The notes beneath the pieces are model-generated. The model saw only the letters and a list, made by a program, of their open reading frames with translations, did not search any database and was not told the origin of the DNA. Both the position numbers and the translations under genes were made by a program. Positions 1-64,000 of a stretch of 64,000 bases of DNA are shown here, piece by piece. This stretch comes from Bacteroidales bacterium (lineage in GTDB: Bacteria > Bacteroidota > Bacteroidia > Bacteroidales > UBA7960), in contig SKRM01000026.1 of the NCBI GenBank assembly GCA_007118495.1, positions 62,001 to 126,000 of the forward strand, read 5' to 3'. The stretch's first letter is position 1, and each line of letters opens with the position of its first letter.

Positions 1-1916
1 CTTTCTTGGTATTCAGACATATCGATCCGAACCATGGCGTGTTCATTATTGAATAGAAATTCAGCCAGTGCTTTGGCAAGTTCGGTTTTCCCAACGCCGG
101 TTGTCCCCAAAAAAATAAATGACCCCACAGGTCGTCGGGGATCCTGAAGACCGGCTCTGCTTCGCCTGATGGCATCTGAGACAGCTTCAATGGCCTCTGC
201 CTGACCAACAACCCTCTTGTGCAATTCTTCTTCAAGACCGATAAGCTTTTCTCTTTCGCTCTGAAGCATGCGGTTTACCGGAATCCCTGTCCACCTTGAA
301 ACAACATCAGCAATGTCTTCTGCACTAACCTCTTCTTTGATGAGTGCTGAATTGGCTTGCATTTTTTGAAGTTTCTCGTGAAGAGTTGAAAGCTTTTGCT
401 CAGCCTCCTTTATGCGGCCATAACGCAGCTCTGCAACTTTTCCATAATCACCGCTACGTTCAGCCTGTTCTGCCTCAAACCTGAGTTGTTCCATCAATAG
501 TTTAACCTGCTGTATTTCGTCTACAACAGCCTTTTCACTTTGCCAGTTGGCGTGCAGCCGGTTTCTTTCTTCTCTGAGGTTGGCCAGTTCTTTGTTCAGA
601 TGCGCCAGCTTTGGCTCATCCTTTTCTCTTTTTATTGCTTCTTTCTCAATTTCTAACTGCCTGATTCTCCTTTCGGCCTCATCAAGTTCTTCGGGAACCG
701 AATTCATTTCAAGCCTGAGTTTTGAAGCTGCTTCATCAATAAGGTCAATGGCCTTGTCAGGTAAAAAGCGATCTGAAATATAGCGCTGTGAGAGCTCAAC
801 GGCGGCAATAATGGCTTCATCCTTGATCCTTACCTGGTGGTGGGTTTCGTATCTCTCTTTTAACCCTCTTAATATGCTAATTGCATCTGCTTTAGAAGGT
901 TCATCGACCAAAACGGTCTGGAATCGCCTTTCAAGTGCTTTGTCCTTTTCAAAATATCTCTGATACTCCTTTAGTGTGGTGGCTCCAATGGCCCGTAATT
1001 CACCTCTTGCCAGAGCGGGTTTCAGGATGTTGGCAGCATCCATGGCGCCTTCTCCTGCTGCGCCTGCCCCCACGAGTGTGTGTATTTCATCAATGAACAA
1101 TATATATTCACCATCTGAAGAGACAACCTCTCTGATAACAGACTTGATCCTTTCTTCAAATTCACCCTTATATTTTGCCCCGGCCACCAATGAACCCATG
1201 TCTAACGAGAATATTTTCTTTGATTTCAGATTGTCCGGAACGTCGCCATTGATTATTCTGTGTGCAAGACCTTCAGCTATAGCGGTTTTGCCTACACCTG
1301 GTTCACCAATTAAGATAGGATTGTTTTTTGTTCTTCTTGAAAGGATCTGCAGAATACGCCTGATTTCATCATCTCTGCCAATAACAGGGTCTAGCTTACC
1401 TGAGAGTGCCAGGTCATTCAGGTTATTGGCATATCTGTTCAACGAATTAAAGTTTGCCTCAGCACCCGGGGTGTCAACCCTGGCTCCCTGTCTAAGTTCT
1501 TTGATGGCTTTTTTAAGACCAGTCTTGCTAAGACCTGCGTCCCTGAGCAATTGCGCCACATCATCATGGCCGGTAACGATTGCCAGCAGAAGATGTTCGA
1601 TTGAAATATATTCATCTTCAAACTCTTTCAGTAATGAAAAGGCTGATTGCAAAAGGGTTTTAACATCAGTTGACAAATAGGCTTCGCCTCCTGAAACCCT
1701 CGGGTAGCCGGCAATGATGCGGTCAAGTGCCTGTTGGATAGCGGATATCTGTACCTGGTTTTTTTTTAGGAGAAAGGTGGTGACATTTTCGTCAACAACA
1801 AGGATGGCTTTTAGCAGGTGGCCGTTTTCAATGGCCTGGTGCTGATATCCAAGGGCAATTTCCTGAGCCTTTTGTATGGCCTCTTGTGATTTTATGGTTA
1901 AACGATCAAAATGCAT
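1..1916 (-). CDS. clpB: ATP-dependent disaggregase ClpB (3' end outside window)
   Basis: ClpB is a cytoplasmic hexameric AAA+ chaperone that, with DnaK, pulls polypeptides out of aggregates. Reading inward from the ATG at 1916 gives about 638 codons of an expected 860 or so. The N-terminal Clp repeat domain is followed by the first AAA+ module with Walker A GEPGVGKT near residue 202, a charged coiled-coil middle domain near residues 400-520, and the start of the second AAA+ module with Walker A GTTGVGKT near residue 602. The long middle domain separates it from ClpC at 48147. The gene runs off the left edge, so the C-terminus cannot be judged. The 208 bases between it and the next gene hold both promoters, but I see no clear consensus there. 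Confidence 0.96.
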   Translation of the reverse strand, partial: MHFDRLTIKSQEAIQKAQEIALGYQHQAIENGHLLKAILVVDENVTTFLLKKNQVQISAIQQALDRIIAGYPRVSGGEAYLSTDVKTLLQSAFSLLKEFEDEYISIEHLLLAIVTGHDDVAQLLRDAGLSKTGLKKAIKELRQGARVDTPGAEANFNSLNRYANNLNDLALSGKLDPVIGRDDEIRRILQILSRRTKNNPILIGEPGVGKTAIAEGLAHRIINGDVPDNLKSKKIFSLDMGSLVAGAKYKGEFEERIKSVIREVVSSDGEYILFIDEIHTLVGAGAAGEGAMDAANILKPALARGELRAIGATTLKEYQRYFEKDKALERRFQTVLVDEPSKADAISILRGLKERYETHHQVRIKDEAIIAAVELSQRYISDRFLPDKAIDLIDEAASKLRLEMNSVPEELDEAERRIRQLEIEKEAIKREKDEPKLAHLNKELANLREERNRLHANWQSEKAVVDEIQQVKLLMEQLRFEAEQAERSGDYGKVAELRYGRIKEAEQKLSTLHEKLQKMQANSALIKEEVSAEDIADVVSRWTGIPVNRMLQSEREKLIGLEEELHKRVVGQAEAIEAVSDAIRRSRAGLQDPRRPVGSFIFLGTTGVGKTELAKALAEFLFNNEHAMVRIDMSEYQE

Positions 1917-2124
1917 GAATCAAGATTTTTTAAAAAAGATACAAAAGTTAAACCAATCAAGGATAAATGGTTTTTTCAGACAAAATGGCACTTCAACTGG
2001 ATGGCCTGCTGACATGGTTTCTTGCTAATTACCGCGACATTTCAATTAATTAGTATTTTTTCATTTGTTTTTGTATTATTGCCGCTTCAACTACCAAACC
2101 ATAACCTTTGATATAATTTGTATT

Positions 2125-3339
2125 ATGCGGAAAATTGAATTACACTGGCAGATCTTGATTGCACTCGTGCTGAGTGTTGTATTTGGTTATTTTTTTACAG
2201 AGCATGTCCGCCATGTCGCCTGGTTGGGTGACCTTTTTCTAAGGGCACTCAGAATGATCATCGCACCGTTGATCTTTTCATCAATTGTATCGGGGGTTGT
2301 TGGATTGGGAAGTGCGGAGAATCTTGGGCGCATGAGCGCTAAAACCTTCGGCTATTATTTGGTGACCAGTCTTATCGCTGCAGTTATCGGGCTTACCGTA
2401 GTTAATATATTTAAGCCGGGTGTTGGAGCAGATCTCGGACTTACTGAATCAGGTGTCGCCCTTGAGGCTGGTGCCGGCACATTCGGTGAAACACTGATGA
2501 ATATTATTCCAACCAATATTATTCAAGCCCTGGCTGAAACGGATATGTTATCCATTATTTTCTTTGCTATCTTGTTCGGATTCTTTGCCACCCGTGTCGG
2601 CCCAAAATACCGTGATCCCATTGAGAAAGGATTCAATGCAATCTTTGAGGTGATGATGCGTATTACCATGTTTATTATTCGTTTTGCACCACTGGGTATT
2701 TTTGGGATTGTTTCGGGAATCGTAGCTGAACAGGTAGATGACCTTGTAGGTATATTCAGCCGCATGGGGGTTTATATGCTGGCAGTGATTCTGGCACTTT
2801 TATTCCATTCTTTTGTCATCCTTCCACTGATGATGAAGTATTTGGGTAATATTAACCCTATAAAGCACCTGAAAGCCATGTCTGTTCCCTTGCTGACCGC
2901 ATTTACCACATCAAGCAGCAGTGCAACCCTGCCGCTTGCCATGGAAGCTGTTGAGCAGAACAGCGGTGTCTCCAAGAAAGTGACCAGCTTTGTACTTCCG
3001 CTTGGTGCTACGGTTAATATGAATGGTACGGCACTTTATGAGTGTGTTTCCGTATTGTTTATTGCCCAGGCCTATGGAATTGAGTTGAGCTTAATTCAGC
3101 AGTCTATTGTCGTTTTAACAGCGCTGTTGGCTTCAATCGGGGCTGCCGGTATACCCATGGCTGGTCTTGTGGTGATTACCATCATCTTGTCTGTTCTGGG
3201 TCTTCCTCTTGAAGGTGTTGGCCTTATACTGGCCGTTGAAAGGATTTTGGATATGTTCAGAACCTCTGTGAACGTTTGGAGTGATACCTGTGGTGCGGTG
3301 ATTATTGCCAAGTCAGAAGGTGAAACCCTGAAGGTATAA
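2125..3339 (+). CDS. dicarboxylate/amino acid:cation symporter (DAACS, SLC1-like)
   Basis: This 404-residue inner-membrane carrier resembles the GltP/GltT/DctA family, which imports glutamate, aspartate or C4-dicarboxylates with sodium or protons. It has about eight hydrophobic segments, the serine-rich re-entrant hairpin (TTSSSSATLP) and the unwound TM7 motif. That motif reads NMNGT at residues 298-302, whereas the family norm is NMDGT, so the acidic sodium ligand is replaced by Asn. I chose the ATG at 2125, since the frame upstream is a 20-residue non-conserved stretch and MRKIELHWQI is the usual family start. Substrate cannot be told from sequence. It stands alone, convergent with rimM. 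Confidence 0.9.
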   Translation: MRKIELHWQILIALVLSVVFGYFFTEHVRHVAWLGDLFLRALRMIIAPLIFSSIVSGVVGLGSAENLGRMSAKTFGYYLVTSLIAAVIGLTVVNIFKPGVGADLGLTESGVALEAGAGTFGETLMNIIPTNIIQALAETDMLSIIFFAILFGFFATRVGPKYRDPIEKGFNAIFEVMMRITMFIIRFAPLGIFGIVSGIVAEQVDDLVGIFSRMGVYMLAVILALLFHSFVILPLMMKYLGNINPIKHLKAMSVPLLTAFTTSSSSATLPLAMEAVEQNSGVSKKVTSFVLPLGATVNMNGTALYECVSVLFIAQAYGIELSLIQQSIVVLTALLASIGAAGIPMAGLVVITIILSVLGLPLEGVGLILAVERILDMFRTSVNVWSDTCGAVIIAKSEGETLKV

Positions 3340-3366
3340 TTTGGGGTTACTTAAGGTGGCTCCCGG

Positions 3367-3900
3367 TTAGCCTTCGGTGAAAAGATCCATAAGACCTTCC
3401 GGGGGGTCAAGCCATATTTTTTTGTTCTCCTTGTCAAGGTCCTGAATAAAGTCATCGTGCAAGGGGATTAAAATCTCACCTTTTTCACCCTTTATACTGA
3501 AAAGCGGATTGCCAGGATATTCGAGTATTTCTATGACCGTGCCAAGAAATACCCCATTAGTCATGAATACCCGAAATCCTTCAAGTTCGTGATAGTAAAA
3601 AGCATTATCCTCAAGGTCTGGTAGTTTTTTCAGGGGCAGGTATACCCGGGCTCCGCAAATTCGACGTGCTTTTTCAATGGTATCCACATCAATAAAATCG
3701 ACAACAGCCTCTTTGCCTTTTGCTCTGATGGTAATTTTGTGCACAAAAAAAGGAACCAGTTTTCCTTCCATTAGAATGAAAACTGATTCCAACTCTTTAT
3801 AATCTGTAGGTGAATCTACCTCGAGGGCTAAAACTACCTGTCCTTCAAACCCAAATGTTTTTGCTATGTATCCCAGATAATAAAAATCGTCTGTGTTCAT
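3367..3900 (-). CDS. rimM: ribosome maturation factor RimM
   Basis: RimM is a cytoplasmic assembly factor that binds ribosomal protein S19 and helps mature the 3' domain of 16S rRNA in the small subunit. The 177-residue length is normal. The N-terminal beta-barrel begins with the typical G-x-I-x-K/T-x-F-G-x-x-G pattern (residues 9-20), and the C-terminal PRC-barrel half carries the YYxxLEG region. It lies 28 bases downstream of rpsP on the same strand, and the rpsP-rimM order is widely conserved, so the two are probably co-transcribed. Confidence 0.94.
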   Translation of the reverse strand: MNTDDFYYLGYIAKTFGFEGQVVLALEVDSPTDYKELESVFILMEGKLVPFFVHKITIRAKGKEAVVDFIDVDTIEKARRICGARVYLPLKKLPDLEDNAFYYHELEGFRVFMTNGVFLGTVIEILEYPGNPLFSIKGEKGEILIPLHDDFIQDLDKENKKIWLDPPEGLMDLFTEG

Positions 3901-3928
3901 GCAGTGTGGGTGTGCAGGGCTTTGGTAA

Positions 3929-4708
3929 TTACTTCTCCTCCTTTTCTTCGGGTTTCTCCTCCTTTTTGGTCTCTTCTTTTTCTTCTGCCTCTTCTTTAGT
4001 GGCTTCTTCTTTAGCTTCAGGAGCTTCAGTGGCTTCTTCTTTGGCTTCAGGAGCTTCAGTGGCTTCTTCTTTAGCTTCAGGAGCTTCAGTGGCTTCTTCT
4101 TTGGCTTCAGCAGCTACAGGAGCTTCTTCTTTGGCTTCAGGAGCTTCAGTGGCTTCTTCTTTGGCTTCAGCAGCTACAGGAGTTTCTTCTTTGGCTTCAG
4201 GAGCTACAGGAGCTTCTTCTTTGGCCGCATCTTCAGCTTTCAGGTTTTCTTTGGCACGTTTCTTTGCCAGCTCAGCTGCTCTTGCTTCGTTTACCTTGCG
4301 CTCTTCTTCATGGGCTTTTTTTGCCGTGTCTTTGGCTTCAAGGTCTTTATCTTTCTTTGCTTTTTCCAGTTTATCCTGTTTTTCTTTCAGCCAGGCCTGA
4401 AATTTTTCATGTGCCTGCTCTTCGGTAAAGGCACCTTTTTTTGCGCCTTTAAGCAAATGGTGCATCATCATTACACCCTTGTTTGAAAGGATGCTACGAG
4501 CAGTATCGGTGGGTTGGGCCCCAACCTGCACCCAGTAAAGTGACCGGTCAAAATTAATATCAATGGTAGCTGGGTGGGTCATGGGGTTGTAAGTGCCAAG
4601 TCTCTCAATGAATCTTCCATCTCGGGGTGCACGACCATCCGCAACTACCAGATGGTAAAATGGTTGCCCTTTTTTACCTTTTCTCTGTAGTCTGATTTTT
4701 GTTGGCAT
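3929..4708 (-). CDS. rpsP: 30S ribosomal protein bS16 with long repetitive C-terminal tail
   Basis: Residues 1-85 are a standard bS16 core ([20 protein letters not shown] start, [20 protein letters not shown] region), which binds 16S rRNA early in 30S assembly. The family is usually 80-90 residues and longer in Bacteroidota, but this protein is 259 residues. Residues 90-160 form a charged helical, probably coiled-coil segment. Residues 161-238 are about eight ten-residue units of the type [20 protein letters not shown], followed by a Glu/Lys-only end. The tail is acidic, unlike most ribosomal proteins, and is probably disordered and surface exposed; its role is unknown. It is first in an rpsP-rimM pair. 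Confidence 0.95.
3995..4228 (-). repeat. in-frame 30-bp tandem repeat in the rpsP tail
   Basis: About eight copies of a 30-base unit (GCTTCTTCTTTGGCTTCAGG on the plus strand plus 10 bases) encode the ten-residue Glu/Ala/Pro/Lys blocks of the S16 extension. Units differ mainly at the codons giving TEAP or PVAA. Copies are close to identical at nucleotide level, which points to recent expansion by slippage or unequal recombination, and copy number may vary between strains. Confidence 0.9.
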
Positions 4709-4860
4709 TGAATTTAAATTTTAATGGTTATTAAAGTCTTGATTTTTACAAGGGTGCAAATATCCGGTTTTTTTTTCAATAAAAAAAATTAAGTCGGACG
4801 AAAATTGTGTCCCATGACCCGATGTTTTTGCATATTTTTAATAATTAAAACAATCCATGC

Positions 4861-7800
4861 ATGTCATACCCTGAATTTACACATCTTCACGTACATACAC
4901 AATATTCCATACTCGACGGAGCCTCATTTATTGAACCCCTGATTAAAAAAGCTGCGGCCGATGGTATGCAGGCACTGGCAATAACCGATCACGGAAATAT
5001 GTACGGTGTGATTGAATTTACCGAAACCGCAAAAAAGCATGGCATCAAACCCATTATCGGGTGCGAGGTATACGTGGCTGATGGCAGCAGGCATGAGAAA
5101 AAGGGAAAGGAAGACAGAAGCGGGCACCATATGGTGCTGCTTGCAAAAAACCATGAAGGATACAAAAACCTGTCAAGATTATGCTCCAAAGGTTTTCTTG
5201 AAGGGTTTTATTACACACCACGGATAGACAAAGAGCTTTTATTTAAGCACCATCAGGGCTTGATTGCAACAACTGCGTGCCTTGGCGGGGAGATTCCCCA
5301 AATCATAATGAACAGGGGAGAAGAATCCGCTGTGGCTGTAATCAGTGAATACCTTGAAGTTTTCGGAGATGATTTTTACCTTGAGCTGCAAAGGCATGGG
5401 CTGGAAGAGCAAGAACCGGTAAACCAGGCTCTTATAAGGCTGTCTAAACAGCTTGACGTTCCGCTTATTGCCACCAATGATTGTCACTATATCAATGCAG
5501 ATGACTCTAAGGCACACGATATTCTGGTGTGTCTTCAAACTGGAAGAGATCTGGATGATGATACCCGTATGAGGTATAGCGGACAAGAGTACCTGAAAAC
5601 CCGGAAAGAAATGGGTGAGTTGTTCAGCGATGTGCCCCATGCCCTTGAAAATACGATGAAAATTGCAGAAAAGGTAGAAAACTACAGCATTAAACAAAAA
5701 GTGATGTTGCCTGGTTTTCCGCTTGCAGAAGGGTTTACTTCTGAAGATGATTATCTTCGCCACCTTACCTACCGGGGAGCAAAAAAATTGTACCCTGAAA
5801 TCACCGATCAAATCAGGGAACGGCTCGACTTTGAATTGGGAGTGGTTTGTGAAATGGGCTTTGCAGGGTATTTTCTGATCGTACAGGATTTTATCAATAA
5901 GGCCCGTGAAATGGATGTGGCTGTCGGGCCTGGCAGGGGCAGTGCTGCTGGTTCGGCTGTTGCCTATTGCACCGGTATAACAGCGATTGATCCCATACGC
6001 TATAACCTGCTGTTTGAGAGATTTCTGAATCCGGAGAGGATCTCCATGCCCGACATTGATATCGATTTTGATGATGAAGGCCGTGAAAAGGTGATGAAAT
6101 ATGTTATTGACAAATATGGCCGTGAAAAGGTTGCACAAATTGTCACCTTTGGTACCATGGCAGCCAAATCGTCCATTCGTGATGTGGCCCGGGTGTTAAA
6201 GCTTCCGCTTTCTGAAGCAGACCGGCTTGCCAAACTGGTGCCTGAAAGGCAGGGAACAAGCCTTGCAACTGCCTACAAAGAGGTGCCTGAGCTCAAGCAG
6301 GCTCTGGAAGACCCCAACCCGCTGATCAGAGAAACTTTACATTTTGCCAGTAGCCTTGAGGGCTCAAACAGGCAAACCGGAGTGCACGCCTGCGGGGTAA
6401 TAATCGGACCAACTGATCTGATTGACTGCCTTCCGCTGAGCACCCAGAAGGATACTGATCTGCCTGTAACCCAGTATGAGGGAAAGTACGTTGAGTCTGT
6501 GGGCATGCTGAAAATGGATTTTCTGGGGCTCAAAACCCTTTCAATAATCAAAGAAGCCCTTAAAAACATTGAAAAAAGATATGGCAGTAAAATAGATATT
6601 GAAAACATCCCCCTTGATGATGAGCAAACGTATGCACTTTACCAGCGTGGTGATACCGTAGGTACATTTCAGTTTGAATCGCAGGGAATGCGTGAATACC
6701 TCAAAGAGCTGAAACCAACCAATATTGAAGACCTCATTGCCATGAATGCGCTATACAGGCCGGGTCCCATGGATTTTATCCCATTGTATATCAAAAGGAA
6801 ACATGGCCACCAAAAAATTGAGTACCCCCATGCCTGGCTCGTAGATATCCTCAAGCCAACCTTTGGCATCATGGTCTATCAGGAACAGATCATGCAGGCA
6901 GCCCAGATCATGGCCGGCTTTTCCCTGGCCTCAGCCGATATCCTGCGAAGGGCTATGGGTAAAAAGAAAAAAGAAGAGATGGAGCGGCAAAAAGCTTTCT
7001 TTCTTGAGGGTTCACTTGAAAAGGGTATTGATAAGGCAACAGCTGAAAAGATATTTGATGTCATGGCCAGGTTTGCTGAATATGGATTTAACCGGTCACA
7101 TTCAGCGGCCTATTCGGTGGTTGCATACAGAACAGCCTATCTGAAGGCCAATTATACGGCTGAGTATATGGCTGCTGTACTGACAAATAACTTCAGTGAC
7201 ATCAAGAAGATCACTTTCATGATGGAAGAATGCCAGCGCCAGCAAATTCCTGTACTTGGTCCTGACGTGAATGAGAGTACTTTTAATTTTGTGGTTAACA
7301 ATAAGGGAGAGATCCGTTTTGGCCTTGGAGCAGTTAAAGGGGTGGGTGAAGGTGCAGTTGAAGCTATTGTAGAAGAGCGTGAGTCTAACGGACCTTTTAA
7401 AAACATATTTGATTTTGCCAGGCGGGTAAACCTGAGGGCGGTAAACAAAAGGGTGTTTGAGTCGCTGGCAAAGGCCGGAGCCTTCGATTGTTTTGATGGT
7501 TCTCACAGAGCCCAGTTTTTCCACTCAGACGATAATGGAGTTACCATATTTATTGACAGGATTATCCGGCACACCAACCAGGTGTTGCTCAGAGAAAATA
7601 CTTCGCAGATGAATCTCTTCGGTGACACTGCCGAAAAAAATATCCCTAATCCTGAACTGCCCGAATGTCAGTTGTGGGGAATGATGGAAATGTTGAGTCA
7701 GGAAAAAGAAGTTACGGGTATGTATATTTCGGGGCATCCCCTCGATAACTTTAAGATACACATAAAAAGTTACTGCAATATCAGCATAGGTGATCTGAAG

Positions 7801-8322
7801 AATTTACAGGCCCTGAAGAACAAAGAGCTTACCTTTGCGGGCATCATCACCGGAGCCGCCCACAAATATACCAGGACAGGGAATCCTTATGGCTCATTTC
7901 AGATTGAAGACTATAGTGACTCTCACCAGTTATTTCTCTTTTCAGAAGATTATCTTAAGCACAAACATTTTCTGGAACCTCAGAATGCAGTGATGATTAA
8001 AGCCAGGGTGCAGCCTGCCAGGAGAAACCCCGGACAGATTGAAATAAAGATTAAAAGCATGTCTTTATTGAGCGAGGTAGCTGAAACATCTAATGCTGAC
8101 CTTATGTTGCAAATTCCTGTAAGCGATATTGACGAAGAAATGGTTAAACGTTTAAAAGAATTGTCAAAAAAGTTCAAAGGTAGATCAAGGTTGAAGATAT
8201 CTGTTTTAGATCCCATTGAAAATGGCACTGTTGAGATGATGTCGCGCAATGTTAAGGTTGAGCCTATTGGGTTTTTGAAAGAATTGCTCAAACATCATGA
8301 TATTAGTTTTCGTTTGAACTGA
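4861..8322 (+). CDS. dnaE: DNA polymerase III alpha subunit DnaE
   Basis: This is the replicative C-family polymerase, 1153 residues, close to the E. coli length. The N-terminal PHP domain (about 1-280) keeps all nine expected metal ligands (H10, H12, D19, H44, E69, H90, C140, D207, H209). The palm has catalytic Asp residues 398 and 400 in PDIDIDF and a third at 553 in MDFLGLKT. Finger, tandem helix-hairpin-helix and C-terminal OB-fold regions follow (OB near 985-1065). The start fits the family opening (F-T-H-L-H-V-H). It is followed by trxA after 52 bases, and the -33 element for trxA lies inside its last codons. Confidence 0.97.
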   Translation: MSYPEFTHLHVHTQYSILDGASFIEPLIKKAAADGMQALAITDHGNMYGVIEFTETAKKHGIKPIIGCEVYVADGSRHEKKGKEDRSGHHMVLLAKNHEGYKNLSRLCSKGFLEGFYYTPRIDKELLFKHHQGLIATTACLGGEIPQIIMNRGEESAVAVISEYLEVFGDDFYLELQRHGLEEQEPVNQALIRLSKQLDVPLIATNDCHYINADDSKAHDILVCLQTGRDLDDDTRMRYSGQEYLKTRKEMGELFSDVPHALENTMKIAEKVENYSIKQKVMLPGFPLAEGFTSEDDYLRHLTYRGAKKLYPEITDQIRERLDFELGVVCEMGFAGYFLIVQDFINKAREMDVAVGPGRGSAAGSAVAYCTGITAIDPIRYNLLFERFLNPERISMPDIDIDFDDEGREKVMKYVIDKYGREKVAQIVTFGTMAAKSSIRDVARVLKLPLSEADRLAKLVPERQGTSLATAYKEVPELKQALEDPNPLIRETLHFASSLEGSNRQTGVHACGVIIGPTDLIDCLPLSTQKDTDLPVTQYEGKYVESVGMLKMDFLGLKTLSIIKEALKNIEKRYGSKIDIENIPLDDEQTYALYQRGDTVGTFQFESQGMREYLKELKPTNIEDLIAMNALYRPGPMDFIPLYIKRKHGHQKIEYPHAWLVDILKPTFGIMVYQEQIMQAAQIMAGFSLASADILRRAMGKKKKEEMERQKAFFLEGSLEKGIDKATAEKIFDVMARFAEYGFNRSHSAAYSVVAYRTAYLKANYTAEYMAAVLTNNFSDIKKITFMMEECQRQQIPVLGPDVNESTFNFVVNNKGEIRFGLGAVKGVGEGAVEAIVEERESNGPFKNIFDFARRVNLRAVNKRVFESLAKAGAFDCFDGSHRAQFFHSDDNGVTIFIDRIIRHTNQVLLRENTSQMNLFGDTAEKNIPNPELPECQLWGMMEMLSQEKEVTGMYISGHPLDNFKIHIKSYCNISIGDLKNLQALKNKELTFAGIITGAAHKYTRTGNPYGSFQIEDYSDSHQLFLFSEDYLKHKHFLEPQNAVMIKARVQPARRNPGQIEIKIKSMSLLSEVAETSNADLMLQIPVSDIDEEMVKRLKELSKKFKGRSRLKISVLDPIENGTVEMMSRNVKVEPIGFLKELLKHHDISFRLN

Positions 8323-8343
8323 CTAAAAATTCATGTACATTTG
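8313..8343 (+). promoter_or_regulatory. trxA promoter, Bacteroidota type
   Basis: TTTG at 8313-8316 and TACATTTG at 8336-8343 are separated by 19 bases and match the Bacteroidota -33/-7 consensus TTTG / TAnnTTTG exactly. The -33 box overlaps the 3' end of dnaE. Transcription would start near 8350, 25 bases before the trxA ATG, which rules out the longer frame beginning at 8333. Confidence 0.75.
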
Positions 8344-8374
8344 TAATCACACATTTACATTTAAATACATAGTT

Positions 8375-8692
8375 ATGGCACTTGAATTTACTGACGCAAA
8401 CTTTGAAGAACTAGTTGTCAAGGCAGACAAGCCGGTATTGGTTGATTTCTGGGCTGAGTGGTGTGGCCCTTGCCGAATGGTAGGTCCGATCGTATCAGAA
8501 ATTGCTGACGAGTATGACGGTAAGGTAGTTGTCGGAAAGCTTGACGTTGACAGCAATCCTGAAGTGGCTATGAAATATGGCATAAGGAATATTCCAACTA
8601 TTCTGTTCTTCAAGAACGGCGAGATAGTCGACAAGCAGGTCGGGGCTGTGCCAAAGTCTGTCCTGACAGGCAAAGTAGAGAGCCTTTTATAA
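8375..8692 (+). CDS. trxA: thioredoxin
   Basis: This is a 105-residue cytoplasmic thioredoxin, which reduces protein disulfides using electrons from thioredoxin reductase. The active site WCGPC has Cys30 and Cys33, and the cis-proline is Pro74 in RNIPT. Length and motifs match classical TrxA with no signal peptide. The start at 8375 gives MALEFTD. An upstream in-frame ATG at 8333 would lie inside the -7 promoter element and is rejected. It has its own promoter and is followed after 17 bases by a DUF58 gene. Confidence 0.95.
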   Translation: MALEFTDANFEELVVKADKPVLVDFWAEWCGPCRMVGPIVSEIADEYDGKVVVGKLDVDSNPEVAMKYGIRNIPTILFFKNGEIVDKQVGAVPKSVLTGKVESLL

Positions 8693-8709
8693 TTTAAATA
8701 CCTTTTTTT

Positions 8710-9642
8710 TTGATTCAACGAATTGATCCGGAAGTTCCCGGTCGCTTCGGCAGTTTGGAATTTCTTGCCCGTCAGGTTGTGGAGGGGTTTATTACGGGAA
8801 TGCACAAAAGCCCTTTCCATGGCTTTTCGGTAGAATTTGCCGAACATAGGATATATAATCCTGGTGATACCACCCGCCACATAGACTGGAAACTATATGG
8901 CAGGACAGAAAAACTTTTTGTGAAGCGGTTTGAGGAAGAAACCAATCTGAGGTGCCAGCTGGTCATAGATAATTCATCTTCGATGCGTTTTGGTTCATCA
9001 GACAATGAAAAAAAAGCATATTCTAAAATTGACTTTTCAGTTGAGTGTGCTGCCTCATTGGCCTATTTATTGCGAAAACAGCGAGATGCTGTTGGCCTGA
9101 GTGTGCTGTCAGATGGTGTAGACCTCCATACCGATGCACGCTCCAGTAGTGTCCACCACAAAATGCTGTTTACCCAACTTGACCATTTATATCAACCTCC
9201 GGCCCAATCAAAGGCGAAAAAAACCAATACTGCCGAACTACTGCATTTACTGGCTGATAAAATTCACAAAAGATCACTGGTGGTGATATTTTCAGATATG
9301 CTTGACAATTCTGCCAGGGCAGAGCCACTGTTTTCTGCCTTGCAGCATCTGAAACACAATAAACATGAAGTTATTTTGTTCCATGTCCTTGAAAAAAACC
9401 AGGAAATGGATTTTAACTACAAAAACAGGCCATACCGGTTTATTGATATGGAAACCGGGCATAGTGTAAGAATAAATCCCTTAGAACTCCGTGATCGCTA
9501 TGTGGAGAAAATGTCGCAATATCACAACGACTTGCGCTTAAAATGTTTGCAGTACAAAATAGATTTTGTGCCATCATATATCAATGAAGGGTTTGAGAAA
9601 GTCCTTCTGTCATTTATGGTCAAACGAGCCAAACTTTATTAA
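8710..9642 (+). CDS. DUF58 / von Willebrand A-like protein (stand-alone)
   Basis: A 310-residue soluble DUF58 protein. The core has YNPGDTTRHIDWKLYGRT near residue 57, the family hallmark, then a vWA-like domain with MIDAS-type D-x-S-x-S (DNSSS) near residue 94. Family members usually pair with a MoxR AAA+ ATPase and are thought to help assemble protein complexes or metal centres. Here there is no adjacent moxR; the only one in the window is in the Bat operon 30 kb away. The start is TTG at 8710: the frame closes with TAA at 8695, the N-terminal residues align with the paralogue at 38340, and the first internal ATG would remove about 30 conserved residues. Confidence 0.88.
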   Translation: MIQRIDPEVPGRFGSLEFLARQVVEGFITGMHKSPFHGFSVEFAEHRIYNPGDTTRHIDWKLYGRTEKLFVKRFEEETNLRCQLVIDNSSSMRFGSSDNEKKAYSKIDFSVECAASLAYLLRKQRDAVGLSVLSDGVDLHTDARSSSVHHKMLFTQLDHLYQPPAQSKAKKTNTAELLHLLADKIHKRSLVVIFSDMLDNSARAEPLFSALQHLKHNKHEVILFHVLEKNQEMDFNYKNRPYRFIDMETGHSVRINPLELRDRYVEKMSQYHNDLRLKCLQYKIDFVPSYINEGFEKVLLSFMVKRAKLY

Positions 9643-9653
9643 TCTATCCTGCC

Positions 9654-10595
9654 ATGACTTTTTTTCAGCCCCTTTCCGGCCATCCAATCTTTGCATTGGA
9701 GTGGTTAATCATGGTGTTAATACTGTTATTATGGTTGCTTACGTTGGTTTGGTTTTATTTTTACCGCAGACGTAACAAAAAAAGGTTACACAAACTAAAG
9801 GGACGCCTCGCTGTAAAAAATCACCACACAGCCAAGGCCATGCTTGACAGTGAGGAAAAGTTCAGGAAGATCATTGGCCAAATGAATGAAGGGCTTTTAC
9901 TCACCGATGAACACCACACGATCATATTCTCCAATACATGCGCCTGTGGTATTTTGAAGATGCCAAAAGAAGAAATTATTGGAAAGAAAGTTGAAGATCT
10001 TGCTGTGGGCGCTTTAGATGCTTCGCGGATTAAGGAGGCCATGGAAGTGAAAAAAACTGGTTGCACCACCAGAGAAGAGGTGCGGCTGGTCAAAGGAAGC
10101 AATGAGATGTTTTGGGCCAGCCTAAGTGTGAGCTACCCCGTTGATCTGAAAGAAGTTACCGGTGGTGCAATTATTGTACTGGTAGATATAACCCATCATA
10201 TCAGTCTGGAGCAGAAACTACAGAAGTTAACCTCAAGCCTTGTCCAGAAAGTCAAACAGCTTAATTGCCTTTTTGAGGTTCAGCAGGTACTGAGTGAGCC
10301 TGATACCGGACATGATGAAATGTTCAGGCATTTGATCAGGGTCATCCCCCGTGGATTGAGATATGAAGGGGATATGGCCGTTGAGATTATGCTTTCAGGC
10401 CAGAGATATGCATCAGGATCATACAGAGAAACCAGGTGGACCTATCAGGCACCATTGAGAATTAAAGGAGTAAAGGCAGGATATCTGAGCGTAAGCTACA
10501 TAGGTCCTGAACCATCGGGGCAAAAAAAACCTTTCAGGATCGGAGAAAAAGTGCTGGTAAAGAACATTGCTGAGAAAATCAGCCTGGCCCTATAG
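9654..10595 (+). CDS. membrane-anchored PAS/GAF sensor protein without output domain
   Basis: A 313-residue protein with one strong transmembrane segment at residues 17-41 and a basic stop-transfer (RRRNKKR), then a short coil, a PAS domain at about 65-180 (ILLTDEHHTIIFSN-type core) and a coiled linker leading to a GAF-like domain at about 200-313. In histidine kinases this arrangement is followed directly by the HisKA dimerisation helix. Here the protein stops instead, and the convergent gene leaves no room for a kinase in another frame. It may act as a partner-modulating sensor or be a degraded kinase. It lies 11 bases after the DUF58 gene, probably in one operon. Confidence 0.75.
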   Translation: MTFFQPLSGHPIFALEWLIMVLILLLWLLTLVWFYFYRRRNKKRLHKLKGRLAVKNHHTAKAMLDSEEKFRKIIGQMNEGLLLTDEHHTIIFSNTCACGILKMPKEEIIGKKVEDLAVGALDASRIKEAMEVKKTGCTTREEVRLVKGSNEMFWASLSVSYPVDLKEVTGGAIIVLVDITHHISLEQKLQKLTSSLVQKVKQLNCLFEVQQVLSEPDTGHDEMFRHLIRVIPRGLRYEGDMAVEIMLSGQRYASGSYRETRWTYQAPLRIKGVKAGYLSVSYIGPEPSGQKKPFRIGEKVLVKNIAEKISLAL

Positions 10596-11834
10596 GACAT
10601 CCACAATTTTTCCGGTTGCATACTCGCCCCGGTCAAGCTTATCTTTTACTTTAGAAAATGATTCGAGGGTGTACTCAACATCTTCAAGGGTGTGTACTGC
10701 TGTTGGTATCAACCTCAGTATAATCATGCCCTTTGGGACAACCGGGTAAGCAACTACCGAGCAGAAAATATTGAAATTTTCACGCAAATCATGGGCCAGG
10801 TTTGCTCCTTCTGGCGTGTCTCCATTGAGCACTACGGGAGTGACAGGCGACTGGGTGTTTCCAATATTGAACCCCCTGGCTATGAGCCCAGTCTGAAGTG
10901 CGGTGGCAATAATCCACAGCTTTTCCCTGAGTTCGGGATGGTTTCGCATGATCTCCAGTCTTTTCAATGCACCTGCAACCAAAGGCATGGGCAGTGACTT
11001 TGCATAGATCTGGCTTCGCATATTATACATCAGGTAGGTTATGATCTCTTTGGGTCCGGCCACAAATGCCCCTATGGAGGCAAAGGCCTTGGCAAAGGTG
11101 CCAAAAAACAAGTCAATTTCATCAACAACTCCTAAATGCTGGTGTGTTCCGGCCCCTGTTTCACCCATAATACCCACACCATGGGCATCATCAACCAGTA
11201 TCCTGAAATTGAATTCTTTTTTCAACGCAACGATTTCGTCAAGTTTTCCTAAATCACCTGACATACCGAATACACCCTCGGTAATCACCAGGATGCCACC
11301 ACCTGTTTTAGCAGCCATGATGCTTGCTCTTTCCAGCTGTTTGCGCAGGTTTTCTATGTTGTTGTGGGGGTAAACATACCTTTTTCCCAAATGCATTCTC
11401 AATCCGTCAATGATGCAGGCATGTGATTCAGAATCGTACACAACAACATCATTGCGGTCAATCATGGCATCAATGACAGACACCATACCCTGGTAACCAA
11501 AATTCAGCAAATAAGCTGCTTCTTTGCCTACAAATGAGGCCAGTTCGCCCTCAAGTTGCTCATGCAAATTTGTTTGCCCTGACATCATTCGTGCACCCAT
11601 GGGAAGTGCCAAACCGTATTCTTTGGCTGCTTCTGCATCTACTTTGCGTATTTCGGGGTGGTTGGCCAGGCCAAGATAATTATTCAGGCTCCATACAAGC
11701 TTTTCCTTATTCCTGAACTGCATTCTGTTTGAAATGTCTCCCTCTAGTTTTGGAAAGGTGAAATAGCCATGCACCTCACTGGCGTACTGCCCAAGAGGCC
11801 CCATCCGATTAATCACTTTAGAAAAAATATCCAT
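10590..11834 (-). CDS. alpha-oxoamine synthase family PLP enzyme (KBL/SPT-like)
   Basis: This 414-residue fold-type I PLP enzyme belongs to the group that condenses an amino acid with an acyl-CoA or acyl-ACP (glycine C-acetyltransferase, serine palmitoyltransferase, AONS, ALAS). PLP lysine is K249 in GTFAKAF, the ring-stacking His is H138, and VDDAHGVG near 214-221 binds the cofactor. Substrate is not clear: a sphingoid-base, sulfonolipid (cysteate) or 2-amino-3-ketobutyrate role are all possible in this phylum. It does not resemble closely the Bacteroides SPT sequence I remember. It has its own promoter, and its stop codon interlocks with that of the convergent PAS gene (CTATAG). Confidence 0.85.
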   Translation of the reverse strand: MDIFSKVINRMGPLGQYASEVHGYFTFPKLEGDISNRMQFRNKEKLVWSLNNYLGLANHPEIRKVDAEAAKEYGLALPMGARMMSGQTNLHEQLEGELASFVGKEAAYLLNFGYQGMVSVIDAMIDRNDVVVYDSESHACIIDGLRMHLGKRYVYPHNNIENLRKQLERASIMAAKTGGGILVITEGVFGMSGDLGKLDEIVALKKEFNFRILVDDAHGVGIMGETGAGTHQHLGVVDEIDLFFGTFAKAFASIGAFVAGPKEIITYLMYNMRSQIYAKSLPMPLVAGALKRLEIMRNHPELREKLWIIATALQTGLIARGFNIGNTQSPVTPVVLNGDTPEGANLAHDLRENFNIFCSVVAYPVVPKGMIILRLIPTAVHTLEDVEYTLESFSKVKDKLDRGEYATGKIVDVL

Positions 11835-11874
11835 GGTTTATATGTATGAAATGCAATATAAGGGTTTAAGCTGG

Positions 11875-11906
11875 CAAAAATACACGATTATACATTTACG
11901 ACCAAA
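11875..11906 (-). promoter_or_regulatory. promoter for the alpha-oxoamine synthase gene
   Basis: On the minus strand TTTG (11906-11903) and TATTTTTG (11882-11875) are 20 bases apart, a full Bacteroidota consensus. Predicted start near 11868 gives a leader of about 34 bases. Confidence 0.7.
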
Positions 11907-11954
11907 AAATTTTACATTTTATATACAGGAAAAGGGGCTAGGTCAATGTTTCAA

Positions 11955-12644
11955 CTAGCTTTCTTTCAGATTCTCAAAGAAATAGATCGGATCAGGACAA
12001 CGTTGTTTCCATAATTCTGATTCACCAGGAGTACAAACACCCGGAAAATCGCCCCTTTTGCCCATCATATCGGTAATCAACTGAAAATGCAAATGTGGCG
12101 GCCAATCACCATTAACCGGTGCACTTCCGATATGGCATAACAAACTGCCGGCTTTCATTGGCAAGTTCTCTTCCATTGCTTCAATTGACTCAGCAGACAA
12201 GTGCCCGTAGAGCGTATAAAAGCGTAAGTTGTGCCAGTTGTGTTCCATTATGATGGTAGGCCCATAGTCACCATATTGGTCATTGTTTTGAAAACTATGT
12301 ACCTTTCCATCAAGCGGAAGGTAGACGGGGGTATGGGCAGTTGTCCACACATCAATTCCAAGGTGGACGCTGCGGGCCGTCTGGCCTTGCTGGCCAAAAA
12401 GCTCGCTTCGCTGATACACTGTCCTGTTCTCCATATAGCCTCCGTAGGCATAAAGTTTCTGCTGTTGACCCATAAGGCCGAAAATATAGTCACCCAAATC
12501 GCTGGTATTTTCAAATTTCAGCTTATTCAGGTCGTCATTTTTCCCGGACAAATCAAGCAGAACCGTATTTCTGCGATCTAACCCAGGTTTAAACATGGGT
12601 CTGATCTCAATTCTGTTTTGATCGAGTATATCTGATAGTTTCAT
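11955..12644 (-). CDS. standalone M23-fold (LytM-like) protein, predicted cytoplasmic
   Basis: A 229-residue protein with zinc-site residues of the M23/LytM family: H94-x3-D98 in HLGIDVW, H148 in YGHLS and H184-x-H186 in PHLHF. It has no signal peptide or membrane segment, so it is unlikely to reach peptidoglycan. The surrounding words (LDGKVHSF, YGDYGPTIIMEH, GDWPPHLHFQL, GDFPGVCTPGE) resemble, from memory, the M23 domain found inside large proteins that join an aminoglycoside-phosphotransferase-like domain and a class III aminotransferase. Here it stands alone. Its ATG overlaps the uvrB stop by one base (TAATG), suggesting coupled translation. The substrate is unknown. Confidence 0.78.
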   Translation of the reverse strand: MKLSDILDQNRIEIRPMFKPGLDRRNTVLLDLSGKNDDLNKLKFENTSDLGDYIFGLMGQQQKLYAYGGYMENRTVYQRSELFGQQGQTARSVHLGIDVWTTAHTPVYLPLDGKVHSFQNNDQYGDYGPTIIMEHNWHNLRFYTLYGHLSAESIEAMEENLPMKAGSLLCHIGSAPVNGDWPPHLHFQLITDMMGKRGDFPGVCTPGESELWKQRCPDPIYFFENLKES

Positions 12645-14665
12645 TACATAAATCTTTCTTTGAAAACTTTTTCAAGGGCAAAGAATTCGTCTCTGGCTAT
12701 GGTAGCCTCAGCAAAATCCAATTCCTTTGCCGCCTTCTCCATCTTTTTTCGGGCTTCATTGATCACTTTTTGAAGTTGCTCCCTGCCCATATATTGAATT
12801 ACAGGGTCAGAAGCCATATTAACGGCTTCACTTCCAATATAAGCCTTTTTTCCACTGCTATCGAGCACCGTTGTTTGTCCGTGGATGGCTGCTACAGATT
12901 TTTTGATCTGGGCGGGGGTAATATTGTTCACCTCATTGTATAATTGTTGTTTTTTACGTTTTCTGTCGGTTTCATCAATGGCTGCCTGCATTGATCGGGT
13001 AACTCTATTGGCGTACATGATCACCTTGCTGTTGATATTTCGTGCAGCACGACCAGCGGTTTGTATCAGTGACCTTTCTGATCTCAAAAAGCCTTCACTG
13101 TCAGCATCAAGAATGGCCACCAGCGATACCTCCGGCAGGTCAAGCCCTTCTCTGAGCAGGTTAACACCAACCAAAACATCGAAATGTCCCAGCCTGAGAT
13201 CTCTCAAAATCTCAACCCGTTCAAGGGTATCAACATCAGAGTGAATATAGCGGCAAAGTACCCCGGCGCTTACAAGATACCTGGTAAGTTCTTCAGCCAT
13301 TCTCTTGGTAAGGGTCGTTACCAGTACCCGTTCGCTGATCAAGCTTCGTTGGTTGATTTCATGCAGCAGATCATCAATCTGATTTTGGCTGGGTCTGACC
13401 TCAATTGGCGGATCAAGCAGACCGGTTGGCCTGATGATTTGTTCAACTACCACACCTTCACTTTTTTGTAATTCATAGTTGGCAGGTGTGGCACTTACAA
13501 AAATGACCTGATTGATAAGGTGCTCAAACTCATCAAATTTCAGGGGACGGTTATCCAGGGCGGCGGACAATCGAAACCCATATTCTACAAGGTTCTTTTT
13601 TCTTGAAAAATCGCCTCCGTACATGGCATGAACCTGCGAGACTGTAACATGGCTTTCGTCAATAACCATGAGAAAGTCGTCAGGAAAATAGTCCAGAAGA
13701 CAAAACGGTCTTGATCCGGCTTTTCTTCCATCAAAATACCTTGAATAATTTTCTATTCCCGGACAATAGCCCAGTTCTCTCATCATTTCCATGTCATAAT
13801 TAACACGGTCTTCAAGGCGCTTTGCTTCAAGTTCGCGTCCTGTGTTTCTGAAAAAAGTTATTTGATCAGTCAGGTCATCCTGAATATCCCGCATAGCTGA
13901 ATGCATGCGGTCTTTTGAGGTAACAAAGATGTTGGCCGGAAAAATGGCCAGGTGTTCAAATTTCTCTATGGTTTTGCCGCTGACAGGCTCAAATGATTCC
14001 AGTGTTTCAATTTCATCTCCCCAAAAGGTTATCCGGTAGGCTATATCAGCATATGCCGGAAATACATCAACAGTATCACCGGTAACCCTGAAAGTCCCTC
14101 TTTTGAACTCTATGGTTGTGCGGCTGTACAAACTTCCAACCAGGCCGTGCAGCAACTTATTCCGGCTCATGACCTGACCCTGGGCCAACCGGATGATGTT
14201 GCTGTTGAAATCCTGTGGATTTCCAATTCCATAAATACACGATACCGAGCTGACAACTATGACATCCCTTCGGCCCGAAAGCAAGGTGCTCGAGGCACTG
14301 AGACGAAGTTTTTCTATCTCGTCATTGATAGAAAGATCTTTTTCTATATAGGTGTTGGTGGTTGGTATATAGGCTTCAGGTTGGTAATAGTCGTAATACG
14401 ATACAAAATACTCAACCGCGTTATCCGGAAAGAATTGCCTGAATTCACCGAAAAGTTGGGCAGCAAGCGTTTTATTGTGGCTCAACACCAGGGTAGGGCG
14501 TTGTACCTGCTGAATGACGTTGGCAATAGTAAATGTTTTTCCAGAACCGGTTACGCCCAGTAGAGTTTGCGAAGGCATATTGTCATTTAAACCCCTGACC
14601 AGTTGCGCAATGGCTTCTGGCTGATCACCGGTTGGCTGAAACTCTGAGGTCAGTTTGAACGGCAT
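12644..14665 (-). CDS. uvrB: excinuclease ABC subunit UvrB
   Basis: UvrB is the damage-verifying helicase-like core of nucleotide excision repair. UvrA loads it on DNA and it recruits UvrC. The 673-residue length is normal. Walker A GVTGSGKT lies near residue 38, the beta-hairpin region SYYDYYQPEAYIP near 90-105, the DEAD-like motif DESH near 338, helicase motifs V/VI (QTAGRAARN) near 535-545, and a C-terminal UVR motif for UvrC binding at about 625-665. It sits 3 bases after a rhomboid gene and runs into the M23-fold gene. Confidence 0.97.
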   Translation of the reverse strand: MPFKLTSEFQPTGDQPEAIAQLVRGLNDNMPSQTLLGVTGSGKTFTIANVIQQVQRPTLVLSHNKTLAAQLFGEFRQFFPDNAVEYFVSYYDYYQPEAYIPTTNTYIEKDLSINDEIEKLRLSASSTLLSGRRDVIVVSSVSCIYGIGNPQDFNSNIIRLAQGQVMSRNKLLHGLVGSLYSRTTIEFKRGTFRVTGDTVDVFPAYADIAYRITFWGDEIETLESFEPVSGKTIEKFEHLAIFPANIFVTSKDRMHSAMRDIQDDLTDQITFFRNTGRELEAKRLEDRVNYDMEMMRELGYCPGIENYSRYFDGRKAGSRPFCLLDYFPDDFLMVIDESHVTVSQVHAMYGGDFSRKKNLVEYGFRLSAALDNRPLKFDEFEHLINQVIFVSATPANYELQKSEGVVVEQIIRPTGLLDPPIEVRPSQNQIDDLLHEINQRSLISERVLVTTLTKRMAEELTRYLVSAGVLCRYIHSDVDTLERVEILRDLRLGHFDVLVGVNLLREGLDLPEVSLVAILDADSEGFLRSERSLIQTAGRAARNINSKVIMYANRVTRSMQAAIDETDRKRKKQQLYNEVNNITPAQIKKSVAAIHGQTTVLDSSGKKAYIGSEAVNMASDPVIQYMGREQLQKVINEARKKMEKAAKELDFAEATIARDEFFALEKVFKERFM

Positions 14666-14668
14666 GAA

Positions 14669-15568
14669 CTATTTCTCTCCCATTTTGAAAAGGAGTTCCT
14701 TTTCTTCCTTTGTCAGGCTATTGTATCCGCTATGCGATATTTTATCAAGTATTTCATCAATTCGTTTTTGCTTTTCAGCCTTCAGGTCGTTGTATTCATC
14801 ATCAGTAACTGGTCTTTCTCTGGTGTATTCAACCCTGAAAGTTGGTTTTCTGCTAAAGAGCCTGCTCAGTTTGCCAAGATAAAAGCCCAACACGAGTGCA
14901 GGGTCTTTGCCTGTTTTTAGCAAACGGGCATAGGTAAATCCCCACATGGCTCCACCCAGATGAGCCAGGTGACCACCTGGATTTCCTTTGTCAATACTAA
15001 TCACATCAAGAACCACAAAGACCAGGGCTATGTATTTTAAACGGATTCTTCCGAATAGCAGAAGTGGAAGTTGATAATCGGGCATATAGGCAGCAATGGC
15101 GATGAATATAGCCAGAACGGATGCTGAAGCTCCTATGGCCAGAGAAAACGACACCACCTCTCTGAAGGCCGGAAAAATATTAAATGAAACTATATAGAAT
15201 ATGGCGCCTGCTATACCACCCAACAAATAGGTAGCAACCAGCCTGTCAGAACCTATGAAGTCTGAAAAGAGCCTTCCTCCGACGTAGAGTACCACCATAT
15301 TGAATAGAATATGCAGAAAATCAAAATGGAGAAACATATAACTGATCAATGTCCAGGGTCGGTGCAAGACCACATGGATATTGGAAGATATACCCAGCCA
15401 CTGACTCATGGTTGCTGAAATGGCATCTAAGCTCCATAAATAAAAAAATACCCGGATGATATTAACCAGAATAAAAACGGCTACATTGATACCAATGAGC
15501 CTTGAAAGGATAGAACCCTTCAGGAAAAACTGCTTAATTTCTCCGAAAATGGATGGTTGTTGATTCAT
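14669..15568 (-). CDS. rhomboid family intramembrane serine protease (first of tandem pair)
   Basis: A 299-residue polytopic protein with about six membrane segments in residues 15-215 and a soluble charged C-terminal tail of about 80 residues. Catalytic features are the rhomboid serine in GASAS (the usual GxSG has Ala in the last place) and the histidine in HLAHLGGAMWGF. The loop HFDFLHILFNM is the H-x-x-x-x-x-x-N-M type. It should cleave membrane proteins within the bilayer; substrates are unknown. It starts 2 bases after the second rhomboid gene and ends 3 bases before uvrB, so the three are likely co-transcribed. Confidence 0.9.
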   Translation of the reverse strand: MNQQPSIFGEIKQFFLKGSILSRLIGINVAVFILVNIIRVFFYLWSLDAISATMSQWLGISSNIHVVLHRPWTLISYMFLHFDFLHILFNMVVLYVGGRLFSDFIGSDRLVATYLLGGIAGAIFYIVSFNIFPAFREVVSFSLAIGASASVLAIFIAIAAYMPDYQLPLLLFGRIRLKYIALVFVVLDVISIDKGNPGGHLAHLGGAMWGFTYARLLKTGKDPALVLGFYLGKLSRLFSRKPTFRVEYTRERPVTDDEYNDLKAEKQKRIDEILDKISHSGYNSLTKEEKELLFKMGEK

Positions 15569-15570
15569 GC

Positions 15571-16326
15571 TTAATAAAAAATCTCTCCTTTTTTACGCCA
15601 GTACTTGATGAGAAGGAACCCAAATACCATACCACCCAGATGGGCAAAATGGGCAATATTGTCTCCCGGCCGGTTGGCCAGGCCAAAAAACAACTCAAGG
15701 GCACCATAGGCCATTACAAAGTATTTTGCCTTTACCGGGATGGCAAAAAACAAGTATATATAACTGTTTGGAAAAAACATACCGAATGCAAGCAAAATAC
15801 CAAAAACAGCTCCTGAGGCTCCAACGGTGGGGATAAAGTATTTGGTCAGAAAGCTGATGATGGTTTTTTCTGAAACTCCGGGCAAGATCTTGTATGAACC
15901 GGTTTCGATAAATTGCCTCAGGTCGGAAGCAGAATAACCAGCCGCAAGCAATTCTGACCTCAGGCTCATGGCCTCTATGTAGCTGACGCCCAAATGCAAG
16001 AAGGCCGCACCGAAACCAGTGATCAGGTAGTAGGTCAGAAAACGTTTTGATCCCATCAGGTTTTCAATGGCCGAGCCAAACATCCATAACGCAAACATAT
16101 TGAAAAATATGTGAGAGAAATTGGCATGCATGAACATATGTGTTACCAATTGAAAAGGCTCAAAGTCGGGTGATCCTGGCATATAGAGTCCAAGAATCTT
16201 TATCAGGTTTAACTGAAAAGCACTACCCAGTGAAATGGTAGCCAAAAAGAAAAGCCCATTGATGATCAGAAGGTTTTTTACTACCAGGGGCAAAAAGTTG
16301 AATCCACCGGATCTATATCGCATCAT
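15571..16326 (-). CDS. rhomboid family intramembrane serine protease (second of tandem pair)
   Basis: A 251-residue six-helix rhomboid with a textbook serine motif GASGAVFG, histidine motif HFAHLGGMVFGF, and HANFSHIFFNM in the first loop. It lacks the soluble tail of its neighbour. The two paralogues are clearly diverged, so the duplication is old. It is the first gene of the rhomboid-rhomboid-uvrB group and has a -7 like element at 16401-16408 upstream. Confidence 0.92.
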   Translation of the reverse strand: MMRYRSGGFNFLPLVVKNLLIINGLFFLATISLGSAFQLNLIKILGLYMPGSPDFEPFQLVTHMFMHANFSHIFFNMFALWMFGSAIENLMGSKRFLTYYLITGFGAAFLHLGVSYIEAMSLRSELLAAGYSASDLRQFIETGSYKILPGVSEKTIISFLTKYFIPTVGASGAVFGILLAFGMFFPNSYIYLFFAIPVKAKYFVMAYGALELFFGLANRPGDNIAHFAHLGGMVFGFLLIKYWRKKGEIFY

Positions 16327-16400
16327 GAATTATCCTATTTTTTTATTTAACAGGCATACTGTCAAAAAGTTTATTTTCCTCAGCACAAGAGGGTAGTTGG

Positions 16401-16408
16401 CAAAAGTA
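16401..16408 (-). promoter_or_regulatory. -7 element upstream of the rhomboid/uvrB group
   Basis: TACTTTTG on the minus strand matches TAnnTTTG and lies about 75 bases before the rhomboid ATG. No TTG is present at the -33 distance, so support is partial. Confidence 0.45.
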
Positions 16409-16445
16409 CATGATTTTTTTTTATGCGTAATTTTCGCCTGATCGC

Positions 16446-18287
16446 CTATTTGAATTTAGTAGAAAATTCATCAAGGGATATGATGTATAATACAGGTTTG
16501 CCACCAGGTGAATAATGGGGCATCTGGCAGGCAAACAAACTGTCCGTAAGAGATACCATTTCTTTTTCTGACAAGGGTCTGCCATGCTTGACAGAGAGTC
16601 GTTTTGAGGTTGATCTGATCACATTAGTATGCATGTCGCCTGCCAAATCGAGCTGGTTTTTCTGAACATTTTCAATGATCCCTTCTATGATGTCTTGTAA
16701 CCCTGACTCTTCTTCCATATCTGCAGGGACAGATTCAATAACGAAAGTTGAATCAGACAGAGCATGGATGCCAAACCCAATCTTTCTGATTTCATCAATG
16801 ATTTCATGCATAAGGGTTGCATCATGTTCTGAGAGTCTTATGTTTTCAGGGAAAAGTAATTGTTGTGAGCTTACCGTCCTTGACTTAAGTTGTTGCTGGA
16901 ATCGTTCAAAAAGTACCCTTTCATGGGCGCGTTGCTGATCTATAACCATGAGTCCTGACTTAACAGGTGTCAGAATATATTTGTTATGCAGTTGAAAGAA
17001 TTTTTTCTGACCATTATCATCCTTGATTTTATCCCAATCAGCTTGTATGAGCTTTTCAACTTGCTGGCTATCGCCTGCCAGGGGAACGTCATCTTCATGG
17101 GGAAAAATCTTCTCCCATTGGTCGGGGTTGATTCTTGACGTCAAACTGCCCGGTGGTCGCGAGGCGGGTCGGGATTCCCTGCCAAATGGATTGTAATCAG
17201 GATTTACTTCAATTGAAGGTGGTTTTATTGGTTTGCCTTTAGGTGGCGGCAGCGTGCTGAATGCACTTTCTTGTTCAAAATCAAGTGTTGGCGAAACATT
17301 ATAGGCACCAAGGGCTCTTTTAACAGCTGCTCTGACAATTTGGTATACATAGCGTTCGTCCTGGAACCTGATTTCGGTTTTTGTGGGATGAATGTTTACG
17401 TCAATTTGTTCAGGATTTGTTTCAAGGCAGAGAAAAAAGCCTGGAAAGGCTTCATCCGGAATCAATTCTGCAAATGCCTGTTCAACAGCATTGTTTAGAT
17501 ATGGTGAGCGAATGAACCGCTTATTTACAAAGAAAAATTGTTCTCCTCTTACTTTTTTGGCGTACTCAGGTTTACCCACGAATCCGGAGATACCCAGCAG
17601 CTCAGTTTTTTCTTCAACAGGCACCAGTCTTTGGTTATAGATGTTTCCGAACAGGCTGGTGATGCGTTGTTTAAAATTTCCTGAAGGCAGCTGGTGGGTC
17701 AGTTGTCCATTTTGGTATAACTGCATGGAAATTTCAGGATGGGCAAGAGCAATACGCTGAAATTCAGATAAAATATGTCTCTTTTCAACACTTTCTGATT
17801 TGAGAAAGTTGCGCCTGGCGGGGGTGTTGTAAAACAGGTTTTTAACTGAAATACTCGTACCTACCGGGCATTGACATTCGTCTTTTGACAAAACCCCTGA
17901 CGATTCGGCCAGGATACAAATGCCTGCCTCCTGATCTGCTGTACGGGTTTTTAATTCAACTTTTGAAATGGAAGCTATTGATGAGAGGGCTTCTCCCCTG
18001 AATCCCATAGTAAGAATTGAATACAGATCAGAAGCTTCACGTATTTTAGATGTTGCATGACGTTCAAAACAAAGACTGGCATCTGCCGGGGTCATGCCAC
18101 TGCCATTGTCAACCACTTGTATTAAGGTCTTGCCCGCATCTTTTATAATAAGTTTTATTTGTGTGGCCTCTGCATCAATGGCATTCTCCAGCAATTCCTT
18201 TACTGCTGATGCAGGCCTTTGTATTACTTCTCCGGCAGCAATCTGGTTGGCTACGGCATCAGGAAGCAACTGAATCATATCAGGCAT
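16446..18287 (-). CDS. mutL: DNA mismatch repair protein MutL
   Basis: MutL couples MutS mismatch recognition to strand processing. The N-terminal GHKL ATPase shows ELLENAIDA (motif I, about 32-40), DNGSGM (motif II) and GFRGEAL (motif III, near 95). The C-terminal dimerisation/endonuclease domain carries DQQRAHERVLFE in place of the common DQHAxxExxxxE; the Asp and both Glu remain while His is Gln. The 613-residue length is normal. A linker at about 330-400 is proline-rich and low in complexity. It follows a small membrane protein gene by 21 bases. Confidence 0.96.
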   Translation of the reverse strand: MPDMIQLLPDAVANQIAAGEVIQRPASAVKELLENAIDAEATQIKLIIKDAGKTLIQVVDNGSGMTPADASLCFERHATSKIREASDLYSILTMGFRGEALSSIASISKVELKTRTADQEAGICILAESSGVLSKDECQCPVGTSISVKNLFYNTPARRNFLKSESVEKRHILSEFQRIALAHPEISMQLYQNGQLTHQLPSGNFKQRITSLFGNIYNQRLVPVEEKTELLGISGFVGKPEYAKKVRGEQFFFVNKRFIRSPYLNNAVEQAFAELIPDEAFPGFFLCLETNPEQIDVNIHPTKTEIRFQDERYVYQIVRAAVKRALGAYNVSPTLDFEQESAFSTLPPPKGKPIKPPSIEVNPDYNPFGRESRPASRPPGSLTSRINPDQWEKIFPHEDDVPLAGDSQQVEKLIQADWDKIKDDNGQKKFFQLHNKYILTPVKSGLMVIDQQRAHERVLFERFQQQLKSRTVSSQQLLFPENIRLSEHDATLMHEIIDEIRKIGFGIHALSDSTFVIESVPADMEEESGLQDIIEGIIENVQKNQLDLAGDMHTNVIRSTSKRLSVKHGRPLSEKEMVSLTDSLFACQMPHYSPGGKPVLYIISLDEFSTKFK

Positions 18288-18308
18288 GCAAACTGTTTTT
18301 GGTGTGGT

Positions 18309-18575
18309 TTAGAGAAAGAATAACAAATAAACAAGAACAAACATAACGATGAATATGATAATAAGGCGCTGATTAGAAGCACGGCGTGTTCGGGCACCTG
18401 AAGTACGCTTCCATCGCATCTGAAGTCTGTCTCTCAGTGCTTTCTCATAATTATCAGTATCCTCTTCCAGGGCAGCTTTTGCCATTTTTTCCCGTTCTTC
18501 TTTCTTTTTATCGTAGTAAACGGGTTTGTAGTTAAACTGCTTGTTACGGGGGGTTTTAAAGAATGTAAGTGCCAT
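18309..18575 (-). CDS. small conserved tail-anchored membrane protein
   Basis: An 88-residue protein with a basic, charged soluble part and one C-terminal hydrophobic segment at about residues 70-88 (LIIIFIVMFVLVYLLFFL), so it should be tail-anchored with the N-terminus in the cytoplasm. I recall similar small proteins beside mutL in other Bacteroidota, sometimes mislabelled as riboflavin synthase beta; nothing here supports that enzyme. Function unknown. It is the first gene of a likely two-gene unit with mutL and has a good promoter at 18610-18639. Confidence 0.8.
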   Translation of the reverse strand: MALTFFKTPRNKQFNYKPVYYDKKKEEREKMAKAALEEDTDNYEKALRDRLQMRWKRTSGARTRRASNQRLIIIFIVMFVLVYLLFFL

Positions 18576-18609
18576 AGCCGGTAAAGGATTTTTGCATGAA
18601 CGCCAATTA

Positions 18610-18639
18610 CAAAATTAATATTTTACAGGCATTTACCAA
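18610..18639 (-). promoter_or_regulatory. promoter for the small membrane protein and mutL
   Basis: On the minus strand TTG (18639-18637) and TAATTTTG (18617-18610) are 19 bases apart, close to the full consensus. Predicted start near 18603. It lies just after the terminator of the upstream gene. Confidence 0.65.
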
Positions 18640-18646
18640 TGTGCAT

Positions 18647-18673
18647 AAAAAACCCCTTCGTAATGAAAGGGTT
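18647..18673 (-). terminator. intrinsic terminator of the DUF6580 gene
   Basis: Minus-strand AACCCTTTC and GAAGGGGTT form a 9-bp stem (one G-T pair) with a 5-base loop and are followed by six T. It separates the DUF6580 gene from the mutL unit. Confidence 0.8.
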
Positions 18674-18701
18674 GATAATACTTTATATGGTATATGAAGA
18701 A

Positions 18702-19226
18702 TTAACCAAGGCGTAAAGCGGGATATCTTTGCAACACCAGGTAGAACCCTCCGAAGAATACGGCGTTGTAAAACAAATCACCCAATGCAGCGGCATGGAA
18801 AAATGGAATGGCCATGGTGTATGACATCATAAGACCTTCAAGCGTTGGGGGGTAATAAGGTGTCATAGCCCATACACCAAAATTAGTGACCAGGAAAAAC
18901 AGGACAGAGCCTGCCAAAGACCCACCAATTACATATGGAATGCGAACATTGTTTCGGAACAAGGTACCCAATAGGACAATGAGTACGAAACCCAGATAAA
19001 CCGGGATCATCATGTTATGGAATCCGAGAAAAAGGTCACTGATAAAAAGGGCCACCAGTGGGATGATAAATGCAAGATGCTTTTTTCCGAGATGGGCTCC
19101 GCCAAAAAGGGCAATGGCCGCAATGGGTGTAAAGTTGGGATAGTGGGGAACAAGGCGCATCAGGGCTGCAAAAAGGATGATACCACTTACTACCAGTAAC
19201 TTGGGCGTTATTACTTTCCAGTTCAT
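18702..19226 (-). CDS. DUF6580 family membrane protein
   Basis: A 174-residue protein with about five hydrophobic segments. The start region PNFTPIAAIALFGGAHLGKK and SDLFLGFHN are characteristic of the DUF6580 family, whose fold resembles substrate-binding subunits of ECF transporters, so a vitamin or cofactor transport role is possible but unproven. No energy-coupling subunits are nearby and I see no riboswitch in the 200-base leader region. It is a single-gene unit with its own promoter and terminator. Confidence 0.8.
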   Translation of the reverse strand: MNWKVITPKLLVVSGIILFAALMRLVPHYPNFTPIAAIALFGGAHLGKKHLAFIIPLVALFISDLFLGFHNMMIPVYLGFVLIVLLGTLFRNNVRIPYVIGGSLAGSVLFFLVTNFGVWAMTPYYPPTLEGLMMSYTMAIPFFHAAALGDLFYNAVFFGGFYLVLQRYPALRLG

Positions 19227-19275
19227 GACTACAATAATATGGGTTAAGGATTAAATGCTGATATGTTTTCAGTCA

Positions 19276-19308
19276 CAAAAGTATAAAATCATTTTAACTT
19301 TCAACAAA
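19276..19308 (-). promoter_or_regulatory. promoter for the DUF6580 gene
   Basis: Minus-strand TTTG (19308-19305) and TACTTTTG (19283-19276) lie 21 bases apart. Predicted start near 19268 leaves a leader of about 42 bases. Confidence 0.65.
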
Positions 19309-19427
19309 GCCGTGTTGATTTTGTTTGTCTGCGTATTTTCAATAATATTGTTAATTGGTTTTAAACCTTTTCATTTTCCATTTGTCAAATGGGTGTAGTG
19401 ATTAAAAAAACAAAAAAATTATTAATT

Positions 19428-19970
19428 ATGAAAATTAAAGCGTTAATAACAACAGCTCTTGTCTTCATCATGCTTTTTAGCGTTGATGCATTTGGACAAA
19501 GGGGAAGAAGGGTTCCGGATGTACGCCCCGAACATAGAGCAGGCACCCAGGTTACCGAAAGGGTAGTCTATCACCAAAGGATGCTTACAGAGGTTTGTGC
19601 AATGATTCCTGATCTTACAGAAGAACAACAGGCCCAGTTAAAAAGCTTAAGGTTGAAGCAAATGGAATCAGCCACCAGGCACAGGAACCAGGTAGATGAA
19701 TTGCGCGCAAAAAAGCGCACACTGATGACCCAGGCAACTCCTGATCAGCGCGAACTTGATCGGGTGATTGATCAGATGACTGCCATGCAAAACACCTGGA
19801 TGAAAGAAAGCGTGAAGCATCGTCAGGCCATTCGTGAGCTATTGACAGAAGAGCAGCGTATTCTTTTTGACAGCCGGACACCAAGGGCTGCAGCAGGCCG
19901 GGCTTCAATGCCAGGCAGGCAAGCCGGAGCAAGAGGTATGGCTCCCCAACAGGGGCGAGGTCGCTGGTAG
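19428..19970 (+). CDS. Spy/CpxP-like periplasmic LTXXQ protein
   Basis: A 180-residue secreted protein with a signal peptide at about 1-23 (cleavage near AFG-QRG). The mature part is helical and basic, with two LTEEQ motifs (LTEEQQ near 64, LTEEQR near 141) typical of the Spy/CpxP family of periplasmic chaperones and metal sensors. The tail is Gly/Arg/Ala-rich. I chose the ATG at 19428 over the one at 19389, because the longer form puts a charged, lysine-rich leader before the signal peptide. It is followed by a strong terminator and stands alone, divergent from DUF6580. A second, different Spy-like protein is at 31432. Confidence 0.85.
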   Translation: MKIKALITTALVFIMLFSVDAFGQRGRRVPDVRPEHRAGTQVTERVVYHQRMLTEVCAMIPDLTEEQQAQLKSLRLKQMESATRHRNQVDELRAKKRTLMTQATPDQRELDRVIDQMTAMQNTWMKESVKHRQAIRELLTEEQRILFDSRTPRAAAGRASMPGRQAGARGMAPQQGRGRW

Positions 19971-19987
19971 GCTTTATTACCAAGTAT

Positions 19988-20016
19988 AAAAAACCACCTC
20001 AGGGTGGTTTTTTTTT
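19988..20016 (+). terminator. intrinsic terminator after the Spy-like gene
   Basis: AAACCACC and GGTGGTTT form an 8-bp stem around a TCAG loop. Flanking A and T runs extend it, and nine T follow. Confidence 0.9.
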
Positions 20017-20079
20017 GCCTTGTTTTTTGTAAAAATATTCGGGAGTAAACTTCGTTGAATTAAAGGCAGACCTTTTTAT

Positions 20080-22311
20080 ATGGTAAAAAAAATCCGAAAT
20101 ATATTTTTACTGACCCTGTTAATTGTTGCCGGCTTTATAATGCTATTTGTTATTGGTATTTATGCCGGACTTTCAGGACCTATTTATACACGCCAACAGT
20201 TGCTTAATATCAGCCAGGCCAATGCGTCTCTTGTATATGCCCGGGATGGAGAATTGATCGGACGATTTTTTTTGGAAAACCGCACATCTCTGCAGGCCGG
20301 TGACACTGACCAGAAACTTTACGATGCCTTGGTTGCCACAGAAGATGTAAGGTTTTACAGGCATGGGGGTGTTGACCTTTACAGTATGGTCAGGGTATTG
20401 GTAAAATCTGTGGTATTGGGAGATCGTTCGTCGGGAGGCGGCAGTACTATTACCCAGCAACTGGCAAAAAACATCCAGGGAAGAAACACCTATTGGTTGC
20501 TTTCACTGCCTGTAAACAAAACAAGAGAAATCATTCTGGCCCGTCGGCTTGAAAAGACTTTTTCAAAAGAGGACATACTGCTTTTATACCTCAATACTGT
20601 GCCGTTTGGTGAAAATGCCATCGGTGTTGAGGCAGCCTCCCGGCTTTTTTTTAGCAAGGGGGCAAATGAGCTTTCACTTGAAGAATCTGCGGTACTTGTG
20701 GGCATGCTAAAGGCCAACACAACATATAACCCACGCCTTTTCCCTGAGCGGTCACTTGGCAGGAGAAACACTGTGCTTTTTCAAATGAACCGTTATGGAT
20801 ACATTTCTGAAGAGGAGGCTGACTCTTTGTCGGCTTTGCCTTTAGGCTTAAAATATGCAGGCAATGTGATGGATACCCGGTCTGGATATTTTCTGGCAAG
20901 ATTAAAAAGAGAAGCAGAGAAGATACTTGAAGATGTAGGCGAAAGCAATGAAACGCATTGGGACTTACATACCGATGGTTTATTGATTTATTCTACGCTG
21001 AATCTTAGCATGCAGAGATTTGCCCTTGAGTCGTTTCACAGACATCTCTCACACATGCAAAAATTGCTTGATGAACAATATGCCGCGCCCAACATGTCTG
21101 CGCAATTGCATGATCTTGTAGGCCGGGAGTTGATTCGCAGCGGGCTGGCTAAACGTGAACATGAAACCAGGGTTCACAGAATCTTTTCATGGGAAGGAAG
21201 TTATTTGGATACCCTCTCGGTAGGGGATAGCATATTGAATGCATTGGGCATACTGCATGCAGGATTGATAGCTACAGAACCCGGATCAGGTGCCATTCGG
21301 ATATATGTGGGTGGAATTAACCACCAATTGCATCCCTTTGATCAGGTTTTAGCCAGGCGTCAAATGGCTTCAGCATTTAAACCTGTAATCTATGCAGCAG
21401 CCCTTGAAGAGGGTTTGACTCCTTGTAGTTACTTTCATAATGACTCCCTGATCATTACAGATTTTTCTACTTATAGTCCTTCAAACCATGACCAATCAAC
21501 TGGAGGATTATACTCCATGGCCGGAGCGCTGACCCATTCGATGAATATTCCGACATTTCATATTTATATACAAACCGGGTTCGACCCTATCAATGATATG
21601 TGGCGAAATCTTGGATTTGAATTTCCTCTCAGGCGAACCCCTTCATTGGCCATGGGAACTGCTGAAGCATCAGTATTTGAAGTAGCCAGGGCATATGGCG
21701 CATTTGCCAATGGAGGCCATCGCGTTGAGCCTTATATGATTGACTCTATCATGACACAAGAAGGACGGTTGTTATACAGAAGAGAACCTTCAGATACTGT
21801 TCAGATGGTCATGAATGAAGAAACGGCCCTGCTAATCAGTTCTATGCTTGAAAATGCCGTCAGAAGAGGAACGGCTTCTGCTGTAAGAAATACATATGGG
21901 ATACACATGCCTGTGGCGGGTAAGACTGGCACCTCACAGCAATATGCCGATGCATGGTTTGCATCCTTTTCGCCCAGGCTCGTTATGGTAAGCAGGGTAG
22001 GGGCAAACTACCCTTCAGTAGGATTCAGAGATGCGCGGGGATCAGGAAGTTCACTTGCGCTTCCGCTGGTTGCATTAACAATGCAAAAGATTCAGGAACA
22101 TCCATCACTATATGCGACATATTCAGATCCTTTTCCTGGCTTGTCCGCTAATCTGTTGCAAAAACTTGACTGTCCTGAATACAGGGAGCATTCAAAACTT
22201 GAACGTTTCATAAATATTTTCAGAGACCAGTCTGTAACATTTGATCAAGAAGGTGAAAAAAAAGAAGGCAGAGAATCAGTAATCAGACGAATTTTTGGCA
22301 GGCGCAGGTAA
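20080..22311 (+). CDS. class A penicillin-binding protein (PBP1A-type)
   Basis: A bifunctional peptidoglycan synthase of 743 residues anchored by one N-terminal helix (about 8-31). The GT51 glycosyltransferase domain has catalytic Glu88 in ATEDVRFYRHGG and the GGGSTITQQLAKN motif near 127-139. The transpeptidase domain has the acylated serine in S431-A-F-K434, SMN near 488 and K615-T-G. All motifs are intact. It polymerises lipid II and cross-links stem peptides in the periplasm. The C-terminus overlaps the convergent symporter gene by 36 bases. Confidence 0.95.
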   Translation: MVKKIRNIFLLTLLIVAGFIMLFVIGIYAGLSGPIYTRQQLLNISQANASLVYARDGELIGRFFLENRTSLQAGDTDQKLYDALVATEDVRFYRHGGVDLYSMVRVLVKSVVLGDRSSGGGSTITQQLAKNIQGRNTYWLLSLPVNKTREIILARRLEKTFSKEDILLLYLNTVPFGENAIGVEAASRLFFSKGANELSLEESAVLVGMLKANTTYNPRLFPERSLGRRNTVLFQMNRYGYISEEEADSLSALPLGLKYAGNVMDTRSGYFLARLKREAEKILEDVGESNETHWDLHTDGLLIYSTLNLSMQRFALESFHRHLSHMQKLLDEQYAAPNMSAQLHDLVGRELIRSGLAKREHETRVHRIFSWEGSYLDTLSVGDSILNALGILHAGLIATEPGSGAIRIYVGGINHQLHPFDQVLARRQMASAFKPVIYAAALEEGLTPCSYFHNDSLIITDFSTYSPSNHDQSTGGLYSMAGALTHSMNIPTFHIYIQTGFDPINDMWRNLGFEFPLRRTPSLAMGTAEASVFEVARAYGAFANGGHRVEPYMIDSIMTQEGRLLYRREPSDTVQMVMNEETALLISSMLENAVRRGTASAVRNTYGIHMPVAGKTGTSQQYADAWFASFSPRLVMVSRVGANYPSVGFRDARGSGSSLALPLVALTMQKIQEHPSLYATYSDPFPGLSANLLQKLDCPEYREHSKLERFINIFRDQSVTFDQEGEKKEGRESVIRRIFGRRR

Positions 22312-23796
22312 CATGCTGTCAAAAAGCTGACCGGCATGTTTTGGTGCCCTGGTGAACATGCTGACCAGGCAAGTCACCAGGAATGAAACGACGAACCCCG
22401 GGATTAACTCATACATAAGTTCACTGAGCCATGCAACCCTGGTCCATACAATAACAGTAATAGCACCAGAAAGCATTCCTGAAATCATTCCGGCTTTTGT
22501 GGTTTTTTTCCAGTACAATGCCAAAATAGAAGTTGGACCAAAAGCCGCCCCAAGGCCTGCCCATGCAAAAAGAACCAGCCAAAATACAAGTTGTTCGGCC
22601 ATGAGGCCAAGAAGCAAGGCAAGTATAACCAACACTACAACAACCATTCGGCTGTAAAGAACCAGATGGGCCTGTGAGATATGTTGCCCCTTTTTGATGA
22701 GTTTTTCGTAAAGATCTCTCACAATAGCCGAGGCAGCTACCAGTAGTTGTGAATCAGCAGTTGACATGATGGCTGCAAATATGCTGGCGATGACAACACC
22801 GAATAATACCGGGTGGAGATGTTGTGCCGCCAGATAGGGATAGACGTTTTCAGGATCTGCCCCCGGGAGCATGTTTACTTCAGGAAAATAAACCCTGCCT
22901 GCCATACCTGTTAATACCGCCCCCAGCCCCATTACCACATTGGCCGCGGTGCCCACCATTGCCACGCTTTTAAGCTTTTTGGGATCTTTTATGGACATGT
23001 ATCTTGCAATGATATGCGGGTTGCCGGGTGATCCGAGGCCTATGGCCAGAAAACCTGCCAAACCACCAAACCCAAGTGCCAGGGGGTTGAAGAAATTACC
23101 TGCTTCAAGGCCGGCAGTATGGGTTATAAATGCACCTGTACCACCCATATGGGCTATGGCAATGATGGGCAGCACCAGAAGGGCTACAACCATAAACAGA
23201 CCTTGTATGGTGTCGGTAAGGCTGACAGCCAGAAAGCCGCCTACCATGGTATAAAACAGGATGATGCCTGTGGTAAGAAATATGCCCTGGGTTTCTGTCA
23301 GGTTAAAACTTGATTGAAACGCTTTTCCGCCAGCAACAAACTGCGCAGAGACATAGGCAATCATAAAGATAATAATGATCAGAACTACCACCGATCTCAG
23401 TAATCCGTTCTTGTCATCAAATCTTTCTGCAAAAAAATCAGGCACGGTTATGCAATCACGAACCTCGCTGAAGTGTCTGATGCGTGGAGCATAAAAGAAG
23501 AATAAAAAAAATTCGACTATGGTATAACCCAAAACGGCCCAAACTGCAGAAATGCCCATGACATATGACATGCCTGTGACTCCGAGCAGCAACCAGGCGC
23601 TCCTGCCGCTAACCACGGCAGATAAAGCCACCACAAGCATACCCATTTTACGACCTCCGATAAAGAAGTTGGAGATATCCATTGAAGAAAACCTGGCAGC
23701 GTAGATGCCAATGATAACAATCATAACCAGGTATCCGATGAATGACCAAACGGCTACCTGGTCAACACCCATGCTGAGGCTTTGAATCTCATCCAT
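22276..23796 (-). CDS. sodium:solute symporter (PutP-like)
   Basis: A 506-residue inner-membrane transporter with about 13 hydrophobic segments of the SSS family. The start region (GIYAARFSSMDISNFFIGGRK), GRSAWLLLGVTG near 63-74 and the GLGSPGNPHIIARYMS segment resemble sodium/proline symporters, so proline uptake is the best guess; substrate cannot be proven. It has its own promoter in the gap after the DMT gene. Its last 36 bases lie antisense to the end of the PBP gene. Confidence 0.88.
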   Translation of the reverse strand: MDEIQSLSMGVDQVAVWSFIGYLVMIVIIGIYAARFSSMDISNFFIGGRKMGMLVVALSAVVSGRSAWLLLGVTGMSYVMGISAVWAVLGYTIVEFFLFFFYAPRIRHFSEVRDCITVPDFFAERFDDKNGLLRSVVVLIIIIFMIAYVSAQFVAGGKAFQSSFNLTETQGIFLTTGIILFYTMVGGFLAVSLTDTIQGLFMVVALLVLPIIAIAHMGGTGAFITHTAGLEAGNFFNPLALGFGGLAGFLAIGLGSPGNPHIIARYMSIKDPKKLKSVAMVGTAANVVMGLGAVLTGMAGRVYFPEVNMLPGADPENVYPYLAAQHLHPVLFGVVIASIFAAIMSTADSQLLVAASAIVRDLYEKLIKKGQHISQAHLVLYSRMVVVVLVILALLLGLMAEQLVFWLVLFAWAGLGAAFGPTSILALYWKKTTKAGMISGMLSGAITVIVWTRVAWLSELMYELIPGFVVSFLVTCLVSMFTRAPKHAGQLFDSMLPAPAKNSSDY

Positions 23797-23825
23797 AAAC
23801 AGAAATTTTAGAGGTCAGGTAGGCA

Positions 23826-23856
23826 CAAACCTAGCAGATTCCGGTGATTTGTGCAA
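23826..23856 (-). promoter_or_regulatory. promoter for the sodium:solute symporter gene
   Basis: Minus-strand TTG (23856-23854) and TAGGTTTG (23833-23826) are 20 bases apart. Predicted start near 23819, about 23 bases before the ATG. Confidence 0.65.
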
Positions 23857-23873
23857 CAACTTTAGCTGATTAT

Positions 23874-24779
23874 TTACCAGATAAAAAACAGGGTAACGCC
23901 TGCAACACTGATGATGGCACCAAGAAATTCTTTCCAGCTTACTTTTTGGCCGAATATGAAATAGGTTGTCGGAAGAATCAGGATAGGAGAAATAGACATA
24001 ATGGTTGATGCAATGCCAGTGGCTGTATGCTGCACAGCAATCAGTGACGATGAGACACCCAGAAATGGTCCGAAAGTAGCCCCAAGCAGCATCAACCATA
24101 GTGCCTTTTTATTGGTGAGGGCATTACCCACAGCCCCCCATTTTTTGAATACATGGATAACAATGGTAAAGCCAATTATTCCGGCTATAACCCTGATTTG
24201 TGTGGCCGAAAAGGCATCGTAGTCTTGCATCCCATATTTGCTGAGAACCAAACCTGTAGCCTGTCCTGCTGCGCCCAATAGTGCGAATATGATGCCCTTG
24301 ACCGGGAGTTTTTCAGGAATGCGGCCGCTTTGTTTGTTTTTATTTTGTCTGTAAAATATAACAAGGGCAATACCCGATATGGTCAAACCCATGCCGCTTA
24401 AGTGTATCAATGCAAGGGTTTCGCCCAGTAAAAAAAATCCAATGAGGGCCGAGATTGGAGGAACCATAGTCATGATCAGCAGGGCCAGCCTTGATCCTAT
24501 CACTGTGAATGACTTGAAAAGAAAAAGATCACCAATTACAAAGCCAACCAGGCCTGACAGGGCAAGCCAAAACCAGTTGTATAGCTCAGCATCCATAGGA
24601 ATTGCCATTCCTCTTCTGATCCATGAGAACATGCTCAACAGTAGCAGGGCCATGACGAGCCTGATAATGTTTACCGGCACGCTTCCAACTTTTCTGCTAG
24701 CTGTTTCAAATGCCATTGCTGTAACTGTCCAGCAAACGGCAGTGAACAAAGCAGCAAATTCTCCTATCCTCAATTCCAT
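23874..24779 (-). CDS. EamA/DMT superfamily transporter
   Basis: A 301-residue protein with ten hydrophobic segments made of two EamA repeats (about 5-140 and 155-300), typical of drug/metabolite exporters of the inner membrane. The second repeat holds GAAGQATGLVLSKYG and the end is FLGAIISVAGV. The start was set at MELRIGE (24779): the in-frame extension to 24842 is non-conserved and would cross the -7 element at 24799-24806. Substrate unknown. Confidence 0.88.
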   Translation of the reverse strand: MELRIGEFAALFTAVCWTVTAMAFETASRKVGSVPVNIIRLVMALLLLSMFSWIRRGMAIPMDAELYNWFWLALSGLVGFVIGDLFLFKSFTVIGSRLALLIMTMVPPISALIGFFLLGETLALIHLSGMGLTISGIALVIFYRQNKNKQSGRIPEKLPVKGIIFALLGAAGQATGLVLSKYGMQDYDAFSATQIRVIAGIIGFTIVIHVFKKWGAVGNALTNKKALWLMLLGATFGPFLGVSSSLIAVQHTATGIASTIMSISPILILPTTYFIFGQKVSWKEFLGAIISVAGVTLFFIW

Positions 24780-24798
24780 AGCCGATTTTTTGATGCCG

Positions 24799-24806
24799 CA
24801 AAGGTA
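24799..24806 (-). promoter_or_regulatory. -7 element of the DMT transporter gene
   Basis: TACCTTTG on the minus strand matches TAnnTTTG and lies 20 bases before the chosen ATG. No clear -33 box. Confidence 0.5.
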
Positions 24807-24827
24807 ATTGAAAAGAAAACTTTTCTC

Positions 24828-24835
24828 TATATTTG
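24828..24835 (+). promoter_or_regulatory. -7 element of the His-rich lipoprotein gene
   Basis: TATATTTG matches TAnnTTTG, with TTG at 24808-24810 (17 bases upstream, slightly short). Predicted start near 24842. It forms a divergent pair with the DMT promoter. Confidence 0.55.
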
Positions 24836-24876
24836 CAGGCAATTGTTTTAGTCCTTATTTAAAAACGTAACGATCA

Positions 24877-25368
24877 ATGAAAAAACTAATCCTCATCCTT
24901 ATCGCAGGCTTTTTCATGGCCTCTTGCGGTACACAGACTTCACAACAGGCAGAGATTACGCTTGAACCCAGTCTGATTGCAGAACTTGTTTATGAACCCA
25001 TGAATTATGAGGGGAAAACTGTGCAGTTTGAAGGCATTATTAGTCATATCTGCCAACATAGCGGCGATAAAATGCGGGTTGTACAAACCACTGATGATAC
25101 TTACAGTATTCAAGTGATGCTGATGGATTTCCTGAATCAGTTTGAAGCAGGACATGAGGGTCATGAAGTCTTGGTTACAGGTGTGATGAGAATAGAAGTT
25201 CGCAATATTGACGAGCTGGAGGACGATCACGGTGATCACGGTGATCATGATGACCATGATGGACATGACTGCGCATCAACTGAAGTAGCTGTCAGAAGGC
25301 TTGCAGAAAGAGGGATTAATCCTGATATCAGGCCGTATGTTGAACTAACAGCATTTGAGATCAGATAA
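24877..25368 (+). CDS. lipoprotein with His/Asp-rich metal-binding segment
   Basis: A 163-residue lipoprotein: hydrophobic signal and lipobox MASC with Cys17. Residues about 35-110 look like a small OB-fold domain (YEGKTVQFEGIISHICQHSG... VLVTGVMRIEV). A segment at about 116-131 is nearly all Asp, His and Gly (DDHGDHGDHDDHDGHDC), a likely zinc or other divalent-metal ligand cluster. I do not recognise a named family with certainty. It is followed by a strong terminator and then a PepSY-type membrane protein, so a role in metal or redox handling in the periplasm is possible. Confidence 0.75.
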   Translation: MKKLILILIAGFFMASCGTQTSQQAEITLEPSLIAELVYEPMNYEGKTVQFEGIISHICQHSGDKMRVVQTTDDTYSIQVMLMDFLNQFEAGHEGHEVLVTGVMRIEVRNIDELEDDHGDHGDHDDHDGHDCASTEVAVRRLAERGINPDIRPYVELTAFEIR

Positions 25369-25387
25369 TATTCAATTGAAAAAAAGG

Positions 25388-25421
25388 AACTGCCGTGAAT
25401 GTCATTTTACGGCAGTTTTTT
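25388..25421 (+). terminator. intrinsic terminator after the lipoprotein gene
   Basis: AACTGCCGT (25388-25396) pairs with ACGGCAGTT (25409-25417) across a 12-base loop and is followed by a T run. Confidence 0.85.
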
Positions 25422-25443
25422 AATGTACCAAAAGTGAACAGAT

Positions 25444-26001
25444 ATGAAGTGGCGTAAGCTTAACCGGGCTGTGCACAGAGACCTTGGATATTTTTTCTTT
25501 GGCATGTGTATTATTTATGGATTGTCCGGAATTGCCCTTAATCACCGCCACCATTGGAATCCCAACTATATTATCACCCAAAAGACTTTTAGTCTGGCTC
25601 TCCCTGACCATGAAATAACCGATAACAAAGAATTATCGATGCATTATCTGGAGCAAATTGATCGCGGTGATGAATTTCGCACCAGCCTGATGAGTGGAGA
25701 AAATATTCGCATTTTTATTAAAGATGGAAGCGTTACGGTCAGGTTGGCAGATGGTCAGGCAAACCTTGAATCTATCCGTCGCAGGCCTGTATTCAGAGAA
25801 GTCAATTTTTTGCATTATAATACACCAAGAAGGCTATGGACCTGGTTTTCAGATTTGTTTGCCGGAGGTCTGATTGTGTTGGCCTTTACTGGTTTGTTTA
25901 TTCTGAGGGGGCGGAATGGAATTACCAGACGTGGAGCCGTAGTGGCGGGTGCAGGCATCATCATTCCTCTGGTCATGCTGATTATATACCTGAACGGTTG
26001 A
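25444..26001 (+). CDS. PepSY-associated membrane protein
   Basis: A 185-residue protein with membrane segments at about 14-32, 135-153 and 163-183 and a periplasmic loop of about 100 residues between the first and second. The pattern RAVHRDLGYFF near the start, GLSGIALNHRHHW, and LHYNTPRRLWTWFSDLFAGGLIVLAFTG-type second helix match PepSY-associated transmembrane proteins, which occur with iron uptake, reductase or peptidase systems. Its histidines near residues 34-38 could bind metal or heme. It has a separate transcription unit from the lipoprotein upstream, or depends on read-through of the terminator. Confidence 0.8.
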   Translation: MKWRKLNRAVHRDLGYFFFGMCIIYGLSGIALNHRHHWNPNYIITQKTFSLALPDHEITDNKELSMHYLEQIDRGDEFRTSLMSGENIRIFIKDGSVTVRLADGQANLESIRRRPVFREVNFLHYNTPRRLWTWFSDLFAGGLIVLAFTGLFILRGRNGITRRGAVVAGAGIIIPLVMLIIYLNG

Positions 26002-26005
26002 TGCT

Positions 26006-26629
26006 TTAATGATCGACACCAGCTTCAGAGGCAATGTAATTCAGGGTGGTGAAAATTTCCTTTGCCAAAGGTTTGCTTATAGTAGATAAGCCCAGAAAAT
26101 CTTTTCTGACCTGATTCATCAGAGGCAAACCCGGCTTCTCTCCGCGCATATTTGCCAGTATTAGCGTAGCCAGGGCCGTTCTCAGGTGGTTGCCCTTTAT
26201 CCTGCGACTATACTTTGAGTGCCTTGATGGATGGATGTGTATGTAATAATTCTCATTTGCATCTTCATTTGGGTCATTGATGCGCATGGTCCATTCAGAA
26301 CCATCAGATATCTCTAATTGCCAGAAGAGATGATTTGAACTTTCAACCCACCGTATATACCCTTCTTTGTCGAAAGCACGAAACCCCATGAGTGTTTCAG
26401 ACAAGTCATTAGCAATCGTTTCTGGTTGTAGCGACCCTGTGTACATATCGAACTGTGAATCTCCCAGTACCTGCAGTTTGGCAGCAAAGAGAGGGAATAT
26501 GGGTTCGGCCTTGGCAGACCATTTTCTGATCTCATTGAGCAGAAAACCCATATGGTGTTTCCACCCGTTGAGCATAATGGGTGGCTCAAGGCAGCTAATA
26601 CATTTTATGGGTTGGCTCGTTATTGCCAT
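26006..26629 (-). CDS. conserved protein of unknown function
   Basis: A 207-residue soluble protein; I do not recognise the family. It has no signal peptide or membrane segment. Visible features are a CISC pair near residue 9, an alpha-rich N-terminal part, a central stretch with several Trp (RWVESSNHLFWQLEISDGSEWTM is split across about 95-117), a HIHPSRHSKYSRR basic-His segment near 131-143 and a helical C-terminal third. The start at 26629 is preferred, since the 13 extra residues from 26668 span the -7 element. It is convergent with the PepSY-type gene, with a 4-base gap, and divergent from ettA. Confidence 0.65.
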   Translation of the reverse strand: MAITSQPIKCISCLEPPIMLNGWKHHMGFLLNEIRKWSAKAEPIFPLFAAKLQVLGDSQFDMYTGSLQPETIANDLSETLMGFRAFDKEGYIRWVESSNHLFWQLEISDGSEWTMRINDPNEDANENYYIHIHPSRHSKYSRRIKGNHLRTALATLILANMRGEKPGLPLMNQVRKDFLGLSTISKPLAKEIFTTLNYIASEAGVDH

Positions 26630-26645
26630 GAATGGATATTTTCTA

Positions 26646-26653
26646 CAAAGATA
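26646..26653 (-). promoter_or_regulatory. -7 element for the unknown gene at 26006
   Basis: TATCTTTG on the minus strand matches TAnnTTTG, 17 bases before the chosen ATG. No -33 box at standard spacing. Confidence 0.45.
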
Positions 26654-26738
26654 AGGGCATTGTATCAAAATGCAGAATTTTCTGTCAGTGGGATGGCATT
26701 TTTTCGGACATTTGTAAAAATTTGGAGTTTATAGTACA

Positions 26739-28421
26739 ATGAGCGAAGACAAAAAGATCATATTTTCAATGGTGGGGGTCAGCAAGGTATTTCCCCCAGC
26801 TAACAAGCATGTTCTGAAGGATATTTATCTGTCATTCTATTATGGTGCAAAGATTGGTATCATCGGATTGAATGGTTCAGGTAAATCAACCCTCATGCGA
26901 ATTATTGCCGGTGAGGAAAAATCTTTCCAGGGACAGGTGGTTTTTTCTCCGGGATACAAAGTTGGTTATTTGCCCCAGGAGCCTGTTCTTGATGGCAGCA
27001 AGACGGTAAAGGAAATTGTTGAAGAAGGTGTTCAGGAAGTTGTTGATATTCTGAAGGAATACGAAGAGGTGAACCTGCGTTTTGCAGAACCAATGGATGA
27101 TGAAGAAATGGCCCGATTGATTGAACGGCAGGGAGAATTGTCATACCTGATAGATCAACACGATGCCTGGGACCTTGACAGTAAACTGGAGAGGGCCATG
27201 GACGCACTGAGATGCCCTGAAGCAGATGAAAAAATTATTCATCTTAGTGGAGGTGAACGTCGCAGGGTCGCTTTGTGTCGTCTGCTGCTCCAGGAGCCTG
27301 AAATTTTATTGCTTGACGAGCCTACAAATCACCTTGATGCTGAAAGCGTCGAGTGGTTGGAACAGCACCTTAAGCAGTACAAGGGCACGGTGATAGCCAT
27401 TACACATGATAGATATTTTCTTGATAATGTGGCTGGTTGGATACTTGAACTCGACAGGGGAGAGGGCATTCCGTGGAAGGGAAATTACTCGTCGTGGCTG
27501 GAGCAAAAGTCAAAGCGACTGGAGATGGAAGAGAAAAGTGAAAGCAAACGGAGAAAAACCCTCGAGAGGGAGCTTGATTGGGTCAGAATGTCTCCCAAAG
27601 GCCGTCAGGCCAAGGGCAAGGCCAGGCTCAGTGCTTATGAGAAACTGCTTGATGAAGATGTAAAACAAAAGGAAGAACGACTGGAAATATTTATTCCGAA
27701 CGGCCCAAGATTGGGAAGCAAAGTAATTGAAGCCCATGAACTTGTGAAGGCATTCGGGAGCAAACTGTTATTTGAAGATCTTAACTTTTCCCTTCCTCCG
27801 GCCGGTATTGTCGGCATCATCGGACCTAATGGAGCCGGTAAAACAACATTGTTCAGGATGATTATGGGACAGGAGAAGCCTGATAGCGGAAGTTTTGGGC
27901 TGGGAGATACCGTCAAAATTGGCTATGTAGATCAGGCCCATACAGAAATTGACCCTGAAAAGAGTGTTTGGGAAGTAATCTCTGGTGGAAACGAAAACAT
28001 CCAACTGGCCGGAAGGCAAATGAACAGCCGCGCTTATGTGGCGAGATTTAACTTTACCGGGGCTGACCAGGGTAAAAAGTGTGGTGTGTTGTCGGGTGGT
28101 GAAAGAAACCGCCTGCATTTGGCCATGACATTGAAAAGTGAAGCCAATGTGCTTTTACTTGATGAGCCCACCAATGATATTGATATAAATACGCTCAGGG
28201 CATTGGAAGAAGGCTTGGATAATTTTGCCGGGTGCGCTGTAATTATCACCCATGACAGATGGTTTCTTGACAGGGTGGCAACCCATATCCTTGCTTTTGA
28301 AGGTGACTCAAAAGTGTATTTCTTTGAGGGAGGCTATTCAGCCTATGAAGAGAACAAAAAGAAGCGCCTGGGTGACACAGGGCCAAAAAGAATTAAATAC
28401 CGAAAACTGAAAGCCGAATAA
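26739..28421 (+). CDS. ettA: energy-dependent translational throttle protein EttA (ABC-F)
   Basis: A 560-residue soluble ABC-F ATPase with two nucleotide-binding domains. Walker A sites are GLNGSGKST near 43-51 and GPNGAGKTT near 362-370. Signature motifs are LSGGERRR and LSGGERNR, and Walker B motifs are LLLDEPTNHLD and LLLDEPTNDID. The charged linker between domains and the length match EttA, which binds the ribosomal E site and gates the first peptide bond according to ADP/ATP level. It begins a plus-strand run of closely spaced genes that continues into transketolase. Confidence 0.93.
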   Translation: MSEDKKIIFSMVGVSKVFPPANKHVLKDIYLSFYYGAKIGIIGLNGSGKSTLMRIIAGEEKSFQGQVVFSPGYKVGYLPQEPVLDGSKTVKEIVEEGVQEVVDILKEYEEVNLRFAEPMDDEEMARLIERQGELSYLIDQHDAWDLDSKLERAMDALRCPEADEKIIHLSGGERRRVALCRLLLQEPEILLLDEPTNHLDAESVEWLEQHLKQYKGTVIAITHDRYFLDNVAGWILELDRGEGIPWKGNYSSWLEQKSKRLEMEEKSESKRRKTLERELDWVRMSPKGRQAKGKARLSAYEKLLDEDVKQKEERLEIFIPNGPRLGSKVIEAHELVKAFGSKLLFEDLNFSLPPAGIVGIIGPNGAGKTTLFRMIMGQEKPDSGSFGLGDTVKIGYVDQAHTEIDPEKSVWEVISGGNENIQLAGRQMNSRAYVARFNFTGADQGKKCGVLSGGERNRLHLAMTLKSEANVLLLDEPTNDIDINTLRALEEGLDNFAGCAVIITHDRWFLDRVATHILAFEGDSKVYFFEGGYSAYEENKKKRLGDTGPKRIKYRKLKAE

Positions 28422-28446
28422 TTTTCTGCATACTAAATTTATTGCG

Positions 28447-29292
28447 ATGACAGATATCAGTCAACTTAAACTAATGGCCACCCAGATGCGCAGAGATGTT
28501 GTACGCATGGTTTATGGGGCCCAATCAGGCCACCCGGGTGGACCGCTAGGCTGCGCTGAACTTTTTACAGCGCTTTATTTTAAAGTATTAAATCATTCGC
28601 CTGAAAATTTTTCTATAGACGGAAAGGGCGAAGATCTTTTCTTTTTATCAAATGGACACTTGTCAGCCGGATGGTACAGTGCCCTTGCCCGGAGTGGATA
28701 CTTTGATACTGCTGAGTTGGAAACCTTCAGACGTATTGATTCAAGGCTTCAGGGTCATCCTGCAACAGAAGAGGGCCTTCCGGGGATCAGGGTGGCCAGC
28801 GGATCACTGGGTCAGGGACTCAGTGTTGCCTGTGGGGCTGCCTTAAGCAAAAAGCTTAATAATGACCCCGGTCTTGTTTACTGCCTGATGGGAGACGGAG
28901 AACAACAGGAAGGACAAATCTGGGAGGCTGCCATGTTTGCCCCAGCCAAAAAGATTGACAACCTCATTGGTATCATCGACTATAATGGCCAGCAAATTGA
29001 TGGTGCGGTTGATGATGTGATGCCCCTTGGTAATTTAAAGGCAAAATGGGAGGCTTTTGGATGGAATGTGCTTGAGATGCAGGGCAATGAAATGGAAGAT
29101 GTGCTCACAGTACTTGGCAAAGCCCGAAGTTTTTGTGGGCAGGGCAAACCAGTTCTCATACTGATGCATACCGATATGGGACATGGGGTAGATTTTATGT
29201 CAGGCACCCATGAATGGCACGGCAAGCCCCCAAATGATGAACAATTTGAGCAGGCCATGTCGCAGTTGAAAGAAACCCTCGGCGATTACTAA
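28447..29292 (+). CDS. transketolase, N-terminal (TPP-binding) subunit
   Basis: A 281-residue half transketolase carrying the thiamine diphosphate site: GDGEQQEGQIWEA starts near residue 149, with GHPGGPLG near 28 and HEWHGK near 258. With the next gene it forms the two-chain enzyme that transfers two-carbon ketol units in the non-oxidative pentose phosphate pathway. Split transketolases are common in Bacteroidota, archaea and some Firmicutes. The subunit genes are 27 bases apart. DXPS is excluded by the small size and split layout. Confidence 0.92.
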   Translation: MTDISQLKLMATQMRRDVVRMVYGAQSGHPGGPLGCAELFTALYFKVLNHSPENFSIDGKGEDLFFLSNGHLSAGWYSALARSGYFDTAELETFRRIDSRLQGHPATEEGLPGIRVASGSLGQGLSVACGAALSKKLNNDPGLVYCLMGDGEQQEGQIWEAAMFAPAKKIDNLIGIIDYNGQQIDGAVDDVMPLGNLKAKWEAFGWNVLEMQGNEMEDVLTVLGKARSFCGQGKPVLILMHTDMGHGVDFMSGTHEWHGKPPNDEQFEQAMSQLKETLGDY

Positions 29293-29319
29293 TTATTTCT
29301 GTTAAAGAAGTTTTTTAAT

Positions 29320-30273
29320 ATGAGAGAATATACATATACTGAGAAAAAAGATACACGTTCGGGATTTGGTCTTGGACTTCTTGAGATCGGACGGCTTAAT
29401 CCTGACGTCGTTGCACTTTGTGCAGACCTTACCGGTTCATTGAATATGGGGGCATTCAGAGACGAATTTCCCAACAGGTTTTTTCAGGTGGGAATTGCTG
29501 AGGCCAATATGATGGGGTTGGCAGCCGGGCTGACCATTGGTGGAAAGATTCCTTTTACCGGAACATTTGCCAACTTTAGTACTGGCAGGGTGTATGACCA
29601 GATCAGGCAATCCATTGCCTATTCTAATAAAAATGTAAAAATATGTGCTTCACATGCGGGTATTACACTGGGCGAAGATGGCGCAACCCACCAGATACTT
29701 GAAGATATTGGCATGATGCGCATGTTGCCACATATGACAGTGGTTGTTCCCTGCGACCACAACCAGACCAAAGCTGCAACCCTTGCTGTAGCCAATTATC
29801 CGGGTCCTGTTTATTTAAGGTTTGGACGACCCAAAGTCCCCAATTTTACCGACCCCTCTCAGCCTTTTGAGATTGGGAAAGCTATCATCCTTAGTGAAGG
29901 CAGCGATGCGAGTATTTTTGCGACGGGTCATTTGGTTTGGGAAGCCATTGAAGCAGGCCGGGAACTATACAAAAAGGGCATCAGTGCTGAGATAATAAAC
30001 ATCCACACCATTAAACCTTTGGACATAAAAAGCATCATACAATCAGTAAGTAAAACAGGTTGTGCTGTTACTGCTGAAGAACATCAGATGAATGGCGGGC
30101 TCGGCGATGCTGTATCACAGGTACTTGCTGTAAGCCATCCGGCACCTCTTGAACTGGTTGCTGTTAATGACAGATTTGGAGAAAGCGGCAAACCAGCAGA
30201 GCTGATGAAAAAGTATGGTCTTGATGCTTCAAATATAGTACAGGCAGTTATGCGAGTACTGAAGCGCAAATAG
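29320..30273 (+). CDS. transketolase, C-terminal (pyrimidine-binding) subunit
   Basis: A 317-residue partner of the preceding protein. It holds the pyrimidine-binding domain with the activating Glu in [14 protein letters not shown] near residue 60-73, and the C-terminal transketolase domain (about 190-310). [20 protein letters not shown] is the family's central helix. Expected to bind the N-terminal subunit to build the active site at the interface. The next gene begins after 18 bases, so read-through into the sigma factor gene is likely. Confidence 0.92.
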
Positions 30274-30291
30274 GAGTAATAAAGTTCACAA

Positions 30292-30837
30292 ATGGGCAGT
30301 TACACGGATGATGAATTGTTGGCGTTGTTTCGCAATGGGGATAATCCGAATTATGCCTTTAACCTTATTGTCCGCAAATATCAGGAAACCATCTACTGGC
30401 ACGTACGCAGGCTGGTTGTCAGCCACGACGATACCGATGATATTGTACAGGATATTTTTATCAAAGTCTGGCAATCACTCCATAAATTCAGGGGTGAATC
30501 GGGCCTGTATACCTGGATATACCGGATAGCAACCAATGAAGCGTTGACATTTCTGAAAAATAAAAAGCGAAAGTTTTTTCTCCCCCTGGTTGACGTCGGA
30601 AAGCAACTGGAAGAAACCCTTGAAGCAGATGTTTATTATCAGGGTTCAGAAATGGAAAAACAGATACAAAAGGCCATCCTTTCGTTGCCTGATAAACAAA
30701 GGGTGGTATTTAACCTAAGGTATTATGATGAAATGAAGTATGAGGAAATGGCCAAAATACTAAACACTTCTGAAGGGGCTTTGAAAGCCTCTTATCATCA
30801 TGCGGTTAAAAAAATCGAAAAATTTGTGGGAGCTTAA
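30292..30837 (+). CDS. ECF-type RNA polymerase sigma factor
   Basis: A 181-residue sigma-70 family ECF factor. Region 2 (about 22-90) has DDTDDIVQDIFIKVWQ and the promoter-melting segment, and region 4 (about 120-178) has LPDKQRVVFNLRYYDEMKYEE followed by a helix-turn-helix (SEGALKASYHHAVKKI). It starts 18 bases after transketolase and is followed by a single-pass membrane protein and a Spy-like periplasmic protein, a layout that suggests sigma, anti-sigma and periplasmic sensor. Its target promoters are unknown. Confidence 0.92.
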   Translation: MGSYTDDELLALFRNGDNPNYAFNLIVRKYQETIYWHVRRLVVSHDDTDDIVQDIFIKVWQSLHKFRGESGLYTWIYRIATNEALTFLKNKKRKFFLPLVDVGKQLEETLEADVYYQGSEMEKQIQKAILSLPDKQRVVFNLRYYDEMKYEEMAKILNTSEGALKASYHHAVKKIEKFVGA

Positions 30838-30887
30838 TTAAACCATATGTATCTTTCGTTATCTAACCATAAAATGCCCATCAAGTT

Positions 30888-31418
30888 ATGAAATTTAAAG
30901 AAACACCAGAGACCATAAAAAAGGAATTGGATGGGCTTGTCAGCCACCTGCCCCATTTCCAAAAGGGTGATGGTTACAATGTTCCTGAAGGGTATTTCGA
31001 GTCTTTGCCATCAAGAATCCAGGATAGAATGTCAAGCTCGTCCCACAGTGAATCGGTTGGCTTGTCATCTGTTTTGCTAAAGCGGGTGGTTCCGGTTGTA
31101 GCTGCCGTGCTGCTGATTGCCGGGTTGACAATTGGTTTGTTTTTTATGGAAAGAAACGGGGCCGTCTCTTTTGCTGACATTAGCGATGCTGACATGGAAT
31201 ATGCTTACTTGAATATGCATGGCCATATTGACCATGTATTGGTATATGAGTTGGTGCTTGAGTCGGGCATGAGTGCAGAAGAAATTTTGTATGAGCTTGA
31301 AGTTGGGTTTTTATTTCCAGACTCAGACGAAGCCTATGAAGAAATCATTGAGATGATTTTTGATAATGCGAGGTATTTTGGCATGGAAAGCCGCAATTTA
31401 CTATCTTCTCTGGACTAA
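30888..31418 (+). CDS. putative anti-sigma membrane protein
   Basis: A 176-residue protein with one membrane segment at about 67-86. The cytoplasmic side has the F-x-V-P-E-G-Y-F-E-S-L-P type motif (YNVPEGYFESLP near 29-40), which I associate with proteins encoded next to ECF sigma factors in Bacteroidota. The periplasmic side is acidic and helical, rich in Asp/Glu. Position between the sigma factor and a Spy-like sensor supports an anti-sigma role. I see no zinc-type anti-sigma motif (HxxxCxxC). Confidence 0.7.
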   Translation: MKFKETPETIKKELDGLVSHLPHFQKGDGYNVPEGYFESLPSRIQDRMSSSSHSESVGLSSVLLKRVVPVVAAVLLIAGLTIGLFFMERNGAVSFADISDADMEYAYLNMHGHIDHVLVYELVLESGMSAEEILYELEVGFLFPDSDEAYEEIIEMIFDNARYFGMESRNLLSSLD

Positions 31419-31431
31419 ATAAACAAATCTT

Positions 31432-31935
31432 ATGATTGTACATAAAATGGTATCATTAAGCAAGCTTGTTATATTGGGAATGATTATGTTGCTCCCATCT
31501 CTGGCTTTTGCCCAGGCCGGACAAATGGGCCAAAGGCCTCATGACGAAAGGGTTGAAGCCATTGAGTCAAGGCGGGTGGCCTACATTACCAACAAAATAT
31601 CGCTCACCAGGCAACAAGCAAGGGCGTTTTGGCCCATATACAATGAATACAATGAGAAGGTTGAAGCCCTCGGAGAAGAGATTCGTGAAAAGCGGCAGGG
31701 CTTACCCCCTGTTGAATCCCTATCAAAAGCGCAGGCAGCAAATTATGTTGAAGATGAACTCAAAAGGTTCGAAATGTCGGCACAACTACGTCGTGAATAC
31801 ACCGAAAAAATGCTTGAGGTGATCAGCGTCAATCAGGTAGCTATGCTATTTGAGGCCGAAAGAAGCTTTAACAGGATGTTGTTTCGTGAGGCCCAGCGAA
31901 GGATGAGGCCTGATGGCAGGGGAGGGCAGAACTGA
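31432..31935 (+). CDS. Spy/CnrX-like periplasmic sensor protein
   Basis: A 167-residue secreted protein with a signal peptide at about 1-28 (cleavage after AFA-QAG). The mature part is all-helical with the NKISLTRQQARAFWPIYNEY motif near 53-72, like periplasmic metal sensors and Spy-type chaperones. It lies 13 bases after the putative anti-sigma gene and is the end of the cassette; the end is 3 bases from the convergent batE. The start may be the ATG at 31447, which gives a shorter signal peptide. Probably it relays an envelope signal to the anti-sigma protein. Confidence 0.8.
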   Translation: MIVHKMVSLSKLVILGMIMLLPSLAFAQAGQMGQRPHDERVEAIESRRVAYITNKISLTRQQARAFWPIYNEYNEKVEALGEEIREKRQGLPPVESLSKAQAANYVEDELKRFEMSAQLRREYTEKMLEVISVNQVAMLFEAERSFNRMLFREAQRRMRPDGRGGQN

Positions 31936-31938
31936 TAA

Positions 31939-32727
31939 TCATATTATCTCAACCGAACTCTTTGGCAGCCAACCCAATCGACCATTTTCAAGTTTTACTT
32001 CATACCAATCACCTACCTCGGTCAAGATAAATACCTTTAGTCCCTCATGCACAGCAAAAAGATCAACGCCTCGTTCACCGGGCGAACTTTTTGCAGTTGT
32101 TCTTTGCGCCATGACAATGGCTGATTCTCTGACATGATTCAAATTGTATTGGCGATTTGCAGCATACCAGCTAACTAACGACATAAGCAGAAATACCAAA
32201 GCCAAAGAGAAGAGTATTTTCCTGAATAATGGCGTCCCTGACAACATCATAACTGTCAGGCTAATACATGCCAGGAAAAGGCCGGCTATGATCATTACTG
32301 CCCAGGTGTCTGTATGGAACCAGCCAACGAATCTTTCTCTCCAGTTCCAAATAAACAATACAGGTAAGGGTTCAACCTGGTCAATGGTTTTTTGCCTGAC
32401 CAATTGCAGGTTGTGTTTCGTGGCATCATCAGAGGGTTTTAACCTGAGGGCACGCTCGTAATTCAGAATTGATTGTCCGGTTGATCCTGATTTAAAGTAG
32501 GCATTCGCCAGATTATAATACAGGTAGGGTGATTCCCAACCCGCATCCCTGATCTGCTCATATAGCATAATGGCCTGGTGATATGAACCTTCAATATAAG
32601 CTTTATTGGCGGCTTCTATAGAGGCAGATGGATCTATTTCCTGCTCTGCCCTGCACAAAAACGGGGCATGCAACAGTGCTGCCGCCAGTATGGTTAAAAT
32701 GAAAGTTCGCATACGGATCATGGTCAT
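31939..32727 (-). CDS. batE: BatE, TPR and SH3-like protein of the Bat operon
   Basis: A 262-residue membrane protein. It has a signal peptide (about 1-27), two TPR repeats (about 37-105: AYIEGSYHQAIMLYEQI, YNLANAYFKSG), two membrane segments (about 140-160 and 165-187) and a C-terminal SH3-like domain (about 200-262) ending GRLGWLPKSSVEII. This order matches BatE. It overlaps the batD stop by 4 bases (ATGA), so translation is coupled. It is the last gene of the operon, and no terminator fits in the 3-base gap to the convergent Spy-like gene. Confidence 0.88.
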   Translation of the reverse strand: MTMIRMRTFILTILAAALLHAPFLCRAEQEIDPSASIEAANKAYIEGSYHQAIMLYEQIRDAGWESPYLYYNLANAYFKSGSTGQSILNYERALRLKPSDDATKHNLQLVRQKTIDQVEPLPVLFIWNWRERFVGWFHTDTWAVMIIAGLFLACISLTVMMLSGTPLFRKILFSLALVFLLMSLVSWYAANRQYNLNHVRESAIVMAQRTTAKSSPGERGVDLFAVHEGLKVFILTEVGDWYEVKLENGRLGWLPKSSVEII

Positions 32728-34592
32728 GAACTTTGATTTCGCAACTTTTTTTCAATATTTACAATGGTTTCCATTGCTTTTTCATAGGTTTCATGCATGG
32801 GGCTCATCTGTCCGGCAGGTGAAAACCTTGCAAATTCACACTCCTCAAGACCCTCAAGAAACCTTTTAGCCAGCTCAACAGGTATCTGCCGGTTTTCAAA
32901 AGCAGCAGTTACGTTGTCTTTGTTAAGTTTAGCCACCGGAATATTCAGGCGATCTGACACAAAACCCCATAATGCCATGAATACCTCATCATAAAATGCC
33001 CCCTTGTCTCCATTTTTCATGAATTTCTCTGCATTTATGAGTCTTTTCCGGGCAACCTTTCTTGCCTGTCGTGTTTTTAGCAATTGTTGATCTTTCCTCA
33101 AATCGGTGTATCTGAACCATATGATTATGAAAACCACGAATACCAAAACAGGCAGTAAGGTCAACAGATAAAACCCCGTACTTTTATAGAACAAGCTATT
33201 TGCCGGTCTCCATCTGACAGGTTTTGTGTATATAAAGAGGATATCTTCGGCCAGTGACTGAATATCTGATCTTTGCCAACCTTCGCCTCTACCTGCAATT
33301 GCTTCACCTGTAACTTCAAGTTCAAAAGGTCCGGCACTCAGGGTAACATACTCTTCCTGTTCAGGATCAAAATAACTGAACTCTACCCCAGGTATGTCAG
33401 CCTGTCCTGGTTGTCGGGGAATTATAAGGTAATCGAATGTTTTTGTACCTGTTATGCCCCCGGGGCCAGTATTGATCTGGTCAGTAATCTGGGGGTCAAA
33501 TATATCAAGCAGTGGAGGGAATGTAATTTCTGGTTGATCCATTAGTCGCAAGTTTCCTCTGCCATCAATACGAATAATTAAGTTGGCCGCATCATTTACA
33601 GCCAGGCTTTGCTGGTTTAATTCTCCTGACATGGTAAACCGACCCACCAGGCCATGAAACTGGGCAGGTCTGCCTTGCACCGGCAGGGGCCTGACATTTA
33701 GTACAACAGCATTAGACCTTTCTGCATGCCTCACTGATTGAAAAGCATCGAAAGGCGTACCACTGAAAAAATCATCAAAGAAACTCCTTCCGCCTGGTCG
33801 CTGGGGCGCCCGCATTCTCACTGACATTTCAACTTCAATGGGTTCAATACGGATCTCACCGCTGCGTTGCGGAAAAACTGCGACTCTTCTAATTTCGGCC
33901 ACATTATAAGTTTGCCCGTTCAGGGTTTCGGTTGATACCGAATGTTGACCACTGCCACTAATATTTTCATGCCAAAGTGCCTGATACGATGGCAGGGTTT
34001 CGATGCTGTAATTGGTAATGGGCAGTCTGGTATAGAGCAGATACCTGATAATAACCTGTTCACCCTGAAATGGTGACGTATTGTCAGCTATGGCCCTGAT
34101 GAAAATGTCATCGCTGTCTGGTGTTCCTGTCTGTGTTGGTTGATCGGCAGGGCGTGCAGGTGAAGGAGTTGCCCTGGTAGCGGCATCAGCAGTTACCCTG
34201 ATTTCAGCAGCTTCAGATGTGTATGATTGACCGTTAATCTCTGCCTGAGCCGGTGGTATTACATAGGTTCCTTCAGTCGGGGCTTCGAGGGTATAGGTGT
34301 AAGATACAGAAATGGAGGTGGTTACCTGATTATTGATGATCTGTGTAGACGTACTGGATGATTGACTTGGGCCCGAAATGAGCCTGAAAGGGCTGAATAA
34401 AGGAGCCTGAAACCCATCGGGACGGGCATTAACTGAGTAACTTATGTTAAACCTTGCACCTGGTGCCACTTCAGAAGGGGCTGAAACACTAAGCCTGACC
34501 TCATCGGCGTAGACATATACGGCTCCGGGCAGCAGCAGGCCTGCCAGGATAAAGCTAAGCTTACATATGAAGGGCTTTATATTTACTACCAT
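32724..34592 (-). CDS. batD: BatD, Bat operon membrane protein
   Basis: A 622-residue protein with signal peptide (about 1-29), a large periplasmic part of Ig-like beta domains (about 30-450; GARFNISYSVNA near 43, PFQGEQVIIRYLLYT near 178-192), one membrane segment near 470-490 and a cytoplasmic helical tail. This is the BatD/oxygen-tolerance family. Bat proteins aid survival of oxygen exposure in Bacteroides and were first described there. The start overlaps the end of batC by 7 bases. Confidence 0.9.
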   Translation of the reverse strand: MVVNIKPFICKLSFILAGLLLPGAVYVYADEVRLSVSAPSEVAPGARFNISYSVNARPDGFQAPLFSPFRLISGPSQSSSTSTQIINNQVTTSISVSYTYTLEAPTEGTYVIPPAQAEINGQSYTSEAAEIRVTADAATRATPSPARPADQPTQTGTPDSDDIFIRAIADNTSPFQGEQVIIRYLLYTRLPITNYSIETLPSYQALWHENISGSGQHSVSTETLNGQTYNVAEIRRVAVFPQRSGEIRIEPIEVEMSVRMRAPQRPGGRSFFDDFFSGTPFDAFQSVRHAERSNAVVLNVRPLPVQGRPAQFHGLVGRFTMSGELNQQSLAVNDAANLIIRIDGRGNLRLMDQPEITFPPLLDIFDPQITDQINTGPGGITGTKTFDYLIIPRQPGQADIPGVEFSYFDPEQEEYVTLSAGPFELEVTGEAIAGRGEGWQRSDIQSLAEDILFIYTKPVRWRPANSLFYKSTGFYLLTLLPVLVFVVFIIIWFRYTDLRKDQQLLKTRQARKVARKRLINAEKFMKNGDKGAFYDEVFMALWGFVSDRLNIPVAKLNKDNVTAAFENRQIPVELAKRFLEGLEECEFARFSPAGQMSPMHETYEKAMETIVNIEKKLRNQSS

Positions 34593-35314
34593 TGTCTAAG
34601 TGTTCTGACAGTTTGGGTGCTTTTTTCTTGTCTGTTTATATTTTCCTGTATGGAGGCCTCCTGTCTGTTTAGTGCATCAAGAATTCGACGGGCATCTTCA
34701 GGAGATAATTCATCTGGCTGATGCCGGGGTGTTTGTTCCGATTCAGGTGTCTTGTCATGTTCACTGTCACCCTGATCGCTATCATCATGGTCGTTCATAT
34801 CGGGTGAGCCCTCTACATCGCTTTGTTCATCATCACCTTCACCCTGGTCTGCCTGCGAAGACTGGTCTTGTGGAGGCATTTCTTCCAGAAGCTTTTGGGC
34901 ATATGCAAGATTATACCGGGTATCTTCATCGTCGGGTGACAACCTCAGAGCGTGTTTAAAGGCATCAACACTTTCAGTAAACTGCCCGCTGCCCAGAAAG
35001 GTATTCCCCAGATTATGCCAGGTATTGGCCAGCGCCTGATCATTTGGAGCCTGGTGGGTGAGGGTCTCCAAAATGGATGCAGCTTCATCCATTTTCCCTT
35101 GCTTATATAATGCGTTGGCAAGATTGAACCATGCCCTGAAATTATTTGTGTCATGCTCAAGCGATTGCCTGTAGCTTTTTTCGGCTTCAGCAAAGTGTCC
35201 TTCATTAAAGTAACTATTCCCCTGCCGCAATAACTGCGTGGCATCGCTTGCACGCACTAAGTTAAAGGGCAAAAGCAGGAAAATGCATACAAATAAAAAG
35301 AACCTCGTTGTCAT
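34586..35314 (-). CDS. batC: BatC, TPR protein of the Bat operon
   Basis: A 242-residue protein with a signal peptide (MTTRFFLFVCIFLLLPFNL...), three TPR repeats at about 25-130 (YFNEGHFAEAEKSYRQSLEHD, WFNLANALYKQGKMDEAA, WHNLGNTFLGSGQFTESVDAF), and an acidic low-complexity segment (about 145-200, Asp/Glu/Ser/Gln). I chose the ATG at 35314 over the one at 35395, since it gives a clean signal peptide and removes a 62-base overlap with batB. Likely a periplasmic scaffold for BatA/BatB complexes. Confidence 0.88.
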   Translation of the reverse strand: MTTRFFLFVCIFLLLPFNLVRASDATQLLRQGNSYFNEGHFAEAEKSYRQSLEHDTNNFRAWFNLANALYKQGKMDEAASILETLTHQAPNDQALANTWHNLGNTFLGSGQFTESVDAFKHALRLSPDDEDTRYNLAYAQKLLEEMPPQDQSSQADQGEGDDEQSDVEGSPDMNDHDDSDQGDSEHDKTPESEQTPRHQPDELSPEDARRILDALNRQEASIQENINRQEKSTQTVRTLRQW

Positions 35315-35333
35315 AAAACACTGTTTTTTTTGA

Positions 35334-36380
35334 TCAACCAAATATGTTGATTTTTTGAAACCATTTGTTCTTTCTTTCCATAACAAACAACTCAATCAAT
35401 AATAAGAGTAATGCCAGAGCTGCTGTAATATGTGCCTTACTTTCATAATCAGCAAATATAACTCTTTCAAATTCATGCTGTTCCATATCGCGCATCATTT
35501 CAAGAATTTGCTGCAGACCCATATCTGCCCCCGAACCATGTCTGAAAATGCCACCGGTTATGGCTGCCATTTCTCTCAGTGTTTGCTCATCATACCTTGT
35601 GATCACGGTGTTCCCTTCATGATCTCTCAGGTATCCGATATGTCTGTCATTTTCAAACTGAGGAACAGGAGCCCCTTGCCTGCTTCCAACACCCACAGTA
35701 TGGATCACGATTCCCATATCTCTGGCCCTTCTGGCTGCCTCCAATGGATTGTCTTCATGGCTTTCACCGTCGCTGATCAGGATAATTACCCTGCTGTTTC
35801 CATTGTTATCAGGAAACGCGCCAATGGCCCGGTCTATGGCCGACTCAATTAAAGTCCCCTGTTCGGCAACCGATTGGGTATTGACAGGGGCAAGGAGCAT
35901 CTTGACGGCCTCATGATCGGTTGTCAGGGGAATTTGCAACTGTGAGGAGGCGGCAAAAACAACCACCCCGATCCGATCATTATCAAGCATGTCAACAAGA
36001 CGGTTTACGCCCATTTTAGCCCTTTCAAGACGGTTTGGCCTGACATCTTCAGCCAACATGCTGCTGCTTACATCTAATGTTACAATGATATCAATCCCCT
36101 CTATTTTAGCCTCTTCAATCTGACTGCCAGTTTTTGGTCCCATGGCAGTCAGGATAATCATCGCCATAGCCAGTATAACCAAACAAAATTTATACCAATG
36201 TCTCATGGCAGATGCAAGTGGTGCCATTTGCCTGATAATGTTTTCTTGCCCCAATGTTTTGACGGCTTTTCTCCGTTTGTACATATGTAACAAGAAAAGC
36301 AGGAAAAACAACGGAATCACCAAAAAAAGGCTCACCAGCAAGGGGTATTCAAAACGAATGATATCTGTCATAATCAACAC
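35334..36380 (-). CDS. batB: BatB, von Willebrand A membrane protein
   Basis: A 348-residue protein with two N-terminal hydrophobic segments (about 11-30 and 58-80), a vWA domain (about 95-290) with intact MIDAS D-x-S-x-S in VTLDVSSSM and a late T/D pair (LISDGESHEDN), and a C-terminal membrane helix. With BatA it is thought to form the integrin-like core of the Bat complex. A second ATG three codons later (36371) is an equally good start. It follows batA after 13 bases. Confidence 0.9.
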   Translation of the reverse strand: MLIMTDIIRFEYPLLVSLFLVIPLFFLLFLLHMYKRRKAVKTLGQENIIRQMAPLASAMRHWYKFCLVILAMAMIILTAMGPKTGSQIEEAKIEGIDIIVTLDVSSSMLAEDVRPNRLERAKMGVNRLVDMLDNDRIGVVVFAASSQLQIPLTTDHEAVKMLLAPVNTQSVAEQGTLIESAIDRAIGAFPDNNGNSRVIILISDGESHEDNPLEAARRARDMGIVIHTVGVGSRQGAPVPQFENDRHIGYLRDHEGNTVITRYDEQTLREMAAITGGIFRHGSGADMGLQQILEMMRDMEQHEFERVIFADYESKAHITAALALLLLLIELFVMERKNKWFQKINIFG

Positions 36381-36393
36381 GGTTTTGAAAATT

Positions 36394-37386
36394 TTATGGC
36401 ACAGTTCTCAGCCATGTGTAGCGTAAAAAAGATTCAACCCCCAAAAAAAATAGTGCCAGCAGCACAAGAATGATATATTCATCCTTTACCCGGGTAAATT
36501 CTTGTATGTCAATTATTGATCTTTCCAATTGATCTATCTCTTCATAAATTGATTCTAATGTTTGCTTATCTTCAGCCCAAAAGTACCTGCCGCCGGTCAT
36601 AGCAGCTATTTCTTGCAATAGTTCTTCGTCGACAGGGATCTCCACGTCCTGGTACTGTACACCAAAAGGCGTCTGGAAAGGGTAGGGGACGGGACCCGAT
36701 GAGCCCACGCCAATGGTATATACCCTTACGCCATACATGGCTGCAATTTCTGCTGCCGTGAGCGGATCAATAACACCGGTATTGTTTATGCCGTCGGTTA
36801 ACAACACAACAACCCTGCTTAAAGCTGTACTCTCACGCAGCCGGTTCACAGCGGTAGCCAGGCCATCGCCAATGGCTGTACCATCGGCAACCATGCCTGT
36901 TGTTGCCTGGCTGATGAGTTCTTTTACCAAAGCATGATCAGTGGTAAGCGGAGATAATGTGAAACTTTGGCCGCTAAAAACAGTAACTCCGATCCTGTCA
37001 TCAGGTCTGCTCGAAACAAAGTCAATGGCCGTTAACTTTGCTGCTTCCATGCGGTTAGGCTGAAAGTCTTCAGCAAGCATAGAACCACTGATGTCTAAAG
37101 CGATCATGATTTCGACACCTTCAAGGCTGGTTTGGCTGAGTACCGACTTTGTCTGTGGTCTTGCCATGGTCGTGATAAGCAGAGCCAGAGTCACCATCCT
37201 CAAAATAATAGGCAGGTGGATCAGGTGTTGTCGAAAGCTTTTGATTGTGGCTGAGTAATATTTGGTATGCACAAACCTGATGTCGGCCAACTGCTTTTTA
37301 TTTTGGTAGATATACCAGACCACCAGGGTTGGTATGAGCAAAAGCCCCCAAAGAACATAAGGGTATGCAAATATGATATCACCCAT
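36394..37386 (-). CDS. batA: BatA, von Willebrand A membrane protein
   Basis: A 330-residue paralogue of BatB: two N-terminal helices (about 7-26, 58-76), a vWA domain with MIDAS IALDISGSM near 93-101 and VVLLTDGINNTG near 195-206, and a C-terminal helix (about 305-325). All metal-site residues are present. Its start overlaps the end of the upstream Bat accessory gene by 8 bases. Confidence 0.92.
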   Translation of the reverse strand: MGDIIFAYPYVLWGLLLIPTLVVWYIYQNKKQLADIRFVHTKYYSATIKSFRQHLIHLPIILRMVTLALLITTMARPQTKSVLSQTSLEGVEIMIALDISGSMLAEDFQPNRMEAAKLTAIDFVSSRPDDRIGVTVFSGQSFTLSPLTTDHALVKELISQATTGMVADGTAIGDGLATAVNRLRESTALSRVVVLLTDGINNTGVIDPLTAAEIAAMYGVRVYTIGVGSSGPVPYPFQTPFGVQYQDVEIPVDEELLQEIAAMTGGRYFWAEDKQTLESIYEEIDQLERSIIDIQEFTRVKDEYIILVLLALFFLGVESFLRYTWLRTVP

Positions 37387-38326
37387 TTGTTTCTTGTTTA
37401 TCTCCGTTTACCGGCATGGTTAACTGTATAAGCTTAAGCGCCTGTTCGATGGCGTTCTCATGGCTCTCTTCACCGGGTCTGTATTTGGCAAATTTGACCA
37501 GGTCGGCTAATTGTAGTGTATCTTTCAGGATATGTAAGGCCTCCCGGTCAGGGTTCAGTTCGCTGAAAGCTTCCAGAATCTCGGCAGTAGTCATTTCCAT
37601 GGCTTGTAATTGAAAACGTCTGCTGATGTAAATTCTGATGATATTTGTAAGCTCACTGTGGTGCTGTTTGACACCAGTTTTTTGCCAAAGCTTTTTTCGT
37701 CTGAGGGTTTCAAGACCCGAAATGGCTGCAATATGCGCAGGAACTCCCGGATCGTAGGCGAGTTTCTCAACAGCTCTTTCAGGTTTTTGTTTTTTGCTTC
37801 GCCTCCAGAACCAATAAACAATGCCTGCAAGCAACAAGGTTGCTATAATGTAGGGCAGAAATTGTCTGAGCCCTGCTGGAATATGCCATATGGGTTTAAT
37901 GTCACGGTAGCCCTCTTCCATGTTTACATCTACACCACCAACCTGTAAAAGCAGGGCGCGGGTTTCAAGTTGTAATGTGTCTTTATTGGAAATGTATAAA
38001 AAATCAAGGGGGGGGATTGGAAAAAAACCATCTTTCCAGGCGGTTACCATCCATTTTTTTGTCACTAAAGTTGAGAATTCATCTTTTTTTACCGAATCGG
38101 CAACATGGTGTCTAATGATTTCTATATCTGCCGTAAGGGTGTCATGGAGCTCAGGCCAGATAAGTTTACCCGATACCGGAACCTCAGCCACTATGAAAAA
38201 TTCAGTTTGCTGCCCTATGATAATTTGATCGGTTTTGAGTTCAGCCCGCACAGTCTGACCTTGCACACCAAAGGGATGTACTAGCAAAAAACCGGTCAGC
38301 AGCAATAAGATTGACTTGGGCATCAT
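37379..38326 (-). CDS. Bat-operon accessory membrane protein (BatD/DUF4381-like)
   Basis: A 315-residue protein with signal peptide (about 1-23), a beta-rich periplasmic part (about 24-150) resembling the start of BatD, a membrane helix at about 158-176 and a cytoplasmic domain (about 190-300) with WQKTGVKQHHSELTNIIRIYI and MTTAEIL, like DUF4381-type proteins of MoxR/vWA operons. It lies between the DUF58 gene and batA, 13 bases after the former. The name varies among genomes, so I give no symbol. Confidence 0.75.
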   Translation of the reverse strand: MMPKSILLLLTGFLLVHPFGVQGQTVRAELKTDQIIIGQQTEFFIVAEVPVSGKLIWPELHDTLTADIEIIRHHVADSVKKDEFSTLVTKKWMVTAWKDGFFPIPPLDFLYISNKDTLQLETRALLLQVGGVDVNMEEGYRDIKPIWHIPAGLRQFLPYIIATLLLAGIVYWFWRRSKKQKPERAVEKLAYDPGVPAHIAAISGLETLRRKKLWQKTGVKQHHSELTNIIRIYISRRFQLQAMEMTTAEILEAFSELNPDREALHILKDTLQLADLVKFAKYRPGEESHENAIEQALKLIQLTMPVNGDKQETNG

Positions 38327-38339
38327 AACTAATCTGGTA

Positions 38340-39212
38340 TTAATAGTGGCTCCTTTTTTGAAAAAACTTCATCAATGGGGGCACGTAATCTTTATCTGAT
38401 GAAATATAAACTGAGTCAACTCCCGCCCTTGAAAAAGCCCTTTTCAGGAAAACTTCATGTTCATTTACCTGATATGTAATATACTCTCTGAGCTTTTTGT
38501 TTGAAGTATCAAGCAGGTATGTCTGACCAGTTTCCGGGTCGCTGAATCTGATCAAACCCAAAGCAGGTATTTGCGACTCTCTTGGGTCATTTACTCTCAA
38601 ACATATGAGATCATGTTTTCTGGCCACTATTGAAAGTGCATCTTCAAACCCTTTGCTGTGAAAGTCTGAGATCAAAAATGCAACAGAACGTTTTTTTATG
38701 ACATTTCGTAAATACTTGAGGGCCACGGACAGGTCAGTGCCTGTATGCTTGGGTTTGAAGTCAATAAGCTCTCTGATAATTCTGAGAATATGGGTGCTGC
38801 CTTTTTTGGGTGGAATAAATTTTTCAATCTGGTCACTGAAAAAAATGACTCCAACCTTATCATTATTGGTTATGGCTGAAAAGGCCAGTATGCCGGCTAT
38901 TTCAGCAATGAGTTGGTCTTTTGGCTTTCCGGCAGCACCAAAAGTTGTTGACCCGCTCACATCTATGACCAACATAACGGTCATTTCTCTCTCTTCATCA
39001 AAAACCTTGACATAGGGGTGGTTAAAACGGGCGGTAACATTCCAGTCAATGCTTCTGATATCATCACCCGGGTGATACTCCCTGACTTCGGTAAATGCCA
39101 TACCCCTTCCTTTAAAGGCACTATGGTAATGCCCGGCGAAAACCTGTCTCGACAGTCCGCGGGTTTTGATCTCGATCTTTCTAACCTTTTTGATCAGCTC
39201 TTTGGCTTCCAT
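38340..39212 (-). CDS. DUF58 protein of the Bat operon
   Basis: A 290-residue soluble DUF58 protein. The hallmark YHPGDDIRSIDWNVTARF is near 47-64 and the vWA-like MIDAS LVIDVSGSTTF near 82-92. It lies 25 bases after moxR, the typical partner, whose ATPase activity is thought to remodel vWA-protein targets. Compared with the paralogue at 8710, it is a little shorter and has an intact DVSGS in place of DNSSS. Confidence 0.92.
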   Translation of the reverse strand: MEAKELIKKVRKIEIKTRGLSRQVFAGHYHSAFKGRGMAFTEVREYHPGDDIRSIDWNVTARFNHPYVKVFDEEREMTVMLVIDVSGSTTFGAAGKPKDQLIAEIAGILAFSAITNNDKVGVIFFSDQIEKFIPPKKGSTHILRIIRELIDFKPKHTGTDLSVALKYLRNVIKKRSVAFLISDFHSKGFEDALSIVARKHDLICLRVNDPRESQIPALGLIRFSDPETGQTYLLDTSNKKLREYITYQVNEHEVFLKRAFSRAGVDSVYISSDKDYVPPLMKFFQKRSHY

Positions 39213-39237
39213 AATGCTGGCAGTTTATTGCCGTTAA

Positions 39238-40224
39238 TCAGGGTACTTCAACGGTATTGAGAATGTCACCTATGATGTCTTCAGTAGTGATATTTTCAGC
39301 TTCGGCCTCGTAGGTCAGACCAATGCGGTGGCGAAGTACATCCGGACAAACTGCCCTGATGTCTTCAGGAATCACATAGCCTCTTTGCCTGATAAATGCA
39401 TAAGCCTTGGCTGCCATGGCCAGGTTGATGCTGGCTCTTGGTGAGCCTCCGTAGCTTATCAGTGGCACCAGGCGGTCAAGTTTGTATTGATCAGGGTAGC
39501 GGGTGGCAAATACAATATCGGTAATGTAATTTTCAATTTTTTCATCAAGGTATACTTCTCTCACTACTTTTCTGGCCCGGATAATCTGCGATGGTTCTAT
39601 TATAGCACTGGTGGCAGGAAAGACCTGTTGCATGTTTTGCCTGAGTATCTCTTTTTCATCTTCTTTTCCGGGATAATCAATAACTACCTTCATCATGAAA
39701 CGATCTACCTGTGCCTCAGGCAGGGGATAGGTGCCTTCCTGCTCAAGGGGATTCTCGGTAGCCAGGACCAGAAAAGGCTCATCAAGAAAATATGTCTGGT
39801 CACCAATGGTTACCTGACGCTCTTGCATGGCCTCAAGCAGTGCGCTCTGCACCTTGGCGGGCGCCCTGTTTATTTCATCAGCCAGAATGAAATTGGCAAA
39901 AACTGGGCCCTTTCTTACCACAAACTCTTCGGTTTTCTGGCTATAGATCATGGTGCCAATGAGGTCAGCCGGAAGCAGATCAGGCGTAAATTGTATGCGG
40001 CTGAACTTTGCCTTTATGGCCTGTGCCAATGACTTAATGGCCAATGTTTTTGCCAGACCAGGAACACCTTCAAGCAAGATGTGGCCATTGGCAAGCAAGC
40101 CAATAAGCAACCGATCAACCATCTCTTTCTGGCCAATTATTACCTTCTGCATTTCAGCAGTGAGCTGGTTCACAAAAACACTCTCCAGCCTGATTTTTTC
40201 ATTGAGCTCTCTAATATCTGTCAT
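39238..40224 (-). CDS. MoxR-type AAA+ ATPase
   Basis: A 328-residue AAA+ ATPase of the MoxR group. Walker A is GVPGLAKT (near residue 50), Walker B FILADEINRAP (about 105-115), and sensor 1 ATENPLEQEGTYPLPEAQVDRF is spread over 155-176. It is the first gene of the Bat operon and likely powers assembly or metal loading of the BatA/BatB complex. I chose the ATG at 40224: the one at 40254 would place the first codon inside a -7 promoter element. Confidence 0.93.
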   Translation of the reverse strand: MTDIRELNEKIRLESVFVNQLTAEMQKVIIGQKEMVDRLLIGLLANGHILLEGVPGLAKTLAIKSLAQAIKAKFSRIQFTPDLLPADLIGTMIYSQKTEEFVVRKGPVFANFILADEINRAPAKVQSALLEAMQERQVTIGDQTYFLDEPFLVLATENPLEQEGTYPLPEAQVDRFMMKVVIDYPGKEDEKEILRQNMQQVFPATSAIIEPSQIIRARKVVREVYLDEKIENYITDIVFATRYPDQYKLDRLVPLISYGGSPRASINLAMAAKAYAFIRQRGYVIPEDIRAVCPDVLRHRIGLTYEAEAENITTEDIIGDILNTVEVP

Positions 40225-40251
40225 TTCTGGTATGTCATTGAAAGTACGAGG

Positions 40252-40259
40252 CAAAAATA
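40252..40259 (-). promoter_or_regulatory. -7 element of the Bat operon
   Basis: TATTTTTG on the minus strand matches TAnnTTTG and lies 27 bases before the chosen moxR start. No TTG at -33 is seen. Confidence 0.5.
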
Positions 40260-40358
40260 TCTTTCCCTAAGATATGGGTGACATGTTTATAGTTAAAAAA
40301 TGTTAAACGACACAAAATCAGGTAATTATAAAATAAATGAAAAAATATTGTTAAAAAA

Positions 40359-40391
40359 TTTGGAAAATAAATAAAAATGGTATTACATTTG
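40359..40391 (+). promoter_or_regulatory. promoter of the ABC transporter / GntR operon
   Basis: TTTG (40359-40362) and TACATTTG (40384-40391) are 21 bases apart. Transcription should start near 40398, inside the inverted repeat described next. Confidence 0.7.
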
Positions 40392-40392
40392 T

Positions 40393-40416
40393 GGTGTACT
40401 AGTATAGTAGAACACT
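40393..40416 (+). promoter_or_regulatory. putative operator for the YtrA-type GntR regulator
   Basis: GGTGTA (40393-40398) and AACACT (40411-40416) face each other across 12 bases, and the spacer contains a second inverted pair TACTA...TAGTA (40397-40409). This resembles the AGTGTA-N-AACACT repeat that I recall for Bacillus subtilis YtrA. It covers the predicted transcription start, where a bound repressor would block initiation. The likely ligand-responsive repressor is the GntR protein at 42045. Confidence 0.6.
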
Positions 40417-40430
40417 AAAACAAAACAGAA

Positions 40431-41270
40431 ATGGTTAATATAGAACAACTGAAGTTTGGCTATACAAGAAAGAAAAACTTGTTTAGTCAACTGGATCTGG
40501 AACTGACTCCCGGCAATGTCTATGGCTTGCTTGGAAAAAATGGAGCCGGAAAAACCACCCTGTTGAAATTAATTGCTGGTCTTGTATTTCCCCAATCGGG
40601 CAAGTGCCAGGTGAATGGTTTCGAGGCAGGGCAGCGGATTCCCCAATGTCTTGAGGATATCTGCTTTGTTCCGGAAGAATACCATTTGCCTGCCATAAGC
40701 ATCAGCAGGTATGTCTCATTAAATGCACCTTTTTATAAAAGTTTTGATCATGACAAGCTCAAATGGCTTTTGAAAGAGTTTCAGTTAAAGTCGGGAGATA
40801 AGCTTAACCAGCTTTCATACGGACAAAAGAAAAAGTTCATCCTTGCTTTTGGGCTGTCAACATCTGCAAGGTTGTTACTGATGGATGAGCCTACAAACGG
40901 TCTGGACATTCCTTCAAAGAGCCAGTTCAGGAGGGTTATTGCCGCCTCATTATCTGAAGAGCAGAGCGTTTTGATCTCAACACACCAGGTACGTGACCTT
41001 GAAAGCCTCATTGATCCTATCATCATTATTGATGAGGGCAAGATCATATTTAATCAGGATGTTGATAACATTACCCGCACATTGTCATTCGAAGTTTTGC
41101 CTGAAATTGTCGAAAACCGGCAACCCTTATATTATGAAGAGGGGCTGGGAGGCTATGCGGCCATTACACCCAATATTCAGAAAAAAGACACCCGCCTCGA
41201 TCTGGAATTGTTGTTTAACGGTGTTATTGACAACGCAAAACGAATCAATCAAACTTTTAATGCATCATAG
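40431..41270 (+). CDS. ABC transporter ATP-binding protein
   Basis: A 279-residue ATPase: Walker A GKNGAGKTT near 35-43, signature LSYGQKKK near 130-137, Walker B RLLLMDEPTNGLD near 148-160, and switch His in STHQVRD near 184-190. It resembles the YtrB/CcmA-like ATPases paired with YtrA-type GntR regulators, often linked to cell-wall antibiotics or envelope stress. The C-terminal 70 residues are variable. First gene of the operon; stop at 41270 is 4 bases before the permease start. Confidence 0.92.
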   Translation: MVNIEQLKFGYTRKKNLFSQLDLELTPGNVYGLLGKNGAGKTTLLKLIAGLVFPQSGKCQVNGFEAGQRIPQCLEDICFVPEEYHLPAISISRYVSLNAPFYKSFDHDKLKWLLKEFQLKSGDKLNQLSYGQKKKFILAFGLSTSARLLLMDEPTNGLDIPSKSQFRRVIAASLSEEQSVLISTHQVRDLESLIDPIIIIDEGKIIFNQDVDNITRTLSFEVLPEIVENRQPLYYEEGLGGYAAITPNIQKKDTRLDLELLFNGVIDNAKRINQTFNAS

Positions 41271-41274
41271 AACC

Positions 41275-42042
41275 ATGGAAACCATAAAGTATTTCAATAT
41301 CAACAGATTGTACTTGCTTACAAGGAGACAAATCTTGTCGAATGCGTATGGCTGGCTTATCGCTTTTGGTGCAGTAGCTGGCTCATTGCTTGTGATCTCA
41401 CTGCTGGTTGCCATTTCACGCACTTCAGAGTTGACAAGTTTAGACGGCTTGTATCTCTCGGTTATGTTTATTGGAGGCTACGTGTTTACGAGCAACATAT
41501 TTGCTGAACTTCACCAGTCACAGAGATCATACCAATTCCTTACCCTTCCGGTTTCGGCCACTGAGCGTCTGGTAAGTGCGTGGCTTATCACAGCGGTATT
41601 TTTTCCCGTAATCGCTTTGCTGGGAATGGCCATTATTGTATTACTGGCCAATTTAATAGCTTCATTTACTTTTAACATTACACCATTTCAGCAGGTTTTT
41701 TCTGAGGCTAATTTTTTAGCAATCAAAGTGTATTTTGTTACACAGTCAGTATTTCTGCTGGGTGCAACCTATTTCAGAAAGAATAACTTTCTGAAAACCT
41801 TACTGGCCCTTTTTGTAGCACTTGTTATTTACCAGCTGATCATTGCACTGGCGGGCTGGGCATTATTTTACCCCCTGGTAGACGGACCCCGGATGCAATT
41901 TGGTTCAGGTGCCATCAATACAGAAATGGAAACACTCTTTCTTAACCGTATACCCGGTGTAGTGTCATTTATCTTCTGGTACCTTACAGTTCCGTTCTTT
42001 TTGGTCACCACATGGTTTAGTTTAAAAGAAAGGCAGGTGTAG
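41275..42042 (+). CDS. ABC transporter permease
   Basis: A 255-residue membrane protein with about six hydrophobic segments (about 20-45, 55-75, 100-130, 150-175, 180-205, 225-245), of the type that pairs with the preceding ATPase. Its frame is open far upstream, inside the ATPase gene, but that extension is a frame shadow; METIKYFNINRLYLL at 41275 is the sensible start (an ATG at 41260 is also in frame). The substrate is unknown. It ends 2 bases before the GntR gene. Confidence 0.88.
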   Translation: METIKYFNINRLYLLTRRQILSNAYGWLIAFGAVAGSLLVISLLVAISRTSELTSLDGLYLSVMFIGGYVFTSNIFAELHQSQRSYQFLTLPVSATERLVSAWLITAVFFPVIALLGMAIIVLLANLIASFTFNITPFQQVFSEANFLAIKVYFVTQSVFLLGATYFRKNNFLKTLLALFVALVIYQLIIALAGWALFYPLVDGPRMQFGSGAINTEMETLFLNRIPGVVSFIFWYLTVPFFLVTTWFSLKERQV

Positions 42043-42044
42043 TT

Positions 42045-42419
42045 ATGGAATTTAATGACAGTCAAGCCATTTATTTGCAAATAGCTGATATGCTATGCGA
42101 GCGCATCCTTAAAAGACAATGGAAGGCAGGGGAGAAGCTTCCTTCTATTCGTGACGTTGCGGTACAGGTTGAGGTAAACCCCAATACAGCCCTTCGTACT
42201 TTCAGTTTTCTCCAGGAAAAGGGTATTGTTTTCAATAAAAGAGGCATAGGTTATTTTGTGACTGATGACGGCTTTGAAAAAACTCTTGAGTTCAAAAAAG
42301 AGTCTTTTATCACAGAAGAACTTCCAAAGATGTTCAACACCATGGATGTTTTGAAAATGAGGACAAAAGACCTGGAACATTATTATGAGAAATACAGGCA
42401 GGAGAAAAAAGCAGGGTAA
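42045..42419 (+). CDS. GntR family transcriptional regulator, YtrA subfamily
   Basis: A 124-residue regulator: a GntR winged helix at about 5-70 (AGEKLPSIRDVAVQVEVNPNT is split over 25-45) and a short helical C-terminal part of about 50 residues without the large ligand domain of FadR or HutC types. That size marks the YtrA group, whose members repress their own ABC operon. Translation begins 2 bases after the permease stop. The probable operator is at 40393-40416. Confidence 0.92.
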   Translation: MEFNDSQAIYLQIADMLCERILKRQWKAGEKLPSIRDVAVQVEVNPNTALRTFSFLQEKGIVFNKRGIGYFVTDDGFEKTLEFKKESFITEELPKMFNTMDVLKMRTKDLEHYYEKYRQEKKAG

Positions 42420-42463
42420 GCTTGCGGTTTTGATCCTGACCGATATAAAACAAAATATAAAAC

Positions 42464-43219
42464 ATGAAAACGACCAATAAAATACTACTAACAGCCTTTT
42501 TGATCATTATTGCGGCAAGTCTTGCACTGATGGTCTATGTGAGAACGCAGGTAAGTGCAGATATGTTCCGCGGTGTAGAAGGAAGTATGCGTGTTATAGA
42601 ACAGAGTAGGGTAGTTGACAGCTTTCAGGAGATGGATATAAGGGGTGGAATATCTGTATATATTTATCCCGACACAACTCAGTTTATAAGGGTGGTAGCA
42701 GACGACAATTTGCACGATTTTATCCAGACTGAATTACGCAGAGGTGTTTTGTCACTGAGCATGGAACGGCATGCATCTAACTATGACAAGCTTGAGGTGC
42801 ACGTGGGAGCACCTGCATTTGTTGATATCAAGGTGTCGTCGGGGGCAAAATTATTCGCCAATGCACCCCTGGTAGGAAAATCATTTTCACACATAGTGCA
42901 AACCGGAGCCCAAAGTAACTTACATTTGTATGTTGAAAGGCTTTATGTAAAGGTCCAGGCCGGAGCTACAGCCAATCTTGCAGGAGAGGCCAGGAACGTC
43001 GAAATGGTCAGCCAGGCAGGAGCTTTTGTATATGCAGGAGATTTGGTTATGCAAGATTGTGATCTTCAGGCCAGGGCCGGTTCAATCAACCATCTGCATA
43101 TTTTAGGCACTTTAACCGGGCGGGCCAGGCAGGGAGCCATTATTCAGCTTACAGGAAACCCTGACAAAAGTGGCTTTAGTATGCAACAAAACGTCACCAT
43201 TGATGTAAGGCGTGAGTAA
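42464..43219 (+). CDS. GIN-domain (DUF2807) envelope protein
   Basis: A 251-residue protein with an N-terminal hydrophobic signal/anchor at about 7-27 followed by a beta-helix-like GIN domain (DUF2807, about 45-250) with FQEMDIRGGISVYI and repeated short beta units (SSGAKLFAN, QTGAQSNLH, QAGATANLAG, QAGAFVYAG, RAGSINHLH) spaced about 20 residues apart. Such proteins are frequent beside YtrA-type or LiaF-like genes in Bacteroidota. It lies 44 bases after the GntR gene and may share that operon. Function in the periplasm or outer surface is unknown. Confidence 0.85.
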   Translation: MKTTNKILLTAFLIIIAASLALMVYVRTQVSADMFRGVEGSMRVIEQSRVVDSFQEMDIRGGISVYIYPDTTQFIRVVADDNLHDFIQTELRRGVLSLSMERHASNYDKLEVHVGAPAFVDIKVSSGAKLFANAPLVGKSFSHIVQTGAQSNLHLYVERLYVKVQAGATANLAGEARNVEMVSQAGAFVYAGDLVMQDCDLQARAGSINHLHILGTLTGRARQGAIIQLTGNPDKSGFSMQQNVTIDVRRE

Positions 43220-43230
43220 AGACAAGATCT

Positions 43231-43956
43231 GTGATTAAAGAAAGAGTCAAACAATTGTTTTCGTATGCAGGCATTGACCTGACCAGGAATATGGCCTATG
43301 ACCGCTTGACAAGAAAAATTATGCAGCAGGTCATAGGCCCTTCATCAAATTGCATAGATGCCGGGAGCCACCAGGGCGAAATGCTTGACTTAATGCTCCG
43401 ATTGGCGCCTGAAGGAAAACATTATGCTTTTGAGCCTATTGATTTGTATTACAGTAAGTTATGCGAGTTGTACGGCGACAGGGCCAGCATTTCACCTTAT
43501 GCCCTTGCTGACAAGAATGGATGCGGACAATTTGTATATGTTGTTAACGACGCAGCTTACAGTGGGCTACGCAGGCGATCATATGCTGTCAGCAAGCCAG
43601 AGATCAGAGAAATTGAAGTGGATATAAGGCGGCTCGATGATATTATTCCTGATGACGTCAACATAGATTTTATGAAAATTGATGTTGAAGGTGCTGAATA
43701 TCTCGTTATGCAGGGAGCAATGAAAACCATCCGGCGAAGTAAACCAATTATTGTATTTGAATTCGGAATGGGTGCCAGTGATCATTACGAAACCAAACCG
43801 CACGATGTATTTGATTTTTTAGTGGCAGCATGTGCGATGAAAATTTCGTCACTAAAAAAGTTTTTAAAAAATCAGGAGCCTATTACATTAAATGAATTCA
43901 GCAATTATTATTACCAACAAACAGAGTATTATTTTGTAGCATTTCCAGAGGCATGA
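43231..43956 (+). CDS. FkbM family methyltransferase
   Basis: A 241-residue SAM-dependent methyltransferase. The SAM motif I is CIDAGSHQGEM near 46-56, motif post-I YAFEPIDLYY near 68-77, and the FkbM hallmark DFMKIDVEGAEYLVMQGA near 148-165. Members O-methylate sugars, polyketides or lipids; the substrate here is unknown. The start is GTG at 43231, 11 bases after the GIN-domain gene; the first internal ATG is 20 residues later. A hairpin terminator follows. Confidence 0.88.
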   Translation: MIKERVKQLFSYAGIDLTRNMAYDRLTRKIMQQVIGPSSNCIDAGSHQGEMLDLMLRLAPEGKHYAFEPIDLYYSKLCELYGDRASISPYALADKNGCGQFVYVVNDAAYSGLRRRSYAVSKPEIREIEVDIRRLDDIIPDDVNIDFMKIDVEGAEYLVMQGAMKTIRRSKPIIVFEFGMGASDHYETKPHDVFDFLVAACAMKISSLKKFLKNQEPITLNEFSNYYYQQTEYYFVAFPEA

Positions 43957-43963
43957 TTATGAC

Positions 43964-43986
43964 AAACCAGGCCAGCAGCCTGGTTT
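43964..43986 (+). terminator. hairpin terminator after the FkbM gene
   Basis: AAACCAGGC and GCCTGGTTT form a 9-bp perfect stem around CAGCA. The T run is short, so efficiency is uncertain. Confidence 0.6.
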
Positions 43987-44038
43987 ATTAATCCAGTTAA
44001 ATGTACTATAATTAATATTATGTTAAATGGTAAGTATT

Positions 44039-44074
44039 AAAAGAAGGGAAGCATTTGGTATAGCTCCCCTCTTT
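44039..44074 (-). terminator. hairpin terminator after the TPR gene
   Basis: On the minus strand GGGGAGC and GCTTCCC form a 7-8 bp stem (one G-T pair) with a 10-base loop, followed by TTCTTTT. It lies 18 bases after the TPR gene. Confidence 0.5.
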
Positions 44075-44091
44075 CATGTGATAATTGTCTT

Positions 44092-45312
44092 TTAGTCTAT
44101 TTCTTCTTCACCGAAGTATTGTCTGTAAATATCTTCGAGTTCTTTAAGTTTTTCAGGCTGATTAGTACGTGCATACAATTCAACCAGCGACATGATCACG
44201 ATTCTGTAACTGGGGTCATCTTCGTCAATCATATCCTTGCTTCTTTCGAGATATGGCTGGGCTTTTAACCAAACTTCCTGAAAGCGTTTTTCATCCTCTT
44301 CATATTGGGCAAAATCATGGGTTGCCCTGAGACGCTCATCGGCTTCTTCAAAAATGCGGATACCTTTGTTAAAGTACAATACACCCAAATTGTATACTGC
44401 ATCAAAGTAATCTGGCCTTAAGCTGATGGCATTTTCGTATGCCTCAATGGCCTGCTCAAATGCGAAATCTCTTTCATCGCTGGTATAGGTTGTATCCTGT
44501 GCCATTCTGTCAAAATTGGCTCCAAAAGCAAAATACAGGTTGGGATTGTCCGGGTCACGTTCAATGGCCAAAGAAAGTACATCTCTTGCCTGTGGTACAT
44601 CACCAGTGAAAATATGGATGTTTGCCTCAGTGAAGATCAGGTCAAGGTTGTCAGGATACTTTCTGCGTCCTTCCTGGATTAATTCCGTTCCCCTAAGGGT
44701 ATCGCCGAGAGCCAGTGAAACATTGGCCAGTGAAGAATAGATATAAGGCTGGTCGTAGTTCATTTCTCTCAGATCTTTATACATCTCAAAGGCCTGTTCA
44801 TAACTCTCTCCAAGTTCTGCTGAAAGAGCTGCGTTGTAAAGTGTTGTGGTATCAACAGCACCAAACTCCTTACCCATTTCGAAGGCCCTGAGGAAATAAC
44901 TGCTGGCGTTATTCCATTCACTGACGTTGTAGGCCTCTACCCCTTGATTAAAGATAAGTTCAGACAGTAAAAGCAAACCCTGCTGAATTGGCAAAATGTG
45001 TTCGTCTTCTGTATCATATTTTATAGCCATTTGCATGGCTTCATCGGCCACATCAACCGGATTGGCTGAAAGTTGCCTTATGGCTGGTTCTTCAGCCAGT
45101 GCGATCTCCATGAAAACCTGGGCTTTGATAACCCATGCTTCTGCGTTGGTCTCAGTCTCTGCGTGTTCAAAGGCAGCTTCAATAAACTCTTTGGCCTCAG
45201 CAATATTGCCTCTGTTTAACTGTCGCTCTGCCCTTCTGATATCTCTGCTTTGTGCATACAGTATGGAGGCTGAGAAGACCATTAATATCAAAACTAATAC
45301 TGTCCGTTTCAT
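44092..45312 (-). CDS. secreted TPR repeat protein
   Basis: A 406-residue protein with a signal peptide (about 1-20, cleavage after LYA-QSR) and many TPR-like repeats from about 25 to 390 (NRGNIAEAKEFIEAAFEHAE, VEAYNVSEWNNASSYFLRAFE, AIEAYENAISLRPDYFDAVYN). It should be periplasmic or outer-membrane associated and act as a scaffold; no specific role can be assigned. It has a strong promoter of its own in the gap after gyrA. Confidence 0.85.
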   Translation of the reverse strand: MKRTVLVLILMVFSASILYAQSRDIRRAERQLNRGNIAEAKEFIEAAFEHAETETNAEAWVIKAQVFMEIALAEEPAIRQLSANPVDVADEAMQMAIKYDTEDEHILPIQQGLLLLSELIFNQGVEAYNVSEWNNASSYFLRAFEMGKEFGAVDTTTLYNAALSAELGESYEQAFEMYKDLREMNYDQPYIYSSLANVSLALGDTLRGTELIQEGRRKYPDNLDLIFTEANIHIFTGDVPQARDVLSLAIERDPDNPNLYFAFGANFDRMAQDTTYTSDERDFAFEQAIEAYENAISLRPDYFDAVYNLGVLYFNKGIRIFEEADERLRATHDFAQYEEDEKRFQEVWLKAQPYLERSKDMIDEDDPSYRIVIMSLVELYARTNQPEKLKELEDIYRQYFGEEEID

Positions 45313-45372
45313 TGGGTTGTTTGTTTTTTTGTTATAAAAAAATTTTTAAAAACGATTCTTGAACTTATATGG

Positions 45373-45403
45373 CAAAATTATAAATAATTTGATTCCATGC
45401 AAA
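45373..45403 (-). promoter_or_regulatory. promoter of the TPR gene
   Basis: Minus-strand TTTG (45403-45400) and TAATTTTG (45380-45373) are 19 bases apart, a full match to the Bacteroidota consensus. Predicted start near 45366 gives a leader of about 54 bases. Confidence 0.75.
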
Positions 45404-45406
45404 TTT

Positions 45407-47938
45407 CTACATTTCACTGTTTTTCTGATCTTTTGATTCGTCTCCGGCCTCAATTGTATCATCTAAATCCGGATTTTCGTCAAGACCGTTACCGTTCAGG
45501 GCCTTTTCCTGCACTTTTGTTACGGCTGCAATGACATCATCTCCACGTAGTGAGATCAGTCTTACACCCTGGGTTGCGCGACCCATTTCCCTTAGATCAG
45601 CCACTGCCATTCTGATGGTGATACCCGATCTGTTGATGATCATCAGATGATCATTGTCCTGTACATTTACCATGGCAATGAGCGGCCCTGTTTTATCAGT
45701 GATATTCAGCGTTTTTACGCCCTTACCCCCTCTATTGGTAATTCTGTACTCTTCAAGTGTGGAACGTTTTCCATAACCATGCTCACTAACCACAAGGACG
45801 CTGCTTAGTGAGTCTTCTACACATACCATGCCAATTACTTCATCACCTGTACCGGCCAGCGTAATTCCCTTGACACCAGAAGCGTTTCGGCCCATGGGCC
45901 TGACGGCCCCTTCTTTGAACCTGATGGCTTTTCCGCTTCGGAGTCCAATGAGTATTTCATTATGTCCATTGGTAAGTGATGCCTCAATCAGCTCATCTCC
46001 TTCACGTATATTAATGGCAATAATACCGTTTGCTCTTGGACGGCTATAGGCGTCAAGGGTGGTCTTTTTGATGATCCCCTTTTTTGTACACAGGATAATG
46101 TTGTTATTGTTGATGTATTCTTCATCTTTCAGATCTTTTACATTGACAAATGCTTTGATCTTGTCATCTGAAGGAATATTGATCAGGTTCTGAATGGCCC
46201 TTCCCTTTGAGGTTTTTGTCCCCTCGGGGATTTCAAAAACGCGCATCCAGAAGCATTTTCCTTTTTCTGTAAAGAATAGCAGGTAATTATGGTTTGTGGC
46301 TACGAAAAGATGTTCCACAAAATCATGGTCACGTGTCACTGAACCTTTGCTCCCACGCCCTCCCCTGCTCTGGGTGCGAAATTCGGCAAGCAATGTACGC
46401 TTAATATATCCCAGATGAGAAATGGTTATTACCACCTCCTCATCAGGAATGGTATCCTCAATGCGGAAATCATTGGCTGTATATTCAATCTCGGTACGTG
46501 TTTTGTCACCGTACTTTTCTTTGATTTCAAGCAATTCTTCTTTTATGACATTCATCCTCAGTGTTATATCGCTGAGAATGCTCTTATAGTATTCAATCTT
46601 TTTAAGCAGTTCATCGTACTCAGCCTGGATTTTTGCACGCTCCAGCCCTGTGAGTCTCTGAAGTCGCATATCCAAAATGGCCCGGGCCTGAATTTCACTT
46701 AGTTCAAAGTTTTCAATCAAGCCGATTCTGGCCTCTTCGGGTGTTTGTGAGGCACGGATCAGGCTTATGATTGCATCTATATTGTCCAATGCAATAAGCA
46801 ATCCTTCAAGAATATGTGCCCTCTTTTCTGCTTCTCTCAATTCAAATTCAGTACGTCGTGTTACGACGTCGTGACGGTGGTCAACATAATGCCTGATGAG
46901 GTCTTTAAGGTTCAAAACCATAGGCCTTCCGTTAACCAGGGCTATATTGTTTACATTGAATGATGTCTGCAATGCAGTATGCTGATACAGAAGATTCAGT
47001 ACCACATTGGGCACGGCATCTTTGCGCAATTCGTAAACAATGCGGAGCCCTTTCCGGTCTGACTCATCACGAATATCAGTGATTCCGTCAATCTTCTTGT
47101 CATTTACAAGGTCTGCTGTTTTTTTGATCATTTCAGCCTTGTTGACCTGGTAAGGTATGGAGGATACAATGATGACATCCTTGCCGCTTTCAACGGTTTC
47201 AATGGTGGCCTCACCCCTCATCATAATACGACCCCTGCCCGTATGGTAAGCTTCTCTGACCCCTTCGTAGCCGTAGATAACGCCTCCTGTCGGAAAGTCT
47301 GGCCCTTTGATAAACTGCATCAGGCCTTCAATACTGATGTCGTTGTCATCGATATACGCCATTACCCCATCTATAACTTCACTCAGGTTATGGGGTGGCA
47401 TATTTGTAGCCATACCAACTGCTATACCAGATGACCCATTTACCAGCAAATTAGGGATTCTGGCCGGCATCACCGTAGGTTCCTTAAGGGTATCGTCAAA
47501 ATTCAACTGAAAGTCAACAGTTTCCTTGTCGATGTCAGACAGCATTTCTTCGGCAACTTTCTGCATTCTTGCTTCGGTATAACGCATGGCTGCCGGACTG
47601 TCACCATCAATGCTTCCGTAGTTTCCCTGTCCATCAACCAGGGGATACCTCAATGACCACTCCTGGGCCATTCTAACCATTGCATCATACACTGAACTGT
47701 CACCATGAGGATGGTACTTACCCAGCACCTCCCCCACTATTCTGGCGGATTTTTTATATGGTCTGTTATTAAGTGTGCCCAGCTCATACATACCAAAGAG
47801 TACGCGTCTGTGCACAGGTTTAAGACCGTCCCGCACATCTGGCAGGGCTCTGGAAACAATCACAGACATGGCATAATCTATGTACGCCGTCTTCATTTGT
47901 TCCTCTATGTCAACCTTCAGGATTCTTTCTTCAAACAT
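45407..47938 (-). CDS. gyrA: DNA gyrase subunit A
   Basis: An 843-residue type II topoisomerase subunit that breaks and rejoins DNA, with GyrB supplying ATPase function. The catalytic tyrosine is Y120 in [10 protein letters not shown]. The quinolone-determining region reads [12 protein letters not shown], with S81 and D85 at the positions of E. coli Ser83 and Asp87, so it is wild type there. The C-terminal beta-pinwheel (about 500-810) includes the GyrA box QSRGGRGS near 530, which separates it from ParC. The tail is acidic. Confidence 0.96.
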
Positions 47939-48098
47939 TCTGTGAATCAGTATTTTTAAACTTTAAAAACCGAAATAATTTAACACACGAAAATACGGCT
48001 TTTTTCCTTACAACTGGCGATTTTTTCATATGTTAATTGCGGTAGTTGCTAACAAATGCAGTTAATAATTGTTAATAGACTGTAAGGGGTTATTGCAT

Positions 48099-48131
48099 TT
48101 TGATTAATATTGTATTGAAATTATATTTTTG
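48099..48131 (+). promoter_or_regulatory. promoter of clpC
   Basis: TTTG (48099-48102) and TATTTTTG (48124-48131) lie 21 bases apart. A start near 48138 leaves a leader of about 9 bases before the ATG at 48147, and rules out the TTG at 48129 as a start codon. Confidence 0.6.
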
Positions 48132-48146
48132 AACTTGATAAAGCAT

Positions 48147-50765
48147 ATGGAAGCTAAATTTTCGCCGGTAGTAAAAGACGTAATTACCTATAGTCGTGAA
48201 GAAGCACTGCGTAACGGTAACGATTATATAGGTATTGAACATTTGCTGCTGGGACTGATCCGGGAAGGAGAAAATGTGGCTGTGCAGCTTATGACACAGC
48301 TTGGAGTTGATCTTGGATATGTTAAGAAGCAGATTGAGACCACTATAAAGGGAACCTCACCTAAAAACCGCAATGTAGAAAATATTCCACTGGTAAAACA
48401 GGCTGAACGTGTACTGAAGATTACTTACCTTGAATCAAAGCTTTTTAACAGCGACCTAATCGGTGCCGAACACCTCTTGTTGTCTATTTTAAAAGATCAG
48501 GACAATCTGGGTACCAGATTGTTGCACCAGCAAGGTCTGGATTATCAAATAGTTAAAGACGAATTGATGCAAATGAGAAGTGACATGGGTGACATCCCTG
48601 CACTTGAACAGCCCAGAAGTGAATTATCGCACAGTGAAGAGGATGAGGGAGCAGAAGGTGGTGGTTTTGGCAGTTCGCTCAAGAAAGGTGCTGAGAAGTC
48701 AACCACCCCCGTGCTTGATAACTTTGGGCGTGACCTGACACGGGCGGCCGAAGAAAACCGCCTTGACCCTGTGGTTGGAAGGGAAAAAGAACTGGAGCGC
48801 ATTGCGCAGATATTGTCAAGACGCAAGAAAAACAATCCGATACTCATTGGTGAACCTGGTGTAGGTAAATCGGCCATAGCTGAGGGATTGGCCCTGAGGA
48901 TAGTTCAGCGAAGGGTTTCGCGCGCCCTATTCAACAAGCGCATTGTTACCCTGGATATTGCGTCGCTGGTTGCCGGCACCAAATACCGTGGTCAGTTTGA
49001 AGAGCGTATGAAGGCATTGCTCAATGAGCTTGAAAAAAACCCCCAGGTGATCTTGTTCATTGATGAATTGCATACCATCGTGGGGGCAGGCGGAGCAAGT
49101 GGGTCGCTGGATGCTTCCAATATGTTCAAGCCCGCTCTTGCCCGGGGTGAAATACAATGCATCGGTGCTACCACCATGGATGAGTACAGGCAGCATATTG
49201 AAAAAGATGGTGCTTTGGAGCGCCGCTTCCAAAAGATTATCATTGACCCGACAACTGCAGAAGAAACCATTGAAATACTGCATAATATCAAGTCAAGGTA
49301 TGAAGATCACCACCTTGTAAATTATTCAGATGACGCTATCAAAGCCTGTGTCCACCTCACTGACCGCTATGTCAGTGACCGCTATTTGCCTGACAAGGCC
49401 ATTGATGCCCTTGATGAGGCAGGTTCGCGGGTACATATCACAAATATTCGTGTTCCGGAAAATATAATACAGGTTGAGAGCCAGATTGATAAGGTAAGAG
49501 AAGAAAAAACCAAAGCCATTAAAAGCCAGAAGTACGAACAGGCTGCCAAATTGAGAGATCAGGAAAGGGAGCTTGTTGATCAGCTTGAAGTGGAAAAGCG
49601 AAAATGGGAAGAAGAGTCACGGCTTCACAGAGAAACTGTTTCAGAACAAAATGTTTCTGAGGTTGTCAGTATGATGACCGGGGTTCCGGTGCAACGTATT
49701 GCCCTGAATGAAAGTGAACGCCTGATCAGCATGGAGAAAGATCTCGAAAAAAGCGTGGTCGGACAAAATGATGCTATCCGTAAAATTGTGAAAAGTATTC
49801 GCAGAAACAGGGCTGGCCTTAAAGATCCTTCAAAACCCATTGGCTCATTTATATTTCTTGGGCCCACTGGGGTGGGTAAAACACACCTGGCCAAGGTTTT
49901 ATCTCATCACTTATTTGATTCGGACGATGCCATTATACGCATCGATATGAGCGAATATATGGAGAAATTCGCTGTAAGCAGGTTGGTTGGAGCACCCCCC
50001 GGATATATCGGTTATGAAGAAGGAGGGCAATTGACTGAGAAAATAAGAAGAAAGCCCTATTCAGTTCTTCTGCTTGATGAGATAGAAAAGGCGCACCCTG
50101 ATGTATTTCATCTTTTACTTCAGATGCTTGATGATGGACAACTTACCGACAGCCTGGGCCGAAGGGTTGACTTTAAGAACACCATAATTATCATGACTTC
50201 TAATATTGGATCAAGGCAGCTGAAAGATTTCGGAATGGGCGTTGGTTTTAATACTCCGGCCCGACAGGCTGCCACAAGAGAATATACGCAAAGTGTTATT
50301 GAAAATGCCCTGAAAAAAACCTTCGCACCCGAGTTTTTGAACCGGATTGATGATGTGGTCATTTTTGACTCCCTGCAAAAGGAACACATATTTAAGATTA
50401 TTGATATTGAGCTCAAAAAGCTTTTCAAACGCATTGACGATCTGGGTTACCACATCAAGCTTACCGATGAGGCAAAAGATTTCATTGCAGAGAAAGGATG
50501 GGATCCATCGTTTGGAGCCAGACCCCTTAAACGTGCCATCCAGAAACATCTCGAAGATCCGCTGGCTGAAGAAATTATCAGAAGCAAGGTTTCAGAAGGA
50601 GACGTTATTGAGGTTGGCTATGAAAAGGATGCCGAAGAAATAACTATTAAGGTTATCAGAAAGGATGAACTTAAGGACGAAACTGGAGATGCAGGCAAAG
50701 AGGATAATAAAGAAGGTGGAAAGAAGCGGGGTGGAAAAAAGTCGGCGCCTGAAAAAGAGGGTTGA
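48147..50765 (+). CDS. clpC: ATP-dependent Clp protease ATP-binding subunit ClpC
   Basis: A 872-residue AAA+ unfoldase that feeds ClpP. It has the Clp N-repeats (about 1-145), AAA1 with Walker A GEPGVGKS near 235-242, a short middle domain with a UVR-like segment (about 415-455; [23 protein letters not shown] split), and AAA2 with Walker A GPTGVGKT near 572-579. The short middle domain distinguishes it from ClpB. The C-terminal 30 residues are Lys/Gly/Glu-rich. No McsA/McsB or CtsR genes are adjacent. The ATG at 48147 gives the usual MEAKFSP start. Confidence 0.95.
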
Positions 50766-50784
50766 TTGTAACATGATACTTAAT

Positions 50785-50819
50785 AAAAAAAGGCTGTCCG
50801 GTTTGGGCAGCCTTTTTTT
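50785..50819. terminator. bidirectional terminator between clpC and the acyl-CoA dehydrogenase gene
   Basis: A 15-bp stem (50785-50799 with 50805-50819, one G-T pair) has GGCTGTCC/GGGCAGCC at its core, flanked by seven A and seven T. It can terminate clpC from the left and the dehydrogenase gene from the right. Confidence 0.92.
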
Positions 50820-50837
50820 ATTAAGTAAGCGAGTAGC

Positions 50838-52547
50838 TTATAACTGAACTTTATAATTACCCAGGTCTTTTTCTTCGAAGCCTGTGATAAACTCTTCGCG
50901 GGCTTTGTTTTCGGCTGCGGCCATGCGAATGAAAATATCCGTTGATTTCTTGAATTGGTTGTCACGGTGGGTGTCATGTAAAATGAGATAGCCCATGATA
51001 ATATGGCCAGCCATTTCAACCAATCTTCTGGCGTGGAAGTCAATGATCTCATCATTCTTTTGAGACTGCAGTTTGGTGAAAACAGCTTCAAACCTGTCAG
51101 TGAGCCCAATGAGCAACTGCTTGTAATATTCAAATTCCGGTTTAACATCAACGGCTTCGTATTGCCGGATAAGATTCAGGTAGGTTCCGTTAACAACTCC
51201 ACGGATGGCAGCCACCACCTGAAGCTGTGAGGTTCCTTCATAGATGTTGGTAATCCGGGCATCTCTGAACAATCTTTCAACCGGAAAATCTTTCATATAA
51301 CCTGCTCCCCCATGAATCTGCAGTGCATCACTGGCTATCTGGTTGCAGTATTCACTGGCAAAAAGCTTTAATAAAGGAGTCAGTACATCAGCCACTTTTT
51401 GATGGCTCTTGAATTCATTTCTTTCTTCAGCTTCAAGTTTTTTCTCTTCCTGAATGAAAGAATAAGCCTTGTATATATCTACATAACGGGTTGTTTCATA
51501 TAGCAGGCTTCTTGCAGCATCTGTTTTTGCACGCATCAGCGACAGCATCTCATACACTGCGGCAAACTGTATAATTGGTTTACCAAACTGTTCACGTTCC
51601 CTGGCATATTTGAGGGCCTCGCGGTAGGCTGCCTCAGCAATGCCCACTGATTGGGCTCCAACACCTAACCTTGCGGAGTTCATCAGCGACATTACGTATT
51701 TGATCAGACCCATTCTGCGGCTTCCGATCAGGATAGCAGGTGCATCCTTGAAAACCAGCTCACATGTTGGTGAACCCTTGATCCCCAGTTTATTCTCGAT
51801 TCGCCTGACCATTACGGCATTGTCCTTGCGATCATAAATGAATAGTGACAATCCCCTTCCATCTGATGTGTCGGGCTCAGAACGCGCAAGTACCAGGCTG
51901 ATATGGGCATCTCCGTTGGTTATAAACCTTTTGACACCATTGAGTGTCCATTGTCCTGTTTCTTCGTTGAGGCTTGCCTTTAACTGCACCGCCTGCAAGT
52001 CGCTGCCCGCATCGGGTTCTGTTAAATCCATGGCTGCTGTTTCTCCCTTGTTGAATCTGGGAAGAAACTCTTTCTTGGTCTCCTCGTCGGCAAATTCATG
52101 TATGGTTTCGGCACAATCCTGCAGCCCCCAGATGTTGGCAAATCCTGCATCAGCTCTCGAGACCAGCTCAGCTGCTATGACATAGGGAACCATGGCAAAA
52201 TTAAGTCCACCATATTCTCTGGGCAATGACATGCCAAAAAGTCCTGCTTTTGTAAGGGTTTCAAGATTCTGTGCTGTTCCCGGTGCATAAATCACCTCGT
52301 TGTTTACCAGTTTGGGGCCGAAGGTATCAACCAGTTCAGCATTGGGTGCAATTGTTTCACCGCAAATCTCCCCGACTATTTCCAACACCTGGTTATAGCT
52401 ATCCAGTGCATCCTCAAAATCAGCAGGGGCATAATCATAGGAATCCCTGTCTGCATAATCCCTCTCTTTTAACCTGACGATTTTTTTCATCAGGGGGTGC
52501 TTGAGATGGAATAAAAGACTTGAATTATCTGTATAAAAATTAGCCAT
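50838..52547 (-). CDS. acyl-CoA dehydrogenase family protein
   Basis: A 569-residue FAD enzyme that oxidises acyl-CoA and passes electrons to ETF. It carries the N-terminal helical domain, the middle domain (MDLTEPDAGSDLQAV near 153-167; KRFITNGDAH), and the C-terminal flavin domain (QFGKPIIQFAAVYEML near 318, QIHGGAGYMKDFPVERLFRDA region split over 420-440, with the Arg-Asp-x-x-I end). It is about 180 residues longer than classical ACADs, with a C-terminal helical extension as in larger bacterial ACADs. It is last in etfB-etfA-ACAD, 13 bases after etfA. Acyl specificity is unknown. Confidence 0.92.
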   Translation of the reverse strand: MANFYTDNSSLLFHLKHPLMKKIVRLKERDYADRDSYDYAPADFEDALDSYNQVLEIVGEICGETIAPNAELVDTFGPKLVNNEVIYAPGTAQNLETLTKAGLFGMSLPREYGGLNFAMVPYVIAAELVSRADAGFANIWGLQDCAETIHEFADEETKKEFLPRFNKGETAAMDLTEPDAGSDLQAVQLKASLNEETGQWTLNGVKRFITNGDAHISLVLARSEPDTSDGRGLSLFIYDRKDNAVMVRRIENKLGIKGSPTCELVFKDAPAILIGSRRMGLIKYVMSLMNSARLGVGAQSVGIAEAAYREALKYAREREQFGKPIIQFAAVYEMLSLMRAKTDAARSLLYETTRYVDIYKAYSFIQEEKKLEAEERNEFKSHQKVADVLTPLLKLFASEYCNQIASDALQIHGGAGYMKDFPVERLFRDARITNIYEGTSQLQVVAAIRGVVNGTYLNLIRQYEAVDVKPEFEYYKQLLIGLTDRFEAVFTKLQSQKNDEIIDFHARRLVEMAGHIIMGYLILHDTHRDNQFKKSTDIFIRMAAAENKAREEFITGFEEKDLGNYKVQL

Positions 52548-52560
52548 TATCTTATTGGGT

Positions 52561-53580
52561 TTACTTGGTGTTTTTCTTGTAATACTTAATCATTTTCGGG
52601 ATAATGTCTTCGATATTTCCAATAATGGAATAATCGGCAATCTGATTGATAGGTGCCTTTGGGTCATTATTGATGGCGATAATTTTTGCTGACTCACTCA
52701 TACCGGCAGTATGCTGAACCGCGCCTGAAATACCGCATGCAATATAAAGCTTGGGCCTTACTGTAATACCTGTTTGCCCCACCTGACGTTCATGGTCAAC
52801 AAATCCTGCATCAACAGCGGCCCGTGAGGCACCAACTTCACCGCCAAGAATATCTGCAAGCTCGAAAAGCATATCAAAATTTTCTTTTGATCCTACGCCG
52901 TATCCTCCTGAAATAATTACCGGCGATCCCTTTATGTTCACTTTGCGCTTCTCCATATGCCGTTCAACCACCCGCACCGGGAATAGGTCATCATGCAACA
53001 ACTCCTTAACATCTATGTGTTTGACGGTTCCCTTGTATGATTCACTGTGGAATTCTTTTTTCATCACCCCTTCTCTGACGGTTGCCATTTGAGGCCTTGT
53101 GTCAGGATTAATAATGGTAGCAATGATGTTTCCGCCAAAAGCGGGTCTGATTTGGTAGAGAAGGTTTGTGTATTCTTTTCCGGATTTGTTGTCCTTGTGG
53201 TCACCGAATACCAGGCTGGTACAATCTGCCGTTAGTCCACACTTGAGTTTTGAGGCAATTCTGGGTGCCAGGTCTCTTCCCACTGAAGTTGCACCAAAAA
53301 GAGCCACTTCTGGTTTGATTTTTTCAAACAGATCAATGATAAGATGTGCATGTGGAAGTGTGGTGTAAGGATACAGGCGTTTATCATCTGCCAGGTGAAG
53401 TACATCTACCCCGTATGGGAATACATGTTTTTCAATACCTTTAAGGTTGTGACCCAGAATACCGGCTTCAAGCTTGCACCCCAATTCATTGGCAAGTTTG
53501 CGGGCTTTTGTCAGCAATTCAAGGCTAACATCGGCAATATGATCTTCATCAAATTCACAGTAAACAAATATGTTGTTCAT
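52561..53580 (-). CDS. etfA: electron transfer flavoprotein alpha subunit
   Basis: A 339-residue alpha subunit of ETF, which binds FAD and takes electrons from acyl-CoA dehydrogenase. The C-terminal FAD domain carries SGGYGVGSKENF near 218-229, GASRAAVDAG near 244-253, QVGQTGITVRPKLYIACGISG split over 260-281 (the typical signature), and QHTAGM plus IAINNDPKAPI at the end. It lies between etfB (26-base gap) and the dehydrogenase gene. Confidence 0.94.
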   Translation of the reverse strand: MNNIFVYCEFDEDHIADVSLELLTKARKLANELGCKLEAGILGHNLKGIEKHVFPYGVDVLHLADDKRLYPYTTLPHAHLIIDLFEKIKPEVALFGATSVGRDLAPRIASKLKCGLTADCTSLVFGDHKDNKSGKEYTNLLYQIRPAFGGNIIATIINPDTRPQMATVREGVMKKEFHSESYKGTVKHIDVKELLHDDLFPVRVVERHMEKRKVNIKGSPVIISGGYGVGSKENFDMLFELADILGGEVGASRAAVDAGFVDHERQVGQTGITVRPKLYIACGISGAVQHTAGMSESAKIIAINNDPKAPINQIADYSIIGNIEDIIPKMIKYYKKNTK

Positions 53581-53606
53581 CTTTTAATTATTTGTTGGTT
53601 GTCCAA

Positions 53607-54479
53607 TTACCCGATGACGTGACTGTCAATCAGATCTTTCATTAAAGCTTCGATGTCTTTGTCATCGCTGGATAATACCACAGACTCCTTGGCTGCAAAA
53701 ACCACATTCTCAATTTTCTTCACCTTGGTAGGTGATCCTGATAATCCCAAAAATTCAGTATTGGCATCAATATCAGCAACACTCCATTCGTCAATTTGCA
53801 GATAGGGTTTAGATGTCAGCATTTCTGTGTAATCTTTTGATTCTTCCTGTAGCTCTGAAACTGTCCTGGCATGTTTGAACTTCATCAACAACTTGGCGTT
53901 GCGTGGCCTGCATGAAGCGGCAGAGCTATGAACCGTTATCAGGGCAGGCAACTGGCAGCTTACTGTTTCTACACCCCGCTCAAGTCTGCGCCTGATGGTA
54001 ATTTCTTTTGTTGTGGCTTTTGTAATTTCTTCAGTGTAGGTGATCTGGGGCAGATCGAGCTTATCTGCAACCTGCGGTCCAACCTGTGCAGTATCTCCGT
54101 CAATTGCCTGACGTCCTGCGATAACCAGATGAAATGGTTTAAGTTTTTTTATGGCCAGAGAAAGGGCATACGAAGTGGCCAGGGTGTCTGAACCTGCAAA
54201 TTTCCTGTCAGTGATGAGATAGCCTTTGTCGGCTCCGCGGTAAAGGGCCTCCCTGATAATTTCTGCCGCCCTTGGGGGCCCCATGGTTAGCAGAATTATT
54301 TCAGCATCACTGCGTTGTTCTTTGATGCGCAAGGCCTGTTCAAGGGCGTGCAGGTCTTCAGGATTAAAAATGGCAGGCAATACGCCCCTGTTTACTGTCC
54401 CGTCAGCTTTCATGGCATCTTTGCCAACATTTCGGGTATCTGGCACCTGCTTGGCCAGCACGATAATTCGGAAACTCAT
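53607..54479 (-). CDS. etfB: electron transfer flavoprotein beta subunit
   Basis: A 290-residue beta subunit with the AMP-binding motif and the ETF-beta signature (ALEQALRIKE near 46-55; YGRADKG-like GADKGYLITDRKFAGSDTLATSYAL split over 80-105; GRQAIDGDTAQVGPQVADKL split over 119-138). It is the first gene of the etfB-etfA-ACAD unit, with a -7 element upstream. ETF of this kind may serve beta-oxidation or, in anaerobes, electron bifurcation; the ACAD partner favours acyl-CoA metabolism. Confidence 0.94.
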   Translation of the reverse strand: MSFRIIVLAKQVPDTRNVGKDAMKADGTVNRGVLPAIFNPEDLHALEQALRIKEQRSDAEIILLTMGPPRAAEIIREALYRGADKGYLITDRKFAGSDTLATSYALSLAIKKLKPFHLVIAGRQAIDGDTAQVGPQVADKLDLPQITYTEEITKATTKEITIRRRLERGVETVSCQLPALITVHSSAASCRPRNAKLLMKFKHARTVSELQEESKDYTEMLTSKPYLQIDEWSVADIDANTEFLGLSGSPTKVKKIENVVFAAKESVVLSSDDKDIEALMKDLIDSHVIG

Positions 54480-54522
54480 ATAATGTATGGTTTTCTTATT
54501 GTATGGGTTAAAAAATACCGGG

Positions 54523-54530
54523 CAAAGATA
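54523..54530 (-). promoter_or_regulatory. -7 element of the etfB-etfA-ACAD unit
   Basis: TATCTTTG on the minus strand matches TAnnTTTG, 44 bases before the etfB ATG. No TTG at -33. Confidence 0.45.
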
Positions 54531-54578
54531 TGAAAATAAAATAAATGGACGTTTAGAACGCGCTTTGTCCCTGGCCTG

Positions 54579-55427
54579 CTAATCATCCAGGTGTTTTTCA
54601 TGGCAATCACCCTGACATACGAAGCATTCTTCTATGAGTTTATCGCTAATACCCATTGTTGAGTAACCTCCGTCATGGTATAGGTTTTGCATGGTAACCA
54701 TGCGCGTCAGATCAGAAAACATAACAATACAGTAATTTGCACAATCTTCAGCAGATGCATTGCCCAGAGGAGACATGCATGATGAATAGGAGTGAAAACT
54801 GTTAAACCCCTTTACACCAGTTCCGGCTGTGGTAATGGTTGGTGATTGGGAAATACTGTTGACCCTGACCTTTTTTTTGCGACCATAGTGGTACCCAAAA
54901 CTTCGGCAGATAGATTCAAGCATGGCCTTGGCCTGGGCCATATCACTGTATGTAGAGAAAGTGCGCTGGGCCGCAATATAGCTTAGAGCCAGAACTGATC
55001 CCCAGGGGTTGATGGCATCCATCCGGTAAGCCACTTTTAATACTTTGTGCAATGAGATGGCAGATACATCAAGGGTCTTCATTAAATAATTGTAGTCAAG
55101 GTCGGTGTAATGGATACCCTTACGGACATTGGGTGACATGCCCACTGAATGCAATATAAAATCAATATTGCCACCCAGTATTTGCTTACTCTCAATGAAC
55201 AATGTTTCAATTTCATCTTCTTGTGTGATATCGGCTGGAATGACCTCGCTGCCGGTGTCTTTTCCGAGGGTGAATATATCACCTTTGCGAAGAGCAATGG
55301 GTGCGTTAGACAGCACGAATTTGGCTCCATGTGCATGGGCTTTTTCAGCCACCTGCCATGCTATTGAATTGGCGTCAAGGGCTCCAAAAATGATACCTGT
55401 TTTGCCTTTGAGAAGTTCATTTCCCAT
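54579..55427 (-). CDS. fabI: enoyl-ACP reductase FabI with Cys-rich tail
   Basis: A 282-residue NADH-dependent reductase of the last step in the fatty-acid elongation cycle. The SDR fold has GIIFGALDANSIAWQVA near 11-27 and the FabI-type catalytic Y-x6-K (YSDMAQAKAM near 160-169). SPTITTAGTGVKGF and SDLTRMVTMQNLYHDGG (split) match Bacteroidales FabI. The C-terminus ECFVCQGDCHEKHLDD is unusual: Cys-x2-Cys-x3-Cys-His within 9 residues. It is last in the recN cluster, 10 bases after recN. Confidence 0.92.
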   Translation of the reverse strand: MGNELLKGKTGIIFGALDANSIAWQVAEKAHAHGAKFVLSNAPIALRKGDIFTLGKDTGSEVIPADITQEDEIETLFIESKQILGGNIDFILHSVGMSPNVRKGIHYTDLDYNYLMKTLDVSAISLHKVLKVAYRMDAINPWGSVLALSYIAAQRTFSTYSDMAQAKAMLESICRSFGYHYGRKKKVRVNSISQSPTITTAGTGVKGFNSFHSYSSCMSPLGNASAEDCANYCIVMFSDLTRMVTMQNLYHDGGYSTMGISDKLIEECFVCQGDCHEKHLDD

Positions 55428-55437
55428 AATGAATTAT

Positions 55438-57111
55438 TTAGATTATTGTTTTTCTTCTATTAAAGATAAGTTCTTTTGCGGTTTCTTCCATAACTTTTGT
55501 TGGGTTTTCACCACCCAGCATTTTGGCAATCTCCAGAATTCTTTCTTTCTGATCAATGTGTTTCACAAATGTATTGGTATGCTCTCCATCTACTTTTTTC
55601 TGCACCAAAAGGTGATGCTTTCCTCTTGCTGCAATTTGCGGCAGGTGGGTTATGACAATGACCTGCATGTCATTTGCCATATCTTCAAGGATGTTGGCCA
55701 TTCTGGTACTGATCTCTCCTGAAATACCTGTGTCAATTTCATCAAAAATAATGGTGGGTAGCAGATTCCTAAGGCTGATCATGCTCTTGATGCTTAGCAT
55801 AAACCTTGAAAGTTCTCCTCCGGAGGCAATTCTTGAGACTTCCTGCAGATCTCCTCCCTTGTTTGCGTTGAAAAGAAAGCGGATCAAGTCTGTGCCGTTA
55901 TATCCCAATGCATTATTTACTTCATGATGAATAACAAAACTGGCGTGGGGCATTCCCAGGTCTTTCAGCATAGAAAGGACATGTTTCTGGATTCCTGGTA
56001 TGGCGGCTTTTCTGGCTGCAGATATTTCAGCAGCCATTGACATCAGGTTTTTTTCGTCTTCAGTTAGTTGTAGTGTAAGTTTTTCGATTTGATGTTCCAA
56101 CGACACCGAATCACTGATTTTGTCCTGGTATTCGTTTTTAAGCTTTATGAGTGATTCTACATCCTGTACCTGATGTTTGAGCAGCAATTTGTTGATCTGG
56201 TCCATTCTCGACTCAAGACGGGCGGTTTCGGCTTCATCGTGAAATATGCCCTCTTTCAGGCGCTCTATCTCCATTTGGATATCCCGGGTTTCAATCAGCA
56301 AAGAGTCAATCCTGCCGGCCAGCTCTTCGTAAGTTGTGCCATATGATGTAAGGGGTTTAAACAGGACAGTAAGCTCGCCAAGAACCTGTCCTGCACCACC
56401 CTCTTCACCCTGAAGCAGCCATAAGGCTTTTTCCAGACTAAATCTGATGTCACCTGCGTTTTTTGCCAGTTCAAGTGCTGGCTCGAGCTGGCTGTATTCT
56501 ACCGGGTCAAGCGCAGCCTTTTCAAGCTCTTCAAACTGAAAGTTGAAATAATCAAGGTCGGCCCGCGAAGACTTTTCTTTTGCTTCAATCATTTCAAGTT
56601 CCCGCCTGGCAGCAAGTAGCCTTGAAAACTGTTTGCGGTATGATTCTACCTTACTCTCAATACTGGCATAACCATCAACCACATCAAACTGAAATGATGA
56701 CTTACCGAGCAGCAAACTCTCGTGTTGCGAATGGATGTCGATTAACCGGCTGGTGATTGTATTCATCAGGGCCAGGTTAACGGGGGTGTCATTTATGAAA
56801 GCACGTGATTTGCCTGCAGGGGTTATTTCCCTTCTGAATACAGATACGTGATCGTAGTCCAGATCATTTTCTTCAAATAGTTCTCTGACAGGGTAATTTG
56901 AAACATCAAAAGTCCCTTCAATGATACATTTTCTTTTTTGGTCTCTTAATACTCTGGTGTCAGCCCTTTGACCGAGAATCAATGACAATGCACCGAGTAA
57001 AATGGATTTTCCGGCTCCTGTCTCACCGGTTATTACAGTCAGGCCCTTTAGAAATTCAGCATCCAGCTTCTGGATCAAGGCATAATTCTCGATCAGTAAA
57101 TGTTTTAGCAT
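55438..57111 (-). CDS. recN: DNA repair protein RecN
   Basis: A 557-residue SMC-like ATPase in double-strand break repair. It has Walker A GETGAGKS near 29-36, the DTRVL loop, long coiled coils in two arms (about 155-215 and 270-370), the signature ASGGELSRFMLSIK near 437-450 and Walker B TIIFDEIDTGISG near 460-472. Length is normal. It lies 46 bases after the DUF4835 gene and may also have its own promoter (-7 element at 57137-57144). Confidence 0.95.
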   Translation of the reverse strand: MLKHLLIENYALIQKLDAEFLKGLTVITGETGAGKSILLGALSLILGQRADTRVLRDQKRKCIIEGTFDVSNYPVRELFEENDLDYDHVSVFRREITPAGKSRAFINDTPVNLALMNTITSRLIDIHSQHESLLLGKSSFQFDVVDGYASIESKVESYRKQFSRLLAARRELEMIEAKEKSSRADLDYFNFQFEELEKAALDPVEYSQLEPALELAKNAGDIRFSLEKALWLLQGEEGGAGQVLGELTVLFKPLTSYGTTYEELAGRIDSLLIETRDIQMEIERLKEGIFHDEAETARLESRMDQINKLLLKHQVQDVESLIKLKNEYQDKISDSVSLEHQIEKLTLQLTEDEKNLMSMAAEISAARKAAIPGIQKHVLSMLKDLGMPHASFVIHHEVNNALGYNGTDLIRFLFNANKGGDLQEVSRIASGGELSRFMLSIKSMISLRNLLPTIIFDEIDTGISGEISTRMANILEDMANDMQVIVITHLPQIAARGKHHLLVQKKVDGEHTNTFVKHIDQKERILEIAKMLGGENPTKVMEETAKELIFNRRKTII

Positions 57112-57136
57112 ACAGGGTGGTGTAGATTATAACAGA

Positions 57137-57144
57137 CAAAGATA
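57137..57144 (-). promoter_or_regulatory. -7 element upstream of recN
   Basis: TATCTTTG on the minus strand matches TAnnTTTG, 26 bases before the recN ATG. No -33 box is visible. Confidence 0.4.
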
Positions 57145-57157
57145 AAAAACTTTGTTT

Positions 57158-58066
57158 TTATCTGGATCCGTCTGCAATCCGGCGGTATTTAGCGCTGTTT
57201 GAGGGGTCTATCTCAGAGAGAATTCCAATTACTTTGGTTTGCTCCACCGATGGAGCTTGTTCAAAAAGGTTGACCAGCTCATCACTTTTTGCAGTCATGA
57301 CTACTTGCATAAGGAAGCTTCCCGGACGCTCCCTGTGGGCAGCCTGGAGCCTCTCAAGGGCATTGACAACTTCAGCTCTGGCCAAATCCATATTATCGGT
57401 CATTTTATCAAATCCAAGACGGTGGTAAACATACATTGATTGTCTGATCTGCCTGTAAGTGGTATTCAATAGATTTTCCACAAGCCAGTAACGGTTTCTC
57501 TGGCTCTCAAATGATTTCCAGCCCCGTTGGGGGGCATTCTGGGCAAGGTTTACAATTTGCTGAGCCCTCTCGAAATAGGGCGTTCCGCCCATGGGAGAAA
57601 AAGTATCAAAGTCGAAACCTATAATCAGGTATGCGTAATAAGCCAGCAAAGATGAAAGGTTAGAAGTGAAAGTGTTTTCTGCAAATTCGAGGGGTTCATT
57701 TTCTCTGTACCTGAACTCAACATCCCTGTCGCGGTGATTGAATATCGGAGCGCTGTAAGCTGTCTGATAAACCGGTCTGCGCGACTGAACCTGGATACTG
57801 GCTCTGTATTCATCTCCTCCAAGGCGCTCTTCTATGGTAATCTGAATGGAGGCCTCGATTCTTTCTCTGGTCTCAAATTGATGGCCTGTCCAGTTGGTTT
57901 GGTTTAGAAATTCATTGATTTGTGTGCGAAGGGTCTGCATGATTTGCCTTTCAGTATCTGACATACCTGGCGTGGCAATAGATACCTGACAGTTAAGTTC
58001 CTGGCTTTTAACAGTTGACAATCCGAATATGGTGATAAAACCAATGTAAAAAAACAAACGCATCAT
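57158..58066 (-). CDS. DUF4835 family secreted protein
   Basis: A 302-residue protein with signal peptide (about 1-21; cleavage near VKS-QEL). The body includes ELNCQVSIATPGMSDTERQI after the signal and a conserved YYAYLIIGFDFDTFSPMGG segment near 139-157, typical of DUF4835. The family is found in Bacteroidota, usually next to coaBC and recN as here; function unknown. Its ATG overlaps the coaBC stop by 4 bases, so translation is coupled. Confidence 0.88.
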   Translation of the reverse strand: MMRLFFYIGFITIFGLSTVKSQELNCQVSIATPGMSDTERQIMQTLRTQINEFLNQTNWTGHQFETRERIEASIQITIEERLGGDEYRASIQVQSRRPVYQTAYSAPIFNHRDRDVEFRYRENEPLEFAENTFTSNLSSLLAYYAYLIIGFDFDTFSPMGGTPYFERAQQIVNLAQNAPQRGWKSFESQRNRYWLVENLLNTTYRQIRQSMYVYHRLGFDKMTDNMDLARAEVVNALERLQAAHRERPGSFLMQVVMTAKSDELVNLFEQAPSVEQTKVIGILSEIDPSNSAKYRRIADGSR

Positions 58067-59265
58067 TTGTTTATATATTTTTCAAGGGTATCTGCAATGT
58101 CGGCAGCAACCCCGTGCTTATCCTTTAAAGGATAACGGACAATCTTTCCTTTATTGTCTATTATGCTTACTTTATTGGTATCGGTGTTAAAACCTGCGCC
58201 ATGGTCATTCAGCGAGTTTAGCACAATAAAATCAAGGTTCTTTTTCTTCAATTTATTCAGCGCGTGCACTTCTTCCTGCTCCGTTTCCAGTGCGAAGCCC
58301 ACCAGAACCTGATGCTTTTTTTCATTGCCCATGCTGGCCAGAATATCCAAAGTTGGTTTCAGCTTCAACACAAGCTGGGAGTCCTGATCAGTCTTTTTGA
58401 TCTTTCGGTCAGCAGGTGTCGCCGGGCTAAAGTCAGCCACTGCAGCAGCCATGATTACTGCATCACAAACTGGATAGAGTTTCATGCAGGTTTCATACAT
58501 TTCATCAGTAGTTTCAACCCTGCTTACCTGAACACCAACAGGGTCTTTCAGATGGACAGGGCCACTGACCAGTAGTACACGTGCTCCCCTGTTTGCCAGC
58601 TCACTGGCCAGGGAGTACCCCATTTTCCCTGAAGACCTGTTTCCGATATAGCGAACAGGGTCAATTGATTCATAAGTCGGACCAGCTGTCACCATGATGG
58701 TTTTTCCGGTCATACTTAATGATTCATTGTTTAATCTTGAAACAACCGTACTGAAGATAATTTCAGGTTCTTCCATCCTGCCCTTCCCTTCATAACCACA
58801 AGCAAGATATCCATCAGCAGGTTCAATGATTTGAACTCCATGGGCTTGTAAAGTGTCAAGGTTTTTTTGAACTGCGAAGTTTTCATACATTTTGCAGTTC
58901 ATGGCTGGGGCTATGAATATTTGTTTATCAAAAGCCAGCAAAGATGTAGAAAGGGCATCATCGGCTATGCCATTGGCAAATTTTCCGATAATGTTTGCCG
59001 TGGCAGGCGCCAAAACAAAAACATCACCCCAGTCAGTAAGGGCAACGTGTTCAGTAGTATAATCGTTTTGATCACCAAAAACCTGGCTATAGACTTTATT
59101 GCCAGAAAGTGACTCCAGTGTCACCCGGGTAATGAATTCAAAGGCATTGGTGGTGCCAACTACCTTGACCTCGGCCCCTGCCTTTTTGAATAACCTGATT
59201 AGCAGGGCGGCTTTGTAGGCAGCTATGCCACCTGAAATTCCCAGTATGACCTTCTTTCCTTTCAA
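58063..59265 (-). CDS. coaBC: bifunctional phosphopantothenoylcysteine decarboxylase/synthetase CoaBC
   Basis: A 400-residue enzyme for two coenzyme A steps. The N-terminal flavoprotein domain (about 1-185) decarboxylates phosphopantothenoylcysteine; GISGGIAAYKA near 9-19 binds FMN, and APAMNCKMYE near 119-128 is the PAMN-type active-site region. The CoaB domain (about 187-400) has VTAGPTYESIDPVRYIGNRSSGKMG split over 192-216, with AAVADFSP near 280. It lies 27 bases after rpoZ. Confidence 0.96.
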   Translation of the reverse strand: MKGKKVILGISGGIAAYKAALLIRLFKKAGAEVKVVGTTNAFEFITRVTLESLSGNKVYSQVFGDQNDYTTEHVALTDWGDVFVLAPATANIIGKFANGIADDALSTSLLAFDKQIFIAPAMNCKMYENFAVQKNLDTLQAHGVQIIEPADGYLACGYEGKGRMEEPEIIFSTVVSRLNNESLSMTGKTIMVTAGPTYESIDPVRYIGNRSSGKMGYSLASELANRGARVLLVSGPVHLKDPVGVQVSRVETTDEMYETCMKLYPVCDAVIMAAAVADFSPATPADRKIKKTDQDSQLVLKLKPTLDILASMGNEKKHQVLVGFALETEQEEVHALNKLKKKNLDFIVLNSLNDHGAGFNTDTNKVSIIDNKGKIVRYPLKDKHGVAADIADTLEKYINK

Positions 59266-59292
59266 ATTGCGTCGAGACGACCCTTAATGGAT

Positions 59293-59625
59293 TTATTTTG
59301 CGTCGGGATTTATTTCGGGCACCCTGTAATAAACGTTCTCATGCAGGTATTCATTGATGGCAATGAGGCTGGGCTTGGGTAGTTGCTCATAATGCCTTGC
59401 AATCTCTATTTGTTCCCTGTTTTCAAATACTTCTTCAAGGTTATCTGTGGTGGTTGCAAACTCTTCAAGTTTAGAGTTAAGCTCTTCTTTCATTTCCTGG
59501 CCTATCTGGTTGGCCCTTTTTGAAATAATCACCACAGACTGGTATATGTTACCGGTGTCCCTGTCAAATTGCCTGAGGTCACGCGTAACGGTTGTGGTTT
59601 CGGTTTTTAGTTTTTTATAGTCCAT
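59293..59625 (-). CDS. rpoZ: RNA polymerase omega/Rpb6-like subunit (Bacteroidota type)
   Basis: A 110-residue protein of the Bacteroidota Rpb6/omega family, starting MDYKKLKTETTTVTRDLRQ. The SVVIISKRANQIG segment (about 31-43) is the conserved RNA-polymerase-contacting motif. It assists assembly of RNA polymerase around the beta' subunit. I chose the ATG at 59625, since 33 extra residues from 59724 overlap the end of bamD. It begins 7 bases after the bamD stop. Confidence 0.9.
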   Translation of the reverse strand: MDYKKLKTETTTVTRDLRQFDRDTGNIYQSVVIISKRANQIGQEMKEELNSKLEEFATTTDNLEEVFENREQIEIARHYEQLPKPSLIAINEYLHENVYYRVPEINPDAK

Positions 59626-59632
59626 GGGAAAA

Positions 59633-60466
59633 TTAGTTTTCTGAAATAGCATTGGTTTGTCTGATCCAGGCAATTGTAGAGTTGGCATGATCACGCATTT
59701 CAGTTGCCTCCTGAAGGTAATCACTTTCGGGATACCTGCGTACCAAATTGTTGTATGCGGTTAAGACCCTGCCAAATCTTTCTTCCTGTCTTTCAACGAT
59801 ACTGTTTACAGCAAATTCATAGTGCGCCTTTACGATCATAAACATGGCTTCTTCTCTATATTCAGTATCAGGATAGTCTCTGATCAGGTTTTCAAAGGTT
59901 GTGGCGGCAGCAAGGTAATCACTGATATTCATAAAAAGCCAGGCTGTATTGTATCGTTTCCTTTCAAGTTTTGATCTTAATTCATCAATGAGATTGTTTG
60001 CATCTTCAACCCTTTCACTTTCAGGATATTTATTGGTGAAGTTCTGGAGTTCACGGATGGCCTGCAAGGTAGTGGTTTGGTCAAGGGAATAGCGTGGCGA
60101 TTCCAGGTACTTGCAATATGCACTCAGATAAAGAAATTCCTCTGCATGCTGGCTGCGCGGAAAAGCGTTGGCATATGACCTGAAATAGTGGCTTGCCAAT
60201 GCATAGTCTCTTTGTTTGAAATGGGCCATGGCGTAATAGTAGTTGATGGACTCAGCCTTGACAGTTCCCCTGAAAGCGGGAATAATATTGGTGAGCAGAC
60301 CAATGGCACGGCCATAGTCTTCATTGTAATAGTACTCCACGGCTTTTTCATATTGAAGTTCAACATCGTCGCTTTTTAGCAATCGCTGGTATTTGCTACA
60401 TGAAGCAAAGCCTATGACCAGTAACATCAATGTGATAACCCGGATTGATTTTTTATTTAAAAGCAT
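59633..60466 (-). CDS. bamD: outer-membrane assembly lipoprotein BamD
   Basis: A 277-residue lipoprotein with a signal and lipobox FASC (Cys near 23), then five TPR-like repeats from about 35 to 265 (YYYNEDYGRAIGLLTNI, HFKQRDYALASHYFRSYANA, FPRSQHAEEFLYLSAYC, YPDTEYREEAMFMIVKAHY, RRYPESDYLQEATEM). This is the BamD/YfiO family, part of the BAM complex that inserts beta-barrels. The ATG at 60466 fits the signal; the 30 residues upstream lie over the promoter element at 60531. It starts the bamD-rpoZ-coaBC-DUF4835-recN-fabI run. Confidence 0.93.
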   Translation of the reverse strand: MLLNKKSIRVITLMLLVIGFASCSKYQRLLKSDDVELQYEKAVEYYYNEDYGRAIGLLTNIIPAFRGTVKAESINYYYAMAHFKQRDYALASHYFRSYANAFPRSQHAEEFLYLSAYCKYLESPRYSLDQTTTLQAIRELQNFTNKYPESERVEDANNLIDELRSKLERKRYNTAWLFMNISDYLAAATTFENLIRDYPDTEYREEAMFMIVKAHYEFAVNSIVERQEERFGRVLTAYNNLVRRYPESDYLQEATEMRDHANSTIAWIRQTNAISEN

Positions 60467-60530
60467 AAATGGGTAACTATAATTTTTGTCTGTATTAACC
60501 AAAAGACCACCAAGCCTTTCAAACGAAATG

Positions 60531-60538
60531 CAAAGGTA
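60531..60538 (-). promoter_or_regulatory. -7 element upstream of the bamD cluster
   Basis: TACCTTTG on the minus strand matches TAnnTTTG. TTG lies at 60558-60556 (17-base gap) and TTTG at 60565-60562 (23-base gap), neither at ideal spacing. Predicted start near 60524. Confidence 0.5.
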
Positions 60539-60584
60539 ATGATTTTTAGCAATCACAACTCCAAAAAAACCTTAAATCGAATGC

Positions 60585-61310
60585 TTAAACCCGTTTGATA
60601 TCCAGTCCTGAAAACAATAAGGTCCCACGGATTACCAAAACTTTTTCCGGGTTTGTGTTCAGGTTTGAAGATGACTTTATCCGTTTGTCTGAAACCCCTG
60701 CAAATAAGGTTGTTGCTTCGGTTATGATGGTCCAGTCTTCAGGGATAAAGATTTCACACCCTCCAAAAATACAGGTGACATGCAATACACCACCCTGATC
60801 ATCAAGACGGGCATCTCTGAAATTCAGATCAGCGCCCCCGAATATGCAAACAACCTCACCGTTTCTGAAAGGGTTTGACTGTATAAGCCTTGTTCCCCCA
60901 CTAAAGATATTCACAACGTTGATCGAGGCAGTATCGTCTTCACTCACGGCCTCGTTATAGTTTTTTTTTCTACGGGTGATTCTGCCTGGAAAGAGCAGGA
61001 TAATGCCTGCCATTACAAGAAAAACAGGAATAGCAAACCTGGCAATGTCTATAAAAGTTGCATTAAATATCTCTCTTGCCAAAAAAACGGCACCTACGGT
61101 AAACAAGACAAGGCCTGTTTGCCTGTTTCCTTCAGTAGCCATAAAAAAGATACCCAGCACAATGAGTATCATTTGCCATGAAAAGATATAAGCTGGCATG
61201 GGAATTGGTAAAATTCGAAGGTCAATTCCCAGAAGTTTAAGCAGGAACAAAAGACCTGCAGCAATAAATAACAGTCCGACAATGGTTCTGACTTTACCTG
61301 ATTTTTGCAT
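60585..61310 (-). CDS. LiaF-like membrane protein (DUF5668 / toast-rack type)
   Basis: A 241-residue protein with about four hydrophobic segments (about 8-28, 40-62, 68-88 and 92-112), a charged cytoplasmic linker, and a C-terminal beta-rich domain (about 135-240) with repeated C-I-F-G-G words (VCIFGGADLNFRDA and TCIFGGCEIFIPEDW). This is the arrangement of LiaF-like proteins that respond to cell-wall stress. No LiaRS two-component genes are nearby. The ATG at 61310 was chosen; the longer frame from 61493 has 61 non-conserved residues that would lie across the divergent promoter region. Confidence 0.85.
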   Translation of the reverse strand: MQKSGKVRTIVGLLFIAAGLLFLLKLLGIDLRILPIPMPAYIFSWQMILIVLGIFFMATEGNRQTGLVLFTVGAVFLAREIFNATFIDIARFAIPVFLVMAGIILLFPGRITRRKKNYNEAVSEDDTASINVVNIFSGGTRLIQSNPFRNGEVVCIFGGADLNFRDARLDDQGGVLHVTCIFGGCEIFIPEDWTIITEATTLFAGVSDKRIKSSSNLNTNPEKVLVIRGTLLFSGLDIKRV

Positions 61311-61494
61311 GCGGAAGGTTGTTTTATGGGTGAATAATCCGTATTGGAATAATGAAGCTAAATTAGTATAATTATTCTTCGAATTCAATAAATCGTTTTT
61401 GTTTGAATGTTTGTTTGTTATGTTGAACAAGACATATTGTATGATTGTTAGCTGTCTGCTGGTATTGGCAAATGTTATGATTTGAAAAGACAAG

Positions 61495-63918
61495 ATGAAA
61501 AACAGAATACTGTTGAATAAAAACCTGCTCCTGGTTATACAGATTTGCCTGATTATATTTCCTGTAATTGCTAAAGCCCAGCAGGGGTTAATCGGTGGCC
61601 GTGTTTATGATGAAAAAACCAATGAAGGTTTGCCTTTCGTAAATCTGATCATTGATGGCACCACCATTGGCAGTACTACAGATCTTGAGGGCAATTTCCG
61701 TTTTACGGGAATTCAGCCTGGTTATGTCCGTCTCAGGGTTTCGGCGGTTGGGTATGAGCCAAGACTTAGCCCCGAATTTCTGGTAACCAACAACCGGACA
61801 GCCAACATCGATATCGGATTGCAGGAAAAAACGGTAGATCTTGAGGTGGTTGATGTAACTGCCTCACAGTTTGAGCGCCGTGACGAAAGTCCTTTGTCAT
61901 TACGAAGGCTGGGCATCAGAGAAATTGAACGAAGCCCGGGCAGTAACAGAGACATATCGCGGGTGATACAGACGCTTCCTGGTGTTGCCTCAACACCTGC
62001 CTTTAGAAACGATGTGATTATACGGGGAGGTGGTCCTGCTGAAAACAGTTTCTACCTCGACGGCATGGAAATTCCCAATATCAATCATTTTGCAACCCAG
62101 GGGGCAAGCGGAGGACCTGTAGGAATACTAAACACTGACTTTATCCGTGAACTGGAGATGTATTCAGGAGCTTTTCCCGCCAACAGGGGAAATGCCATGA
62201 GCTCAGTATTTGAATTCAGACAAATTAATGGAAACAGTGATAAACTTAACTTTCAGGGAACCTTTGGAGCCAGCGATCTGGCGCTCACTGCCGATGGTCC
62301 CCTGGGTCCAAATACAACGTTCATAGCCTCGGCCCGCCGTTCCTATCTGCAGTTTTTATTCGGGATAATAGGATTGCCTTTCTTGCCTACTTATAATGGT
62401 TTTCAGTTCAAAACAAATACCAGAATTGGTGAAAATGCCACATTGTCGTTCATTGGGCTTGGTGCTATTGATCTTTTTGACCTGAATCTTGATGCCAACG
62501 AAACCGAAGAACAAAGAAATATTCTTGAATATCTGCCTGTGAATGAACAATGGAATTATGCCATAGGAGCCGTTTACCGGCGCTTCAGAACCAATGGCAG
62601 CGAAACCTGGGTTTTAAGTCGCAACATGTTGCGTAATATGGCATATAAATATCCGGATAATAATGAATCATTCTCCCGGATATTTGATTATACATCTGAC
62701 GAGATCGAAAACAAGTTAAGGTATGAAAGATCGCTTAGACTGGGTGCCTATCAGTTTGTTCTTGGAGCCGGAACTGAATATGCCAGGTATAATAATGCAA
62801 CCTACAGACAGTTTTTTATACTTAATGAGCCCGACACCCTCGCCTACGCCTCAGCCTTTGATTTATTCAAATGGAGTGTCTTTGCCCAGGCCACTCGCCG
62901 GGTCTTGAATGAGCGACTCATACTCTCGTTAGGATTACGCACTGATGCCAATAGCTATTCGTCTCATATGAATAATCTTACTGAGCAGATATCTCCCCGT
63001 TTTTCAGCTTCATATGCCTTGCAACAAAACCTGTTTCTCAATTTCAATACAGGCAGGTACTACCAGCTGCCTCCCTATACAACCATGGGGTTTAAAAACA
63101 ATGAAGGGACGCTGGTTAACAGGCAAAACGGTTTAAGCTACATCTCTTCCGATCATGTTGTAGCAGGGTTTGAATATATCCCCGGCCGTTTAAGCAACCT
63201 GACCTTAGAGGGATTTTACAAGACGTATGCAAACTATCCGTTTTCACTGACTGATTCCATTGCTCTCGGGAGCCGTTCTGCCGATTATGGAATTGTGGGA
63301 GATGAAGAGGTAGCTTCAACCGGCACAGGCCGGGCTTATGGCGCAGAGCTATTCTACCGCAATCAAGACCTGTATGGTTTTAATCTGATCCTTTCATACA
63401 CTTATGTTCGTTCGTCATTTAAGAATAAAAGCGGATTGTATATACCATCTGCCTGGGATAACCGACATATTCTTAACCTGACTGGTTTACGACAGCTTGG
63501 TGCAAACTGGGAAATTGGTTTCAAATGGAGCTTTACAGGTGGCACCCCCTATACTCCATATGATCTTGACAGATCGAGTCGAATCCAGGCATGGGGAGGG
63601 GTTTTTCAGGGGTCACAGGGATTGGGCTATCTGGACTTTTCAAGGTTTAACAGTGAACGATTAACTGCATATCATCAATTAGATTTGCGGGTAGATAAAC
63701 AGTTTTTTTTCAATAATTTTTCACTCTTGTTATACCTTGATATACAAAATGTTTATAATTTCAAAGCTTCACAGCCACCCGCCATAAGCCGGGAGGTTGA
63801 TGATCAGGGCAATCCAATTGTTTTTGATGATGATGGTATAATGAGATATCGTTTGCGGCTGGTTGAGAATTCAATCGGAAGTGTCATTCCCAGCATTGGT
63901 ATTATATTCGTATTTTAA
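61495..63918 (+). CDS. TonB-dependent receptor with carboxypeptidase-like regulatory domain
   Basis: An 807-residue outer-membrane protein. Signal peptide about 1-28 (ending AKA-QQG), a CarboxypepD_reg-like beta-sandwich (about 29-115: GGRVYDEKTNEGLPFVNLII split), a plug domain (about 125-235; DVIIRGGGPAENSFYLDGMEIP) and a long beta-barrel ending in IGIIFVF with a C-terminal aromatic. It imports an unknown ligand using TonB energy. There is no SusD partner beside it in the window, so a polysaccharide locus is not indicated. No TAnnTTTG promoter is visible in the 184-base gap upstream. Confidence 0.9.
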   Translation: MKNRILLNKNLLLVIQICLIIFPVIAKAQQGLIGGRVYDEKTNEGLPFVNLIIDGTTIGSTTDLEGNFRFTGIQPGYVRLRVSAVGYEPRLSPEFLVTNNRTANIDIGLQEKTVDLEVVDVTASQFERRDESPLSLRRLGIREIERSPGSNRDISRVIQTLPGVASTPAFRNDVIIRGGGPAENSFYLDGMEIPNINHFATQGASGGPVGILNTDFIRELEMYSGAFPANRGNAMSSVFEFRQINGNSDKLNFQGTFGASDLALTADGPLGPNTTFIASARRSYLQFLFGIIGLPFLPTYNGFQFKTNTRIGENATLSFIGLGAIDLFDLNLDANETEEQRNILEYLPVNEQWNYAIGAVYRRFRTNGSETWVLSRNMLRNMAYKYPDNNESFSRIFDYTSDEIENKLRYERSLRLGAYQFVLGAGTEYARYNNATYRQFFILNEPDTLAYASAFDLFKWSVFAQATRRVLNERLILSLGLRTDANSYSSHMNNLTEQISPRFSASYALQQNLFLNFNTGRYYQLPPYTTMGFKNNEGTLVNRQNGLSYISSDHVVAGFEYIPGRLSNLTLEGFYKTYANYPFSLTDSIALGSRSADYGIVGDEEVASTGTGRAYGAELFYRNQDLYGFNLILSYTYVRSSFKNKSGLYIPSAWDNRHILNLTGLRQLGANWEIGFKWSFTGGTPYTPYDLDRSSRIQAWGGVFQGSQGLGYLDFSRFNSERLTAYHQLDLRVDKQFFFNNFSLLLYLDIQNVYNFKASQPPAISREVDDQGNPIVFDDDGIMRYRLRLVENSIGSVIPSIGIIFVF

Positions 63919-63929
63919 ATATTGTCAGC

Positions 63930-64000
63930 ATGGGTATACAAGCTTTTTTCGATACCAGACTCAGCCGGTTTTTGCTGCTTGTCGTTCTCATGGTTGGGTT
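63930..64000 (+). CDS. start of a protein cut by the window edge, with N-terminal hydrophobic segment
   Basis: The ATG at 63930, 11 bases after the TonB receptor stop, opens a frame with no stop to the window end: about 23 codons with MGIQAFFDTRLSRF followed by a hydrophobic run (LLLVVLMVG). This could be a signal peptide or membrane anchor. Too short to assign a family. Close spacing suggests an operon with the receptor. Confidence 0.55.
   Translation, partial: MGIQAFFDTRLSRFLLLVVLMVG

Follow-up and report, generated by a model that had tools for sequence, protein, structure and literature searches.

The window analysed here is the whole stretch of 64,000 nucleotides taken from a Bacteroidales contig (SKRM01000026.1), in which the genes for an ABC transporter, a short GntR-type regulator and two further proteins follow a predicted promoter. 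The features of the locus, by position in the window, are:

40359 to 40391, plus strand: predicted promoter, with a -33 box TTTG (40359-40362), a 21-base spacer and a -7 box TACATTTG (40384-40391)
40393 to 40416, no strand assigned: candidate 24-bp inverted-repeat operator, predicted to extend from about -3 to +21
40431 to 41270, plus strand: first operon gene, encoding a 279-aa ABC transporter ATPase (PF00005)
41275 to 42042, plus strand: ABC-2-like permease, 255 aa (PF12730, E 0.00034, under the curated cut-off)
42045 to 42419, plus strand: YtrA-type GntR regulator of 124 aa; the window's genome yielded no second PF00392 protein
42464 to 43219, plus strand: GIN/Toastrack protein (DUF2807, PF10988), 44 nt past the GntR gene
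43231 to 43956, plus strand: FkbM-family methyltransferase, 11 nt past the GIN gene

The initial annotation had placed a candidate operator directly after a full TTTG-N21-TACATTTG promoter. Both boxes and the 21 bases between them were read directly in the sequence, and this promoter was the single full match to TTTG-N18-22-TAnnTTTG on both strands of the region 40230-44120. As TAnnTTTG sits at -12 to -5 in Flavobacterium (PMC9723704), the transcription start is predicted at about 40396, within the left arm of the repeat. A scan for terminators and for sigma-70 promoters, a promoter form that does not fit this phylum, gave no more hits than in its shuffles. On the minus strand, a -7-like box (TATTTTTG, 40259-40252) was seen in or beside the intergenic region shared with a divergent cluster (32724-40254, minus strand), which begins with a MoxR-family ATPase gene, followed by genes that by eye are Bat-like vWA genes; many of the related loci likewise have MoxR as their divergent neighbour.

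The ATPase and permease genes adjoin the regulator gene in the same orientation, an arrangement kept in related loci, and the short GntR gene reported to begin at 42045 was confirmed and encodes 124 aa. The GIN protein, which by eye carries an N-terminal membrane anchor, and the FkbM protein had been proposed as possible members of the same unit. For GIN the gene order agreed with this throughout the window's family, as its gene was found on the same strand, 2-115 nt after the regulator, in all 29 fetched loci (L031-L059), whereas FkbM lay close behind it (7-88 nt past GIN) in only 10 of the 29, each from the window's genus. In four others FkbM was 0.85-1.7 kb from GIN, and in the fetched DNA of the remaining 15, where some contigs end soon after GIN, it was not found. 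Among 30 ATPase-anchored loci from the wider phylum, GIN was detected in just one. Therefore, the core of the unit is the ABC ATPase plus the regulator, GIN is a feature of the family, and FkbM is a lineage-specific addition at the level of the genus.

The candidate operator, GGTGTACTAGTATAGTAGAACACT, starts one base past the -7 box and ends 14 bases short of the ATPase gene. Read directly, it contains the arms GGTGTA and AACACT separated by 12 bases, as annotated initially, but these arms are complementary at just four of six positions. The letters of a second pair, TACTA/TAGTA, are also present in the spacer, but this pair is displaced by 1.5 bp from the outer arms' axis, which falls between 40404 and 40405; the inner triplets that are in register are CTA (40399-40401) and TAG (40408-40410). 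Around the outer axis, 9 of the 12 base pairs of the window copy are symmetric. When the 220-nt upstream region was subjected to dinucleotide shuffling, 22.7% of the shuffled sequences held a 24-mer of equal or greater symmetry, so that symmetry by itself carries no significance and was rejected as proof of a site. Arms of the form RGTGTA-N12-WACACY appeared in 0.045% of shuffles, a form picked only after the site had been seen.

Regulator relatives were collected from 59 related genomes, 44 of which had a match and 40 of which yielded a fetched region, and from 24 loci of a genome-contig collection. The ATPase start was present in 55 of these 64 loci (L031-L094), which with the window made 56, with 50 distinct upstream regions. 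In the nine others, the contig begins inside the gene (L032, L038, L071 and L074), no ATPase was seen (L056 and L085) or there were only weak GntR matches (L068-L070). Two Bacillota loci (L093 and L094), in which the site was absent with best scores of 13, were left out, so that 48 distinct Bacteroidota upstream regions remained, the window included.

The consensus of the site was AGTGTAYTAGTTAACTARTACACT, to which the window copy conforms only weakly, matching 19 of 24 positions and differing at one base in each arm. The search of orthologous loci for the same repeat, proposed as a check in the initial annotation, found, in the 220 nt before the ATPase start of 47 of the 48 regions, a match to at least 17 of the 24 consensus positions. 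The remaining region, L063, scored 14 within that distance and carried its site (AGTGTACTATTAGACTATAACACT) 274 nt before the ATPase start. In L063, operator and ATPase are separated by a short reading frame (from about 1648), hence the unusually long distance; overall, the distance from site to ATPase start ranges from 1 to 274 nt. Scores of at least 17 were reached by 37 of 4700 shuffles (0.8%; 100 for each of 47 regions, with the very short region L050 left out), a test that is partly circular in that the consensus was derived from the 48 loci themselves. The conservation of the repeat is thus established, and it is the decisive evidence by which the earlier observation as a whole was confirmed.

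Conservation within the site is strongest near the two ends, which contain GTGT and ACAC, and at positions 8-9 and 16-17, both of which read TA. Exact GTGT with ACAC was found in 60 of 78 loci and TA with TA in 71; both full arms, AGTGTA and TACACT, were exact in 29, all with a 12-bp spacer under a scoring that used ungapped 24-mers only. In L180, L181 and L187, which come from three genomes of the family f49, both arms have changed jointly to ACTGTA and TACAGT with the same operon downstream, and a comparison of these variants by eye with the residues of the recognition helix revealed no clear correlate.

Ten of the related genomes had no good match to the regulator. Seven of these also lacked an orthologous ATPase (E up to 1e-50), and in the other three (G012, G017 and G019) the ATPase is preceded by the site with 0, 1 and 0 mismatches, respectively, on contigs that end 360, 85 and 1 bases past the ATPase match. 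Therefore, these genomes provide no regulator-free negative control.

The association between site and regulator was also followed in 395 genomes from across the phylum, classed as Bacteroidota on the basis that searches with the same protein gave named relatives from Bacteroidales, Saprospiraceae and similar groups. With up to one mismatch, the pattern GTGTAYTAGNNNNNTARWACAC was found in 38 genomes, and an orthologous regulator (E 1e-39 or better, the next match being well apart at 2e-15) in 36. The pattern was present in 25 of the 36 genomes with the regulator, compared to 13 of the 359 without it (Fisher p = 9e-22). The pattern read backwards, used as a control, was found in 39 genomes, including 5 of the 36, and showed no association (p = 0.38). 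As the number of genomes with the pattern is not above this background, only its placement is special. Perfect matches occurred in 17 genomes, all 17 of which have the regulator.

A less circular test was provided by the 11 regulator genomes without a match in the pattern scan, which had been chosen by the regulator alone. Their best scores in the 400 nt before the ATPase were 16-21, and 9 of the 11 reached at least 18, a score attained by 0.14% of shuffles. The weak ones were L183 (17, at 157 nt) and L190 (16), equalled by 0.8% and 3.8% of shuffles, respectively. In total, 30 of the 36 regulator genomes were read through ATPase-anchored DNA and all scored at least 16, 19 of these having been picked by the pattern. 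The rest were the window's own genome (G000), one seen separately (G138), three assessed from coordinate distances only (G233, G363 and G438) and G403. The tie of the site to the operon and its regulator is thereby established, with G403 as the exception (1 of 36), in which no ATPase could be recognised next to the regulator and the site present there is merely a degenerate one.

The perfect match of G403 lies elsewhere (L145, contig C26, around 4195-4218), with no YtrA-type operon in the surrounding 8.4 kb and, by eye, among reading frames that suggest a mobile element; it may be a chance site or a second target. Another locus, L193 (G109, contig C48), has a variant of the operator at 2115, some 50 nt upstream of a short and more distant GntR match (E 1.2e-13, from about 2191), which suggests from sequence that a paralogous GntR subgroup may use a similar site.

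Within the window's own genome (2.63 Mb, 98% complete, 78 contigs), the site is the sole place with 0-2 mismatches. A second target was sought and rejected, as nothing else matched with up to two mismatches and the matches with three were fewer than those for a control pattern. This agrees with the usual situation in the YtrA subfamily, where a regulator has one operon and a single site.

The assignment of the regulator to this subfamily, made in the initial annotation, holds by sequence and by predicted structure. Residues 10-72 match PF00392 (43 bits, cut-off 27), and the predicted structure (pLDDT 92.4) consists of the DNA-binding domain followed by helices at 76-103 and 107-123, a model consistent with the short two-helix C-terminal domain of about 50 aa that is typical of YtrA proteins. 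Further subfamily traits are the location of the gene in an ABC-transporter operon, matched here by the adjacent co-oriented ATPase and permease genes, and a long palindromic operator of about 24 bp with GT and AC far from its centre (PMC6746942, PMC4494728), corresponding to the GTGT and ACAC near the outer ends of the site.

By Foldseek, the nearest structures were short GntR proteins, with 3IC7 first and the Listeria proteins 4R1H and 3NEU and the C. glutamicum protein 2EK5/2DU9 behind it, whereas the Sulfolobus YtrA (6SBS) ranked further down. The order by VIA-align Z differed, with 3TQN, 4R1H, 3NEU and 2EK5 in the lead (14.7-14.9) and 3IC7 in 25th place (12.3, compared to the best value of 14.9); among the top 15 or so, short GntR proteins are mixed with the DNA-binding domains of other subfamilies at close Z values. 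Near full-length alignments were obtained with 2EK5, 2DU9, 3NEU, 4R1H and 3IC7, and 6SBS aligned over residues 1-78 only. R36, EVNPNT, R51, R66 and G67 are invariant among 20 aligned regulator rows. In the wider set a few regulators deviate, for example with a recognition helix that contains QVNPNT, NANT or NMNT, or with a wing that contains QQRG or NERG. L075 was omitted from the alignment A1 for an in-frame stop; in L046 and L075, which derive from one contig of a draft genome, the stop lies about 110 codons into the regulator gene. On sequence and predicted structure, this combination of traits places the regulator in the YtrA subfamily.

With the repeat conserved and the subfamily assignment upheld, the overall interpretation as a YtrA-type operator is supported. 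We consider it very probable, at roughly 87%, that 40393-40416 serves as an autorepression operator for the YtrA-subfamily GntR protein whose gene starts at 42045, lying over the predicted transcription start. Binding, dimer geometry, repression, the start site and the inducer are the parts of this scheme that we infer. The two GTGT/ACAC arms, separated by about two helical turns, would each be occupied by one winged helix-turn-helix of a regulator homodimer, and further contacts could be made at the inner TA steps. Since the site begins one base past the -7 box and the start predicted at about 40396 lies within it, the bound dimer would block RNA polymerase at initiation and shut off the ABC ATPase-permease-GntR(-GIN-FkbM) operon, the regulator's own gene included. 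An inducer would then release the dimer and the transporter levels would rise. By analogy with related systems, this inducer may be a membrane-active compound or cell-envelope damage, and it is likewise by analogy that the transporter could have the envelope-stress role ascribed to it initially. As the C-terminal domain is small and leaves limited space for a ligand, release by a protein was also considered. In this version, the regulator would be freed by the Toastrack (GIN) membrane protein encoded alongside it, or by the transporter itself, and not by a small molecule, so that the operon would be a membrane-coupled switch with its operator on the promoter, common to many Bacteroidota; we regard this version as unlikely.

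Other explanations of the repeat were weighed against autorepression. The repeat could bind a different regulator, encoded elsewhere and controlling the same operon, and two points favour this: the assignment of the repeat to the operon's own regulator is a prediction, and the perfect match in G403 lies away from any detected YtrA-type gene. However, the site and the orthologous regulator coincide across the 395 genomes, the regulator is the sole GntR-domain protein detected in its genome, and the consensus arms are identical to those quoted for B. subtilis YtrA, all of which makes a different regulator quite improbable. Still less probable is an extended promoter or start region, kept for reasons of the sigma factor or of initiation. 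It is favoured by the spacing of exactly one base between the -7 box and the repeat in 44 of the 48 loci of the first set, but the 30 loci of the phylum set keep the repeat with this spacing in only 8, the repeat lies anywhere from 1 to 274 nt before the ATPase start, and a further copy with up to two mismatches is absent from the genome. A chance inverted repeat, with which the symmetry of the window copy would be compatible by the shuffle test above, is refuted by the conservation at orthologous loci and has a negligible probability.

A leader-RNA element, such as a hairpin or an attenuator in place of a DNA operator, was judged as improbable as an extended promoter. The repeat would be mostly transcribed (from about 40396), and symmetry over the expectation for independent columns was seen at the position pairs 2/23 (56 vs 50.1 of 68), 6/19, 11/14 and 12/13, with the largest excess in the last (43 vs 29.5 of 68). 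The other eight pairs are, however, at or below expectation (7/18, 25 vs 28.3; 10/15, 15 vs 22.8), and the excess at 12/13 and 11/14 falls in the centre, where a hairpin loop needs at least three bases but the site of a DNA dimer can be symmetric. In addition, the predicted start of the transcript falls inside the left arm, and no Rfam match was found in 40100-42600 at E up to 1. The RNA element was rejected on this absence of a match and on the mainly central excess; as symmetry peaks where a stem cannot pair and eight pairs show no excess, a DNA site fits better than an RNA stem.

The type of switch proposed here is already known, and it is mapped here in a phylum for which descriptions of it seem scarce. 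The comparative study of the subfamily counts 0 Bacteroidetes among the 229 YtrA regulators of its Table 2 (PMC4494728), and a search of the open-access literature found no characterised YtrA-type operator in Bacteroidota, in agreement with the initial annotation, in which no such operator was known for the phylum. The site provides YtrA-type regulators with a defined and testable operator in a phylum missing from that study's table, within a self-contained transporter switch whose regulator is present in 36 of the 395 sampled genomes of the phylum.

Among known systems, B. subtilis YtrA (operons ytrGABCDEF and ywoBCD) shares the consensus arms AGTGTA and TACACT, the short GntR protein and the ABC-transporter operon. 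Its operator is quoted as AGTGTA-13bp-TACACT in PMC8060467, which bears out the resemblance of the arms noted initially. As the spacer is 12 bp here and 13 bp there, the site is YtrA-like and not an identical operator. In addition, the GntR gene is the third of the operon here and the second in the B. subtilis ytr operon, and one target operon was found here compared to two for B. subtilis YtrA, whose operon is induced by cell-wall antibiotics. In S. aureus, the YtrA-subfamily repressor PmtR of pmtABCD has a 36-bp site that overlaps the transcription start (PMC5080381), and both PmtR and the Sulfolobus YtrA (PMC6746942) bind over the start and repress their own operons. The best NCBIfam model for the ATPase was PmtA and the second best for the regulator was PmtR, both far under the cut-off; the PmtR gene comes first in its operon, unlike the GntR gene here, and its inducers are PSM peptides.

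The Sulfolobus acidocaldarius protein, YtrA-Sa, is likewise a short GntR with an operator over the start of its own operon, which includes a membrane protein (PMC6746942), but it is archaeal and, unlike the case here, has a 14-bp core motif and a compact dimer. The Xanthomonas citri YtrA-like site GGTG-N16-CACC (cited in PMC6746942) is also of 24 bp with the outer GTG and CAC equally spaced, although its outermost letters differ from those of the operator here and it belongs to another phylum. The Toastrack-ABC ATPase-permease-GntR operons of PMC11237479, the accessible text of which mentions no operator for them, have the same gene set around the regulator plus a DUF2884 lipoprotein, for which the five proteins of the operon here gave no Pfam match at E up to 0.001. 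The best sequence match of the regulator among solved structures was the GntR protein 3IC7 of B. thetaiotaomicron (E 6.9e-26), which was not mentioned in the open-access literature searched. 3IC7 shares 72% identity over 120 residues with the regulator of L131, the operon of which carries the operator with a score of 21/24, and the site described here suggests a candidate target for this little-studied structure.
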